A stretch of 64,000 nucleotides of DNA, taken from positions 34,646,001 through 34,710,000 of the forward strand of contig NC_091663.1 of NCBI RefSeq assembly GCF_042453785.1. Direction: 5' to 3'. Positions 1 through 64,000 of the stretch are shown here, piece after piece. Origin of the DNA: Malus domestica. Lineage: Eukaryota; Streptophyta; Magnoliopsida; Rosales; Rosaceae. The notes beneath the pieces were generated by a model, which was given only the letters and a program-made list of their open reading frames with translations, did no database searches and was not told the origin of the DNA. Within the stretch, counting starts at the first letter, position 1, and the number at the start of each line of letters is the position of its first letter. Made by a program: the position numbers and the translations under genes.

Positions 1-1321
1 ACCCAAATATTCCAAAGGTAAAACTAATATACGTTGATTCTTCGTATCAGTATGCATGATATAAAGTCGTGATGGTTTCAGATGAAAAATTTGATGCAGT
101 TTGCTGTCCTAATAATTTTTGGATTTTAGAAATATTGTCAAAATGAGATCTTCCAATGATGTTTGTGTGCTATTATCTTCTCATACAGTTGAGATTTATC
201 TATTTAAACTGGAACGGTTGTATCTGTGACAGTTTGTTGGAGCTTCAATGGGAACTTCCAATCTTAAAATCCTTGTTAAAAACACATCAAACGATAATCA
301 TAAATGTCCTCCTTCCAGAGCTTGTTGCGTTGTTGTTGAGTATGTTCCTGGTGGGACGCTAAAGAACTTTTTGATCAGGAATAGAAGAAAGAAACTTGCC
401 TTTAAGGTTGTGATTCAACTTGCTTTAGATCTCTCCAAAGGGTGAATCAGGTTCAGTTTTTTGTGATTGATTTTATTCAATTTGTTGTTGGGTTTTAAAC
501 TAAAGGATTTGGTTCTGTGTTCCATTTTCTCAGTTTGAGCTATCTTCACTCGAAGAAAATTGTACACCGTGACGTGAAAACAGAAAATATGATGCTAGAT
601 ACTCGTACAACATTAAAAATTGCTGATTTTGGCGTTGCTCGAGTAGAAGCTCAGAACCCGAGGGACATGACTGGAGAGACTAGTACCCTTAGGTACATGA
701 CACCAGAGGTATAATTGTTTTAATTCATTGTTTCCAAAATCTAGTTCTATAAAGATTTGAAGCACTCTTTTTCGATTATCCATCTTTCCCTTTCCTGCAA
801 ACTGGATCAGAATTTAACATGAAAGGTTCTGTAGGTCCTTGATGGCAAGCCATACAACAGGAAATGCGACGTCTATAGTTTTGGTATTTGCTTATGGGAA
901 ATCTATTGCTGCGACATGCCTTATCCTAATCTAAGTTTTGCCGATGTCTCATCTGCAGTAGTGCGACAGGTTGGTTTGTCGTTGCACATAATTCGTCAAG
1001 TTCTTTGTCTATCATTGGTTTTTAAGTTATGTCGATCACCAAATGTTTGTCGTAACTTGTAACGTATACTATTTCTTCATGTTTTGTCTTATATACTTTA
1101 TGCTATGATGGCAGAATTTACGACCAGAGATTCCAAGATGTTGCCCGAGCACACTGGCCAGCGTCATGCGAAAATGTAAGGTTGCCAGCCCGGATAAACG
1201 CCCTAAAATGGAAGAGGTAGTGAAGCTGTTGGATGTAATAGATACGAGCAAGGGAGGCGGCATGATACCTGAAGACCAGTCCACCGGCTGTTTCTGTTTC
1301 GGCACACCTTGCGCTCCATAA
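1..1321 (+). CDS. Raf-like serine/threonine protein kinase, 3' part
   Basis: Partial gene; the 5' end lies outside the window. Exons read as <1-17, 233-441, 534-708, 835-969 and 1115-1321; all introns are GT-AG and the frame is kept throughout (about 246 visible codons plus TAA). The visible part covers the kinase domain from the N-lobe strand '[11 protein letters not shown]' through the catalytic loop HRDVKTEN (near 565), DFG (625-633) and subdomain IX '[12 protein letters not shown]' to the tail '[11 protein letters not shown]'. The tail and the [16 protein letters not shown] block are typical of plant Raf-like MAPKKK-related kinases (ATN1/MRK1 type), which are soluble signalling kinases. 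Oddity: the activation segment reads [11 protein letters not shown] where the family has TGTLGYMAPEV, so the APE motif is TPE. The gene may be a diverged or failing copy. Family call firm; activity uncertain. Confidence 0.88.
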
Positions 1322-1959
1322 CCTTCTTTGTTTCGTGTAACATAGTTTTGTAGACTGTGCAGTGCAAATGTTAGGAAAACCTAAAACCGGTTGCCAGTTA
1401 AGTGCTAGACTGCAGCACACATCTCTGAATAATGCACAAACAGCGTTTTTGAAAAGCCATGTTGTTTGTGGTTCCCTTTTCATTCTTATTAATGTAATTC
1501 TTTTGGGATTCAAACTTTTTCTGCAATTTGTGCTGTAATGTTTTGTTGCAACCCATAGAAAATGGTCCGGCAGTTTTGTTTGGTATTTTTTCTGTGCATG
1601 GTTTGGAAATTATTTCGACGAGACACGAGACAGTTATTCTCTAAACAGAATATACGGTTCTTTTGACAGGAATGAATTGTTGATATGATGTTAGTAAAAC
1701 ATCGATAGCATACTTTATTGATATAAGGGATACAAATATCAACATTATAGCTATACAATCCGTCCATTAAGAAAGGGCGGACGTCCTGCAAAGGGAAAAT
1801 GAGGAGTGGACATGCAATTCTTTCTTGTTTAAAGTTAAGAAAAGAGAGGAAACCACTAGAAATTCCAAAATCAAATTGGTTTGCACTTTTTTTGTGGTGC
1901 AAGGCATATCTACCTAATGTTCCACTAGAAATCCCAAAGGACACTTCCACTTGATGTGT
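1322..1959. other. 3' UTR and spacer
   Basis: Follows the kinase stop codon. The first 200-350 bases probably include its 3' UTR. No convincing coding pattern is seen; the open frames on the minus strand show no recognisable motif. Confidence 0.5.
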
Positions 1960-4133
1960 AGGGGCTTTAGGGATCTTTGGATATGAAATTTGGTGGATAT
2001 TCTTTGGCTATTGGATTGCCCATGCTTATCCCAAAATTCACTAATGGTAGTGGACTTATGATCTGACACACCTGATCCTGATATCCTCCAAACACCAGGG
2101 TAGGCACGTGCTGATCGACACCCGAAGGTGACGAAGCCATACTAACATGCATGAGAAGCAATCGAGGAACGTGTTCAGAGCATACAACTAAACCGAGACA
2201 CTAGAAATGAACAATATAAAATTGAATGAGCAAAGGAATGGGTCTCACACTGAGAGGACTCGAAGATGCCGATGCGGGAGTGCCTTGACGTCAGGATTGT
2301 ACGCCTCGAATTCTAAGTCTTGAGGGGGCGCAAAACAAAACATGAGTGGACCAAGTTTATATATATATATAAGTAGTACTGAACAGTTATTCAACAATGT
2401 ACTAACCCCCAAAGTTTATGAAAACTCAATAGTATAATATGTAATAGGTTTTTTGAAACCCCTAGCATGCCGTAAAACCTTCAATAAAACATATATCATA
2501 TATAGTGTGCTAAATAGTGGTATCAGTATTGTCTGAAGGCATATAGAACTCTTCATTTAGAACACTTCATTCGCCCGTAGGCTCCTACATCACCCACATG
2601 AAGGCATATATAAGTTTCAATTGCCCGTAGGCTCCTACATCACCCACTCTAAGGCATATGTAAGTATCAATCGCCAGTAAGTTCCTACAGCACCCACCCG
2701 AATGCATATATAAAAGTATCATTTGCCCGTAGGCATATAGTAACCACTAGATAAGCACAAAAATTATTGAACATAATCTTTCCAAAAGTATATATATCTC
2801 AACGGAGCTCGGTAGCTCAAACATCATATCATAAATCATGTTCATAGTATATAGTCATCAATTATACATACTATGAAGAACGTAAAGTCGATAAGCATGA
2901 TAATTCATAAAACGTGAAACCAAATTATTCATAAACGTTTCATAAAACGTAACCATTAAATCATGCTTTTCATGTATGCATTTCTAATAGTAAAATATGC
3001 ATTTTTGAAGGGGTCCACTCACAGATACTCCGTCGTCGAAGAGCCATGCAAACTAGCGAACACGGAAACGCCACATACAATTGCACCTAAGCACATAAAG
3101 GTAGCAATTAATAAAAATCTATCATCATAACGATTGAATTTCGGGAAATGGACGTCATAAACGGATTCAGGACGTCGAAAAACATAAAGGGGACCTTGGG
3201 TGGCCGCCTACGCGCCATTTTGGGTCACTGAAAAATTCGTTGGTGCCGGAGCACAGTACCTTTGGTGGAGGTGCGTGCACCACACGCTGGCCAAGGCAGA
3301 CACCTACACACGCCTACGCCCAGGCCCACGCACAGCTTGGGATCTGGGTTGGTTCCACATAGGTTGGTCCAAGGGTTTAATGGGTCTGGGCTGCAAGGTT
3401 GGGCTTAGGCCTGGGCCTAGGTTTGGGTTTAGATAGGGTTGGATGCCTTGGGTTTAGACTTTAGGGCTATTAGACTTGGGCTGGGTTTAATGGGCCGAAA
3501 GCCCAGGTTTGCAAGGCCTAAAGGCCTGGGTTCAATGGGTCTGAGCTTGCCCTAAAGGGTATCGAGTTTTGGGTTACCAGGTCAACCCGAGTTGACCCAG
3601 TTTCAGACTGGTTTCAACGGAAAATGATGCCAGAGCTTCCTGAGCTCCGTTCAACTCCGATTCTCCACCCTAACCTACGATCTACCCACCAAATTGAAGA
3701 CCACCAAGAGTAGTTTATGAATATACCTTTTGTTTCCCAAGTGGTGGTCAGAGTTGGCCAAGAATGTCGTCTGAAACCCACGGCTCACGCCAGGAACCTA
3801 GGTTTGGTTTCCTTCCCACGTCGGGAGGTTGAGAGGCTCGTTGGGGGGTTGATGGTGTCGTAGTCGTCGTGTTGTGGGTGGGTGTGGGTTGCCAAAGGGG
3901 AGAGCACACAGAGAGAGAGTTTCGGGGGAGATGAGAGAAAAGGAGAAAAGTGAGGGAGGGAAAGAGAGAGAAAGAAAGCTGAGTTGCTTTGGGCCGGGGA
4001 ACAAAAACCGAAGGTGGGCCCCTTGGGCACACCAAACAAGACCCAAAAGTAAACATATTTCAAAATATCCCATTTTTCATGAAATTACAAAAATACCCTT
4101 TTGTTTCGAAAAACTCCGGGACGAGTTGTTACA
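1960..4133 (-). repeat. Degenerate LTR-retrotransposon-like repeat, minus strand
   Basis: Read on the minus strand, the block opens at 4133 with TGTAACAACTCGTCCCGG, a start resembling many plant Ty3-type LTRs. It continues through a GC-rich, G/T-biased stretch (3190-3900), an AT-rich part with a short tandem repeat (2565-2740), and a small open frame (2161-1967) of unknown product. No gag, protease, RT or integrase motif is visible and no matching second LTR or target duplication was found. It is most likely a non-coding LTR or large non-autonomous element remnant; the left limit is a guess. Confidence 0.4.
2565..2740. repeat. Imperfect tandem repeat, about 60-bp unit
   Basis: Three to four diverged copies of a unit containing 'GCCCGTAGGCTCCTACATCA' followed by 'AAGGCATATATAAGT' occur in direct order. 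The phase drifts and the last copy is truncated. Confidence 0.75.
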
Positions 4134-4770
4134 TGATCATCCCCATTCATACCATATTCATGAGAGATTTTTCAGTATGCTAGACATACGACCCGATACA
4201 CTAAATATCATAATACAATTGGTTGAAAACTTGAAAAAAAAAATTCAATAAATTATATAATGACACTTGGTGTGCTAAGTTGTTTGCCTGACACACGGAA
4301 AAATTTCTCTATATCCACATGAAGCACGCATACAAATTGACATGAAAATTAACCAACAATAAATACTACACATAATATTATGTTGATATATTAGAACGTT
4401 ACGAAACTCTGTACATCTGTTACCGTGTAAACATAAATTTTCTGGTCCCATTTTTAAGCGTTTTCAAACACGAGAATGAAAATATTCAATTCCTCCTGAG
4501 ACTATACACGAGAGTTTCGTTCCCAAGAAACCTAACTGGCGAACCAAACGTCACCCTCGGACATTTTAGTATTATACAAAACTTAAGGGGTCGAAATGCT
4601 AATTTCAAATAGTTAATTCTTATTTCTTGAGCAGCTAAAATGCTATAAAGAGCAAAAACAGGGGGAGACAGGTGTCGGTGGGTTTAGTTGGTTTTTCCGG
4701 TTTCCTAACAAATACAATTACAAAAACCGGCTCCACACATTCAGATAGTGGTGGTTGCGTCGACGACGGG
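4134..4770. other. Spacer and 5' flank of the HMT2-like gene
   Basis: AT-rich sequence with no recognised gene. The last 100-130 bases are probably the 5' UTR of the next gene. An in-frame upstream ATG at 4672 would add 33 residues with no family likeness, so 4771 was chosen as the start. Confidence 0.5.
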
Positions 4771-7700
4771 ATGGCCAGCGGCAGCAGCGCCGAAACGTCG
4801 TCGTTAATGAGGGACTTACTCAGGCAGGCAGGCGGAGTCGCGGTGGTCGACGGTGGACTTTCCACCGAGCTCGAACGCCACGGCGCTGACCTCAACGATC
4901 CTCTCTGGAGCGCCAAATGCCTCCTCACTTCCCCACACCTCATTCGCAAGGTATCCTCATCTCTCTCTCTCCCCTCTCCCTCTCTCTAGAAATGCTGTAT
5001 TGGGAATGTAATTTGCTTTGTTTTGTACTCTGATGAGTGTAGATATGTGCAGAATAATGGGTTTTTGCTAAGTTTCTCAAGTGCTAATTTTGCTGTGGAA
5101 ATTTTGATTTTTGACAATTTTGAGCTTTGTTTCTTTTGGAATTACCATTCGATTTTTGTTGGGAAATTTAGTTCTTATCTATGCATTTGGACCAAAAGTT
5201 GTCAGATTTTGCTGATTTTGTTTGCATCAGAAGGAAACTTGTTGCTATGCTTTGATCATGTATTTAGTGAGGAATGTGACTTCTATGAGCTAATCACAAC
5301 TTTAATTTGTATATTTCTCTATCGATAAGTCAGGCAGGATTGAACATTTGCTTTCTTTCTTGTGTAAAGGATTCAGCTTTTGTGAAGACGAAATCAAAAG
5401 AATGGAGATTGGTTTATGTAAATGTAATTCATGTGTAGACTTGATTAACTAATAGGACCATGTACCGTGTTGTTTTGTTGCGTATTGGAGCAGGTACACC
5501 TTGATTACCTTGAAGCTGGTGCAGATATCATAATCACAGCATCGTATCAGGTAATCCCGGTAACTGATGATGTCTCTCTCATTTTATATTTTTTCTTGAA
5601 ACTGAAAGTGTTAGTTTTTATGCAGGCCACCATTCAAGGTTTCAAGGCCAAAGGCTTTTCTACAGAAGAGAGTGAATCTTTGCTTAGGAAAAGTGTTGAA
5701 ATTGCCCGAGAGGCACGAGATATCTATTACGACAGATGTACTCAATGCTCTTCTGCTGACAGTGGAAATGGTAGAATTCTCAAGCGTCGACCAATCTTAG
5801 TTGCGGCATCTGTGGGGAGCTATGGTGCTTATTTGGCTGATGGGTCTGAGTACAGGTGAGTCAGTTCTGCTATAAAAATTCATTGCATCAGCTATTATTC
5901 CTGTTGGCTTTGGTTCTAGTACCTCGAATGTAAACAGTCGCAGGTCCTATAAATGTATTGTTGACATAATTATTAGAAAAATAACTCTGATATTTTCATT
6001 TCTTAATGAATAAGGAAATTACAACTGGTTTATATACATTTGTGAGAAATAGCTTAGTGACTAATTACCCTTGGTTAACTAACTAATCTAGTAATTAGTT
6101 ACATAGACAGTTGTAACAGACTTGTAACCAAAAAACAACAAACTATATATGTGACTCTTTACATCCCCTCAAGCTGAACGGAGGAGAGCCGAGAGAAAGC
6201 TTGGATTGAAGATATTGAAACCGAGCCTTAGAAAGAGATTTGGTGTGAATATCAGCAACTTGAAACTGAGTATTGATATACTGCACTTGAAGTAGCTTAG
6301 CAAGAACGAGTTCACGGATGTAATGATAATCAATTTCCACGTGCTTGGTACGAGCATGGAAAACCGGATTAGAGGCCAGAGAAATAGCGGAAACATTATC
6401 ACACCAAAGAGTGGGAATGGTAGTGAGTGGAAAAGCGACATCTCTGAAAATTTTACATATCCATGTAAGTTCAGCGGCTGTGTGCGCAAGAGAACGATAT
6501 TCAGCCTCGGTAGAGGAACGAGCAACTGTAGGTTGCTTTTTAGCACTCCAACTAATCAAGTTGCTGCCCAAATATATACAATAGCCACTGGTGGACCTTC
6601 GATCAAACACACAACCTGCCCAATCCGCATCAGAGTAGGCAGTAAGATGCAAGGGACACTTCTTAAACCACATCCCCTGATCAAAAGAACCTTTTAAAAA
6701 CCTTAATATTCTTTTGACAGCTTGAAAATGTGAATCCCGGGGACAGTGAAGGAACTGGCATACTTGATTCACAGCAAAGGAAAGATCAGGTCTTGTCCAA
6801 GTGAGATACTGTAAAGCCCCTACAATAGACCGGTATTCCTTAGGATCAGCTAAAAGAGCTCCAGTATGATCAAGCTTTTGAGTTCCCAGAGGAGTAGGAC
6901 AGGGCTTGCAACCGGCCATGGAAGTCTTGACTAAAAGATCTAAAGCATACTTGCTTTGAGACAGGAAAATACCATCATCAGATCGGTGGACCTCTAAGCC
7001 AAGAAAATAGTGTAAAGGCCCCAAGTCCTTAACTGGAAATAAGGAATTGAGTTGCTGAATAAAACGTTGACAGAGAGAGGTATTAGGACCAGTAACCAAG
7101 ATGTCATCCACATATACAAGGACGAGCACAGGGAATGGTTGAAGTTTCACAAACAGAGAACAATCAGATTGGGAGTTTGTGAAACCAAGAGAGACCAAAG
7201 CTTGAAACAACTTATCATACCAAGCCCGAGGGGCTTGCTTCAATCCATAGAGAGACTTCTGGAGTTGACAGACATAAGAAGGTTTGGAAGGATCAATGAA
7301 ACCTGGGGGTTGTTGCATAAAAACATCTTCTTGGAGATTGCCATGGAGGAAAGCATTGCTGATGTCAAGTTGATGTAAAAACCAATCATATTGCACTGCC
7401 ATTGTAAGAAGAATGCGAATAGTGACAGGTTTGGCAACCGGACTGAAAGTCTCCTTGAAATCAATACCCTCTTGTTGATGGAAACCCTTAGCAACAAGAC
7501 GGGCTTTATACCGATCAATAGAACCATCAGGTTTCCTTTTGATCCTGAAAACCCATTTGCATCCAACCAAGTTTTGATGAGGAGATGAGGGTACAAGAGT
7601 CCAAGTGCCGGTGGATTGAAGAGCTTGAAATTCGTCAAGCATGGCCTTATTCCAGTGATCATACTTGGAGGCTTGCAGATAAGTAGTAGGGACAAATGAA

Positions 7701-10700
7701 CTGGAATCAATAGGATGCTTCGTGGCTGCTAACACTTTAGGCTTGAAAATTCCTGCTTTAGATCGAGTGATCATTGGATGAGTGTTGGTAGGGACTGAGA
7801 TTGTTGAAAGTGAAGAATGAGAAGGCACCGGAGATGAAATAGAGGCTTGAGGTTGCTGGGGAGGTTGAGAGTGCCGTGTAGATGGTGAAGGTTGAAGGTG
7901 TTGTGGAGGTGGAGATTGCTGTGGAGAATGCACCCGAGAAGAGCTTGAGCATTGACCTTGAGAGAAAACTGAAAAAGGCGGTGGTGCAGGGGGACATGAT
8001 TGAGGAAATGGTAGGGAGAACTCAAGGGATGTAGGGGAGGGGACAGAGGAAGAACACTGTGACGAGCTACTGTGATGAAATGGAAAATGATCTTCATTAA
8101 AGACAACATGCCTTGAAATGTAGACTCTGTTAGAAGACACGTCCAAACACCGATAACCTTTGTGTTGAAGGCTATAACCAAGAAATACACATGGTTTGCT
8201 TTTACCATCCAATTTGGATTGCATATATGGCTTGAGCCAAGGATAGCAGCAGCAACCAAAAACCTTTAACTTGGAATAATCAGGAGGCTTTTTGAAAAGC
8301 ATTTCCCATGGAGACTGAGAAGATCCAGAAAGAGGCATCCGATTGATAAGATACAGTGCAGTAGAAAAGGCTTCTACCCAAAACTTGTGAGGAACTTTGG
8401 AAGCAACAAGAAGTGTCCGAGCAGTTTCAGTGAGATGTCGATGCTTGCGTTCCACACACCCATTTTGCTCAGGTGTGTGGGGACAACTGTACTGATGAGA
8501 AATACCATGTTGAAGCAAGAAGGAAGCAAAAGCAGAACCAGTGAACTCACCCCCTGAATCTGTTCGAAGAATCTTGATTTTATGGCCAATCAAGTTTTCA
8601 ACATATGCTTTGAAAGTGATAAAAGTAGAGAAGACTTCAGACTTGTGTTGTAAAGGAAACAGCCAACTGTATTTGCTATATTCATCCACAAAGAGTACAT
8701 AGTACGTATAGCCACTAACTGATGAAACTGGACAGGGACCCCAGACATCACAATGAATTAAATCCAAACTATGAGATACAGTGGTAGTACTAAAGGAAAA
8801 GGGCAACTTATGATTTTTGCCAATAGCACAGTCTGCACAAAAAAACTGAACAGAAGTTGAAGTATGAGGAACAAGCTTATTTGTACGTAAAATCCGTCTC
8901 AGAATGGCTGTGGAAGGATGCCCGAGTCGTTTGTGCCATTGATGTAAAGATGCTTGAGTGCTTACAAGTGCAGAATATGAAGCTTGGAATGGCTGACCAT
9001 GCAGAGGATAGAAACCATCCCTAACTGGGCCTCGAAAAAGCATCTTCCCAGTGGAACGGTCCTTGATGACAGAACCATCAGAATCAAGAGTTAAAGAGCA
9101 ATAATTGTCTCTTAGAAACTGATATGCAGAGAGCAAATTGAATTGCATCATTGGCACATGAAGAACATTATTTAATCGAAAGGCAGCATGTGGTGTTTGG
9201 AGAATAGAAGAACCTGTATGTTGGATGGGCATACCTTGGCCATCACCTGCATAAACCTTGTCTTCACCAGAGTACGGAATGGGGGAAGTGATATCGGAGA
9301 TATCATTGGTGACATGAGCAGTAGCACCAGAGTCCAGAAGCCATGTAGGCTGAGAAGAAGAGGCAGTAGAAGCACACATAGCAGCAAGCTTGGCAGGTGG
9401 AATCTTTCCAGCAAAGGCATGATTCATGCGAGCATAGCAGTCAAGAGCCTCATGATCAAAAGAATTGCATATTTGACAGGGAGACCGAGTTCCAGAAGAA
9501 CGAGGAAAGCCACCAGAGTTGCGATTATAATGACTAGTATTATGATGAAAAGAACCATTACCAGGGCCAGAGTTAGTATAATTTCCACGATAATTGCCTC
9601 GACCTCTGTTGTTCTTCTGAAAATTGTTGCGGCCACGATTATGGCGCTGAAAATTGTTGCGATTGTTGTAGGTAGAATGTTGAACAACATATGCCTGGGA
9701 GGGAGGAGGCGTAGGTAAGAGACCTTGCTGGAGAGGCGGAGCTTGAGCAGCAAATGCTTGAAATGGTGCAGTGAGAGACGACGAATGAGCTGTCTTCTTG
9801 CGATGCATAAAGATCTCTTTGTTCATGAGTAAGCCATGAAGTTCATCTAAAGAAGTAGATGAAATGCGAAGCATTATCGAATCAATGAAAGACTCGTAAT
9901 CATCCGAAAGGCCATTGAGTGTAACAGCAATGAGATCTGGTTCTGACACCGGTGCTCCGGCAGCCATAAGAGCATCAGAGATGCCTTTGATATGCTGCAG
10001 ATAATCAGAAATTGACAAATCACCTTTTTGAATCGCATGAAGACGCGATCGGAGCTGGTGAATGTGCGCCGCCGAGACTCCGCCAAACCGTTGTTCAAGA
10101 ATCTGCCATAATTCTCGAGATGAGGTGACGCCAACGGTGAACGGAATAAGATCTTCAGAGAGAGTGGAATTCAACCAGATCAGGATATTTTGATCCTTTT
10201 CAAACCAGATCTCGTAATTAGGATTAGGAATGGCAGTACCGATACCGTTTTGATTGAGAAGAAAGGGCGATGGACATTGCTCCGATCCATCGATGATACC
10301 TGTAAGTTTGTAGCGCCGGAAAATTGGAGCGAAAAGAGCTTTCCAGGTGAGATAATTGTCCTTCTTAAGCTTTGTAGGAACCATACAACTGATGTTTTGG
10401 ATTGAAATTGATGAAAACGAAGAATTAGGGTTTATCGGAGCTGAATTTGAGGAAATGGGAGTAGGATTCTGAGCGAAAACTTCTGGATTTGCAGGCGAAG
10501 AGGTAGAAGACGCCATTGTTGATCAAGGATTTGCAGAGAGAAAATGAAATCGGGTAGAAAAATCAAAGATTGCAGAGGAAGATCTCAAAGATTGCAGAGG
10601 AAGCTAGGATCGGAGGAAGCTAGGATCGGTGCGTGAGCAGAGAGGCTCGTGATACCATATTAGAAAAATAACTCTGATATTTTCATTTCTTAATGAATAA

Positions 10701-12421
10701 GGAAATTACAACTGGTTTATATACATTTGTGAGAAATAGCTTAGTGACTAATTACCCTTGGTTAACTAACTAATCTAGTAATTAGTTACATAGACAGTTG
10801 TAACAGACTTGTAACCAAAATACAATAAACTATATATGTGACTCTTTAATAATATGAGTAGGATTTTTGCTTAGGAAAATGTGTTCCTTTGATCCCAGAG
10901 AAAGCTTTGAAAGATGAAGTTAGATAGTCTTGGCTGCTGTTATTTGCATGAAAAGGCTATTGTTTTCTGAACTTGAAATGTCTTTTTAATATTCATATTT
11001 TGGGTCTGTCCCTTGGCAGTGGAAATTATGGTGAGGCTATGACGCTAGGAAGATTAAAAGATTTTCATCGGAGAAGGGTCCAAATCCTAGCAGAATCTGG
11101 TCCTGACCTACTTGCATTTGAAACAGTTCCAAATAAGCTGGAAGCTCAGGTAATGATCGCAAGCTTGTTGATAGCATTTAATTTCTTCTTGTCCTTGTTG
11201 GTTGAGGAAATCTGACAGGCCAACATTTCTTTATTCTAAGCTTCTTACTAGACTCGCTTACTGATAGCATTTCATTAGGTGGCTAATGTTTTAATTGGTA
11301 AGCACTTAATGTGACCGAAAGTGAAGGATATGAAATTTAGTAAAAATGGAGCTATTACTAAAGAGATGTATGTTAATTTGTTTTCAAGGAAAAAATATCT
11401 TGACATAATTTTGTTTTGCACTTTTAACTAGGTGTTTATTCTTTTCCCCAGTTAATCATGCTCGGTGTTTATGCAGGCTTATGCTGAGCTTTTGGAAGAA
11501 GAAAACATGCAACTTCCTGCATGGTTTTCTTTCAACTCTAAAGACGGCATCAATGTTGTTAGTGGTGATTCTCTCCTTGAATGCGCCACAGTTGCTGAAT
11601 CATGCAAGAAAGTTGTTGCAGTTGGAATCAACTGCACTCCCCCTAGATTTATCCATGGACTGTTAACATTAATTACACAGGTATAATCATTTAGGCTATT
11701 TGTATTGTGTTTGAATAAATTTAGTTTACGTTCTTTATCTTGATCAAACAATAAAAGCTTCAACTGAGCTATATGACCAACTGTTGGAGCAGCAATAAAA
11801 TTGCCTCCAGTGACTTTAAACTGTATTTACTGTTTCAATTTCTGAGATTTTCTAATTCTTAATGTTCAATGAAAAATCAACAAACTAAACATATCCTGCT
11901 GCATTTTCATATGCTATATTTCTGACGTATTTCTAATTTGTAGGCTTCCCGGAATAATTACAATTGTACATTACTCTGTTTGGAGTTCCTGTACTTATTT
12001 TCATGTTTAAATCCTTCAGGTGGCTACAAAACCAATTATTGTGTACCCAAATAGTGGTGAAAGCTATGATCCAGATAGAAAGATGTGGGTGGTAAGTGAA
12101 GTTTCTATGGTTGTCTCGTGTTTTCGATAGAATTATCTGTGAAAATATTGTTGTTATCTAGAAGGTGGAATTAGTGCGGGAAATCTGCGGTTGTGATATT
12201 CTTGTCCAGACACCAACTCTTCTGATCTCTTTTTTTTTTTTTTTTTTTCCGCGTTGCAGCAAAACACTGGGGTTTCAGATGAAGATTTTGTCTCGTATGT
12301 AAACAAATGGTGTGAAGCAGGGGCTTCCCTTGTTGGAGGCTGTTGCAGAACAACACCAAATACTATCAGAGCAATATACACGACTCTTCCCAATAGGTCA
12401 ACATCTCCACCGGAGCAGTAA
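4771..12421 (+). CDS. HMT2: Homocysteine S-methyltransferase (HMT2-like)
   Basis: Seven exons: 4771-4950, 5494-5550, 5626-5855, 11020-11149, 11477-11680, 12020-12091 and 12260-12421, giving 344 residues with all junctions in phase. The enzyme moves a methyl group from S-methylmethionine (or AdoMet) to homocysteine, making methionine in the cytosol. Visible marks are the N-terminal '[20 protein letters not shown]', '[17 protein letters not shown]', '[16 protein letters not shown]' and '[15 protein letters not shown]'. The zinc-binding cysteines are in 'GINCTPPRF' and 'GGCCRTTP'. Length and N-terminus fit the plant HMT2 branch better than HMT3. Intron 3 (5856-11019) is about 5.2 kb because a full copia element sits in it antisense; without that element it would be about 280 bp. 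Splice sites and reading frame look intact, so the gene is probably functional. Confidence 0.93.
5971..6161 (-). repeat. 3' LTR of the copia element
   Basis: 191 bp, same ends as its partner. The gag-pol stop codon lies inside it (frame ends at 6143). Confidence 0.96.
6143..10516 (-). CDS. Copia Gag-Pol polyprotein
   Basis: A single frame of 1457 codons without stops. Order of domains: Gag (about 1-330, rich in Asn/Gly/Arg near the end); a zinc-knuckle-like [14 protein letters not shown] (about 350); protease [10 protein letters not shown] (about 400); integrase with HKRLGHPS, the zinc-binding CADCAIG, DVWGP, a catalytic-core segment DSGGEF and [10 protein letters not shown]; a long Pro/Ser-rich linker (about 830-960); reverse transcriptase with [11 protein letters not shown] and the catalytic YVDDILV; and RNase H with YSDADWAG and [10 protein letters not shown]. 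The order protease-integrase-RT-RNase H defines Ty1/copia. The protein copies and integrates the element's RNA. Start taken at the first ATG 3' of the primer-binding site. All key motifs are present. Confidence 0.97.
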   Translation of the reverse strand: MASSTSSPANPEVFAQNPTPISSNSAPINPNSSFSSISIQNISCMVPTKLKKDNYLTWKALFAPIFRRYKLTGIIDGSEQCPSPFLLNQNGIGTAIPNPNYEIWFEKDQNILIWLNSTLSEDLIPFTVGVTSSRELWQILEQRFGGVSAAHIHQLRSRLHAIQKGDLSISDYLQHIKGISDALMAAGAPVSEPDLIAVTLNGLSDDYESFIDSIMLRISSTSLDELHGLLMNKEIFMHRKKTAHSSSLTAPFQAFAAQAPPLQQGLLPTPPPSQAYVVQHSTYNNRNNFQRHNRGRNNFQKNNRGRGNYRGNYTNSGPGNGSFHHNTSHYNRNSGGFPRSSGTRSPCQICNSFDHEALDCYARMNHAFAGKIPPAKLAAMCASTASSSQPTWLLDSGATAHVTNDISDITSPIPYSGEDKVYAGDGQGMPIQHTGSSILQTPHAAFRLNNVLHVPMMQFNLLSAYQFLRDNYCSLTLDSDGSVIKDRSTGKMLFRGPVRDGFYPLHGQPFQASYSALVSTQASLHQWHKRLGHPSTAILRRILRTNKLVPHTSTSVQFFCADCAIGKNHKLPFSFSTTTVSHSLDLIHCDVWGPCPVSSVSGYTYYVLFVDEYSKYSWLFPLQHKSEVFSTFITFKAYVENLIGHKIKILRTDSGGEFTGSAFASFLLQHGISHQYSCPHTPEQNGCVERKHRHLTETARTLLVASKVPHKFWVEAFSTALYLINRMPLSGSSQSPWEMLFKKPPDYSKLKVFGCCCYPWLKPYMQSKLDGKSKPCVFLGYSLQHKGYRCLDVSSNRVYISRHVVFNEDHFPFHHSSSSQCSSSVPSPTSLEFSLPFPQSCPPAPPPFSVFSQGQCSSSSRVHSPQQSPPPQHLQPSPSTRHSQPPQQPQASISSPVPSHSSLSTISVPTNTHPMITRSKAGIFKPKVLAATKHPIDSSSFVPTTYLQASKYDHWNKAMLDEFQALQSTGTWTLVPSSPHQNLVGCKWVFRIKRKPDGSIDRYKARLVAKGFHQQEGIDFKETFSPVAKPVTIRILLTMAVQYDWFLHQLDISNAFLHGNLQEDVFMQQPPGFIDPSKPSYVCQLQKSLYGLKQAPRAWYDKLFQALVSLGFTNSQSDCSLFVKLQPFPVLVLVYVDDILVTGPNTSLCQRFIQQLNSLFPVKDLGPLHYFLGLEVHRSDDGIFLSQSKYALDLLVKTSMAGCKPCPTPLGTQKLDHTGALLADPKEYRSIVGALQYLTWTRPDLSFAVNQVCQFLHCPRDSHFQAVKRILRFLKGSFDQGMWFKKCPLHLTAYSDADWAGCVFDRRSTSGYCIYLGSNLISWSAKKQPTVARSSTEAEYRSLAHTAAELTWICKIFRDVAFPLTTIPTLWCDNVSAISLASNPVFHARTKHVEIDYHYIRELVLAKLLQVQYINTQFQVADIHTKSLSKARFQYLQSKLSLGSPPFSLRGCKESHI
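6162..6172 (-). other. Polypurine tract
   Basis: Minus-strand TTGAGGGGATG immediately before the 3' LTR, the expected plus-strand primer for reverse transcription. Confidence 0.75.
10644..10657 (-). other. Primer-binding site (initiator tRNA-Met type)
   Basis: Minus-strand TGGTATCACGAGCC directly abuts the 5' LTR. It resembles the usual TGGTATCAGAGC site complementary to the 3' end of initiator tRNA-Met. Confidence 0.8.
10658..10848 (-). repeat. 5' LTR of the copia element
   Basis: 191 bp, TATTAGAAAAATAAC...GTGACTCTTTA on the plus strand. Differs from the other LTR at two sites near the ACCAAAA tract. Confidence 0.96.
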
Positions 12422-12834
12422 CCGTATTGGCTTCACAAAGAGAGGACGGTTGAGCATCTGTCGAGCAAGACTACGAGAAGGCATCTGTCGAACAACACCA
12501 TATCGCGTGATGCTTGCGTCATTCTTTTGGCTTTCTAGTGGTGGATGTTTACATGCATGGATTTTACCCAACACCAAGAGTTTTCAGTTGTTTAGATGTA
12601 ACTGTGTGAGCTTAACCAGAGCAGTTTACCTATCGAACACTCGACTCCTGTGTACATTATAAGCTAATTTTATCGCAGACTCCTTCATTCGGATTTCACA
12701 AAAATACGATCAGTTATGCATTTAAGATAAGTGAAAGAGATTGTTTTGAACAAACCCAGAAATTTCTCGTCGAAAGCGTCATTTCGAATCCAAGGGAAAA
12801 TCAATGACAAATTACAAATTACAGTATAGAGTTC
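12422..12834. other. Convergent 3' ends of two genes
   Basis: Spacer between the HMT2 stop on plus and the next gene's stop on minus. It probably holds both 3' UTRs; no coding pattern. Confidence 0.6.
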
Positions 12835-13483
12835 CTAAGCATCAAAACCAGAGTAAACACCACTCTCCCTCAGCAACCTCTTCTCTTCTTCAACATAGTT
12901 CTTCCCCCTGCTTGCCTGCCCAAGCTCTCTCTTCCTCTTCTCCTTCTGCGAGAAGGACAGGTTTGGCTTATCGCTCCGGGTCAGCGCAGTTTCAAGCTTC
13001 TCTCCCGAGGCCAATGCAGCCCTCGTCTTCTGTCGCTCTTCATAAGATTCTTCTTCTTCCTCGGTTTTCTTGGTTCCGGGCTTGCTGTCCTTACCGTCCT
13101 CCCTGCCGGTAGCCCAAGACCAGTTCGGCTCCTGCTCCGGCTCTCTCGGTGGCGGCACAGCCAGCACCGAGGGCCCACCTTTGTAGCCATGTTGCTTCAG
13201 TGCCTCAAAGTCCACAACTTTGCTCTTTGGCTTCCCAGATTTCCCTGCAGAAAATAACAGAGTATGCAGCCAGCTAAAACAAATTCAATACACAAATCAC
13301 AACACACAAAACCCAAACCAGTAAATATACAAATATACGTGTATATATATATGTATATGTGTATGTATATGTACCTTGTGAAGCTGTTTTCTTGGAGGGT
13401 GGTGAATCTGATGACTGCCCAGATGAGGAATCCGAATCTCCTTCCTCATCACTCCATGGAATTGCTCTCTTCATGCTGGGCAA
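12835..13483 (-). CDS. Conserved small charged protein of unknown function
   Basis: Two exons, 13483-13375 and 13244-12835, joined at a GT-AG intron in frame, give 172 residues. The N-terminus MPSMKRAIPWSDEEGDSDSSS is acidic and serine-rich, the middle is Pro/Glu-rich, and the C-terminal third is highly charged and helical ('FSQKEKRKRELGQASRGK', 'NYVEEEKRLLRESGVYSGFD'). No signal peptide or membrane segment is seen. The Lys/Arg clusters would suit a nuclear or RNA-associated protein, but that is inference. I recall similar plant proteins only as uncharacterised. It converges on HMT2. Clean splice sites and the conserved-looking tail support a real gene. Confidence 0.8.
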
Positions 13484-14748
13484 GAATTTGGGTCTGGTTC
13501 CTCCGAATTAGGGTTTGTAGGACGATGGAAGATTGGAAATTGATTTAGCCCCAATTTTCAAAAGAGGGGTTTAGGTTTAGGATTCCGTAGAGAAGCAGGG
13601 AATGGGATAATCGTTCGGGTCGTTCTCGTTCCAAGTCGGGTTATGTGCCTTCTCAAGCCTATTAATCGTTTTCAATGTATGCTTTTGACCCCTAAACTTT
13701 GATGCTTGTTTCCATTTGGTCCTCATTTGCCTGTTCCAATTTTGGTAAACGATTTCAAAAGGGGCTTTTTTTTTTAATCATGGTTGGTCCCTGAAGTTGA
13801 AACTTCCAATTATGATAATCTCTGAAATAGAAAATTCATTAATTTGGTTGCTAAAAATAGAACTTGCAAATTAATTTAGTCATTCTGCTGTCTTTTCATT
13901 GAATTTTATGTAGTGTGTTCATGTGGTAGATGAGTAAACCTTACCTATTCAGTTATATGAATTCATATTGATTAATAATAATAAAAACAAATAAAAAAAC
14001 TATAAATGTTGACATGATTAGTGGTAGGCGCAATTCAATTAGTTGATTCGTAAAGTGAAAAAATCATTTTTAATTTCAATCAGTTTTAGTGATGATTAGG
14101 AAAACAACTCCAAACTCAAACTCACATATTCGATTTTGTTGGTTTTGTGCGATTTTCAGTATAAATGTCTAGCCTTGGATAAAAATTGTCACTTAAGAGT
14201 AAGTGAATGACACTTGAAAAAGTAGATGAATTATCGAAATCGCTTCAAAAGGTGATCATGTAGTTCTATGAACTTCCAAGTAGCCACTTTCTTTCCTTAG
14301 TAGACAAATTTTCAATTGTTAAATTATCAATTTGGTATGTCTTCAATCCCCATCGATCGTCCTCCCTAACCATTAACAGTTTAGCCCCACTAATTCTATT
14401 GTTTGTCAAAAATATCAACTTGGGATGAAAAAAGGTTGAAGGACCAAAATGAAAAATCCCTACGATTTATGGGCAAACATGCAGTTAAGTTTAATAAACC
14501 CCGACGGCACGTCTCGGGCTTCGTTTCGTCGTTGCAAGAGTGGGAAAGTGCAGGATTCCCAAATTTGCGGAATTGCAGAGAGCTTTTTCAGAATCAATGG
14601 CGGCGAACAAACTTAACCTATAAAGCTCAGCCTCCTCCTCCCCTCCCGCCGCCAGCCTCCGCCCTCTCTCTCTCTCTCCCTCTCCCCTGAACTACATTGG
14701 GAGGACCGAATTCACACTTTTTTTCTCAAATTTCTCATCTCTTTACCG
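13484..14748. other. Spacer between the unknown gene and STN1
   Basis: AT-rich. 13740-13900 contains wording like 'GGTCCCTGAAGTTGAAACTT' that resembles decayed MULE-type MITE ends. 14640-14700 is a C/T-rich stretch typical of a plant 5' UTR or core promoter just upstream of STN1. No further gene seen. Confidence 0.5.
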
Positions 14749-15246
14749 ATGGAGCATTCACTATACAACACCCACGTAAAACTCTTGGCCTTCGACCTCA
14801 ACTCTCTCACCCAAACCTCCTCCTCCTCCTCGGACCCAATCTCCTTCTCCCGCAACGGCGCTCTCCTCTCCCGCGCTGAGACCGTCGGCACCGTCACGTC
14901 TCGCGACCTCAAACCCAACAAGTTCCTCAGGTTCACCATCGACGACGGCACCGGCTGCGTCAGCTGCATTCTCTGGCTCAACCAGCTCTTCTCCCCCTAC
15001 TTCTCCCGCCGCAGCCCGCCAGATGTTCGACTTATTGCCCAACACGCACTGCGCTTCGCCGCGGAGATTAAGCTCGGCGTGGTGGCCAGAGTGCGCGGGA
15101 AGATCACCAGCTACAGGGGCGTTACGCAGATCACGGTGTCGGACGTCGTGATCGAGAGAGACCCCAACGTGGAGATGTTGCACTGGTTGGACTGCATCAG
15201 GTTGGCGCGAAAAGTTTACAACATCATCCCTCATTCAAATAAATAG
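14749..15246 (+). CDS. STN1: CST complex subunit STN1
   Basis: Intronless frame of 165 residues, close to the size of plant STN1. It begins MEHSLYNTHVKLLAFDLNSL and carries one OB-fold: 'VGTVTSRDLKPNKFLRFTID', 'DGTGCVSCILWLNQLFSPYF', 'GVVARVRGKITSYRGVTQIT' and 'DPNVEMLHWLDCIRLA'. STN1 joins CTC1 and TEN1 in the CST complex, which binds single-stranded telomeric DNA and helps fill in the C-strand in the nucleus. Plant STN1 is much shorter than the animal protein because it lacks the C-terminal winged-helix part, and that holds here. The GC-rich coding part contrasts with the AT-rich flanks. Confidence 0.92.
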   Translation: MEHSLYNTHVKLLAFDLNSLTQTSSSSSDPISFSRNGALLSRAETVGTVTSRDLKPNKFLRFTIDDGTGCVSCILWLNQLFSPYFSRRSPPDVRLIAQHALRFAAEIKLGVVARVRGKITSYRGVTQITVSDVVIERDPNVEMLHWLDCIRLARKVYNIIPHSNK

Positions 15247-15808
15247 AATTTAATTTGGTGGAATTGCTTTTGGATTTTTGTTTGTATATTTTTTTGAATT
15301 GGTTTCAATTGATCTTGCACTTTGATATCATTAAACCTAAACAATTTTGGTTTCCTTCATGCAACATCTGTTTCGAATTAGGCAAGTTGGCTAGATCAGT
15401 GCACTTCTCCGGAAGCTTGAATCCGGTTCTTTTGAGGAGCTTTCGAGCCAGAACTAGTAATATAATATCCCTTGGGGTTGGAGATGACATACACGTTTCG
15501 TCGCATACGAGGTGTATTCCAGTTAAATCTGGCAATCTCTTAGTGTGATCCCCAAATTGTTAGGTTTCCCGTTCTAACAATTCAAAGGGTATTTCATTCC
15601 TACAACTTCTGCTACCAATTTTTAAATGGGAAAGTAACCAAAACTATTGTAATTTAAGGAACATGTTACTAAAAAAAAGTAAGTTTACTAGTATTTATAC
15701 ACATGTAGAACCACTGTATTGTTTACTCCAACGATCAACATTGTTCTAGCTTTGAGAAAGCTATATATAGTTTCAAATCTTTGGGAATTATTCGTTGTTT
15801 CGCAAACA
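15247..15808. other. Spacer between STN1 and the first polygalacturonase
   Basis: No supported gene. A minus-strand frame at 15535-15305 shows no recognisable domain. A TATA-like CTATATATAG lies near 15761-15770, 40-50 bases before the polygalacturonase ATG. Confidence 0.45.
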
Positions 15809-16897
15809 ATGTCAATCATCAACACACTCATTCACATTTTAATTTTCTTCTTCCTCCCTTTGCCGTTGTTTATTGGCATTGCACATAGCCAAAAAATACT
15901 GGACATAACCAAGTACGGTGCTGTGGGAGACGGGCAAACGGATGATTCCCCAGCTTTTGTGAATGCATGGAAAGATTTATGTCAAGGAATTAATGAAGCT
16001 ATTAATGGCATACCAACACTTAATGTGCCGGAGGGGAAAACATTCTTGTTGCAACGTTTAAAATTTGAAGGTCCATGCAATACAAAGAACGTTCACCTTC
16101 AAGTTCTAGGAAATTTGTTGGCACCTGCACGTGGTGCATGGAAAGAATGCGATTCGGAGGACTGGCTAAGTTTTTCAAACGTCGAAAACCTAATGCTCGA
16201 CGGCTCAGGCAAAATCGACGGCCAGGGGGCTGCATGGTGGAGCACTAGCCAATACGACGGGAGATCGCGCAAGCTCTTGGGGGATAACGACTGCAAACCA
16301 CAGAAGGCACTGCAATTCCAGAACTGCCAAAACCTCAAGCTCAGCGGACTCACTTTTCTAAACAGCCCACAAGCGCATATTGGTATAAATAGTTGTGACA
16401 ACGCAGATGTATCGCATTTGAACATACATGCGCCTGAAGACAGTCCAAACACTGACGGTATTGACATCTCCTTCTCGAGCCATGTCACCATTCGTGATTC
16501 GTCTATCGGGACAGGCGACGATTGTATTTCCATTGGCGACCGGTGTTCCTTTCTCTCCATCACCAACATTGCTTGCGGACCAGGTCATGGAATTAGGTAT
16601 GTCTGTTCTCCTATCTTCCATTAATTGTTAAATAAATATCGCCGAATGCCAATCGTGATGTCGTACATGTTAACATAGATTAATTTTCTTTTGCAAACAG
16701 TGTTGGAAGCTTGGGAGAAGATGGCGCTAGTAGTAAAGTGGACAATATATATGTGAAAGATTGTAGTTTCACTGGAACTACAAATGGAGTGAGAATAAAG
16801 ACGTGGCAGGGCGGCTCCGGGTATGCGAGAAACATCACGTTCGAGAGGATCAAACTTGACAGAGCTCAATATCCTATCATTATTGATCAGTACTATT

Positions 16898-17215
16898 TGT
16901 TGAATAGTAATCTTGTCTTAGGCCCAAGACAAGTGATCCAACCCAAAACCAATGAGAAAATGCTAGAAGACTCTAGCAAAGAAGGTAGAAAGTTGGAAAA
17001 GTCTAAGAAAATCTAGAAAAATGGTTTGTACGTAGAAAATGCTAGAACCATCATAAATCTATAGGTTATTATGCATGCCACGTACAAACCATTTTTCTAG
17101 ATTTTCTTAGACTTTTCCAACTTTCTACCTTCTTTGCTAGAGTCTTCTAGCATTTTCTCATTGGTTTTGGGTTGGATCACTTGTCTTGGGCCTAAGACAA
17201 GATTACTATTCAACA
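16898..17215. repeat. Perfect 136-bp inverted repeat (LTR head palindrome)
   Basis: Left arm 16898-17033 and right arm 17080-17215 are exact reverse complements by eye, with a 46-bp loop. Each arm starts with the LTR terminus TGTTGAATAG. Within each arm CTTGTCTTAGGCCCAAGACAAG is itself a smaller hairpin. Transcripts across it would fold into long double-stranded RNA. Confidence 0.92.
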
Positions 17216-17408
17216 TCCCCCCTTAATCTTGTCTTGTGACGCCGATTGAGTTTCTCAGTCTGACAAAGTCTTCTTGCCTAAGTGGTTTGGTAAATATGTC
17301 GGCGACTTGATCTTGTGACTTCATGTATTCCACTTGCACATCCTTTCTTGCAATGCACTCTCTTATGTAGTGATAACGAGTATCTATGTGCTTGCTCCTG
17401 TCATGCAA
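17216..17408 (-). pseudogene. Inverted 3' end of copia pol (RNase H tail) with polypurine tract
   Basis: On the minus strand the frame reads 'HIDTRYHYIRECIARKDVQV' and 'QVADIFTKPLRQEDF', the standard end of copia RNase H. It is followed by the purine run AAGGGGGGA directly before the LTR head at 17215. This is the normal order pol-PPT-LTR, but inverted relative to the rest of the element. It stops abruptly near 17408, where the sense RNase H segment starts inside a shared TGTCATGCA-like stretch. Confidence 0.88.
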
Positions 17409-19578
17409 TCTGGCTGAGAAACTTGCTAAAAGAATTAAGCATGCCACAAGAAGAACCAACAGAGATCTATGTCGACAACAAGTCTGCAATAGCCCTAGCA
17501 AAGAATCCAGTATTCCATGACAGGTTCAACAAGAATCCACTACTCCACTTGCTTCACCAACATCAACCAATCATGGTAATTCACCAGCATCAGCATCATT
17601 AAGTGGGAGTCTAAATGAAAGAGAAGTACCACGCACAAGAAGTCTACGAGATCTCTATGAGATAGCTGAAAGACTCGATAATCCTACACTTTTCTGTCTC
17701 TTTGCTGATTGTGAACCAGTTGACTTCCAAGAAGCAGTGCAAGATACTAAGTGGAGGAAAGCAATGGATGAAGAAATTGAAGCAATCCAGAAGAATGATA
17801 CATGGGAACTCGCTATTCTTCCGAAAGGACACAAAGCCATCGGAGTCAAGTGGGTGTATAAGACAAAGAAGAATGCCAACGGAGAGGTCGAAAGATACAA
17901 GGCGAGATTAGTGGCGAAGGGCTATAGTTAAAGAGCCGGAATCGACTATGATGAGGTATTTGCACCCGTTGCTCGTTTGGAAACTATACGATTACTAATT
18001 TCTTTGGCAGCTCAAAACAAATGGAAGATTCAACAAATGGATGTGAAGTCTGCTTTCCAAAATGGAGTCCTTGAAGAAGAAGTCTACATTCAGCAACCAT
18101 CAGGCTATGAAATCAAAGGGCATGAAGATAAAGTTCTGAAGTTGAAGAAAGCCCTATATGGGTTAAAACAAGCGCCACGAGCATGGAATAGTCGCATTGA
18201 CAAGTACTTCCAGGAGAACAACTTCACCAAGTGCCCTCATGAACATGCTCTCTACGTCAAAGTCAAAGATGGAGATATTTTGATTGTGTGCTTATATGTG
18301 GATGATCTAATCTTCACCGGAAGTAATCCAAGCATGTTTGAAGAGTTCAAGAGAGTGATGACCAAAGAATTCGAGATGACGGACATCGGGTTGATGGCAT
18401 ACTACCTAGGCATTGAAGTCAAGCAGAACGAAGAAGGTATTTTCATCTCCCAAGAAAGCTACACAAAGGAGATACTGAAAAAGTTCAAAATGGACGACTG
18501 CAAACCCATAAGCACGCCAGTGGAGTGCGGAGTCAAACTAACCAAGCATGACGAAGGAGAAAGTGTAGATCCAACATTTTTCAAGAGTTTAGTTGGAAGC
18601 TTGCGTTACTTGACTTGCACAAGACCAGATATTCTCTATGCCGTCGGATTAGTCAGTCGCTACATGGAGAATCCCACAACTACACATTTGAAGACAGCCA
18701 AAAGAATTCTTCGATACCTTAAAGGTACTGTTAACTTTGGCTTGTTCTATTCAAATTCTGATAACTACAAACTTGTTGGATATAGCGATAGTGACTGGGC
18801 AGGAGATTCCGATGATAGAAAAAGCACTACTGGATTTGTGTTCTTCATGGGAGACACTGCATTCACATGGATGTCGAAGAAGCTTCAAACCTCTTACAAA
18901 GGAGCCGAACAAGTGAAAAAGGTTCGTCTTCAAGTACTAAGAGGTGAGTTCGAATCTCTACAAATGAAAGGGTCTGAATCAATCTCTGATTATTTTTCAA
19001 GAGTCTTAGCCGTTTCCAATCAATTAAAAAGAAATGGAGAAAAGTTAGAAGATGTTAGAATTATGGAGAAGATACTACGCTCGTTGGACCCCAAGTTCGA
19101 GCACATTGTCGTGACGATTGAAGAAACAAAGAACTTGGAAGAAATTAGTATAGAGCAATTAATGGGTTCGCTACAAGCATATGAAGAGAAACATAAGAAG
19201 AGGCAAGGGAATGATGAGCAGCTCCTCCAGACGCATGTTCAGCCAAAGAAGAAAGAAGAAAGCTTCGATAACGAGAGAAGCCAGTACGAAAGAAGTCGTG
19301 GTCGAGGTCGCGGACGTGGACATGGACGTGGACGTGGTTGGAACTTCAACAACCATAGTAACTACGAAAGAGGAGGAAGCTCAACAAAAGGTCGTGGAAG
19401 AGGACGCTCAAACTTAAGGTATGAAAAATCTCAAGTTCAATGCTACAATTGTCAAAAGTTCGGGCATTATGCTTGGGAATGTAGAGCTCCAAGCAACAGA
19501 CCTGATGAAAAGGTCAATTATGTGAAAGAAGATAAAGAAGAGAATGGCATTGTGCTACTAGCATGCATAATAAGCTAG
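17409..19578 (+). pseudogene. Scrambled copia coding block: RNase H piece, RT-RNase H, then Gag
   Basis: 17409-17525 encodes RNase H residues ('VDNKSAIALAKNPVFHDR'). It then jumps to the integrase-RT linker and reverse transcriptase. RT is interrupted by one stop (TAA at 17929-17931, replacing a Gln codon) and continues open from 17977 to 19578 (533 codons). Motifs: [14 protein letters not shown], the catalytic YVDDLIF and RNase [13 protein letters not shown]. At 'FTWMSKK' (about 18886) the frame passes straight into Gag ('[19 protein letters not shown]'). The Gag piece includes an Arg-Gly-rich stretch and the zinc knuckle [14 protein letters not shown]. Gag normally precedes protease, so this order is reversed. 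No function is expected for this fusion, though it is open. Confidence 0.9.
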
Positions 19579-19938
19579 AATAATCTAGCAAATGCCTAGG
19601 TTGGTGTAGTATGTGCATGTTCATGCACTAGAAAACTCTAGTGATGGCATAGGTCGGCAAACATGCCTATAAATAGGTGTGTGATGCTATGCAACCATGT
19701 AAAAAAAGTGTGAAAGCAATCAAGAAGCAAGAAGAAGTGAGAGCAAGTAAGAGAGCAAGAAGTGTGAGAGTGTGAGAATGTTTGAGTGTTTCCTCTTGTA
19801 CTAAGTTTGTGTGAAAATAAAAATTTTTTGTATAACACTTTGAGTGTTCTTTCTCTTGCCTATCAATTCCGCTGCATTTCATTCTTCTTTGTGAGATAAA
19901 CATCTCCAAAGTAGTGAAGCCTTTTTTAAGTCCCAACA
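19565..19938 (+). repeat. LTR tail of the rearranged copia element
   Basis: Non-coding end of the element. It contains a TATA box (CTATAAATAGG near 19668) and a likely poly(A) region, and ends GTCCCAACA. It complements the LTR head at 16898, so each half of one LTR is found at opposite ends of the insertion. Confidence 0.75.
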
Positions 19939-20338
19939 CTATTGTAATGGGGAACACGATTGCAAAAGTCAGTCGTCGGCCGTGGTGGTGGCGGATGTGA
20001 CGTACATCGATTTTGAAGGCACTTCTGCGACGGAGGGGGCGATTAAACTCGATTGTGATCAAGTTTCAGGTGGCTGTCATAATATTGTGATGGATAGGAT
20101 TAATATAATGCCAGCGGTGAGGGATATGAAGATTTTTGCGACTTGTAACAACGCCAAAGGGACTTATGTCGGCACTACGGTGCCCAACGTGCCTTGTCTA
20201 CAGAGTTCAGCGACGGAGCCTACAAGGCCAACAACCATCTACACCGGAAGTGGAGGTTCTGGCAGTGCTAATATACATATAAACTACTACCTGTTTTGTC
20301 CACTGATGACGGTTCTTGTTGCAATAGCTGTTTTTTGA

Positions 20339-21495
20339 TTAACTTGTGTAACACATGCTTTTAACTTGAGTAACTTGCATCTGGTAAAATAATTGGTAGG
20401 TAAATAAATATTCAATTTACTTTTCCAACTAAAACTAGTTCTTTAGACGAAGGCAAACCATTACTAATGTTAGAAGGAAGACGAAAAATGAATAAATGAT
20501 GAAATAGCCAAAAATACCTCAAAGATTTGATGGGCAGCAAGTAACAATTATATGGATTAGAATGGTGATAAAAGCTCAGAAAGTGACACGATAGTCAGAA
20601 AGAGTTTACATGGCCTGGGTACACTGACGTTCTGTGTCAATAAAAAAAACACGTTTAAATTGTTTTGTCTAAATCTCATTATGGCATTAGTATGGGATGT
20701 AACATAACGGTGTACACTTTACTGAGCAATGATAAATTCGTCAATCTAAAGTTTACAATTACGATTATATTTACTCTATAATTGCGTTTTTATTAAGCAT
20801 AAATTCATACTATACTTATTTGGTAATTGCCTGCTACACCTACAGGTCTTTAAAACTAGTTAAAACTATGACCAACCATAGAAAACAATTAAACACATAT
20901 AGAGTAAAGTCCTCGCTTTAGTAAAGCTAGCTGGAGCTGCGTTCTCTCACATTAGATCAAAGTTAGAATCACTTTTCGTAATAGTTATTTTGAGGATTGG
21001 CCATGAATAAACCTTTGGTCCGACAAATTGTTAGGAACAGGAAACCTAACACTTCGATTTCCTTGATGGAACATCCGACTCCAAGTTACAAGAAGTAAAC
21101 TAAAGCCAATTCCAATTGTAACATCAAAATATGCCTATGAATTTCGAGCAACCTGATGACTGGATGTGTCCTCCCTCCATGATTGTGGGGTTTTAGGTAG
21201 AATTAATTAGTGCTTTCCTTTATATTAGTTTCTTATTCATGCTTCCAAATTAATTACCGTCTCTCTCCGGTGCCTTGTCGTGGTTGTAGTTGATAGGTGG
21301 GTTTGGGATACAGCGGGAAACTATTCCTAACGGTAAGAGGATTTCCTTCGTACCAAGTTGCAATGGAAATTAACCAAAACTAATAGTATTTTGGAACAAA
21401 ACTAACATTCCAAGTAAATATAGTAACACTACATTCTTGTTTAGTGTTTACAATCCTTGTGTTCTTCTAGCATCTGAGACATCTTCTCTGTTGTT
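20339..21495. other. Spacer between the two polygalacturonase genes
   Basis: No gene seen. The block 20440-20580 ('GGAAGACGAAAAATGAATAA', 'AGATTTGATGGGCAGCAA') is clearly related to 24085-24215, downstream of the second polygalacturonase. The duplication therefore covered the gene and its 3' flank. Confidence 0.65.
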
Positions 21496-23376
21496 TTGAA
21501 AGCAATGCGGTTTAACATACTCGTTCGCATTTTAGTTTTCTTCTTCCTCACTGGGTCCCTGTTTATTGGCATCGCACATAGCCAAAAAATATTTGACATA
21601 ACCAAATACGGTGCTGTTGGAGACGGACGAACCGATGATTCCCCGGCTTTTCTGAAGTCATGGGGTGACATATGTAACGGTGAGAATGACGCTGTACTGA
21701 CTCTTCTTGTTACAGAGGGCAAAACGTTCATGTTGCAACCTATTAAATTTGAAGGTCCATGCAAGCCAAAAAGTCTACTCTACATATTCATGTTTTAGGT
21801 AACATGTTGGCACCTAACCGTGGTGCATGGAAAGAATGTGAGTCGGGTAGCTGGCTAAGTTTTTCTAATATTGAAAATCTCATGGTCGACGGCTTGGGTA
21901 AGATCGATGGTCAGGGTTCTGCATGGTGGAGCACAGCCTAATACGACGCAAGATCGCGCAAGCTCTTAGGGGACAACGACAACTGCAAACCACAAAAGGC
22001 ACTTGAGTTCAACAACTGTTTGAACCTCAGCGGACTCCCTTTTTTGAATAGCCCACAAGCACATATCGGTATAAACGGTTGTGACAATGCGGATGTCTTG
22101 CATTTGAACGTTCATGCGCCAGAAAACAGTCCCAACACTGACAGTATTGACATCTCCTTCTTAAGCTATATCAGCATTCGAGATTCATTTATCAGAACAA
22201 GCGACGATTGTATTGCAATCAACGGCGGGTGCTCCTTTCTCTATATTACCAACATTTGCATGCGGACCAGGTCATGGAATTAGGTATGCCCCCACACATT
22301 CGAATGACTTAAAATAGTCTCTTGTCATGTTAATGCATCATGTATGTTTTATTATTCGACCAACGAATTATTGTGATGTTGTCCATGATATTAACCTCAA
22401 TTGTCTCTCGCAAACAGTGTTGGAAGTTTAGGAGCAGATGGAGCTACTGAGAAAGTGGATAATATCTACGTGAAAGATTGTAGTTTCACCAGAACTATAA
22501 ACGGAGCAAGGATCAAGACGTGGCAGGGTGGCTCCGGGTACGCGAGAAACATAACGTTTGAGAGGATCAAACTTGATGGAGCTCAAAACCCTATTGTTAT
22601 TGATCAATATTATTGTAATGAGGACCAGAACTGCAAAAGTCAGCCGTCGGCATGGGGGGATGCGACGTACATCAATTTCGAAGGGACACCAGCCACAGAA
22701 GGTGATTCAGTTCGACTGCGATAAGATTTCGGGTGGCTGTTATAATATTGTGATGGATCAGATTGATATAAAGTATTCGGTGGGGGATAAGATGATTTTT
22801 GCGTCTTGCAACAATTCCGAAGGAACTTCAATCGGAACGACGGTGCCTAATGTGCTTTGTTTGAAGAGTTCAGGGACGAAGCATGCGACGCCAACCGAGC
22901 CAGTTACACCAGCCACAGCGGACCCTAAGATACTTCCGCCTCCCTCTCCAATTAACCCTCCACCACTACCAATCATGCCACCACCGTTGCAGCCGGCACC
23001 TACCGTACCACTTCCCTCTCCACAACCACCAGTACCAACACCTGTACCAATCGTACCTCCGCCGGCGCCACCAGCGAAACCAATCAAACCATTGCCTTCG
23101 CCACCAATTGTGCCAATCATACCATTGTTGCCACCACCACCAAAACCAGTCATACCACCACCACTTGAACCTATCACGCCACCACCACCGGAAGACATCA
23201 TACCGCTGCCGCCCGATGCAATTAGTCCACTCCCCTCACCACCTGAGCCACCAACCCCGCCCACGCCAGTGCCACATGCGGAGGGACAACTTGATATCAT
23301 GGAGGCGCCAAGGGAGGGTGACGAATCAGATATATACAACTTCAACAACAACTATTTTTCTTATTACTTTGTGTAA
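21496..23376 (+). pseudogene. Polygalacturonase (GH28) pseudogene with proline-rich C-terminal tail
   Basis: Tandem partner of the gene at 15809. Exon 1 runs from about 21496 to 22283 and exon 2 from 22418 to 23376, with the same intron position. Lesions: a frameshift near 21765, a TAA at 21939-21941 replacing a Gln codon, a frameshift near 22250 just before GHG, and another near 22700. Active-site motifs have also drifted: NTDG is NTDS and GTGDDC is RTSDDC, while RIK is kept. After the conserved 'GTTVPNVLCLKSSGT', a tail of roughly 150 residues rich in PPP, PPLP and PSPP replaces the short Gly/Ser tail of the first gene. The tail resembles extensin-like cell-wall linkers; its frame is open to 23376. 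Not functional as an enzyme. Confidence 0.9.
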
Positions 23377-23574
23377 CAAATCAATTTTTACTGGAATTAC
23401 CTTTGACTTGTAAACATAGAGCGAACCAGCAATCTTGTAGCATTTGTACCTAATAGTTGAAAAATGTATTACTGTTACTTGTTCAGCTATATATACATAT
23501 TCCTGCTTAATCATTAAAGGTTGATACAGAATGGAGTAGTGATTGGATAGCCTATGGAACACACCTATGGAGGA

Positions 23575-23721
23575 GCTGAATTTGCCAATTGATAGGTTAA
23601 GATTAATCTATATTTTATTAGAGAAGAATGAACATGTCGATCTAACAGCTGAATTTGTCAATTTGATGATTTAAGATTAATCTATATTTGACTAGAGAAG
23701 AATGGACTTGTCGATCTAGCA
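23575..23721. repeat. Tandem direct repeat, two copies of 73 bp
   Basis: Two copies start 'GCTGAATTTGCCAATT' (23575) and 'GCTGAATTTGTCAATT' (23648), and both end with AGAGAAGAATG and GTCGATCTA. A few substitutions separate them. Confidence 0.85.
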
Positions 23722-25979
23722 TCTACAATCATGTTTGTATTTACGCTAAAATGCATTTGTATTAAATATGAACTAATACTATACATATTTTGTCGTAGCA
23801 CGTGACATATGACATATATATGCACATGTGACATATGCACTCTAATGCTTGTAAATTATTATCCTCGTACAGATGTGGTCATGAAAATACGAATTACATC
23901 ATTCCCTAACTTCTTTGATGCCGGATTTATCATATGGTACATTGGATTGCTTCACATGTTAAATTTCTGCAGGTTTCTGTATCTAGCTTTTATGACTTAA
24001 GGCTTGCATTGGTAAAACAAATGGTACGTAAAAGTCAATTTACATTCCTAACTGGAAGTCTAGAACCAGTTCTGCAGATTAAGCCAGCATTGCTAAGGTT
24101 GGAAGGAAGACAAAAATAAATAAATGATGAAATGGACAGACCACAAAGATTTGATGGGCAGCAAAAAACACCATGGATTGCATCATTGGATGGTGATAAA
24201 AGCTAGGAAAATGAAAGGGGAAGCAAAGATAGTGACAAGATCTTTTAGCCAGGACACTAAAGTGGATGAAAACTTAATGCAATGCATGTGGTTTTTTTTT
24301 TTTTTGTTTGTTTTTGTTTTTGTTTTTTTTCCACTGGTAGTGCTATCCACACACTTGTTTTCACTTTTCATACATTTCTGTTAATTTTTTGCCGTCTGAT
24401 GGAATGAATTGAAAAAGAACAATGGATAAAATTTAACAAAGGTGTGTGGAAGGTAAAAATAAGTGTGTGAATAACACTACCCTTTTTCCACCCAAAAGTG
24501 AAAAACTTCACATCAATATCAACAAGTCAATTAGTATTTTATTTGTGATGTGTGCTTCCTTTTTGAGTGAAAATATTTGTCATTGTACTACTAGAACCAT
24601 GAGCCACTCTTGTGACTAATAGGGGCCTCTTTGTTAGCAAACTTTCTAATCTGATAAGCAAATGATTCTACCTGGTTCATTTGGTTGTAAATGAGTGCTA
24701 GGGTTAAGTTGAGCATGTGCACACGGACTGATTTCGACCCTTCATTATTCATAAGGTATGCAAGTAAAAAAGATCACAATCAGCTCAATAGTTGAGTAAT
24801 TAATTGATCTTAATATTTCCCGAATTATCGGATAGATTCTTGAGTAAGGTTTTTGTACTACGTCACTTGTTCATCTAAGAAATATATATGAGCGCCTCAT
24901 GCATATGAGTCCCACACATTTCCAATTTCAACCCTAATGCGATGCGCCACTTTTGTGTAGGATTGAACAGACGAATAATGTAATATGGAAGCTTCTACTC
25001 AAAAATATCTCCGATAATTCCCACGAAAGTGTTTGGGCCAACGAAAACCTATATGTGAAAGCTTGTGGATTGAGCTTCAAGCCTTTATACTTTGTATATA
25101 CGAGGACAATTTTTTAGCTTAAGAACTAGCTAGTTTTACTTTTGATGTAAAGTTTATGTGGGCATGTAATGTATAATTAATGTACAATTACATGTCAGAG
25201 AATCGAAGGATAGAGAGTCTACATCAGAAGCCACATCACCACAAGAAGTACTTGAAGCCCAAACCCAAAGGTGTGCTTCGGAAATACATCTCTCTTTCTT
25301 TTGGCAGATGGAAAGAAAATGAAAACAAAAGATACCCACAAAAACACAAAAAAAAGCCAAAATTTTGACACAAATTTTTGTTTCTGAAGCTGTGTAGCTA
25401 GGCAAAAGAGAGGATGGAGGGGGTGCCTTAAGAAGGTTTTTCAAAGCTAGAAAAGCAAAAGAAACAGAAAGAAAATCATGTTCTCAACTAAGAGAAGAAG
25501 ATATATACTTTGCCCAAAGTACAAATCAAATCAAAGATCATCCCTTTGACTGCCTCGTTTGTCTATCTATGATGTTTACTCGTTTGATTTTCAAGCATGG
25601 ACGAGTTTTACAAAAAACCCTAGCACCGGAGGTCCTGAGTTTTTCCTTTTCTTTATCACTTTAGCATCGGATTTATTGTGTGTTAGTTGTGAACATAGAG
25701 TTTAAAATCATTATCGAATCGGAATCAAAGTTGGGATAATAATATCGAGAGATAATCTTTCATACATGACCAATAACTTCAACGGTGAAGTATTTATCTT
25801 ACATTCATAATCAGAGTGAGAAACTGATAATCTTTTTTCTTTTTCTAAATTAAAGAAACAATTGTAACTTCTAAAGTAAAATTCATTATCATCAGTTTAT
25901 GCGGTATTTGCCAAACAAATTAAAGAGAATGAGAAAACAAGAGCGTGAAATGTTCACACACATTAGCAGGATGAGGGGA
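23722..25979. other. Gene-free spacer
   Basis: AT-rich sequence with a poly(T) run (24291-24332) and the duplicated polygalacturonase 3' flank (about 24085-24215). No open frame in it has a recognisable motif, splice context or codon bias. Confidence 0.5.
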
Positions 25980-26150
25980 AGAAAAAGAGTTTAAATATCC
26001 TAATCCCACTTCAACTAATACCAAGACCTTTTATGATAAAATCTCACACATGTCGGACTGTGCAGGTGGTAATTAATAAGTTTGGGACAATATCAGTGTT
26101 GTTGGAAGTAAGTTTTTAGCCTGTCTCTTTGATAATTTAACAGAAAACCA
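25980..26150. repeat. Dispersed repeat, copy 1
   Basis: About 170 bp, including 'GATAAAATCTCACACATGTC' and 'GGACAATATCAGTGTTGTTG', reappear in the same order and strand near 44555-44710 with roughly 75-80 percent likeness by eye. Family unknown; probably an old transposon fragment. Confidence 0.65.
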
Positions 26151-26599
26151 CTATCCCTAACCAAAATTTGATGACAAATGATGGTTGGACATGAGAGCGA
26201 GCAATTACATTTTACATCAGTCGACCGTGAAGTACCCAGAAAGGAAGAGGAGGGGAGAGTGTCCATCGATTTCATGTACAATTTGACTAAGTTTACCTCT
26301 AATAATATGAAGTTGCAGACGGATGTTATACGTGGCGTTTTGCCAAAGGACAGGTACAAGTCATATATCCACATTCATAATATCATTAACCGAATCCAAT
26401 TATATGGTGTCCTCTTTGATCCCACTAGTTTGATGAAATATTTTTGTGTGAGTCAAAGAAAAGAACAGTTTTCCAGCAGTAAAAAGAAAAGAATTCGATC
26501 GAGTTGTAGGGTAGTCTGTCTCTTCTTTCATGGCCTTTTGCCCGTAACTCTTTCATAAGTTTAGTATTTGCTCTTTCTCATACTTCTTGTACTATCCCA

Positions 26600-27320
26600 G
26601 GGTGCTGCCATCGTGACATGCATTAGCCAACGTTTACGGTTCTACTCAGTTTCTCACCATAGTGAATTATGCCTGTCCGGGTTGGCTCCGATATTATCTG
26701 TCACAATCTATTCGTCATTTCGTCAATGTATCGATCCTAATAGTAACTATTCATAGTATCGATCCTAATAGTAACTAGCCACTAATGAGACTACATGCAA
26801 TCACTTATACAACTCACGTTGACCCAGTACTAATTAGATGTGAGACTCAACACTCGCACACGTTCGGATTGGCTCTGATATCATATATCACGAATCAGTT
26901 GGCATATTAGCAGTGCATTGATCTCAATATCAGTCACTAGTGAGACTACATGCAATTGCTTATATATATAGCCTAGATTGATTCAATACTTTTTTGATGT
27001 GAGACTCAACACCGACGAAAATATGTGCTCAGGTTGGCTCTGGTGTACCATTTGTCACGACCTAGTTTCGGCACTACATTGATCTCAATAGGACTAGTAA
27101 CTAGTGAGGCTACATACAAGCAATTGGAGTATGATTCTCTCCCCTCCTAATTGAACGATCACAATTAAGCCACGCAAACACCTTATATTAATTTTTTATA
27201 GCAAGAGAAAGACAAAATAAGAGAATGTAAGAGTAGCGGATAGAAAGATAGTCCCAAGCAATCACCCATACAACTCAGGTTGACATAGTACTTTTCAGTG
27301 TGAGACTCAACACCGGCCAC
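26600..27320. repeat. Array of diverged 150-200-bp repeats
   Basis: Phrases recur in order: 'GGTTGGCTC(T/C)GATATCAT...TGTCACGA', 'CATTGATCTCAATA', 'AGTGAG(A/G)CTACATGCAA' and 'GATGTGAGACTCAACAC'. At least three copies lie between 26640 and 27120, with a partial copy at 27250-27320. No coding content seen. Confidence 0.65.
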
Positions 27321-27464
27321 ACACAATATGGGGTGTCACAGTCATACCTCTATTTATGACTATACATGAATGACATTTTGCCAAATGCCATGCTGATAGA
27401 AAAGTGATCCCTTTGTACGACAGCTCTATGTGTTTTAGACAAGTCGTTGACAACGTATATTTGG

Positions 27465-27931
27465 AAGTAAATTGTAGTAATGGTCTCTCAACTTTAATCA
27501 AATTGGAGCAATGGTCCTCTAACTAAAAATCCATTATCATTAGTCTCTCAACTTATCAAAATGTATAGCTATAGTCATTTTCATTAATTTCGTTAAAATT
27601 TTGGCAAAATAAGTTATATTGGAATAACCATTTACATAATTAGTGTCTTTCAACTCATCAAAATGTGTAATTATGGTCATTTTCGTCAATTACGTCAAAA
27701 TTTTTATCAAAACGAGTTATGTTGGAAGGACCATTGCTACAATTGGGTTAAAGTTAAGAGACAATTTCTCCAGTTGAATTAAAGTTGAGAGACCAATGAT
27801 AATGAATTTTTAGTTGAGGGACCATAACTGCACGTTTTGATGAGTTGAGGGACCAATGGTAATGAATTTTTAGTTGAGAGATCATTACTTCAATTGAGTT
27901 AAAGTTAAGGGACTATAACTACAATTTACTC
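27465..27931. mobile_element. MULE-type MITE with long inverted repeats
   Basis: A 467-bp fold-back element. Ends are AAGTAAATTGTAG and CTACAATTTACTC, and the related arms extend about 90 bp inwards ('GGTCTCTCAACTTTAATCAA' against 'TTGAGTTAAAGTTAAGGGAC'). It is flanked by the 9-bp duplication TATATTTGG at 27456-27464 and 27932-27940. A 9-bp duplication with long arms fits Mutator-like non-autonomous elements. No coding capacity. Confidence 0.87.
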
Positions 27932-28610
27932 TATATTTGGACTGGTTGACCATGAGGGTAGTTTCACTAGACTAGTGGATTCAATGGGGTTTTGTGAGGG
28001 ATTCCCATTTGGCAATTGGGAAATGAAGATTCTGTATTTTTCATTGGTGTGTTTAGCTGTCTAGCTTAGTAGTTTAATTAGTCCTTAAACACATTAAACA
28101 ATATGCTAATCGATTGCAAACAACCTTAAAATATGAACATTAAGTACTTTGATAGGGGAAGAAGACATAGTCTCCCACATGTAGCATGTGTGTTGAGGAT
28201 TAGTCAATTAAGAAATCAAGCCCTGAGAGCTTAATCCAAGAAAGTACTTTGTTCAAGCTTAGGCATTAAACAATGATAATCGATACTTAAGGGCGAAAAG
28301 TTAGGAGATCGCGTGGGTTGTAGATTAATGAGTTAAGCTACGATTAGGGACCCTCAATGGCCTAACAGATCCTACCTTTATGTGAACTAAGTGTGAACTA
28401 GTTTGGCTTCTGTCTTGTGTCCTTATGATTAATCTGAAATATTGAGTGGTTAATTTGGCTTGTGTCATGTATACTTGTGATGTGTTGGCACAAATACAAT
28501 ACAATGAGAACCATATTCAATTGGTACCTCGAGACTTACCAGCAATGGGGTATCATGACTGAGGTATACTATTCAACATTGAGCAGGCCCCGTTTTCCTC
28601 GCTGGAGTGT

Positions 28611-28737
28611 GAAAGCGTGGGTAACGAATGTGATTAGATATCCTGGTAGTCCATGCCGTAAACGATGAGTGTTCGCCCTTGGTTTACGCAGATCAAGGGC
28701 CCAACTAACACGTGAAACACTTCACCTGAGGAGTAGG
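28611..28737 (+). pseudogene. Nuclear copy of mitochondrial small-subunit rRNA (rrn18) fragment
   Basis: The stretch reads as an SSU rRNA segment: 'GATTAGATATCCTGGTAGTC' (usual ATACCC), then 'CATGCCGTAAACGATGAGTG', 'TTCGCCCTTGG', 'GTGAAACACTTCACCTGAGG'. The ATGAGTGTTCGCCCTTGG wording is that of plant mitochondrial rrn18; the plastid 16S gene differs here. Most visible changes from the usual sequence are C to T or G to A, as expected for decay of methylated nuclear DNA. It is a fragment of about 127 bp and not a working rRNA gene. Confidence 0.87.
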
Positions 28738-29847
28738 ATTAACAAATCGGATTCGTTCAAAGAGAATCCTTCAATGACAACATCTACCACTCAAATGAAC
28801 ACTATATCTATATCAGGATTTCTTTTTCCATCCATAGCAAAGAATCAAATAATTCTCTATCCCTAAAAAACACAAATCTCTCAGCTTATATTTGTGTAAA
28901 CGAGTCTTTTTATGATAGGGGGATTTTTCAAGACACAAACTTTACATTCATCCAGAAAATGAAATGTGAGCTTGCAGATTAGCAAGTTGAAATTACCCAA
29001 ATTGAAACCCCAAAATTGGGACAAATACCTTGGTCCTCATGGACACAAGTCTTGATGGAGTAAAAAAGGCCTCAATTTGGCATGGCAATGTAACCTAGTG
29101 TTCAACTAAAAAGCAAACCATTGAAGGTTTTGAGGAGAAATATGCAATGCTTCTTAAGTTGGACCACAAACATTCTTCCAATCTCCCAGACCTAAAGCAA
29201 TGAACATCCATTGGAGAAGAAACCCCTTTTTGTCATACAAAAATACACCCTCTATGAAACCCTATAAAAGCTTATGGCTATGGATGTCTCAAAGCAAAGC
29301 ACAAAACCCACACTTGGGACAACATTCTTGACCTATAAAAAAATAGTCTTCCAAACATTCTTACCAATTGTGAAAACACAACCGCATATGGTTCACAAGT
29401 GAAGCATCACTTAATGCCAGTCATTTTTTTTTATCTATTTATAAGTGAGATGTTTTTTGTTTAATTTTCGTCGACTATCTCATTCTGTTGTTTAGCCCAA
29501 ATCTTCCACTTTTAGTGTAAATATACTTCGTTAAATTAAAAAAATTCACAAGTCAAACAGAGAAGTGAAAAAAAAACTTGCTACCGGAATATAAAATCGG
29601 ACAGTGTCACTGGTAATTTAGGAGTGATTCAAACCAATCAGAGTTGTGTCATGAGTTGTAACAAACTCCCAAATGCATTATGCTCTTTTATTTATTTATT
29701 TTGTTGGGTTCTTTAACTGCCAGGGTTTAGATCAAACCTAACTTAGAGAGAGAAAGGGAAGAATTTAGAGAGAGAAAGCTTGGCAGTGGGCAGTGTAGGG
29801 AATTTGGGTGTGAGTGGGTGACCAAATATAATCCAAAGTCACAGTCC
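28738..29847. other. Gene-free spacer
   Basis: AT-rich, no recognised gene or element. 28160-28610, before the rRNA fragment, is equally featureless apart from scattered short repeats. Confidence 0.45.
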
Positions 29848-30018
29848 AGATAAATTTTTAATTGTTACTGGAATACGGGTAGTACATTATGTATTTTTAT
29901 ATAAGTGGTGGAAAATTTTATTTTTTAAGTTATTAACTTTTTAACACACATATCTCACCATTTATATAGTGAAACGTAATGTACCATTTCGTGTGACGGT
30001 CACGTTAAAAAATATCTC
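29848..30018. mobile_element. MITE, family shared with 39863 and 63903, diverged copy
   Basis: Palindromic unit of about 170 bp. Ends read 'AGATAAATTTTTAATTGTTAC' and, reversed, 'AGAGATATTTTTTAACGTGAC'. The middle 'TTTTTTAAGTTATTAACTTT' matches the copy at 39863. Confidence 0.65.
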
Positions 30019-30217
30019 TACTGAGCGCCCCTCCCCAAGTCCCCAAGCAAAGGGCTGAGTCGGCCTTGGATTTTGGGGTAAAAAGTCTCTCGACACACAG
30101 AGCCAACCTCTCTCTCTAACTCTTATACCACTCCACTTTATTCTCTCTTCAAAATTCGATACTTTGTTTGCTCTGTGTACCCATAACGAGGTTTTTCTCA
30201 GACAACTCCCACATTCT

Positions 30218-30257
30218 CACTCTCTCACTCTCTCTCTCTCTTTCTCTCTCTCTCTCT
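30218..30257. repeat. CT microsatellite
   Basis: Nearly uninterrupted CT dinucleotides in the presumed 5' UTR or promoter of the phosphatase gene, a common plant core-promoter feature. Confidence 0.85.
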
Positions 30258-30670
30258 AGGAATCCTGCATTGTCTTGATTTATCCTTAGAAGGGCTGTGT
30301 CCTTCTCTGTTTCTTCCGCTTTGAGTTTCCTCTGTTTTCTCTCCTTCCAAACGCAGAAGTGTGGGAGTGCAGGAGAAAAGTACCCAGTGGGGTATTTTGG
30401 ATTTTAACTTTCTGTTTGGAAGCTGGGAAAATAAAATGCCGACTCGGGTTCCCTTCATTGCTTGAGGAAACAGGGGATTTTCCCACTACCCATTTTTGTT
30501 CTCTTCTTCTTCTAAGCAAATCAGTGAGCTTTTCCCATTGTTTCCCTGAAAAAACCAGAGCTTTTGAGCCATTTTTCTTCCTGGGTTTTAATTTTGTTGG
30601 TATTCTTCTTCTTTCTCCATCCGCATTCATTGCTGCAAGTACAGATATCCATTTATGAAGCAGTGAAACA

Positions 30671-33600
30671 ATGACAGATGAGAATTGCAAGAAAAGCAAG
30701 GTTTGATAAATTGCCATCACTTTTCCAATTTTTTTTCTGCATTTTTGTTCTGAGATTGCTGACTTTTTTTGTGCTATTTTCTGAAGCTTTCATGGCCCAA
30801 GACACTGGTTAAAAAATGGTTCAACATCAAGAGCAAAGCCGAGGACTTCGATGCAGACGACGCCGTTTATGGAGGTCATTGTCACATACATGCATTGATT
30901 TGGACTCTATAAAAAATTTGGACTTTCTGATTTGGGAATCCTGGATTTTAATCAGGATACAAAAAATGGGATTTCTCTGCATTTTTAGATTCTTCTATGC
31001 TCGAACACTCTTGCATTGCTCTAATCTGCATCACTGCAATTTTGGGTACAAAAAATTTCAGATATTAATGGACTCTGCAGCTTCAAGATCTGCCATTTGT
31101 TTTCTTCCTCTTTTTCTGAAACAATTTCTTTTAACTATTATTAATATTAATATTTTCTTCATTTATTTTGTAACTTGAAAATTGTTCTTATTGTTTTGTT
31201 TTTGTTTTCTTGTGGTGATTTTTGAATCATCTGAATGTATCAACAGTGGAAAAAGCTCAGCTTTAACAACTTTATGGGGCTATCTTTTTCAGGTGGTGAT
31301 GGAGAGTGGAGGAGCAACTATTCAGAGAGGGAGGCATGCACAACCAAGAAAAGTAAAACAGGTTCAGTTTTTGCTTTGGACCACAAAATTCTTAACATAA
31401 GAAAACAATCATATTTTTTGTTTAGAATCTCCTAATTTTATGGCCAGTTCTCTAATTTTTTACTAATCCCCTCTTAAACCCCAATTAAATCCACAGAAAG
31501 GTTGAGCAAGAGGCATTCGGATAGAATCCGGCGGGGTAAGATTGATATGGAAGCATCACAAGTTACTGATGTACATAATTATAGGTATGAAATGAAACTA
31601 GAATTGTCATGTAATTAAGCACTTCTTCTTTGTGGATGAATAGATAATCCAAAATTTTCGGGCTAGGTTTTCTCCGTTTGTAATATGTATTGGTGTTCAA
31701 TGTGGGCACAGGATCTTTGTAGCTACATGGAATGTGGCTGGAAAATCTCCTCCGAGTTGCTTGAATCTCGAAGATTGGCTTCATACATCTCTTCCTGCTG
31801 ATATTTATGTTCTTGGGTATGTTCTTGCATACATAGATATGTTCTCTCTAATCTGTGCAAAGTTTTTGTGTGGTAATATAATCCTCATCAATCCTTTTGG
31901 TTTCCAGGTTTCAAGAAATAGTTCCTTTGAATGCTGGCAATGTTTTAGGCACTGAAGACATCGGGCCAGCTAAAAAGTGGCTAGCTCTTATAAGGAAGAC
32001 TCTAAATAATCTTCCTGGAACAAGCGGTGCTTGCCATACACCTTCACCAGTTTCTGATCCGATAGTAGAATTAGACGCGGACTTTGAGGGATCAACTAGG
32101 CAGAAGGCTTCCTCTTTCTTTCACCGCAGGTCCTTCCAATCCTTGAGCCGCAGCATGAGAATGGACAATGACATGTCAATGCCACAACCCAGACATGATA
32201 GGCGATTCAGCGTTTGTGATCAGGTTATGTTTGGACACAGACCAAGTGATTATGATCCCAATTACAGATGGGGTTCCTCTGATGATGAGAATGTACCTGG
32301 TGATTCACCTGTTGTGACACATTATTCACCAATGTCCAACAGTGGGTCTTTCTCAATGGAGGATAGAGATAGACAGCTAGGCCACTCGAGATACTGCTTA
32401 GTTGCCAGCAAACAAATGGTTGGTATATTTTTGACAGTGTGGGTAAAAAGTGATCTGCGAGATGATGTTCGCAATTTGAAAGTGTCTTGTGTTGGAAGAG
32501 GATTAATGGGCTATCTCGGAAATAAGGTACAATAGTTTCCTATGGTATATATGTTGAATTTCTAGTAGACGCAGCAATTTCATTCTCTTGAATTTTCCAG
32601 GGTTCAATTTCCATTAGCATGTCTTTGCATCAAACAAGCTTTTGCTTCATCTGTACTCACCTGACCTCGGGGCAGAAGGAAGGAGATGAACTTCGTAGGA
32701 ATTCCGATGTCATGGAGATCCTTAGAAAGACAAGGTTTCCTTGGGTTCATGGCATGGGAGATGAAAACTCTCCTCAGACTATACTAGAGCATGAGTAAGT
32801 CCCCCTTTTGTCGAACTTCTTTATGCATTAAGTCTTGCTGTTCTTTCTCTTTGAAGTTGATAATTTTTAAGAAACTAGCCTTAGAGTGATTAAGTTCAAA
32901 TATTACTTTCCATGTGCAGTCGAATTATTTGGCTTGGGGATTTGAATTATCGCATTGCCCTTTCTTACCGCTCTGCTAAAGCTCTTGTTGAGATGCGCAA
33001 CTGGAGGGCATTGTTAGAGAATGACCAGGTATGCTACCTATTCCACTACAAGCATTGTGCTTTTCTTTCAAATGTGTTAGTCTTGTGTACCCCCATGGGG
33101 CCAAAAAGAAAAGGAAAGAAAAAAAAGAGTTGTGGTCTTTTTTGACTTGCTTTCGAATGGCTTGTATCTGAAATTTTGATGGTTTATACTCTCAGCTACG
33201 AATAGAGCAAAGAAGAGGACGCGTCTTTGAGGGTTGGAATGAAGGGAGGATATATTTCCCTCCAACTTACAAGTATTTAAATAATTCAGATCGGTATGCA
33301 GGTGATGACAGGCACACCAAGGAGAAGCGAAGAACTCCAGCATGGTAATAACAAATCTTGTAGAGAAATTCTTTTCAAGAGTAATTAAACATTGAAAAGT
33401 TATCAGGCATTTAGTAAAGCATTTCGTTTTTGTACATTTATGAAAATCTAAACCTGCTATCTACATGTGAAGGTGTGATCGTATATTATGGTACGGAAGA
33501 GGCCTCCATCAATTATCTTATGTTCGTGGTGAGTCGAGATTCTCAGATCATAGGCCAGTCTACGGCGTATTCCTGGCAGAGGTTGAGTCCATTAACCGTA

Positions 33601-33698
33601 GCCGAATAAAAAAAAGCATGAGTTGTTCCAGTTCCCGAATCGAGGTAGAGGAGCTGTTGCCACACTCCCATGCATACACCGGCCTTAATTTCTATTGA
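30671..33698 (+). CDS. Type I inositol polyphosphate 5-phosphatase
   Basis: Ten exons: 30671-30700, 30787-30874, 31293-31361, 31497-31584, 31712-31816, 31908-32526, 32601-32794, 32920-33028, 33196-33344 and 33473-33698. All are GT-AG and in phase, giving 548 residues. The enzyme removes the 5-phosphate from inositol phosphates or phosphoinositides and so dampens IP3/PI(4,5)P2 signalling. Domain marks: N-terminal '[20 protein letters not shown]' typical of plant type I enzymes; '[13 protein letters not shown]'; '[18 protein letters not shown]'; a long Ser-rich plant insert in exon 6; then '[20 protein letters not shown]', 'WLGDLNYRI' and '[14 protein letters not shown]...FSDHRPVYG', the catalytic signatures. 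No WD40 part, which separates it from type II. Length and motifs are complete, so probably functional. I cannot assign the exact paralogue. Confidence 0.94.
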
Positions 33699-36600
33699 AG
33701 GGTGGCCTTTCCTGTCTGATAATTCACTGTCCACATGCTCAGCTCAGGACAACTGAATCAGAATTTACTGCCACTTTTACATAAGGTAACATTCTATGAT
33801 CTGGTTTCCTTGCGTCTTTTCACACGTCTCTATATAATCGAATTAATTTTCAACGGTCTGCAAACAGGAATTCCTACAAACACAAAGTGTCATTACCGAA
33901 ACACAAAATTTTCAGGAGTTTCAACTCTGTTTCACCTCCTCAATCATTCAGGTAACTTTGGCCATCTTCCCTCATTTTAAACAATCCCTCGTCATGATTT
34001 CCGATAACACAAGCAAAGGGTTTTCTTTACCACTCAAAAAAATGTTGTTGTCGTGAAAAAGATCGAATCTTTATGCCAAGAACCCTTCCTTTAGTCCTCA
34101 GTTGCCTTCCAGTCATGCATTGATGAAAAGATCGAACATGTACTGCGCATATACTTTCGTAAGCATGGGCATAAAACCCGTCTTCTTTCCCGGTTAAAGT
34201 TGTATTGCTGAGAAGATCTCTGTCTTGTTCTGGTTTCTTATCAGTTGAAAATTTTTTGGTCCCCCAAATTGCAAGTGGGCACAATCCAGAAGACACTGTT
34301 TTGCCCACAATCCAAAAGAAGGTTGGCCTCTCACTTTCTTTCCTTTTTCACATTTTTTGGCTGCCATTTCATACATTCTTCTTTGTCTAATTCTCCTCAT
34401 ACTTTTCCTCATCACACACACACACGGAGAGCAGGCAGGTACAAATTTAGGGTGATTTTGTTGACACCTACTAAGTAACCCCACACGTTTGCAGGTTTCA
34501 GTTCTTTTCATCCCCAAATTTCTCAATTGGCAAGTTTGGAAGTTTCTGGATTTGAGTGATCTTGGTAATCAGGTAAGATTATGGAAATTGAATGTTGGTT
34601 TTGACTTTATAAAATTGTTGGTTATTCAGCAGGAACGTCACTGAAGCAGTATCTTAAGTTAATCATAGACTTTTTAAGTTAGAAATTAATAAATACGCAT
34701 GGTAGTGCGTGATTAACGTAAAATATTACTACAGTAACATTTTCGGTACATGTAAGTTTATCTCGTAAAAGAGTTAGAAAACATTCATAAGATAAGAATC
34801 TTTACTAACTACTTTGTGATTTTTTTTTTGTAGGAATAGCTGACCAAGTTTCGGAGGCGCCAAGTTAGTTTGACATCAAATTTGTTGACAAATCTTTTTG
34901 AATAAAAAAATAAGATAAAATCATGAAGTTATCAGTGGAAAAAAGTAGAGGAGAAAATCATTAGTGTAAAGCTTAATTTTTTAATATATTTTGTTTGTAC
35001 TGGATAAAGCAAAAAGAAGTGGGAGATGTGATGGATACTCAATACTTGTGAATAAAATGGAAGAAATTGACATCTTCTGTTTGCTTTAAAAAAAAAAGGG
35101 TTTTTTTTAGTCAAAAATATTTTTGAAATTGTCATAATTTCTTTGATCTTTGAGATTGAAGATTTATAAAAGTGATCTTTTAGTTTGTCTATTGTTAATC
35201 ATTTTGACCCTTTTATGAAAAAATCTCTGTTAAATTGATGATATTTTTGTTCAATCAACCTTTTCACTTGTTTTTCCATGTAACGGAGATTTTCATAGAA
35301 AAATCAAAATAATTGACGGTAGATAAATTTCGGGACTACTTGTATTGATTTTTAATATTCATGAGCAAGATGAAGAGTTATGCTAATCTTAAAAACCATT
35401 TTGGCTAAAACCCTAAGTTTCTTTTTCTGTTGCTTGCTTCTAATCTAATGTTTTGCCTACACAAATGAACAAATAATTTTAAATTTTTTCTCTTTTTTTT
35501 TCACCAATCTTTAGGGTCATATGGTTGCACCAGAATAGGTAAAAACAAATTGATTCGTGAGGGCAACTCGTAACCTACAATATCCTCAAGTCTTCTCCAT
35601 GCAATCAAGGACAATGTTGCCTCCAAGCTGGAAAGCAACTTAGATGACACAGCTACATTATTTTTGTCGTATTTTGTGTAAATAATATAAAGTTGTATGG
35701 ACAAATATTTATACATATTCATATCATTGACAAGGAATGTCTTGGTAATGATGTACCTATGTCATGAAATTTTTCTTATCTAGTTGGTAAAAAATGAATG
35801 ATCTAGTGTCAACTATGTTTATTCGATTAGAATTATAATATTGTTTGACTCGTTAAATATAAGGAGTCGTAGAACTTGATCTTTAAATCACAGCCTCATT
35901 GTGAAAAATAACTCATTAAACTCACAAAAAACAAAAAATTCCGATCCATATGTCAAATTGTAATTTGAAAAAAAAAAACCAAGAAGTAAAAATCGAATAA
36001 ATTAATAGGACATGAAAACCCCCCACAACTTGAAGTGCCAATACAAAGAAAAGTAGGAAGTAATTGTACTTATGGTAGAGTCTGGTAGATCAGAATTCAG
36101 ACTTGTGTGTGCAGAGTTGGTGCAATTTATTGACCAACAACAACCCATTTTTGTACATACACGTTTTTATAATACAAATTAAATTTCCGGAAGTATAGAA
36201 ATTAAATTCCAACAAATCAAAACAAAAACAACCAAATCTCATTCAACATCATGTGAGCTAAAGTTTTTACTCACCCTGTCAATTTATTTTGAGTCAAAAA
36301 TGATTTTATTTTTATTTTTTATGATGCGCTTCATGAATTTTTTTGTAAAACGTAAATGTTCTCTTTAATTGTCGATATATCATCTATAGATTTAACCTAA
36401 ACGACTACATTGGTATTCTTTGTTGTATGTGTATGGACTATGGAGGAATATCATGGCATGGGAATAGGATGATTAACACTCACTTTTTTCCGTTAATATG
36501 AGATTAGAAGGTGGCTTTATCATATCAGTCGACTACTTCGAGGGCTAAAAAACTCAATAGTCATTTTAGCCTTTTCCTGAGCATTATCGTATGATTCATC

Positions 36601-39600
36601 AGCGTTAGCAATTAAACCTAAGACATGTTATGTGTAATACGAGTTTAGAATTCGTTTTCATAAATATATGAATTTCAAAAAAAAAAGAAAGAAATAAATT
36701 AGTAGGTACTTGTCAATTCCCAAATAAAAGTAAAAATAAAAATTAATTAATTAATTAATACTAGTGACCACTACTACGAGTCCTAGAAGTGCCATTTTCT
36801 CACATAAAACTTTGTTACAGTGTTGAAAGTGTGCTCCATTTTTACCGAAAGGTTAAAAAGGTCAAAATTTAACTGAAATCCACGCGCTTGAAAACGGCCT
36901 TTGTTCCCAAACACTAAGACCCGTCTCCGTCTCACTGGATGTGTTCCAGGTAAACCTACTTACCTTTCTTCTGTCACTCGCTCAATGTGCACGTGCTGCA
37001 CACTGTCAATTTGGTTTTAGGCTTGTGTCATTTTCCCATTTTGCCCTCTCGATTTTCAGTTTTTGTTGTTAATCTTCCTTGGTTCTTTAAAAGTGTGCAA
37101 AACTTATCTTCAGTTTTCAATTATCATACATTTTGTTAGTTTTCCACCAATAAAAACGAATGGAAATCATCTTTAATTCGACGAAAAATTGGACATATTT
37201 GACAATTCAAGATAATTGTAACATTTTAAAAAAGTCAGATGACTTAAAATTGAATTCAAAGTTGTCGATATGAGTTAGATTAGTTAGATAAAAATTGTGT
37301 GTGATTATCTGTCACTAAAGTTTACTTATAATATCAACTTATAAAAGATAGAACTAAAAGCTCAAGTGACTATCAAAATACAAACTTAATTAAGTTGCGA
37401 TAAATACTTATAAACGGTGAAGAAAGTTGAGGTTCCATTATAAAATCAATTAGTAATATGGAAAATAGTTCAACCTCTTATAAACCCTTGCATGGTTTGG
37501 TCACTCACTATTGGTACTTTATCCTCATAATCTCACAAACGGCATTTTGATTACGTGGTTGGTCGGGTCATTGTACAAAGGAATGAAATAGTTAAGTATC
37601 ATTCTACCTACTTATGTAAAACGAGAAATGCTAAGGATACTCTTAAATTGAGATTTTTTATAAATTCTTTGTTACCTCACAGTTTAATATTAATTTTCGT
37701 ACAAATATTACAAAATATTGTATAAAAAATATAAGATGACAAAAAATCCATACAAAGTTCCACTATTAATAGAGTCACTGTATCACTTCTCATGATGGTC
37801 AAGCTACCCCATTATTGGGGAGCTCCATCTCCAAGATGATTACCAAGCACATTTACAGGAAGCTGGAGTGGGGAATGTAAAAGGGAGTTGATCGAGGTGA
37901 CAAAATTGTGGCCTACAAATTCTGCCATGTGGCAACTGAGAGTCCCACAGGATTTGTCGACTTGGACACATCATTCAAGTCATGGAGATTCCCTGCTTCC
38001 TGTTATGATTCTTTTTCACTTTTTTTCTTTTCCTTCTGGCTGCTGTTCTACATCTACTTTTTAAAGTATACAGTAAAAATAATAAGGTAATGAGTTAAAA
38101 AATAACAAATATTACATGCACTATTTGTTGGAATATTGTTTTTTTAATAGAAGATGACTTTTTGTTGGAATATTCAATATTGTTTTTTATTATGAAACAT
38201 GAGTTGGAGAATACAATGTTTCTTTGTTGGGAATGAGTTCAGTAGTTGCGACTTATAGTTTACTACATATAAAAATTTTATTTTGTACATTTGACGAGTT
38301 ATTTCTGTATATGTTTGCATGCATTGTACTCTTGTACTCGAATTTAAATATTCTTCAGATTTATGTGTCTGGAATCGATGAACTAAAGAATTCGGACCAC
38401 TTAATTTAAATTATATCACCTTCATTAGCTCATATCACTGACCAAATTCACACAAAATCAAACCTTTGAACAACCCGAATCTCTTTCTCTCTTAAACGGC
38501 CCAAATTTTCTAATCCATTGAAACCGAACACAGAGATTTAGAGAAAATCTGAATTCCTGCCTTGTACCTTAGCGGGAATGAGTCAAGCATTGTTTTTTTT
38601 CTCCAAGGAACTATTGGCGCATGTGCATCACTGTAGGCTACTACTCAGTAATTTGTACATCTACAGAGAGTTCATTCATATCAAAAGAAAGAAAAGAAAC
38701 AGCAGAGTTCAAGTGTTGCACAAATCTCAATGAATGCTTAACTTCCAAGACAAAGTTGAGCATAAGCTGCACGCATCAGCAATGCAGTGCATGGCCAGTG
38801 AGGCAAGGAATTTACTTTGATCAACTTTTTAAGTTTGGCTTCCTGGTTCTCAGTTTTGGCCAGGATTTCTGCTTTTGGATTAATGAAGGTGCTTAGAGTT
38901 ATTTTGGTAATAAGATTGTGATACAAGCGATATTCTACTTTCAAAACTACAAAAAATAAGATTCAAATTTAGTTGTAGTGAAGAACCCACTATTCTAACT
39001 AACTTGAATAAGCTAATGTCTGAATTTTGACACTAAACTTAACCTAATGAGCTTTAGTAGAAGTGATTAATAGTAAAGAGGGGACTGGGGAGGCAGAAAA
39101 TCCAAGTGGGGTTGAGGGAGTGACACATTTGGTTTCTGTTTTATGAAGCAAACATAATTATATTGCTTTTAAAGGACATAGAGTCGTCTAAGACACCGCC
39201 AAACCCTAGACGGGTTTTAAGGAAGACAAAAGAGGAAAAGTGCCCTTCCTACACAACCATACTACGTACGTACATCCTGATCTCTGTCTATGCTTCCTTT
39301 TTATCAGTTCTATTTTTTTTTAAATTTAATTTCCCCTCCCTCCTTAACAATTAATTAACTGGTCGAGTTGATTAAACACTTTTGTTTTGTGTTGGGTTTT
39401 GGTATTTAGGGTCCTGTTAATTTCCAAGCGATAGTGACTGGTCGGGCGTTAGGTCACAAAATCTTGCGTTCAGGTCTCAGATCTTGCACGTCTAAGGGTT
39501 ACAGAGTCGGAATAGTGAGATTAATAGTACTATAAGCACTCAGTTGTTACATATTTGCTTCCAATAACTAATTTGCTTCCAGTTACTAATTGTTCTCTAA

Positions 39601-39862
39601 ATTTGTCTTTGTTATTTATATTGCTCTTCAAAATTAGTTGATGACTTTATGGTAATTCACTGCAAAGTACGATGGAGCAAGTGCAAACCCAACAACAACG
39701 TCCAGATCTCTTTATACCTGGCGTGACATGGTGGTGCATATGCATGACTTGTCCAAGGAACTGTATCTAATCCTCATTGGTTGCTTTAAACAGACAACTC
39801 TCACGTCAGCCTTGGAAGTCACCGGAGCACCGGTACGGATCAGTCTCTCGGGCGTGGAAGAG
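33699..39862. other. Long gene-free AT-rich region
   Basis: The first few hundred bases probably include the phosphatase 3' UTR. Beyond that I see no open frame with a known motif and no clear splice-linked exons. It contains poly(A)/poly(T) runs, an ATTA repeat (36745-36762) and fold-back-like AT-rich stretches (35090-35340), but no boundaries I can defend. Confidence 0.5.
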
Positions 39863-40030
39863 GAGAATTTTTTCATTGTGACGGAAACATGAATGGTACA
39901 CCATGTGTTTTTGTATAAGTGATGGGAAATTGTATTTTTTAAGTTACTAACTTTTTAGCACACATATTCCACCATTGATACGGTGACACATGGTGTACCA
40001 TTCCATGTTCCAGTCACAATGAAAAATCTC
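39863..40030. mobile_element. MITE with inverted repeats, 168 bp
   Basis: Left end GAGAATTTTTTCATTGTGAC; right end, reversed, GAGATTTTTCATTGTGAC. The arms run about 60-70 bp including 'AATGGTACACCATGTG'. Flanks CGTGGAAGA and CGTGGGTGA could be a decayed 9-bp duplication. Related copies lie at 29848-30018 and 63903-64000. Confidence 0.78.
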
Positions 40031-40742
40031 TCGTGGGTGAGACATATCTGATGTGGCAGTGGCACCTTGGCATGTGATCTGCATAGCATGAAATGGTTGT
40101 TTTGGTAGCTATAACTAGACTCCGGTAGTGGTAGATGAAAGCGGGGCCCCAAAATTTGGAGAAACTTTTCAAAGCACCCGATATTGAAGCGATCATTACT
40201 CTACATGTCATAAAATAAATAAAGAAACACTAAAAAATATATCATTTTCATCAATTATAGTATAATATATAGAGGATCGCTTGAATGCCCAATACTTCAA
40301 AAAATCTCTTTAAAATTCGAGTTCATAATTCATATAAGGATTTAGGGTTTGGATATTCTATCGGTGCAATATTTTTCTATTAAATATTCTTTCTATTGGA
40401 TATTATATTGGTCTAGAGCCAGAGGTGGAATATTTTTACGTTTCAGATTTGTCAAAACCATTACCCTATTCAAATTAATTACCATGCTAGAGAATGCTAA
40501 GGAGGAGAGTCTCTCAAATGGGACTCTCGATAGACTTTCTACTGCCTCAGAATTGATATTAAACTGTTAGGTGGTAAATAATTCATAAAGAATCTCACTT
40601 TGAAGGAGTCTTCTTAACATTTCTGTTACCAGCTACATGGTTGCTTGTGTTATATATATACCCCAATATCTTAAAAGCATCATAAGGAGTACTAGTAGTA
40701 ATTATGATACCCAACTATATATATTTTCTGCATCTGCATGAT

Positions 40743-40764
40743 ATGTGTGTGTGTGTGTGTGTGT
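40743..40764. repeat. TG microsatellite
   Basis: Uninterrupted run of about eleven GT/TG units. Confidence 0.9.
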
Positions 40765-41007
40765 ATCATTGTAATTTCAGTGTTTTGTCACGATCACTAT
40801 GCCGGCTGCAATGCAACAACAGATTCGATCATTTACTTAGTAGCTCATGCAGCTGCAGCTTGTGGTCCTAGGTAGCTTTCATTCTTCCTTTATACGTACA
40901 AATCTAAATGATGACTTTGTATATGTATGTTGCACATGACCAATCAGCACCCTTATCTGAAACCACATTTGTATCACTTTAAACAGTATCAGATTCAAGA
41001 GTGGCAA

Positions 41008-41385
41008 AAAATGCATGCTAGCTAGCTATACTTCTTCCCTTTTGCCTTTCTGAAAGGGTTTCAAAAAAATAAAAAAAAATGACAATAGTTCCCTCCTTCT
41101 CATAAACGAGGAAAGTCTTCTTTCTCCATTGACGTTGCAACATTTCACTATACAAATGTCATGGTCTAGTTCTCATTCCCCACTACACATTGCAGCATTT
41201 CACTATACTAAAAAGTGCATGCTAGCTACATCTTCCTTTTTGCTTTTCTCAAGGGGCTTCAGAAAAATTTAAATAACAATACTCCCCTTCTCATAAATGA
41301 GGAAAGTCTTCTTTCTTCATTAACGATGTAACATTTTACTATACAAATGTCATAATCGAGTTCTTATTTCCCACTAATAGGTCTT
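41008..41385. repeat. Tandem duplication, two copies of about 190 bp
   Basis: Copy 1 (41008-41195) and copy 2 (41212-41385) share in order 'GCATGCTAGCTA', 'CTTTTTGCTTTTCTCAAGGG'-like text, 'TTCTCATAAA(C/T)GAGGAAAGTC' and 'CACTATACAAATGTCAT'-like text. Confidence 0.8.
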
Positions 41386-41529
41386 CAAATAGAATGATTT
41401 TCTTTTAAATAATCTTTAGATAATGATAAAGAAAATAAACAATTATAATTTCAACATTGGTACGACATAATGATGTAAAATTAGAGAAAATGAACTTTTC
41501 TCCTTACAAGGAGGGGACCTTTTTAAAAT

Positions 41530-41682
41530 GAAAACTAATGAAAATGACTTGAAAACTTTGAGTTTTAACGATAAGAACAAAATAAAGGGTAAAGTGAATA
41601 GTACCATGATTGATTTTTTTAGTATAAAAATGTTGTTTTTTGTTAAAATAAACAGTACCGGAAGTTTTTCGTTAAAGTTCCA
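41530..41682. mobile_element. Short MITE-like element
   Basis: About 153 bp between two copies of TTTTTAAAAT (41520-41529 and 41683-41692). It contains 'GGTAAAGTGAATAGTACC' and 'AACAGTACCGGAAGTTTTTC'. The ends GAAAACTAATGAAAA and, reversed, TGGAACTTTAACGAAAAA are only weakly alike. The AT-rich duplication could be chance, so confidence is moderate. Confidence 0.55.
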
Positions 41683-42461
41683 TTTTTAAAATGAAGCATT
41701 TCTAGGCGATAGGTTTGTCCAAGAAATTCTGACAATATTTGCCGCACGCTTGAAGTTGAAGATGGCACGAGGGCATGATCTAAGCATGAGTTTTTTTCTA
41801 CAAATTCCCACTCAGTCAAAGTTGTGACCTCAAAACCCTACTCATCCCACGCTCATCAAACTATTGGTTTATAATTACAATGTACATTAAAAAAATCCAC
41901 TTTCCCTACTTTTCGAAAACCTAAAACCCCTAGAAACCCTAAAACCGATGAATATTGTGAACAACTTCAAGAATCAAGACAGCAAAATGCCAAAACACAA
42001 TGAGAGGATCGATTCAGAATAATAAGGTGTGTGACGCACTAAATCCTAAACCCTAATCTGCATTTGTTCACCCTCTAGATTCGCCCTAGGTCTGGTAGGT
42101 AGGTCGGAAATTTAATTGAACATGAAATTGGAGATAGTGAGCGTGTTACTACTAGTTACCGCTAGTAGATGATATTTAAGTGATGGAGATTGTGCTATTT
42201 GACTTCTAAACAAAAAATTGTTCCACTGCGTGGGAGTGACTCAACTAAGATTCTTTCTTTGCTTTAAAGTCAAGAATTTTGCTTATGTAGAGAAATAAAT
42301 CACAATATGGAAATGGTGAATTAAAGTCTTGACACAAAGAGTTCAAGCTATGATTCAAAGAGAAAGAAAAATTGCTTATAGCTTTGTATTAAAATGACAA
42401 TAATGAGAGAACTTGTATCGAAAGGACAATAGTAAGAGATATCTTGTATCGAAATGACAAT

Positions 42462-42968
42462 TGTTTGTACCATACTTGACCAATTCTGAAACTACTGAGC
42501 ACCGGTCAACGTTATACCGTCAAGGATCCAGAAGAGTTTTCCTCCAACCAGGAGGCCAATCACACGTGTCGACATCAGAAGCCAATTATAGCACGTCACG
42601 TGTCAACATCAGAAGTCAATCACAACACGACACGTGTCAATATCAGAACAAAGCTAGAAACTCTCTTCTATAAAAGGAGATCATTCTCCCACAATATTTC
42701 CTAATGTTATTTGTACTAAATCATTCACTAGTACTCACTAAAGGAGAGCTTGAACCTATGTACTTGTGTAAACCCTTCACAATTAATGAGAACTCCTCTA
42801 CTCCGTGTACGTAGCTAATCTGGGTGAACCACGTACATCTTGTGTTTGCTTCCCTGTCTCTATCCATTTACATATTTATCCACACTAGCGACCGGAGCGA
42901 TCCAGCGAATGTCACAAACTTGACACTTTCTGTTGTACCAAAGTCCTCACTAATTTTGTGCATCAACA
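42462..42968 (+). mobile_element. Solo LTR, 507 bp
   Basis: Starts TGTTTGTACCATACTTGACC and ends TTTTGTGCATCAACA. It is flanked by ACAAT at 42457-42461 and 42969-42973. No internal region or second LTR is present, so the element was lost by LTR-LTR recombination. It has a TATA-like CTATAAAAGG (42671-42680). About 60-160 bases upstream lie three tandem units of about 33 bp, each holding CACGTGTC. The family was not identified; its style fits Ty3 elements. Confidence 0.88.
42550..42650 (+). promoter_or_regulatory. Triplicated G-box-containing repeat in the solo LTR
   Basis: Three units of the form 'CCAATCACACGTGTCGACAT', each followed by CAGAAG or CAGAAC, lie upstream of the LTR TATA box. CACGTG with flanking ACGTGTC is the core recognised by plant bZIP/bHLH factors (ABRE/G-box). 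Function here is inference. Confidence 0.6.
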
Positions 42969-43285
42969 ACAATAATAGTTTAAAGAGAGAACTTGTATTT
43001 GAAATGTTAGTAGCTATTAAAAAAGAGAGATTTAAAGAGGAATACTTGTAAAGACAACAAAACTATGATAAATTGAAAGAGTGATTTGACTTTCATTGAA
43101 AGAAATGAAAGAGCTTGCAATATTAAATTAAGCTTTCAAACGAAAATGAGTTCTGAAATTAAAGGTTTCCTACGTTGGTTTTCTAGAGAAATATTTGTTT
43201 GATTGTTTTGAGTGTCTCCAACTTCATGCACTGACTTTCTTTATATAGAGATCAAAACCATAGTGGCAAAACAAGGCCACTTGCT

Positions 43286-43550
43286 GGTTATATAATTAAA
43301 ACACAAAACAAGGAGTTGGCTGACTTGATCATGAAGCGATAGTCATTGGAGACCAAGCGGTGATTATATAATTAAAACACAAAACAAGGAGTGTTGGCTG
43401 ACCTAATCATGAAGCGATAGCCATTGGAGACCAAGCGGTGGTTATATAATTAAAACACAAAACAAGGAGTTCGATGACCTGATCATGAAGCGATAGCCAT
43501 TGGAAACCAAGTGGAGAGGATAGTCATTGGAGACCAAGCAAGGAGGATGA
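43286..43550. repeat. Tandem repeat, about 77-bp unit, three copies plus partial
   Basis: Units contain 'TTATATAATTAAAACACAAA', 'ACAAGGAGT', 'CTGACCTAATCATGAAGCGA' and 'ATTGGAGACCAAGCGG'. Copies start near 43286, 43362 and 43440; the array ends with a partial 'ATTGGAGACCAAGC'. Confidence 0.88.
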
Positions 43551-46500
43551 TGTTGCGGCATCACCAAGGTTTTCTACAAAACACCTAGCCTAATACAACT
43601 ACTTTATGGGGAGCATTTGTTGCGTATCTAAGATTTGCAGGGACTTTAGTATTTATACTAGCTAAGATATTAAGGTTCTGTCCATAAAGAAATCCCAAAT
43701 TCCATTTTTTTAGCCTATCAGTTAGGTATCATAATCACATGAAATCAAGGACGTTGTCAATCTTACTTGTGTTACAAGACTAATATAAGATTGATATCTT
43801 TAGGCGATATCAAATGACAATATCTACATTACATTCCTATTTTATGTTGTAGACCATTTGATTTACGTTGGAATAAATCCAAAATCACCGCCAAAACCAT
43901 AAAGGAAAAGCAATCCTTTGCCGCCAAACATGTCAACTTGGCGCCCTTCAAAATATCCTGATGCAAGTTTAGCCTAATTTCTTAATAACTCTACACCATA
44001 ATTTGGCTTTAAACCAAGAAAGTGAAATTTGACAATTTTGAGCACAGACAGCATTTATTTATTCTCTGGAAGTATCGACAGAAAAACTAGGTCTTAAACA
44101 TGGAAGTGGCAATTTCTCAGGTCCTCAGGAGATAATTTCTGAAAGCTAATAGAATCTAAAGCTAGATATAAATAGGACGATCATATGATCTTACAAAGTA
44201 CAAAACTGCAACGTTTTGAGTGATGTCATGGTTAATTACTTAAAAACTTTTTACTAATTAGGGTTTTGGGAGAAACTTAAAGGCATTGTCCATTGCTTGT
44301 TGTACAAGGCATCAGTGCTGCATGCTGCTCAGGACGACTCAGTGATTCAGAGGCGAGTCAGATGCACAGGGCTTGCGATGATCCAACGGTCAACAGTCAA
44401 CAGAGACAGAAATTAATTACTCGCTGACCACAGATATTTTGTGATTCTGATATAATCGTTAGTGTCACATTTGGAGACTAATTAATTAATTAGTTAATAA
44501 CTAATTAGCATCTTGTGTGATTCTTGATGAAATCCTACATCTGCTAGAGAAATAAAGAAAGAAGAGTTTCAATATCATAATTTAACTAATACTGAGGTCT
44601 TGTGTGATAAAACTCACATCTGACAGATTGTGCAGATGGTAATTAACAAGTTAAGGACAATATCAATAGTGTTGGAAGTGGGATGTTAGCCCGTCTTTCT
44701 AATAATTCAACAATTCTATCTCCACGTGCAAAGTTCAAACTCTCTTCAGAAATCTCGAGGCTGTAGCTTCTTCAGTCAGCCATGGCAGACCCTCCTAGTG
44801 TTTCCAAATTTTCCTACCTTGTATTTGAAAGATTTTCCTCGTTAATTACCGCTGTCATTGGCTCTAATAATTCTGCAAGTGATTTTGGAATTTTTTTTAT
44901 TTTTTAGAAACGATATTATCTATACTAAGGGGTTAGGGAGTAAGTTAAGTCTCATAATGGGCTAGTAATACTATCCTTCATTTTTTTGAGGCTGTAGCAA
45001 GTGATCTGGATTTAAGTACGTGTTTGATTATTTTCGTGGCTAAACATTTTGCGATTGAGATTATTCCTTAGGCCATTTGAATCAAGACGTTTAAGTTCAA
45101 AATTTTTGACTTAGTTAGATCTAGGAGTCTAACTTGGAGAGTCCTAGTGTAAAACATCCAAGGTTTTTTTTTTTATAAAAATACAAAGAAATTTATTTAT
45201 TTTTAATTTTCTAAGTGGTGCATTTTGTCGAACATTAGTATGCTCGTTGTCATTTGCCGAGCCATGATGCACATTGCATTCTGTCTAGATCCATGCCAAG
45301 TGACGTCGACTCATCTTGTCGATCATACAATTCGTCAAACACTTAGTGAACACACAAGGTCCCATATCAGCATTCGAATGGTCCCTAAAGAACATGCCTT
45401 ATGTTTTTTCCAGCCTCTAAGACCCTATGTGGATGCGTCCATGGACTTAGTGGCAACTAGACTTACGTGTAAACTTGAACCTACACATTCGAGTTTAACA
45501 GTCGTTTCATGATTATTCATACTTTTCTTTTTCAATCTTGCCCTTCAAAGATTCTCTTGATAAGTGTTACAGAAACACAGATATATTCCTTGTGACAACC
45601 AAATTTAATTACATTGAACCTAAACATTCAAGTATACCACTCATTTCCTGGATCATCATACTTTTACTTTGGGTTTCGTCATTGGGGGAATCTCGTGATG
45701 AGTGTTATAGAAACAGTTTCGTAATCCATAATAATTGGGCTCTAGAACTTATTAACTCAAATTGTTCAAACTTCAAATTGGTCTTCAGCCCAATGCATAC
45801 ACTTCATTGGGCCATTAATCTGTACAAAAGATTAAACCTGATGGGAGGATCGTGGGGTATAAGAATATTAGGCAATATGGATCCAGTATCCAACGTAGTA
45901 AGTTTAGGAAATTTTCAGATTTGGATTCGGAAGTCCAATGGAGGAAACAGAAATTCCATTCCAGCTTGCATTCCGAAGTCTTACATAAGATGTTTCTTCT
46001 GTCAAGCAGCATATGTCATTTCCCAATAAGGGCCTAAGAAAAATAAAGAAGCGTTGTTGGGTCATAGAAACATTTTTTGGTTTCGTGCTTCTTTAAACAC
46101 TTTTGAATTTCTCTTTTTTAAGACTTCAACATGTTTATAATAAACGCACTTCTAGCAAAAACACTGATGAATGAAAATGTCCTTACAACAGATAAATATA
46201 ACGTCAAACACATTGAAAACCGGAAGAAACATCGATAACCTGTTTTAGGTTTAAAGTTTCAGATAGCTAAGAAGATTAACAGCTTCAAATCTTTAACTAA
46301 AAAGGTAAGGTGAAGGCAGGCTATAAGTTAGTAGCACAATATACTCGGTGATCATCTATTTGAGCAAAGCTCCAGTTAAGCTACAGTATGTTTCAGCTCC
46401 ACGGTAATCACGAAAACAAAGCGTCGAAATATATCCAACGATTCTAAATTGTAATCCTTCGAAATAAAAACCTAGTGCTTTCATCTGTGATGATCCCTAA

Positions 46501-46634
46501 AAGAAACTAGTAAAGCTTTACACTACCTAAAGAGAAGCAGAATGTGACAGACTAAATGTAAAACCATTGCTAACCGGAAGCTCGTGCCAATCTCAAAAAA
46601 CATGACTGCCATGCGCCGCCTGGGTAGCGCCTAG
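43551..46634. other. Gene-free region with old repeats
   Basis: No supported gene. 44555-44710 is the second copy of the dispersed repeat at 25980-26150. The open frame at 45225-45512 shows no motif. The segment 45475-45717 is a direct duplication (separate entry). Confidence 0.5.
45475..45717. repeat. Direct duplication of a block of about 105 bp
   Basis: Copy 1 (about 45475-45577) and copy 2 (about 45616-45717) share 'GAACCTA(C/A)ACATTC', 'ATCATACTTTT'-like text and 'TGATAAGTGTTACAGAAACA' against 'TGATGAGTGTTATAGAAACA'. Confidence 0.7.
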
Positions 46635-47739
46635 CTAGTTTCTTCGGCCATTCACATTGTTTGTCATGCTGTACAGGGTTTTAGTCGATTGAAGACGTGC
46701 TTGCTTTGGTTGGTCTTTTACGTTCTCCATGTTGAATTGCTGGTCACGGCATTCGGGTGAGCAGAAGGCACGAAAGGGTCTGCATCACGCCACGGAATTT
46801 TCAGAACACATAAAATTTCATTAATTTGCTGCCACAGGCATATAAACAACTCTGCAGTAATGTGAAGTTCACGTATATTGACGGAGAATCGAAGTTATAA
46901 CTGAGAAGGAAAACAAAGGAATTCAAACAACAGAATGGATAAGAGAAGATGAAGAATCATATTTGCAACTCAAACATTTTTCCTTTCTACTATACTTCTT
47001 TGATTTTCTCAGCCGCCAAACAGAAATTACGCAATCACACAGGGAAAACAGTACTAATGATGATGATTCCACAAAGAAAACAGAAGCATAAAAGAAAGTA
47101 AAAGAGAACAGAAAATTTTTGCACAATTAAAATAGAGGAAGAAGAATTATAAATCACAAGTTCACAACTCAAAATTTTCCTTGATTTTCTCAGCAGCCAA
47201 ACAGAGATCAAATAATTACACTACAAAATTCTTACTACAAGGATAATTTCAAAAACAAAAGAAAAATATCACCTGAGTAATGAGGAAAAGAGCAACATGC
47301 ACAATTAAAACAAAAGAAGAAGAAGCCAAACGGAGATAAAAAATTTACACAATGAAATTCCTCCTATAACGCTAATTTTTTAAAAACAAAAAGAAATTCA
47401 TACGAAATCAGTGAAGAAACCTTACCCGTACATGAACACGTCCTCGTTGTGAGGTAGCTTCCGGTGACAAAAGAAGCACTGCTCAAGGAACTCGTCAACC
47501 TGCGCCGCGCGTCCCATCCGCGCAGTCTCCGGCGACGACATCCTCAAAACCGACGGCGGAGATTTCTCAGCCTCCGGCGACGGCTTCAAAGCCTTCGCGC
47601 CATTACCAAAACCCGCACGGACGTGGCGCCGGGGATCGGAGCCCTCGGCCGGCTGCTTCGGCGGCAGGAGGTGGTGGTTGGACACTCCGGCGTCGTCGAA
47701 GCTCGACGAGCCGCCACTCCGCGAGCGCTTTGCCGACAT
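46635..47739 (-). CDS. FCS-like zinc finger (FLZ, DUF581) protein
   Basis: Two exons, 47739-47426 and 46779-46635, joined in phase (intron GT-AG) to give 152 residues. The FLZ domain spans the junction: 'FLEQCFFCHRKLPHNEDVFM' in exon 1 and 'AFCSPECRDQQFNMENVKDQ' in exon 2. The C-x2-C...C-x3-C zinc ligands and the FCSxEC signature are intact. The splice position inside the FLZ is usual for the family. FLZ proteins are plant-specific adaptors that bind SnRK1 kinase subunits and help tune energy and stress signalling. The N-terminal half is Ser/Pro-rich and disordered. Length is typical of the shorter members. A GA/CT-rich 5' flank lies at 47829-47850. Confidence 0.93.
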
Positions 47740-48335
47740 TGAGATTGAAGATTGAAGATTGTAGGGATTTGGGAAGATTGAGAAGAGAACTTGGAGGTTT
47801 AAGAGTGTACGAACAAATAACTACTGTAGAGAGAGAGAGAGAGAGAAGGAGTCAAATACGTCCAAGTCTGGATACTTGTACACCCTTTCATCCACACGCA
47901 TCTTTTCTTTTCTCACCGTTTCTTTGCTTCCTCTCCACCGCTTCCTTCCTCTGCAGTCGGCACCGCTTGCGTTTTTGCCCTTCCTCTCCAGCTGTCGGCC
48001 ATCGCAGCGTCTTCTGGCATCTTCCCGTTCTTTTCCTCTAATTTGACTTCGTTTGGTTTGGGTTCTGTGGTTTTGGTTTCATTTGCTCTCTCTCCCTTCT
48101 TCTCTGTTGGTTTCGGTTGCTGTACCAGCTGCACAGGAAATTCGAGAGATCGATGCGGCTGGATTCTATGGCGGACATCCTAAGAATCTAGGTATATATA
48201 TTTGGTTCTTTTAGAATAAATATTTTCGTATGGTTAATTTGTTTGCTCAGTGTCTATACATAATATATGTATGACATAATTAACGCTCTAAAATCTGTTA
48301 TATCAATCTTCGTCTTCGGCTTCTAAAAAAGCAGT
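47740..48335. other. 5' flank of FLZ gene
   Basis: Contains a GA-rich run (47828-47850), pyrimidine-rich DNA and no motif-bearing frame. Probably the FLZ promoter and 5' UTR. Confidence 0.5.
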
Positions 48336-48749
48336 GGCTGGGACTATATCGTCCGATTCCCGATTGGAGCTGGAGCCGACTTACTATGCTTCCGCGGAGC
48401 CGAGGATCGCGCTCCCGCAGCGAGTGAAGAAGAGCCGGAGAGGGCCGGAGCTCGTAGTATCGGGGCGTTACGTTTTATCGAAGGACCGGGAGATGGGAAT
48501 CCCATATTTGGTTACAGTGATACTGATGTACTATTGCTCTGTTTGGATACTCTAATTGTGTACTGAATTTGAGTCCTTTCGCTGTCTATTTTTTTGTGTA
48601 GGGATTGTGGGAAACAAGTGTACTTGGGTAAGAAAAATGAATCAAAATCCACCATTTAATCGTTATTATTATTTTTTTTTTCTGGAGGATTATTTTTAAT
48701 TTTTGAATATTTTTTTAGGAGGATTTGACACTGCCCATGCTGCTGCTAG
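48336..48749 (+). pseudogene. euAP2 transcription factor fragment with conserved microexons
   Basis: Three exon-like pieces remain. 48336-48510 ends in DNA matching the start of an AP2 domain ('KKSRRGP', then out-of-frame text for the GVTFYRRTGRWESHIW region). 48602-48627 is a 26-bp microexon encoding the DCGKQVYLG part. 48719-48749 is a 31-bp microexon encoding GGFDTAHAAAR. Each is bounded by AG and GT. The 26- and 31-bp sizes are those of the euAP2 (AP2/TOE) genes. A deletion of about 10 bases in the first piece shifts the frame, and the downstream AYDRAAIKFRG exon is missing. It is a relic with no expected function. Confidence 0.85.
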
Positions 48750-49153
48750 GTAAGAACTAAGAAACTCAGAAGTGTTAACAGTAAAACTTTCAATGTAAAA
48801 CTTGGTTTTCAAGTAGTTAATTTTTAGGAAAACTAATTAAAAGGGTTTCAAATGTTTACATTTTAATAAAAAAAAAAAAAAAACCATTCACTAACTTTAT
48901 TTAATGATAAAGATAAAATAATAAAAATAAAAAATAAAAAAAATCCATAAAGAACCCAACCTGCGCTGGGATCTTTATGATTCATATGTTGATCTGTATA
49001 TTCTACGTCAGTCATGATTCATACTTTGTGGGATTGGTAGGTTTTGCTCCACTCATAAGTTAAGGCTTGAAGTCTCCGTAAGCATTCAAAGTTCGTAATG
49101 TAACGAGCTGCGCGCATCCCCCCATATAAATTGATACAACGAATCCTTCATCC

Positions 49154-49191
<38 letters not shown>

Positions 49192-49613
49192 TGCATTACT
49201 AATACCAGCCGACTTTAGACGGCATTTTGCTGGAATTTGTCATCGGGATTGGGTTTCGTATGCGAAGAAGTTGCAAAGGTTGAAACCCTTGAGTTTCAAC
49301 GCAAAATTAGCATCACAGAGTGCAACATAGTGAGATTAAAACCTAGAAATTCAAAAGTAAGTAGAGACCTCACTGGTTTGAGTTTGAGACCTTCAAGCTC
49401 TCGGGCATTAATGGTGCCGATGTCCACATTGCACCGATCCCACATGTAAGACCACCATTGTGATCTTTGCATCCCACAGACTTCGAATATGCTAAGTTTG
49501 GGGTTGATTTGTGAAGGTAAGTGGGAGGGTGAGAGCTTTCTTCTCTCGGTGCTAGAGAGATTGAGTTCAAGAGAGGAGAGAATAATGTAGTACCATTAAG
49601 TTTCATAAACAGT
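48750..49613. other. Spacer with GA microsatellite
   Basis: Poly(A) and A-rich runs (48870-48950) and a GA run (49157-49186). The open frame at 49237-49449 lacks any recognised motif. 49590-49613 ends with ATTAAGTTTCATAAACAGT, repeated beyond the next element. Confidence 0.5.
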
Positions 49614-50715
49614 TGTTGACCCTAAAAACTACCAAGCCTACGTGGCGCACAAGCCGAGTAACTAATGAGCTAACTACGTCATTCGGTTGATGTGGGGCGT
49701 GCCAACTCGTCGACCGAGCTCGGTCGAGGAGTAAAATATGTTGATGTTGAGTTAGGTGCGCTGCAGACTTCTCGATCTTGTTATTGCGGCCGAGGAAGGA
49801 ACAGTCTCGACCTTCGGGTTCTAGAGCCTAAAGACAAGGCTGCTAGTTCTACGAAGTTCACAAATCGTCGACGTCGGATTCGGTCACAGTGATTATTTTC
49901 GTATAAGCACGCCGTCGACACCAGACTATATGGACATAAGTATTCAAAACATATGTACGTTTTCATCGTAAATGTGGTTCGGCAGTTAGAATGTCGAACT
50001 CTAAATCCAACTTGTGAGTATCCAATCATAAAATAACTCGGCGTTCAACGCACTGAGTCTGGTGATTCGTAACACCTCACTTCGCCGAGAAAGTTCGTGA
50101 GATGACCTCTGCCAATAAGGATTCGAAAACCCTTCTCGGCCGAGACTTGGATAGATAACCAGTCGGCCTCGACGCAGTGCTGTTTATTCAAACTGAAGGT
50201 ACTTCGTGGTCGGCTGATTCTGCGGCGATAGTGCTGTTTATCCAAACTAAAGATGTTCGCCGGTTGTATTCACAGTGTTGTTTATCCAAACTAAAGATGT
50301 GTCAGCAAAAAAGAAAATAAAAATCTCAAGGTTGTTGAGAGATTTCGCGTAGAGGGAGAGTTTGCGCAGGGCAATTTGTGTGTTGAATTGGAGGGGGTTT
50401 AAATGATGCACTCCTGCCTCTATTTATAGTAGCAAACCTACTTCTGATCGAATCAAATTTATACTCGGATTATGATTCCTTACCCTGATCCAATCTTATC
50501 TCGGCCAGTCCTACTCCTATTACGACTTTGAACTCAACCTCTTATCAGGCCTCATTCATTCCCAAGTTTCAGCATCCTCATCCTGCCGAGACTCCTTATT
50601 GTATCAGGATTCAACTACCTTATCCTGATAGGACACGGCCGGCCCCAGAGCAACGCTTCCAGGCCGAGAATAATTCTAAAATCGGCCCAAACCAATAATT
50701 TGGGCCTAAACAACA
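49614..50715 (-). mobile_element. LTR (solo or orphan), minus strand
   Basis: On the minus strand it starts TGTTGTTTAGGCCCAAATTA and ends AGGGTCAACA, with a TATA box CTATAAATAG near 50430. Size is 1102 bp. Several short CTCGGCCGAG/GGCCGAG words and a thrice-repeated 'CTGTTTATCCAAACTAAAGA' lie inside. No coding motif. The two flanks do not share a 5-bp duplication, so it may be a recombination product. Confidence 0.65.
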
Positions 50716-51271
50716 ATATATTAAGTTTCATAAATAGTGTCGTAAGTTTTCATAAACAGTGCATTAAGTTTCATAAATAGTGTCGTAAGTTTCATAAACA
50801 GTGTGAGGAAGCGTGGGTTCGCGCGTCATATTTTTTTTAATATTAAAATTATGTCCTTTTCATTAAAATTTAAGATCTTTTGTCATTTTTATTAAAATTT
50901 AAGGGGTTTTCATTAAAATTTAAGTCTTTTTAATTAAATAAAGTTATAGCATGATTTTTTATTAAAATAAACATAATCCAAGCCGTTTTCATGAAAGTTC
51001 CCTTAATTTTTTGGGTAATTTTGTGGTTGTGGTAAAATGATCTTAGGCCGTATGATCGAGCTACAATCAAGTTCCGCGGAATTGAGGCTGATATTAATTT
51101 CTTTAAATTAAAGACACATTTCTTTATGTGTTATCTAATTTTTTTTTTAACTTAATGTAATTTAAATATTAAAAAATAGTGTGTAGGAGTAGGAAGAGAA
51201 AATAAGTACGCAGAAATCTATTAATGCTCTCAAATATTACTATTTTATCCTAGCAAGCACTATGGTATGAC
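50716..51271. repeat. Short tandem repeats and AT-rich spacer
   Basis: 50720-50805 holds alternating copies of 'ATTAAGTTTCATAAATAGTG' and 'TCGTAAGTTTCATAAACAGT'. The same word lies left of the LTR at 49595. 50840-50990 repeats 'CATTAAAATTTAAG' several times. No gene. Confidence 0.7.
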
Positions 51272-51984
51272 CAAGGTATTAAATATCGATGATATCGGAA
51301 ATATCGGTAGTCCAAAAACACGGAAATTTCAATGGAAATATTGAGATATTATCGATATCGATAAAAATTGAATAAAAACCACGGAAATTGTAAGAAAAAC
51401 TTGGAAATTTTTATTGAAACTTTGCAGAATGTTTATTTAGTCAATTATCTATTAGTTTATCACAAAAAATTGGAAGGAAATGCATTGCATAATGGATTTA
51501 ACTGATTTAAGTTGATTATATAGCGAGCTGGCAAACATTGTGAGTGCAGAAAATATGTAGTAATTAATGAAAGAAGTTTAAACACACCATAATCATTTAT
51601 ATATAATGAATTAGTACAATATAAGAAAGACGTGAAAAATATGTTTTTTTTTTTACAAAAAAATAGTATATGTGACGTTAGAGTTTCAAGTATATAGCAT
51701 GATCTAATCTTCAAAGAGACTTTCAAGGTCTCAAAGATGGATTTCCCAAATAAAACAATTTAATTTAAAAAAATAAAAAAATAAATATAAGATATTTTGA
51801 ATGAAATTAGTGTTTAACATTTTCTTTAAACCACATGATGACCCCTCCACCTCACCTCCCTCACATAACCCAAGGTCCCAAATTGAGACTCTCAATGCTA
51901 TATCTGACATTTTCTTTTTCGTATCCTGTTCCTCCTCTCTCACTTATTCTTCCTCTACTTTATTTTCTTCTTTTTCGTATCCCA

Positions 51985-51988
<4 letters not shown>

Positions 51989-52027
<39 letters not shown>
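51989..52027. repeat. CT microsatellite
   Basis: Pure CT run of about 19 units inside the hAT-like element. Confidence 0.93.
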
Positions 52028-52032
<5 letters not shown>

Positions 52033-52074
52033 CCTAATTCCTATCAACCCATGAAACACAATCCCAGAAATCTT

Positions 52075-52078
<4 letters not shown>

Positions 52079-52129
<51 letters not shown>
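52079..52129. repeat. CT microsatellite
   Basis: Second CT run, about 25 units, 50 bp downstream of the first. Confidence 0.93.
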
Positions 52130-52133
<4 letters not shown>

Positions 52134-52954
52134 CCAGAAATCTCTAGCAAAGCAACCATGGCTATCTCTCTGCAACTCTCCTTCCCGGAGCACAGACATA
52201 CCACACCCACACCCCACCGTGACCTCCACCACAGTGGCGCACACTCCGGCGAGCACCATCACCACCTATGGATCGTTCCTCCTCCTTTTCTCACCTCCCG
52301 ACGAGCACCATCAGGCAAGGGGATCCATCAAACGGTTTGATTCAAACCCGAGCGGGTTTTGGGATCCGGAGAAAATGGATTTTTCATTTCCGACGATGGA
52401 GGCGCAGATCTTGGGTCTGAGCCTGGATTGCAGAGAGAGATCTGGGCAGCTGCGACGACGCAGCCTTGGCTGCCTTTCCGACGACGGAGCCACGACGATT
52501 GTTTCGATAGTATCGAATATATCGCGATATTATCGCGATATTTTGACGAAAATTAAGGGGATACGTGGGAAAATATCGGTCTCTCTGAAAAACGATAATA
52601 TCGGTGATATTTCGCCGATATTATCTATATTTTAATCATTGGATATGACTATAACAAATATGGGTCGCTCCAAATTCTGTACGGATCCAACACCGCCAAG
52701 ACTTAGGTTATGGTCTATGTTCTCTCATGATATCAATAAGAAATAATCTCATACGGTTTTATTAGGAATATTAGCATTCTAAGAAACTCAGTTACGCATT
52801 CATCTCTAAAAAATAAAAAATAAAGATGGTAAAGATGATTTTTTTTGGAGTGCTAATGAGAATCCAATTCTTTTTTATTATGGTATAAACAAATTATAGT
52901 ATCAATATGTTACCGATCAACATTGTCAAAATAGTAGTGCTAGCTTGTTTATAG

Positions 52955-53090
52955 TTTTATTCTTTTTTTTTTATATAAATAATAGGATAATTTAAATTAA
53001 TATATTTAAATTACCGAGAGGGGGATTCAAATATGAAACCTTGAATTGAAGGTAAGGACGAATACTCTTAACCAACTATATTAAAAGTCA
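52955..53090 (-). mobile_element. Possible tRNA-derived SINE
   Basis: On the minus strand, 'TAGTTGGTTAAGAG' resembles an RNA polymerase III A box and 'TTTGAATCCCCC' a B box. The unit ends in an A-rich tail (plus-strand poly(T) at 52965). No target duplication was confirmed. Confidence 0.4.
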
Positions 53091-53228
53091 GTTGCTAGTA
53101 ATACTATCTAGTTGCAAGATCCTTAACAAGAATTTTGTTTGTTATTTATTTTGTAAAAAAAATTTGATTTTTATTTATTTTTAAATTTAAGTGAGCCATT
53201 TAGAAATAATAATTACTCGTTTTTTATT

Positions 53229-53338
53229 GACCGACTCTAATCCTTTTTTGTCTTGGTTTTCCCTTGGGTCAAGTGACCGACTCTAATCCTTTTTTGTGTT
53301 GGTTTTCCTTTCGGTCAAGTGACCGACTCTAATCCTAT
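53229..53338. repeat. Tandem repeat, 46-bp unit, 2.4 copies
   Basis: Copies of 'GACCGACTCTAATCCTTTTT' start at 53229, 53275 and 53321. They sit directly upstream of the TATA box of the next gene. Confidence 0.9.
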
Positions 53339-53346
53339 TTATACCC

Positions 53347-53353
53347 TATAAAA
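53347..53353 (+). promoter_or_regulatory. TATA box of the 53464 gene
   Basis: TATAAAA within CCCTATAAAACCC, about 110 bases before the ATG. In the tandem copy the same place reads CCCTAAAACCC, two bases short. Confidence 0.65.
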
Positions 53354-53463
53354 CCCTAGCTAATTAGCAAAGCTACTACCATATCAAACCCTGGCTAATT
53401 AGCTACTACGTACTTCAACAAACTCGATACCTACAAAAATCACCTGCAACCAGAGAAGGAAAA

Positions 53464-53961
53464 ATGGCCGTTCTGCCGATGCCATTCTCCATTGTACCAC
53501 ACCATCGTCGCCATAAGCTTGTTTGTAAGGCCAGTTCGGTCATCACAACACATCAACCGCAAACCCTATTCCAAAGAGTCAAGTTTCAAGAGCCCACGCA
53601 ACATAAACTTGTTAGCGATTACCAAAGTTTGTTTGGGTTGGACGTTCACATTCTCTCGAAACCCGAGCGAAGTAAGAAAGAGTGTTTTGGAGGACAGGAC
53701 AAAGAAATTGCTGCTGTAATCCAGAGGTTGGAGGCATTTGCGGAGAGAGCCATAGAATTGGAGACGCAGAAGTTCGAGAATAAAACGAAAGGGTTAGAAC
53801 TATCAGACGAAGAAAGCAGGATAGTGCAAGATTTGAGCAGAGAGATTGTTAGCAAGTTTTTGGAGAAACCCATCCAGTTCTTGAGGAGCAGTGACGAGGA
53901 CTTGGAGGAAAAATTGAAGGAACTCCAATTCCTTGCGACCATTCTTGAAGAGTCATGTTAG
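53464..53961 (+). CDS. Small plastid-type protein with glutamyl-tRNA-reductase dimerisation-like domain
   Basis: Single-exon frame of 165 residues. The N-terminus (MAVLPMPFSIVPHHRRHKLV, then CKASS) looks like a chloroplast transit peptide, with a VCKA-type cleavage context near residue 21. Residues about 75-160 are helical and charged: 'IQRLEAFAERAIELETQKFE', 'LSDEESRIVQDLSREIVSKF', 'LEKPIQFLRSS'. This pattern (AERI..ELEK, then DLSRGIV.KFLH.P...LR) is that of the C-terminal dimerisation domain of plant glutamyl-tRNA reductase (HEMA). The substrate-binding and NADPH domains are absent, so it cannot be the enzyme. If real, it might bind or compete with the reductase in tetrapyrrole synthesis; that is inference. 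ATG, TATA box and an intact frame support a gene. Confidence 0.7.
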   Translation: MAVLPMPFSIVPHHRRHKLVCKASSVITTHQPQTLFQRVKFQEPTQHKLVSDYQSLFGLDVHILSKPERSKKECFGGQDKEIAAVIQRLEAFAERAIELETQKFENKTKGLELSDEESRIVQDLSREIVSKFLEKPIQFLRSSDEDLEEKLKELQFLATILEESC

Positions 53962-54636
53962 AAAGGAGGAATTCATGCATGGCTAGCTAGCCGCCACTGC
54001 AGAAAAAAAAAAAAAACCCTTTTCAGATGAAAGTTTTGTCTTTGGCTGACGAGAGATTCCATGGCACAAATTTCGTAGTGCAAAATCCATCGCTCAAAAG
54101 TTTGTCCGATGAAATATAAGCATTCGTTTGGCGAACATAGTTGACCCGACGAAACAAAGTCGTTGGGTATAAAGGAGCCGCTTCTTGGTCATAGAACTAT
54201 TTGTTTGTTTGGATTCTTTTGTACATGTATTCTTGCGATGCCACGAGAATTATTATTTGTTTGTAATTAAATCATGAACAATATTGTTAATGCAAAGAGT
54301 TTAGGTTCTTGCCCCTTTTTGGGAAAGTTTCAAAGAGTTACTAATATAGCTGGCTTTCAATTTGTCCCTTTTTCCAATAATATTGACGGTAATTTTAGAT
54401 GTCCTAATTACGAATGGAATGAAGCGAAGTAATTTTTAGATGTCCTTGGAACAACATGACGCTTGTTACCATTCCGCATAAATTATAACATGTTTATTTA
54501 TTTTTATTAATAATACCCTAAAACCCTAGCTAATTAGCAAAAAGCTACTACCATATCAAACCCTAGCTAATTAGCTACTACGTTCTTCAACAAACTCGAT
54601 ACCCACAAAAAATCACCTGCAACCAGAGAAGAAAAA

Positions 54637-55110
54637 ATGGCCGTTCTGCCGATGCCATTGTCCATTGTACCACACCATCGTCGCCATAAGCTTGTTTGTA
54701 AGGCCAGTTCGGTCATCACAACACATCCACCGCAAACCCTATTAGTCAAGTTTCAAGAGCCTACACAACATAAACTTAGCGATTACCAAACTTTTTTTGG
54801 GTTGAACGTTCACATTCTCTCAAAACCCGAGCTAAGTAAGAAAGAGTGTTTTGGAGGACAGGAGAAAGAAATTGCTGCTGTAATCCAGAGGTTGGAGGCA
54901 TTTGCGGAGAGAGCCATAGATTTGGAGACGCGGAAGTTCGAGAATAAAACGAAAGGGTTAGAACTAACAGACGAAGAAAGCAGGATAGTGCAAGATTTGA
55001 GCAGAGAGATAGCAAGTTTTTGGAGAAACCCATCCAGTTCTTGAGGAGCAGTGACGGGGACTTGGAGGAAAAATTGAACTCCAATTTCTTGCGACCATTC
55101 TTGAGGAGTC
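54637..55110 (+). pseudogene. Tandem copy of the GluTR-dimerisation-like gene, frameshifted
   Basis: Lies 1173 bp downstream of the first copy and is highly alike, including 5' and 3' flanks. A 4-base deletion near 55007 (GAGATTGTTAGC became GAGATAGC) shifts the frame, so translation ends at 55044 after 135 residues and the last helix ('KFLEKPIQFLRSS') is lost. A 6-base loss follows near 55077. The TATA box is also shortened. Two small in-frame deletions lie in the N-terminal half. Probably a dying copy; a truncated product cannot be excluded. Confidence 0.8.
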
Positions 55111-55550
55111 ATGTTAGAAAGGAGGAATTCATGCATGGCTAGCCGCCACTGCAGAAAACCCTCAGACCAAAATTTTGTCTTTGGCTGACGAGAGATTCCA
55201 TGGCACAAAGTTCGTAGCGTAAAATCCGTCACTTAAAGGTTTGTCCGACAAAATATAAGCATTCGCTTGGCGAACACAGTTGACCCGACGAAACAAAGTC
55301 GTTGGATATAAAGGAGCGTTTCTTGGTCTAAGAACTATTTGTTTGTTTGGAATCTTTTTTGTACATGTATTCTTGCGATGCCACGATAATTATTATTTGT
55401 TTGTGATTAAATCATGAACAATATTGTTAATGCAAAGAGTTTAGGTTATTGCCTTAATTTTTTGGGAAAGTTTTTCAAAGAGTTTTTTTTTTTCCTGAAC
55501 AAACGTTATTATCTACATTAAAGAGGAAGAGGTTGGCTTAACCTCACAAT

Positions 55551-56966
55551 CAGTGGCGAAGCCACGTGAGGGCGAGGAGTGGCGGCCGCCACTCCCCTCG
55601 CCGGAAAACACAGCCCCAGCGCAGGTTTAGCCCCTCCCCTCCCAGAAAACCCAGCCCCTCCGCTCAGTGGCGGATCTATATAGGAACCTGGACGGTAGGA
55701 CCCGTCGGCGACCTTGAATCTTCGCTTGAAATTTTTCAGGGACCCCTCGTACTGGAAGGAGAAGGCATGTGCAAGCTGAGTGGCAGCGTCTTCACGGAGG
55801 AGACGATTGCGCAAAGAAGAAGGGAATGTTCCTTTTTTTAACCCTGGCCCAAAACGCTCGTTTTGGCAGTTTGTTTTAATTTTTTAAAAAACATAAAGAT
55901 TCAAACAATTGGCAAAACGCTGTCGTTATTCCCTTTTTTGTTTTAACTCCCCAACCCCAGCTCGTCCCCCACAGTCCCATCCTACTTTCAACATCTTGAT
56001 GCCCGCATTTTTACATGTTCACCTGATCTCCATTTCCCCAAAATTCTCAAAACCCTAAAATTCTAAATCCCACCCAATATTTTTAATTTTTTTTCTCCAA
56101 TATCATACATCAATTTGTTTCATATCTCCAAACCATCACCATTTGGTTCAAAATTCAAGTTTATTTTTTGGTATTTTAATCTAATCTCAATTATATTATA
56201 TTAGAAATTAATGGAGATTTATATCTATTATTGATAGTTTTATGTTTGCATACTCATTTGATTATTGAAATTTTGTTTCTTGGTTAATTGATATGTGTTT
56301 CTGTGTTTTTTTTTTATTAATCGTGTATTGTAGAAATAAAAAAAATGAGAGATCAATGGTTGAGTGTCAACTTAGTTGTTTACATTGAGAAAATTGGGTA
56401 TTCCACCACATAAGAAGTCAGTGAAATTGGGTACTCACTGTTGAGTACCCAAGTATTATCATTGGGAAAATATTAAATAGACATGTGTTATAATGTTATT
56501 AGGCCACCTGTTATATTGTCCTTTTTTTTATCTTCCGGCCCCACCTTTTTTTTTGTGGTTTGTTAACCCATTTCTCTCTTTTTATTATTATTACATTATT
56601 TATAAATATTGTATTAATTTTTTAAAAATAATTTAAATATTGTTTAATGCTTATTTTACGATAAAAGAAATTTATTTAAATCCATCTAGACTCCTGTCTA
56701 AATCTTACCTAGGTGCCTAGCTGCTAGGCTCCAGTCTGCTGCCTGACTAGCGCCTAACGTTTTTTAGAATCTAATCCTAACCAATTTAAGCTTCTTGAAT
56801 GGCTTTGATATTACCACTTACAACTGCTTTGGTGAAGAGACTGTTTTCTGTTATGAATATTGACTAAAAACTTTGCGCTCTCTAATGTAAAAGCAACAAC
56901 TTCGATTGAACCTTACACTCTTTTGAATTTTGCCCCTCCCCTCGACAAATCCTGGCTTCGCCACTG
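55551..56966 (+). mobile_element. hAT transposon, non-autonomous, nested in the SINE
   Basis: 1416 bp with ends CAGTGGCGAAGCCACG and, reversed, CAGTGGCGAAGCCAGG. The 8-bp duplication CTCACAAT is exact (55543-55550 and 56967-56974). The ends match Tip100/Ac-like hAT termini. It contains one transposase relic near the right end and, at 55664, another hAT-like end CAGTGGCGGATCTA. Confidence 0.93.
56811..56867 (+). pseudogene. hAT transposase C-terminal relic
   Basis: The frame reads LPLTTALVKRLFSVMNID then stop. This resembles the hAT dimerisation segment ('LP..TA.VERLFS.MN'). It shows that the element derives from an autonomous hAT, most of whose transposase is lost. Confidence 0.72.
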
Positions 56967-57126
56967 CTCACAATGGGCTAACAATAATGTAGTTCAAATT
57001 CGTCTTTGGCGAGAATCGAACCTAAGACCTCTCACTTACAAGTGAAGAGAAATATCACTAAACCGTAGTACTAAGTGACAGTTTCAAAGAGTTACTCTTC
57101 CGCATAATTTATAACATGTTTATATA

Positions 57127-58932
57127 TCTTTACTAATAGAATGCCAGAAGTCCATTTGGTGTCTCAAGGCTTCACCAAAAATTTCTGGACTAGAAAGCCC
57201 CTCAAACAAAAAAAATCAAAACTGACAGAAAAAATACGAATATAATTGCTAAGGGCATTTTAGTAAATTTAGAACTAAAACTAACTATTTTAATTAGCAA
57301 AAAAATGATGATAATTATCCACAATGGAGTTTTACGGTTATAGAACTCCCTCATTCGTCCCCCCACGTCCTCTAACTTCTCTTCCATTTTTAAAAGCTTT
57401 TTCACGCCAAACCTCCTCTCCAGATTCCTTAGTTTCTTGCAGGGTACGGGAGGTCAGATCACTCAGGAGGTGTAAAGGCCTCGGCATTGGAAGATATAAT
57501 TTAATCTTTCCCAAGCTTATTCTTATTTTTCCTCCAGTAGGTCTTCCACAAATTTTTTGCGATTTCTTCCTTGAGTTGAAGGGAAGCAACTTCTAACCTA
57601 TTGCTTCTATAACTCCTCTAATCATATTGCGTTTTTATTGTGTCTTTTTTGGAGAAATCTTTCTGATGGGGAAGCAACTTCTAACCTATTATATTTATTG
57701 TGTTGTGTTTGTTAGCATCGGCTTCTTGCAATTGTTTATGTTGTAGGCTAATGGCTTCTTAAGGTTGTTTCGTATTACGTAAAAAGACAGAAGGAAGGGC
57801 GGTGATGGAAGGTTTCTAATACATTATGTCTTGGAATCGCATCAATCAATTTTAGTCGAATATGAATTGCAGGTTGTATAAAGAACGTAGTGTCCCAGTC
57901 GTTGGAAGTGGAAAAAAAAATTTCCAAACTGCCAAAGAAAAATCCAATATAATATCCAAACATTTTCGTATATGGAAAACTGAATAGTCAGTCTCAGGTA
58001 TTTGCTTCCACTTTTTCTCTTTTGTCTTCTTTCCCTTTTGATTCCTATCTCCATTTTTATCCTGCATTTTAATTCAGATTTTGTGTTTGTTTCTAGCATC
58101 GCAAGGTATAGTTTAATCCTTTCCCAAATTAATTTCTTGAGTTGAAGGGAAGTAACTTCAAATATATATGCTGCTCTCACATCAGATTGCTTTCGGATTG
58201 TTTTTTTTTTTCTTTTTTTTGAGAAATCTTTAGGATTGTTTGAATTCCATTGCTGACATTTAATTAACGTACTATATTTATTGTGTTGTATTTGTTTTCT
58301 CTTATAACCTATTTCTTTCTGATTAAATAGTTGCAGATGAAAAGTTTCGAAGCATCAACGTACGTACAAACATTATCTTCAAAAGAGAAGTGAGCTTTTA
58401 ATATATTGCATCCCAATCTCTCCAATCACAATGGTGTGACTGAAGTATATCTATTTTGCTGTTACATTCCACTTGGATTTTTATACAAGATTTGAAGGAC
58501 TATTCTTATGTAAATGTTTTCTTTCTCTTTGATTCATATGCAGGGTTAGGTGATTGAGACTCTCAATGTATCATCGGGTGATTTAAGTTGTCATCTCCAA
58601 AGTTTTAATTATCATGGATTGAGTCAAGAAGAGTAGGATTCTTTAGGCTTCTTATGTAAGTATCATGAATTATATGTACGTTTGTTATGTTGAAAATGTA
58701 AAGAATCACCCATGAAGAGTAGGATTCTTTAGGCTTTCTCTTTGAAGTTCTTGGATTGTTTTTATACTTTTTATTTAGCTTTTAGTTGCAACTAAATTAT
58801 AAGGATCTTCTATGTTATTTATTACTTCTTCTTTTTTTATACGTATTCTAGACAAAATACTTCAAATTTATTGCTTCCAGTTATGTGCAGCCATCTTCTA
58901 GATTTCATCACTCACCTCCATACTTGGTATCA
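57127..58932 (+). mobile_element. Truncated Helitron
   Basis: Starts ATCTTTACTAATAG (5' TC after A). Its first 120 bases closely match the Helitron start at 58933 ('AAGCCCCTCAAACAAAAAAA', 'TCAAAACTGACAGAAAAAAT'). 58865-58930 carries the 3' subterminal text 'TTATGTGCAGCCATCTTCTA' also found near 62055. The terminal hairpin and CTAGT are missing here, so the 3' end is lost. No Rep/helicase frame is seen. Confidence 0.65.
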
Positions 58933-61203
58933 TCTTTACTATTAGAAAGCTAGAAGGATAGTTTGGTGTCTTAAGGCTTCACCAAAAAAAATTGGACTAT
59001 AAAGCCCCTCAAACAAAAAAAATCAAAACTGACAGAAAAAATACATATAAAAACCCCAAGGCTAATTTCGTCAGAAAAAAAAAATTTCATTTTTTAAGAA
59101 ATAAAATTTTAGTAGAAAAAATTTAAAACAACAAACGTGGAAGACACAACTTCAACCACGTTCGGCAGTTTTCGAAAAAAAAGGGAAAAAAACACGAAAA
59201 ATAAAAAAGGAAAAAACTTCCGTGCAAAACTGAAACCCATTATCTTGCGAACTGAAACCCCATTATCTTGCCATGCCGATAGAATTAAAACCCACTACGA
59301 TATCCTGTTTTCTGGAATCTGGATCCGTCTCTCACTAACTCTCTCTCTCTCCCTCCTCCGCAGCCACCTCTCTCTCTCCCTCCTCCGCGGCCACCGCCAG
59401 CCGAACCTTCTGTCACTAGCTCTTCCCATCTAACTATCTATCCTCTCCAAACCACCACTGATTTAATCCCGAGGTATATACTTTTTGGTTTTTCAATTTA
59501 TTTATTTATTTTTATTTGTTTCATCAGTACAGGCTTTTGTATTTATTGTATTAATAGGAGAAATAACCTCAAAGAGATGATAATTTGTATTTGATTTCAA
59601 TTGCCAGAGTCGAAGCTCTGAAAAGGGAGCAGCATCCAACCGCACCAGCAACTTTCATGTAAGCTCCGATCTTCCTCTCGCTCTATCTCAGTTACCCATT
59701 TGTTGTTCATCTGGATCTTGCTTCGATTAAGCTATTTGTGACTTAAACCGTCGCCTTCATTGCCATATTTTCCAGGTACCCAACTTCCCAATTTAAAAAA
59801 CTAGGGTTCCATTACCCTTTCGAATTTCTCTCATTTTTTTTGTGATTTTGTTCCTGGGTTTGATTCTTTAATTTGATTTTACTGGAAGTGTTTTACAGTT
59901 TTGGGTTAGAGAGAAGGAGAAGGAGAAAAGAGAGGAAGCATTTTACCGAGGGAAAGGTGAAAAGGGAAAGGGGGATTCTAACAGCGAATAACCCACGTCG
60001 ACTGTTTTTTTTTTTTTTTTTTTTACCTAAACTCTGTTTGCTTCTTTTCCCATACAGGTTGTTCTGATTGGGATCGGTTTTAACCCTCTTCGTCTCTCTG
60101 CACACACAACCACTCCACTTACTTCTTCTTTTTATTTTTTTTATATATCCAGGACAGTTTGAAGATTTTGCTTCCTTGAAAATCTAGCGGCAAGAAATCA
60201 TCCGTACGTTTTGGTTTCAATGTTGTTCTTTATCGTTTCAGTTTAAATAATTTGATTATTTTCTTACGAAAATTATGCAGATAAGAAGAAGTCCACCCAT
60301 TGATACTTCCAAGTTCCATGTAAGATGTTGGGGATCCTATATTTGCTTTCTTATATGTTTCTACAATTTGTCTCTGTCTGAGTGTTGAGATTTCTGGGCT
60401 TATTAGACCACACTAAACCGAATAGGAATCGGCGAGCGAGAGAGGGTGGGTGGTGCCACTACAATCCTACTTCTTCTGCTCTTCCAGTGCCTTCCAGGTA
60501 TTTCTCTTCATTATTTCTTGCTTTGTACTCTTTCTAACTTATATTTGTTCCATTTTTTTTCTCAATTTATATGTTGCGGTGAGAAATATGTCCTTTAGTT
60601 GTCTTTTTCTGTCGGCGTTTGTGATGATTGCTAATAAAAGAAACGTTTGTGATTAACCAAACGACATAGGTTTTGCATCAGCTGAAGATTTTGCTTCCTT
60701 GCAAATCTAGAGGCAACAAATTTTGTTGTATGTTTAACCATTCTGTTTTCTATTTGTTTTCGTAACTCTTTTTGCTTTCAAAGTTTACTGCTTGGTTAAA
60801 TTTTTGTACTAAATTCTTCAAGTTGTTAAGATTGGGTAAATTTAGGGATTCATGATTGGGTCCGTGGTTGAAGCTCAGGAAAATTAGCTCAATCGGATCT
60901 GCAAATGGGTTAAATGCATACTGTCTTAATTTTGGTTATGGTGGTATATGTTTGGCTCCGTCCTATTAGTTTGTGTTAGTCTGTTTTTTCCTTTTCGAAA
61001 TCCCCAATGTTATGTGTTCTGTCAATTCGATAGTGTACATTTCATGAATCTTTTAACTGTGATCTAATTTGTGTAAGCATCATTTTCCATTGTTGAATTT
61101 CAATGCTATGTTTCCATATTTTCCTTCAATTTTACCTTTATTAAGAATCATCCAAATTGAAATTTCAGTTTTAAGATTTCCAGAGGACTTCAACATATCA
61201 ACT

Positions 61204-61577
61204 ATGGAGGGAATTGATAGAAGCAATATGTCAGAGGTTCTTAACTTATCTGTATTATTCTTCTTCTGTAGAGATGATTTATTTTTTCTTCTTTTTCAAA
61301 AATAAAATAAAATTCATTCTTTTTGGCAATTTCTCAATGTAGGTCGACAATGAAGAAATTCACTTCGGACAAACAAATGTTCAAAATTCTCAACAGTCAA
61401 ACCAAAGTTATCGTAGGAGCAATCAACAAAAGCAAAGACGACAATCTATGAATTCATCACAGCGGGCTCAAATTTCAATGCAACGACGTGTCAATTATCA
61501 AACACGATTGAACTCAGTAAATATAGTACAAAATCAAACGGAAGTAAACCAAGATGACATCGGACCAACATCGGCGG
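61204..61577 (+). pseudogene. Possible N-terminal remnant of a Helitron protein
   Basis: Two exon-like pieces, 61204-61236 (MEGIDRSNMSE) and 61343-61577, join in frame at a GT-AG intron and end at a GT. The second piece is Gln/Asn/Arg-rich ('RRSNQQKQRRQSMNSSQRAQ'). This recalls the basic 'RRR.SY' lead region that precedes Rep in plant Helitron proteins. Nothing of Rep or helicase follows. Identification is tentative. Confidence 0.4.
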
Positions 61578-62197
61578 GTAACTATGATTTTTTTTTTTTG
61601 TCTCTATTAATTATATATTTGTAAATTCATACGTTGTATGAATATTTTTGTACAAATTATTAAGACACATCTATTAAGATTGAACGAATAGTTATTTTAC
61701 ATTGTCATTGCCTTTCGTACTATCAATGGAAACATCCACTTAATAATTCTCTTATGTCTATAACAATTTCAACATTCGGATTGTATATATTTACCACAGT
61801 GACCAACGTTTTAACAAGTACCCCAACAAAAAAAAAAACAAAAAAAATAAGGAAAGGAATATGTCTGGAACGGTAAGTGATAAATTTTTTATGTAAACTT
61901 GGAATAACAGTTCAACTATAATAGTCAAGGAAAAAATACAAAAACAATTACAATTATGTGCAGCCATCTTCTAGATTAAAATATAAAAATAACAGTTAAA
62001 CTTGGTAAGTGATAAAATTTTTACGTAAACAGCTTCAAATTTATTGCTTCCAATTATGTGCAGCCATCTTCTAGATTTCACCCCTCACCTCCATACTTGG
62101 TACTATACTTTCTAAAGCATATACATTAACAATTACAATGGAAAAAAACTAACACAATACACATTTAGGGGCGCGTAGCGCCCGTGATGTAAAAATG

Positions 62198-62235
62198 CCT
62201 CTCGCACGCACGTTAGTGCGTGCAGAGAGGCTAGT
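62198..62235 (+). terminator. Helitron 3' terminal hairpin and CTAGT
   Basis: GCCTCTCGCACGCAC pairs with GTGCGTGCAGAGAGGC around a short loop (one bulged base) and is followed by the CTAGT terminus. It acts as a rolling-circle stop signal for the transposon; it is not a transcription terminator. Confidence 0.88.
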
Positions 62236-62413
62236 TTTTATTAATTTACCCTAAAGATATTAACCGTTACATTGTTCACCTTATTATAAATCTTGAAAGG
62301 ATTGCCACCTTATCTTGACATGGTTTGGGTAAAAACTCAAATCTATATCCTTTCACCTTATCTTGGCATAGTTTGGGTAAACTCAAAATCTATAGTACTA
62401 CTGTTATAGTATT
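62236..62413. other. Short spacer
   Basis: AT-rich; contains a local duplication of 'CACCTTATCTTG(A/G)CAT' at 62307 and 62346. Confidence 0.5.
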
Positions 62414-63766
62414 TGTTGGAATTTAGGATTATTTTGTTATTTGAATTTGGGCTTAGCTCATTAGTATTAGGGTTTTGTTTTCTTGCTTATTAGGGTTAGG
62501 TTAGTTCTCTATATATATGATGATTTGTAGCTCGTAGAATAACAAGTTAGTCACAATGTAGCCTCTAGGGTTTTGTAGCCGTTTCGGCATTCTCAGCTAG
62601 TTTAATAATATTATTATGTTGTTAGTCTTGTTCATTGCGCACTCTGATATTTAACTTGGTATCAGAGCAAGTTTGATCCTTCGGGATTTAATCTACCCTT
62701 GATTCATATCAGTTTGTTTGTCCATCTTGTTCGTTGTTTAGATTGTCGTTGGTTTAGTTTTGGAAAAAAAAATTGAATATATGTGCTCGGAAGTCACACC
62801 ACTCCCATCTTTGCAACTTTCATCGAAGCGCTTCTCGCACCAGACCCGACCCCACCACCACCATCTGCCTGTAACCACCTTGCACCTAAATCGTACCCAT
62901 TGTTGCACCTGCACCCATGTCCCTTGCCGTCGTCTCGCAGCTGCCAAGCCATACAGTCACCCACCGCTGCATCACCTCATCCAGGCCCGCCTGGACCACT
63001 CCTGCAGCAGTACAAGATCCATTTCATCTACACTCACTCCTAGATCCATCTCCGCCTCATTGACCCTCTGCACCCCACGCGTTTTGCACTAGAGTTCCTG
63101 CACTTGTTGATATGGAAAGGAAAAGGAAAAGAGGGACGATGGAGAAAAAAAAAAGGAAATAGAAGAAAAAAGAGGAAGAAGGAGAAAAGAAAAAAGAGGA
63201 AGAAGGAGAAAAGAAAAAAAATAGGAGAAGAAAATAAGAAAGAAAAAAAGAAATTATTTTTGGATGTTTGTTTTAGGCCTACAGGAATTGTTGGTTGGTC
63301 TGCTTGGAATTGTGACCACTCGAGTGATAAGAATTTATTGATTGCTGGAATTGCTTGTTTGCTCGCCCGCTCGCTTGGATTTTTCGTTTGTTCGCTTGAT
63401 TGCCCGCTTGCCTTGTCGTGTCCGCCTAACGGAGCTTGTCTTGTCGTGTCCGCCTAACGGAGCTTGCATCCGCATCTGCTTATTAGCAAACTCATGACGT
63501 GTACCGCCATGAGTTTGACAGGGGTGTTGGAATTTAGGATTATTTTGTTATTTGAATTTGGGCTTAGCCCATTAGTATTAGGATTTTGTTTTCTTACTTA
63601 TTAGGGTTAGGTTAGTTCTCTATATATATGATGTTTTGTAGCTCGTACATAACAAGTTAGTCACAATGTAGCCTCTAGGGTTTTGTAGCCGTTTCGGCAT
63701 TCTCAGTTAGGTTAATAATATTATTATTTTGTTAGTCTTGTTCGTTGCGCACTCTGATATTCAACT
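62414..63766 (+). mobile_element. Short non-autonomous LTR retrotransposon (TRIM-like)
   Basis: 1353 bp, flanked by GTATT (62409-62413 and 63767-63771). LTRs are 62414-62656 (243 bp) and 63525-63766 (242 bp), both starting TGTTGGAATTTAGG and ending AACT. The primer-binding site TGGTATCAGAGCAAG (62657-62671, initiator tRNA-Met type) follows the 5' LTR directly, and GACAGGGG precedes the 3' LTR. The internal 868 bp has no gag or pol motif; 63110-63260 is almost pure purine. The LTRs differ at about ten sites and one indel, so the insertion is much older than the HMT2 one. It must depend on proteins from another element. Confidence 0.92.
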
Positions 63767-63902
63767 GTATTGTGTTGTGTGGAATGATGAGTTTATTTGT
63801 TTGGTTCTATGGGATGGATTTATGCCTTCGAGCAATATTATTTGTGAGGTGATTTGCGTATTCTTTGTGTGGTGACATGAGAGTGAAGGGCCTACGGATG
63901 GA

Positions 63903-64000
63903 GAGATTTTTTTAATGTGACTGATACACAGAATGATACATCACGTGTCACTATATAAATAGTGAGATACATGTGTTAAAAAGTTAATAAAGGTCGTACT
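63903..64000. mobile_element. MITE copy, cut by the window end
   Basis: Starts GAGATTTTTTTAATGTGAC and has 'TGTGTTAAAAAGTTAATAA', both matching the MITEs at 39863 and 29848. The right half lies outside the window. Confidence 0.65.

Follow-up and report, generated by a model that had tools for sequence, protein, structure and literature searches.

Probable origin by template switching of a scrambled copia-type insertion in a Malus domestica polygalacturonase exon

How does a retrotransposon insertion come to have the ends of a single, orderly integration around an interior whose pieces are inverted and out of order? The locus that raises this question lies in a 64-kb window of the Malus domestica genome (C3:34646001-34710000; assembly of 651 Mb in 19 contigs), by which we mean the whole stretch of DNA analysed. 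A Ty1/copia insertion at 16898-19938 begins with TGTTGAATAG (16898) and ends with TCCCAACA (19938), that is, TG...CA, and the 5-bp sequence CTATT flanks it on both sides. The host gene encodes a GH28 polygalacturonase, as identified by a Pfam match in its upstream part (PF00295, 4.4e-45). The uninterrupted site can be seen in the tandem paralogue at ~22505-22715, to which the joined flanks align with a gap of 0 at the insertion point and no apparent loss of host bases. The single LTR-type integration proposed in a preliminary description of the window is supported by these ends, the duplication and the paralogous site. The two polygalacturonase genes of the tandem pair (15719-23376) share ~76% identity over the first part; the first gene carries the insert, and the second continues into a proline-rich reading frame. 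The features of the locus are as follows.

16701..16897, + strand: left part of the GH28 exon; the gene starts upstream at ~15719
16893..16897, + strand: left target-site duplication, CTATT
16898..17079, + strand: LTR head (U3), sense; 16898-17033 is the left hairpin arm and 17034-17079 the loop, the assignment of its last 6 bases being putative
17080..17215, - strand: LTR head, inverted; 136 bp, 100% complementary to 16898-17033
17216..17405, - strand: inverted polypurine tract (PPT) and RNase H end; over 17216-17400, 97.8% identical to L012 and 97.3% to L010
17398..17524, + strand: RNase H piece, sense; over 17400-17524, 99.2% identical to L013 and L010
17522..18883, + strand: RT and first part of RNase H; 98.3-98.6% identical to L009-L012; RVT_2
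18878..19567, + strand: gag piece; 99.4% identical to L009 and L011; Retrotran_gag_2
~19561..19938, + strand: LTR tail, with the remaining U3, TATA box (19666), AATAAA (19816) and CA terminus; its start depends on the LTR parent
19939..19943, + strand: right target-site duplication, CTATT
19944..20338, + strand: right part of the GH28 exon; the joined flanks form a single frame to the stop

We compared the insert with 28 loci of the same family in the same genome (L009-L036), which are 5.1-5.2 kb long where measured (L009-L013 and L015). The native LTRs are 518-536 bp long (L009-L013), and canonical ends with a 5-bp duplication were found in all five native copies whose outer ends were displayed (L009-L013). 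The pieces found were in native order at 27 of the 28 loci, some of which are truncated or gapped in the stretch fetched; L036 has the native order plus an extra inverted LTR piece. The exception, L016 (C5:40829000-40838900), holds two copies in opposite orientation. Its minus-strand copy consists of the leader and only 24 gag bases joined to RT, with protease-integrase deleted, and sits at the RNase H of the plus-strand copy; the two are probably nested.

Alignment to the native copies bore out the scrambled interior piece by piece. Copia-type RT and gag domains are present (RVT_2, 2.7e-61; Retrotran_gag_2, 5.4e-17). The RT frame contains one in-frame stop, and the gag piece continues the frame of the RT-RNase H before it, giving a 533-aa ORF (17977-19578), a fusion that is probably fortuitous. 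Protease and integrase had been described as missing, and indeed the protease-integrase region of L010 gave no good match to the insert (best E 0.51); its leader and PBS did no better than E 0.032 (leader). The PBS motif of the native copies was matched in the insert with at best 4 mismatches in sense and 3 in antisense, and the exact PPT motif occurs in antisense only, at 17209, the best sense match having 5 mismatches. We found no second LTR, PBS, sense PPT or native order gag-protease-integrase-RT-RNase H in the insert, which is a derivative of a Ty1/copia element and not a complete member.

The LTR layout needed partial revision: head, inverted head and tail are present as first described, but the sense head passes 17033 and reaches ~17079, and head and tail come from a single split LTR rather than from two. 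In sense, the distant relatives L043 and L045 align to 17073, L044 to 17071 and L046 to 17057, and in L044 tail sequence resumes ~20 bases after the loop match. Since the distant LTRs of L043, L044 and L045 run from the head into the loop, the loop (17034-17079) is not foreign. Judged from sequence, the head (16898-17079) and tail (~19561-19938) are nearly the whole of one split LTR, and with both from one LTR the termini date an LTR, not the scrambling. None of the best 40 of 94 candidates scored in the assembly was a native parent of the LTR head. A split of the LTR at a perfect palindrome was considered but not adopted, because L013 has the same right half without the left half. The U3 differs strongly between subfamilies, and GCTAGA..TCTAGC palindromes recur. 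In the L010 U3 (LTR 1954-2270) we also counted four GAANNTTC sites against a shuffle mean of 0.03, compared with none in L009 and one in L013; we take these sites to resemble heat-shock elements.

In L010 coordinates, the insert comprises gag 2800-3489, RT 4873-6231, RNase H 6292-6415 and, inverted, 6413-6597 plus LTR 1-136. Within the inner block of ~2.5 kb, the native pieces follow one another in precisely the opposite of their usual order, one of 24 possible arrangements, with no overlap beyond the joins, and the adjoining RNase H pieces have a common breakpoint at L010 ~6413-6415. Short overlaps of 2-8 bp were found at four of the five internal joins: 8 bp between inverted and sense RNase H (17398-17405), 2-3 bp between RNase H and RT (17522-17524), 6 bp between RT and gag (18878-18883), and up to 7 bp, GCATGCA, between gag and the LTR tail (19561-19567) if the LTR parent read like L013. 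The join of the sense and inverted LTR heads (17079/17080) has no clear overlap, and the join at 17405 falls within a native inverted repeat, CTGTCATG. For two random points in L010, the chance of an overlap of at least 2, 3, 6 or 8 bp is 0.18, 0.06, 0.0025 or 0.0004, respectively, values raised somewhat by the choice among many copies, as overlap length was taken from the farthest-reaching copy on each side.

The pieces also differ in their nearest relatives. The gag piece is nearest to L009 and L011 (4 differences each; all others at least 18), the sense RNase H piece to L013, L010 and L012 (1, 2 and 3 differences), and the inverted RNase H piece to L012 and L010 (5 each); the RT piece is patchy, with 19-23 differences to L009-L012. 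These distances suggest a mixed ancestry for the insert, though one parent may have been mixed already. Within the coding pieces, 3 of 2,353 bases differ from every compared copy (26-28 copies per piece), which, together with the identical hairpin arms, makes both insertion and scrambling look recent.

Every join lies inside the element, and an LTR terminus is used at none of the five internal joins. Self-integration of cDNA, raised in the preliminary description as an alternative, is known for retroelements (available part of PMC2644782) but gives products in which an LTR terminus abuts internal sequence; it is largely refuted by these joins, and we consider it scarcely credible. Had linear cDNA fragments instead been joined by host end joining and then integrated, many pieces, mixed orientation and mixed ancestry would be accounted for. 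Plain end joining typically leaves overlaps shorter than 6-8 bp, however, so that those at two of the joins are long for it, and the lack of any join at an LTR terminus likewise tells against this route, which we regard as improbable.

With a probability of roughly 0.6, we favour a single aberrant round of reverse transcription in which microhomology guided the switches between templates, followed by normal integration. The overlaps at four of five joins, the mixed ancestry and the reversed order make template switching, also preferred in the preliminary description, the likeliest source. The nascent DNA would have jumped repeatedly between sites on templates packaged into the same particle, with short matches of 8, 2-3, 6 and up to 7 bp directing the jumps and inverted repeats assisting them, and template polarity would have flipped twice during synthesis. 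The minus-strand path would lead from the LTR tail to gag, on to RT-RNase H and the next RNase H piece, then through the RNase H end, PPT and LTR head in opposite polarity, and back to the LTR head. Single use of each stretch fits the removal of copied template by RNase H, and a gag piece like L009/L011 beside RNase H pieces like L010/L012/L013 is as expected of recombination between co-packaged RNAs. Because the aberrant product kept both true ends of one LTR, integrase would have inserted it with a 5-bp duplication in the polygalacturonase exon. The anatomy, ends, duplication, pieces and overlaps described above are observed in the sequence; that the jumps preceded integration, and the order in which they occurred, we infer. 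Fold-back of a single strand was rejected as the sole cause, since the inverted arm passes the LTR start into the PPT and RNase H.

Several observations count against template switching. The 17079/17080 join has no clear overlap, and another join overlaps by no more than 2-3 bp, a length often reached by random points; the breakpoint common to both RNase H pieces would equally result from a plain break; the mosaic may predate the insert in one parent, and the parent LTR was not among the best 40 of 94 candidates. A further locus, L047 (C15:20454600-20456000), runs from RT-RNase H-PPT-LTR to LTR position ~397 and then into inverted RNase H and RT. Its joins differ from those of the insert, and on the readable side it ends abruptly inside RT with no LTR terminus, so that inverted forms of this family also arise without canonical ends.

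The same ends and duplication would be expected of a full-length insertion that was later broken and then rejoined, or filled in as the break was repaired; belonging to a single split LTR, they need not mean, as the preliminary description had it, that the scrambled interior entered as one unit. A normal copy would have integrated, been broken at several points and been rejoined or patched by microhomology-mediated repair, so that both ends retained a portion of an LTR. The single split LTR, which keeps the same ends and duplication, makes this sequence of events possible, and the non-overlapping pieces, the common breakpoint at L010 6413-6415 and the short overlaps agree with it; the identical hairpin arms would then represent both LTRs of a single insertion. 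On the other hand, the breakpoints are all internal to the element, with no apparent loss of host sequence; the 3 private bases in 2,353 allow only a short interval for a second event; and the nearest copies of gag and RNase H differ, though the parent may be mixed. We consider breakage after integration unlikely, though a serious contender.

The preliminary description had also suggested that such a structure could seed a new non-autonomous family, and that its junctions be sought elsewhere in the genome. No second copy sharing the joins was found among the places scored. A match along the entire insert was obtained at its own locus only (best 40 of 731 candidates scored; among the matches listed, 176 in all), and the same holds for the full length of the hairpin region (best 40 of 94). 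At the RT/gag join, 39 of the 40 matches listed end at the join and the remaining one is the insert (best 40 of 217 candidates); across the inverted-RNase H/RNase H/RT joins, none of 78 other matches spans two pieces (best 40 of 214 candidates), four places passing a join by at most 9 bases and none reaching the next piece. For the gag/LTR join, the negative result comes from the whole-insert search, and all repeat counts from the genome searches are lower bounds. The scrambled insert is apparently single-copy. Since PBS, sense PPT and second LTR are all absent, it cannot on this anatomy found a non-autonomous family; we rejected mobility of the scrambled form on these grounds and on the lack of a second copy among the scored places. 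By its structure, a form without a PBS or sense PPT can go no further except through accidental copying. TRIM- and LARD-type families have several copies of the same form, two LTRs, and a PBS and PPT in cis, and the insert differs from them in each respect (as to copies, among the scored places).

An assembly artefact at this hairpin-rich repeat deserves mention, as hairpins and repeats are difficult to assemble and the structure is seen in one assembly only. Correct ends with a duplication, in-frame flanks and overlaps at the joins speak against it, as does the lack of close relatives of the LTR head among the best 40 of 94 candidates scored in the assembly, and we judge it very improbable. 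Elsewhere in the window, a second copia element lies on the minus strand at 5971-10848, with LTRs at 5971-6161 and 10658-10848 that are 99% identical and an open gag-pol ORF of 1457 aa; its LTR ends are TA, not TG/CA, and there is a possible ATAAT duplication. A tandem duplication of ~1 kb with 91% identity occupies 53341-55484.

Plant LTR retrotransposon complexes formed by abnormal template switching before integration have been described by Sabot and Schulman 2007 (PMC1950507). Like those complexes, copia included, the insert is an abnormal structure within a single 5-bp duplication; they consist of two complete cores with a common third LTR (PMC1950507), whereas in the short insert a single LTR is split, some pieces are inverted and the block order is reversed. 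Among the mostly open-access titles and abstract openings surveyed, including that of Sanchez et al. 2017 (PMC5668417), we found no LTR insertion with reversed block order, and searches of the literature on self-integration with an inverted LTR, rearranged autointegration products and scrambled LTR retrotransposons returned no match.

The LTR heads form a hairpin of the element's control region (U3), with 136-bp arms that are 100% complementary (16898-17033 and 17080-17215). Its predicted fold of -252 kcal/mol is far beyond chance (100 shuffles: mean -68, SD 5; z -37). As the hairpin lies within an exon, a transcript of the host gene would contain it, and with the TATA box at 19666 a transcript from the LTR itself would exit into host DNA. 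Exact sequences of at least 24 nt (26-50 nt) are common to the arm and 4 of the 29 loci compared (L010, L012, L021 and L040). Polygalacturonase read-through of the U3 hairpin might yield siRNAs able to silence related active copies at their LTR promoters, a speculative role that we think quite improbable. The available part of PMC3440606 describes maize Mu killer as a rearranged, partly inverted element copy, with hairpin RNA proposed to come from flanking-gene read-through; as expected of a locus of that type, the insert has a long inverted repeat of its element's control region. Mu killer, as described there, originated from MuDR, a DNA transposon that it silences, whereas the insert is known here from sequence alone.

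The insert does not reveal a new mobile family. A silencing role, if true, would make it the LTR-retrotransposon counterpart of Mu killer, and the perfect U3 hairpin inside an interrupted host gene makes the test of silencing simple. With its reversed blocks, two polarity changes and single use of each template stretch, the insert is a young, readable footprint of how far plant reverse transcription may stray and yet yield an integrable molecule.
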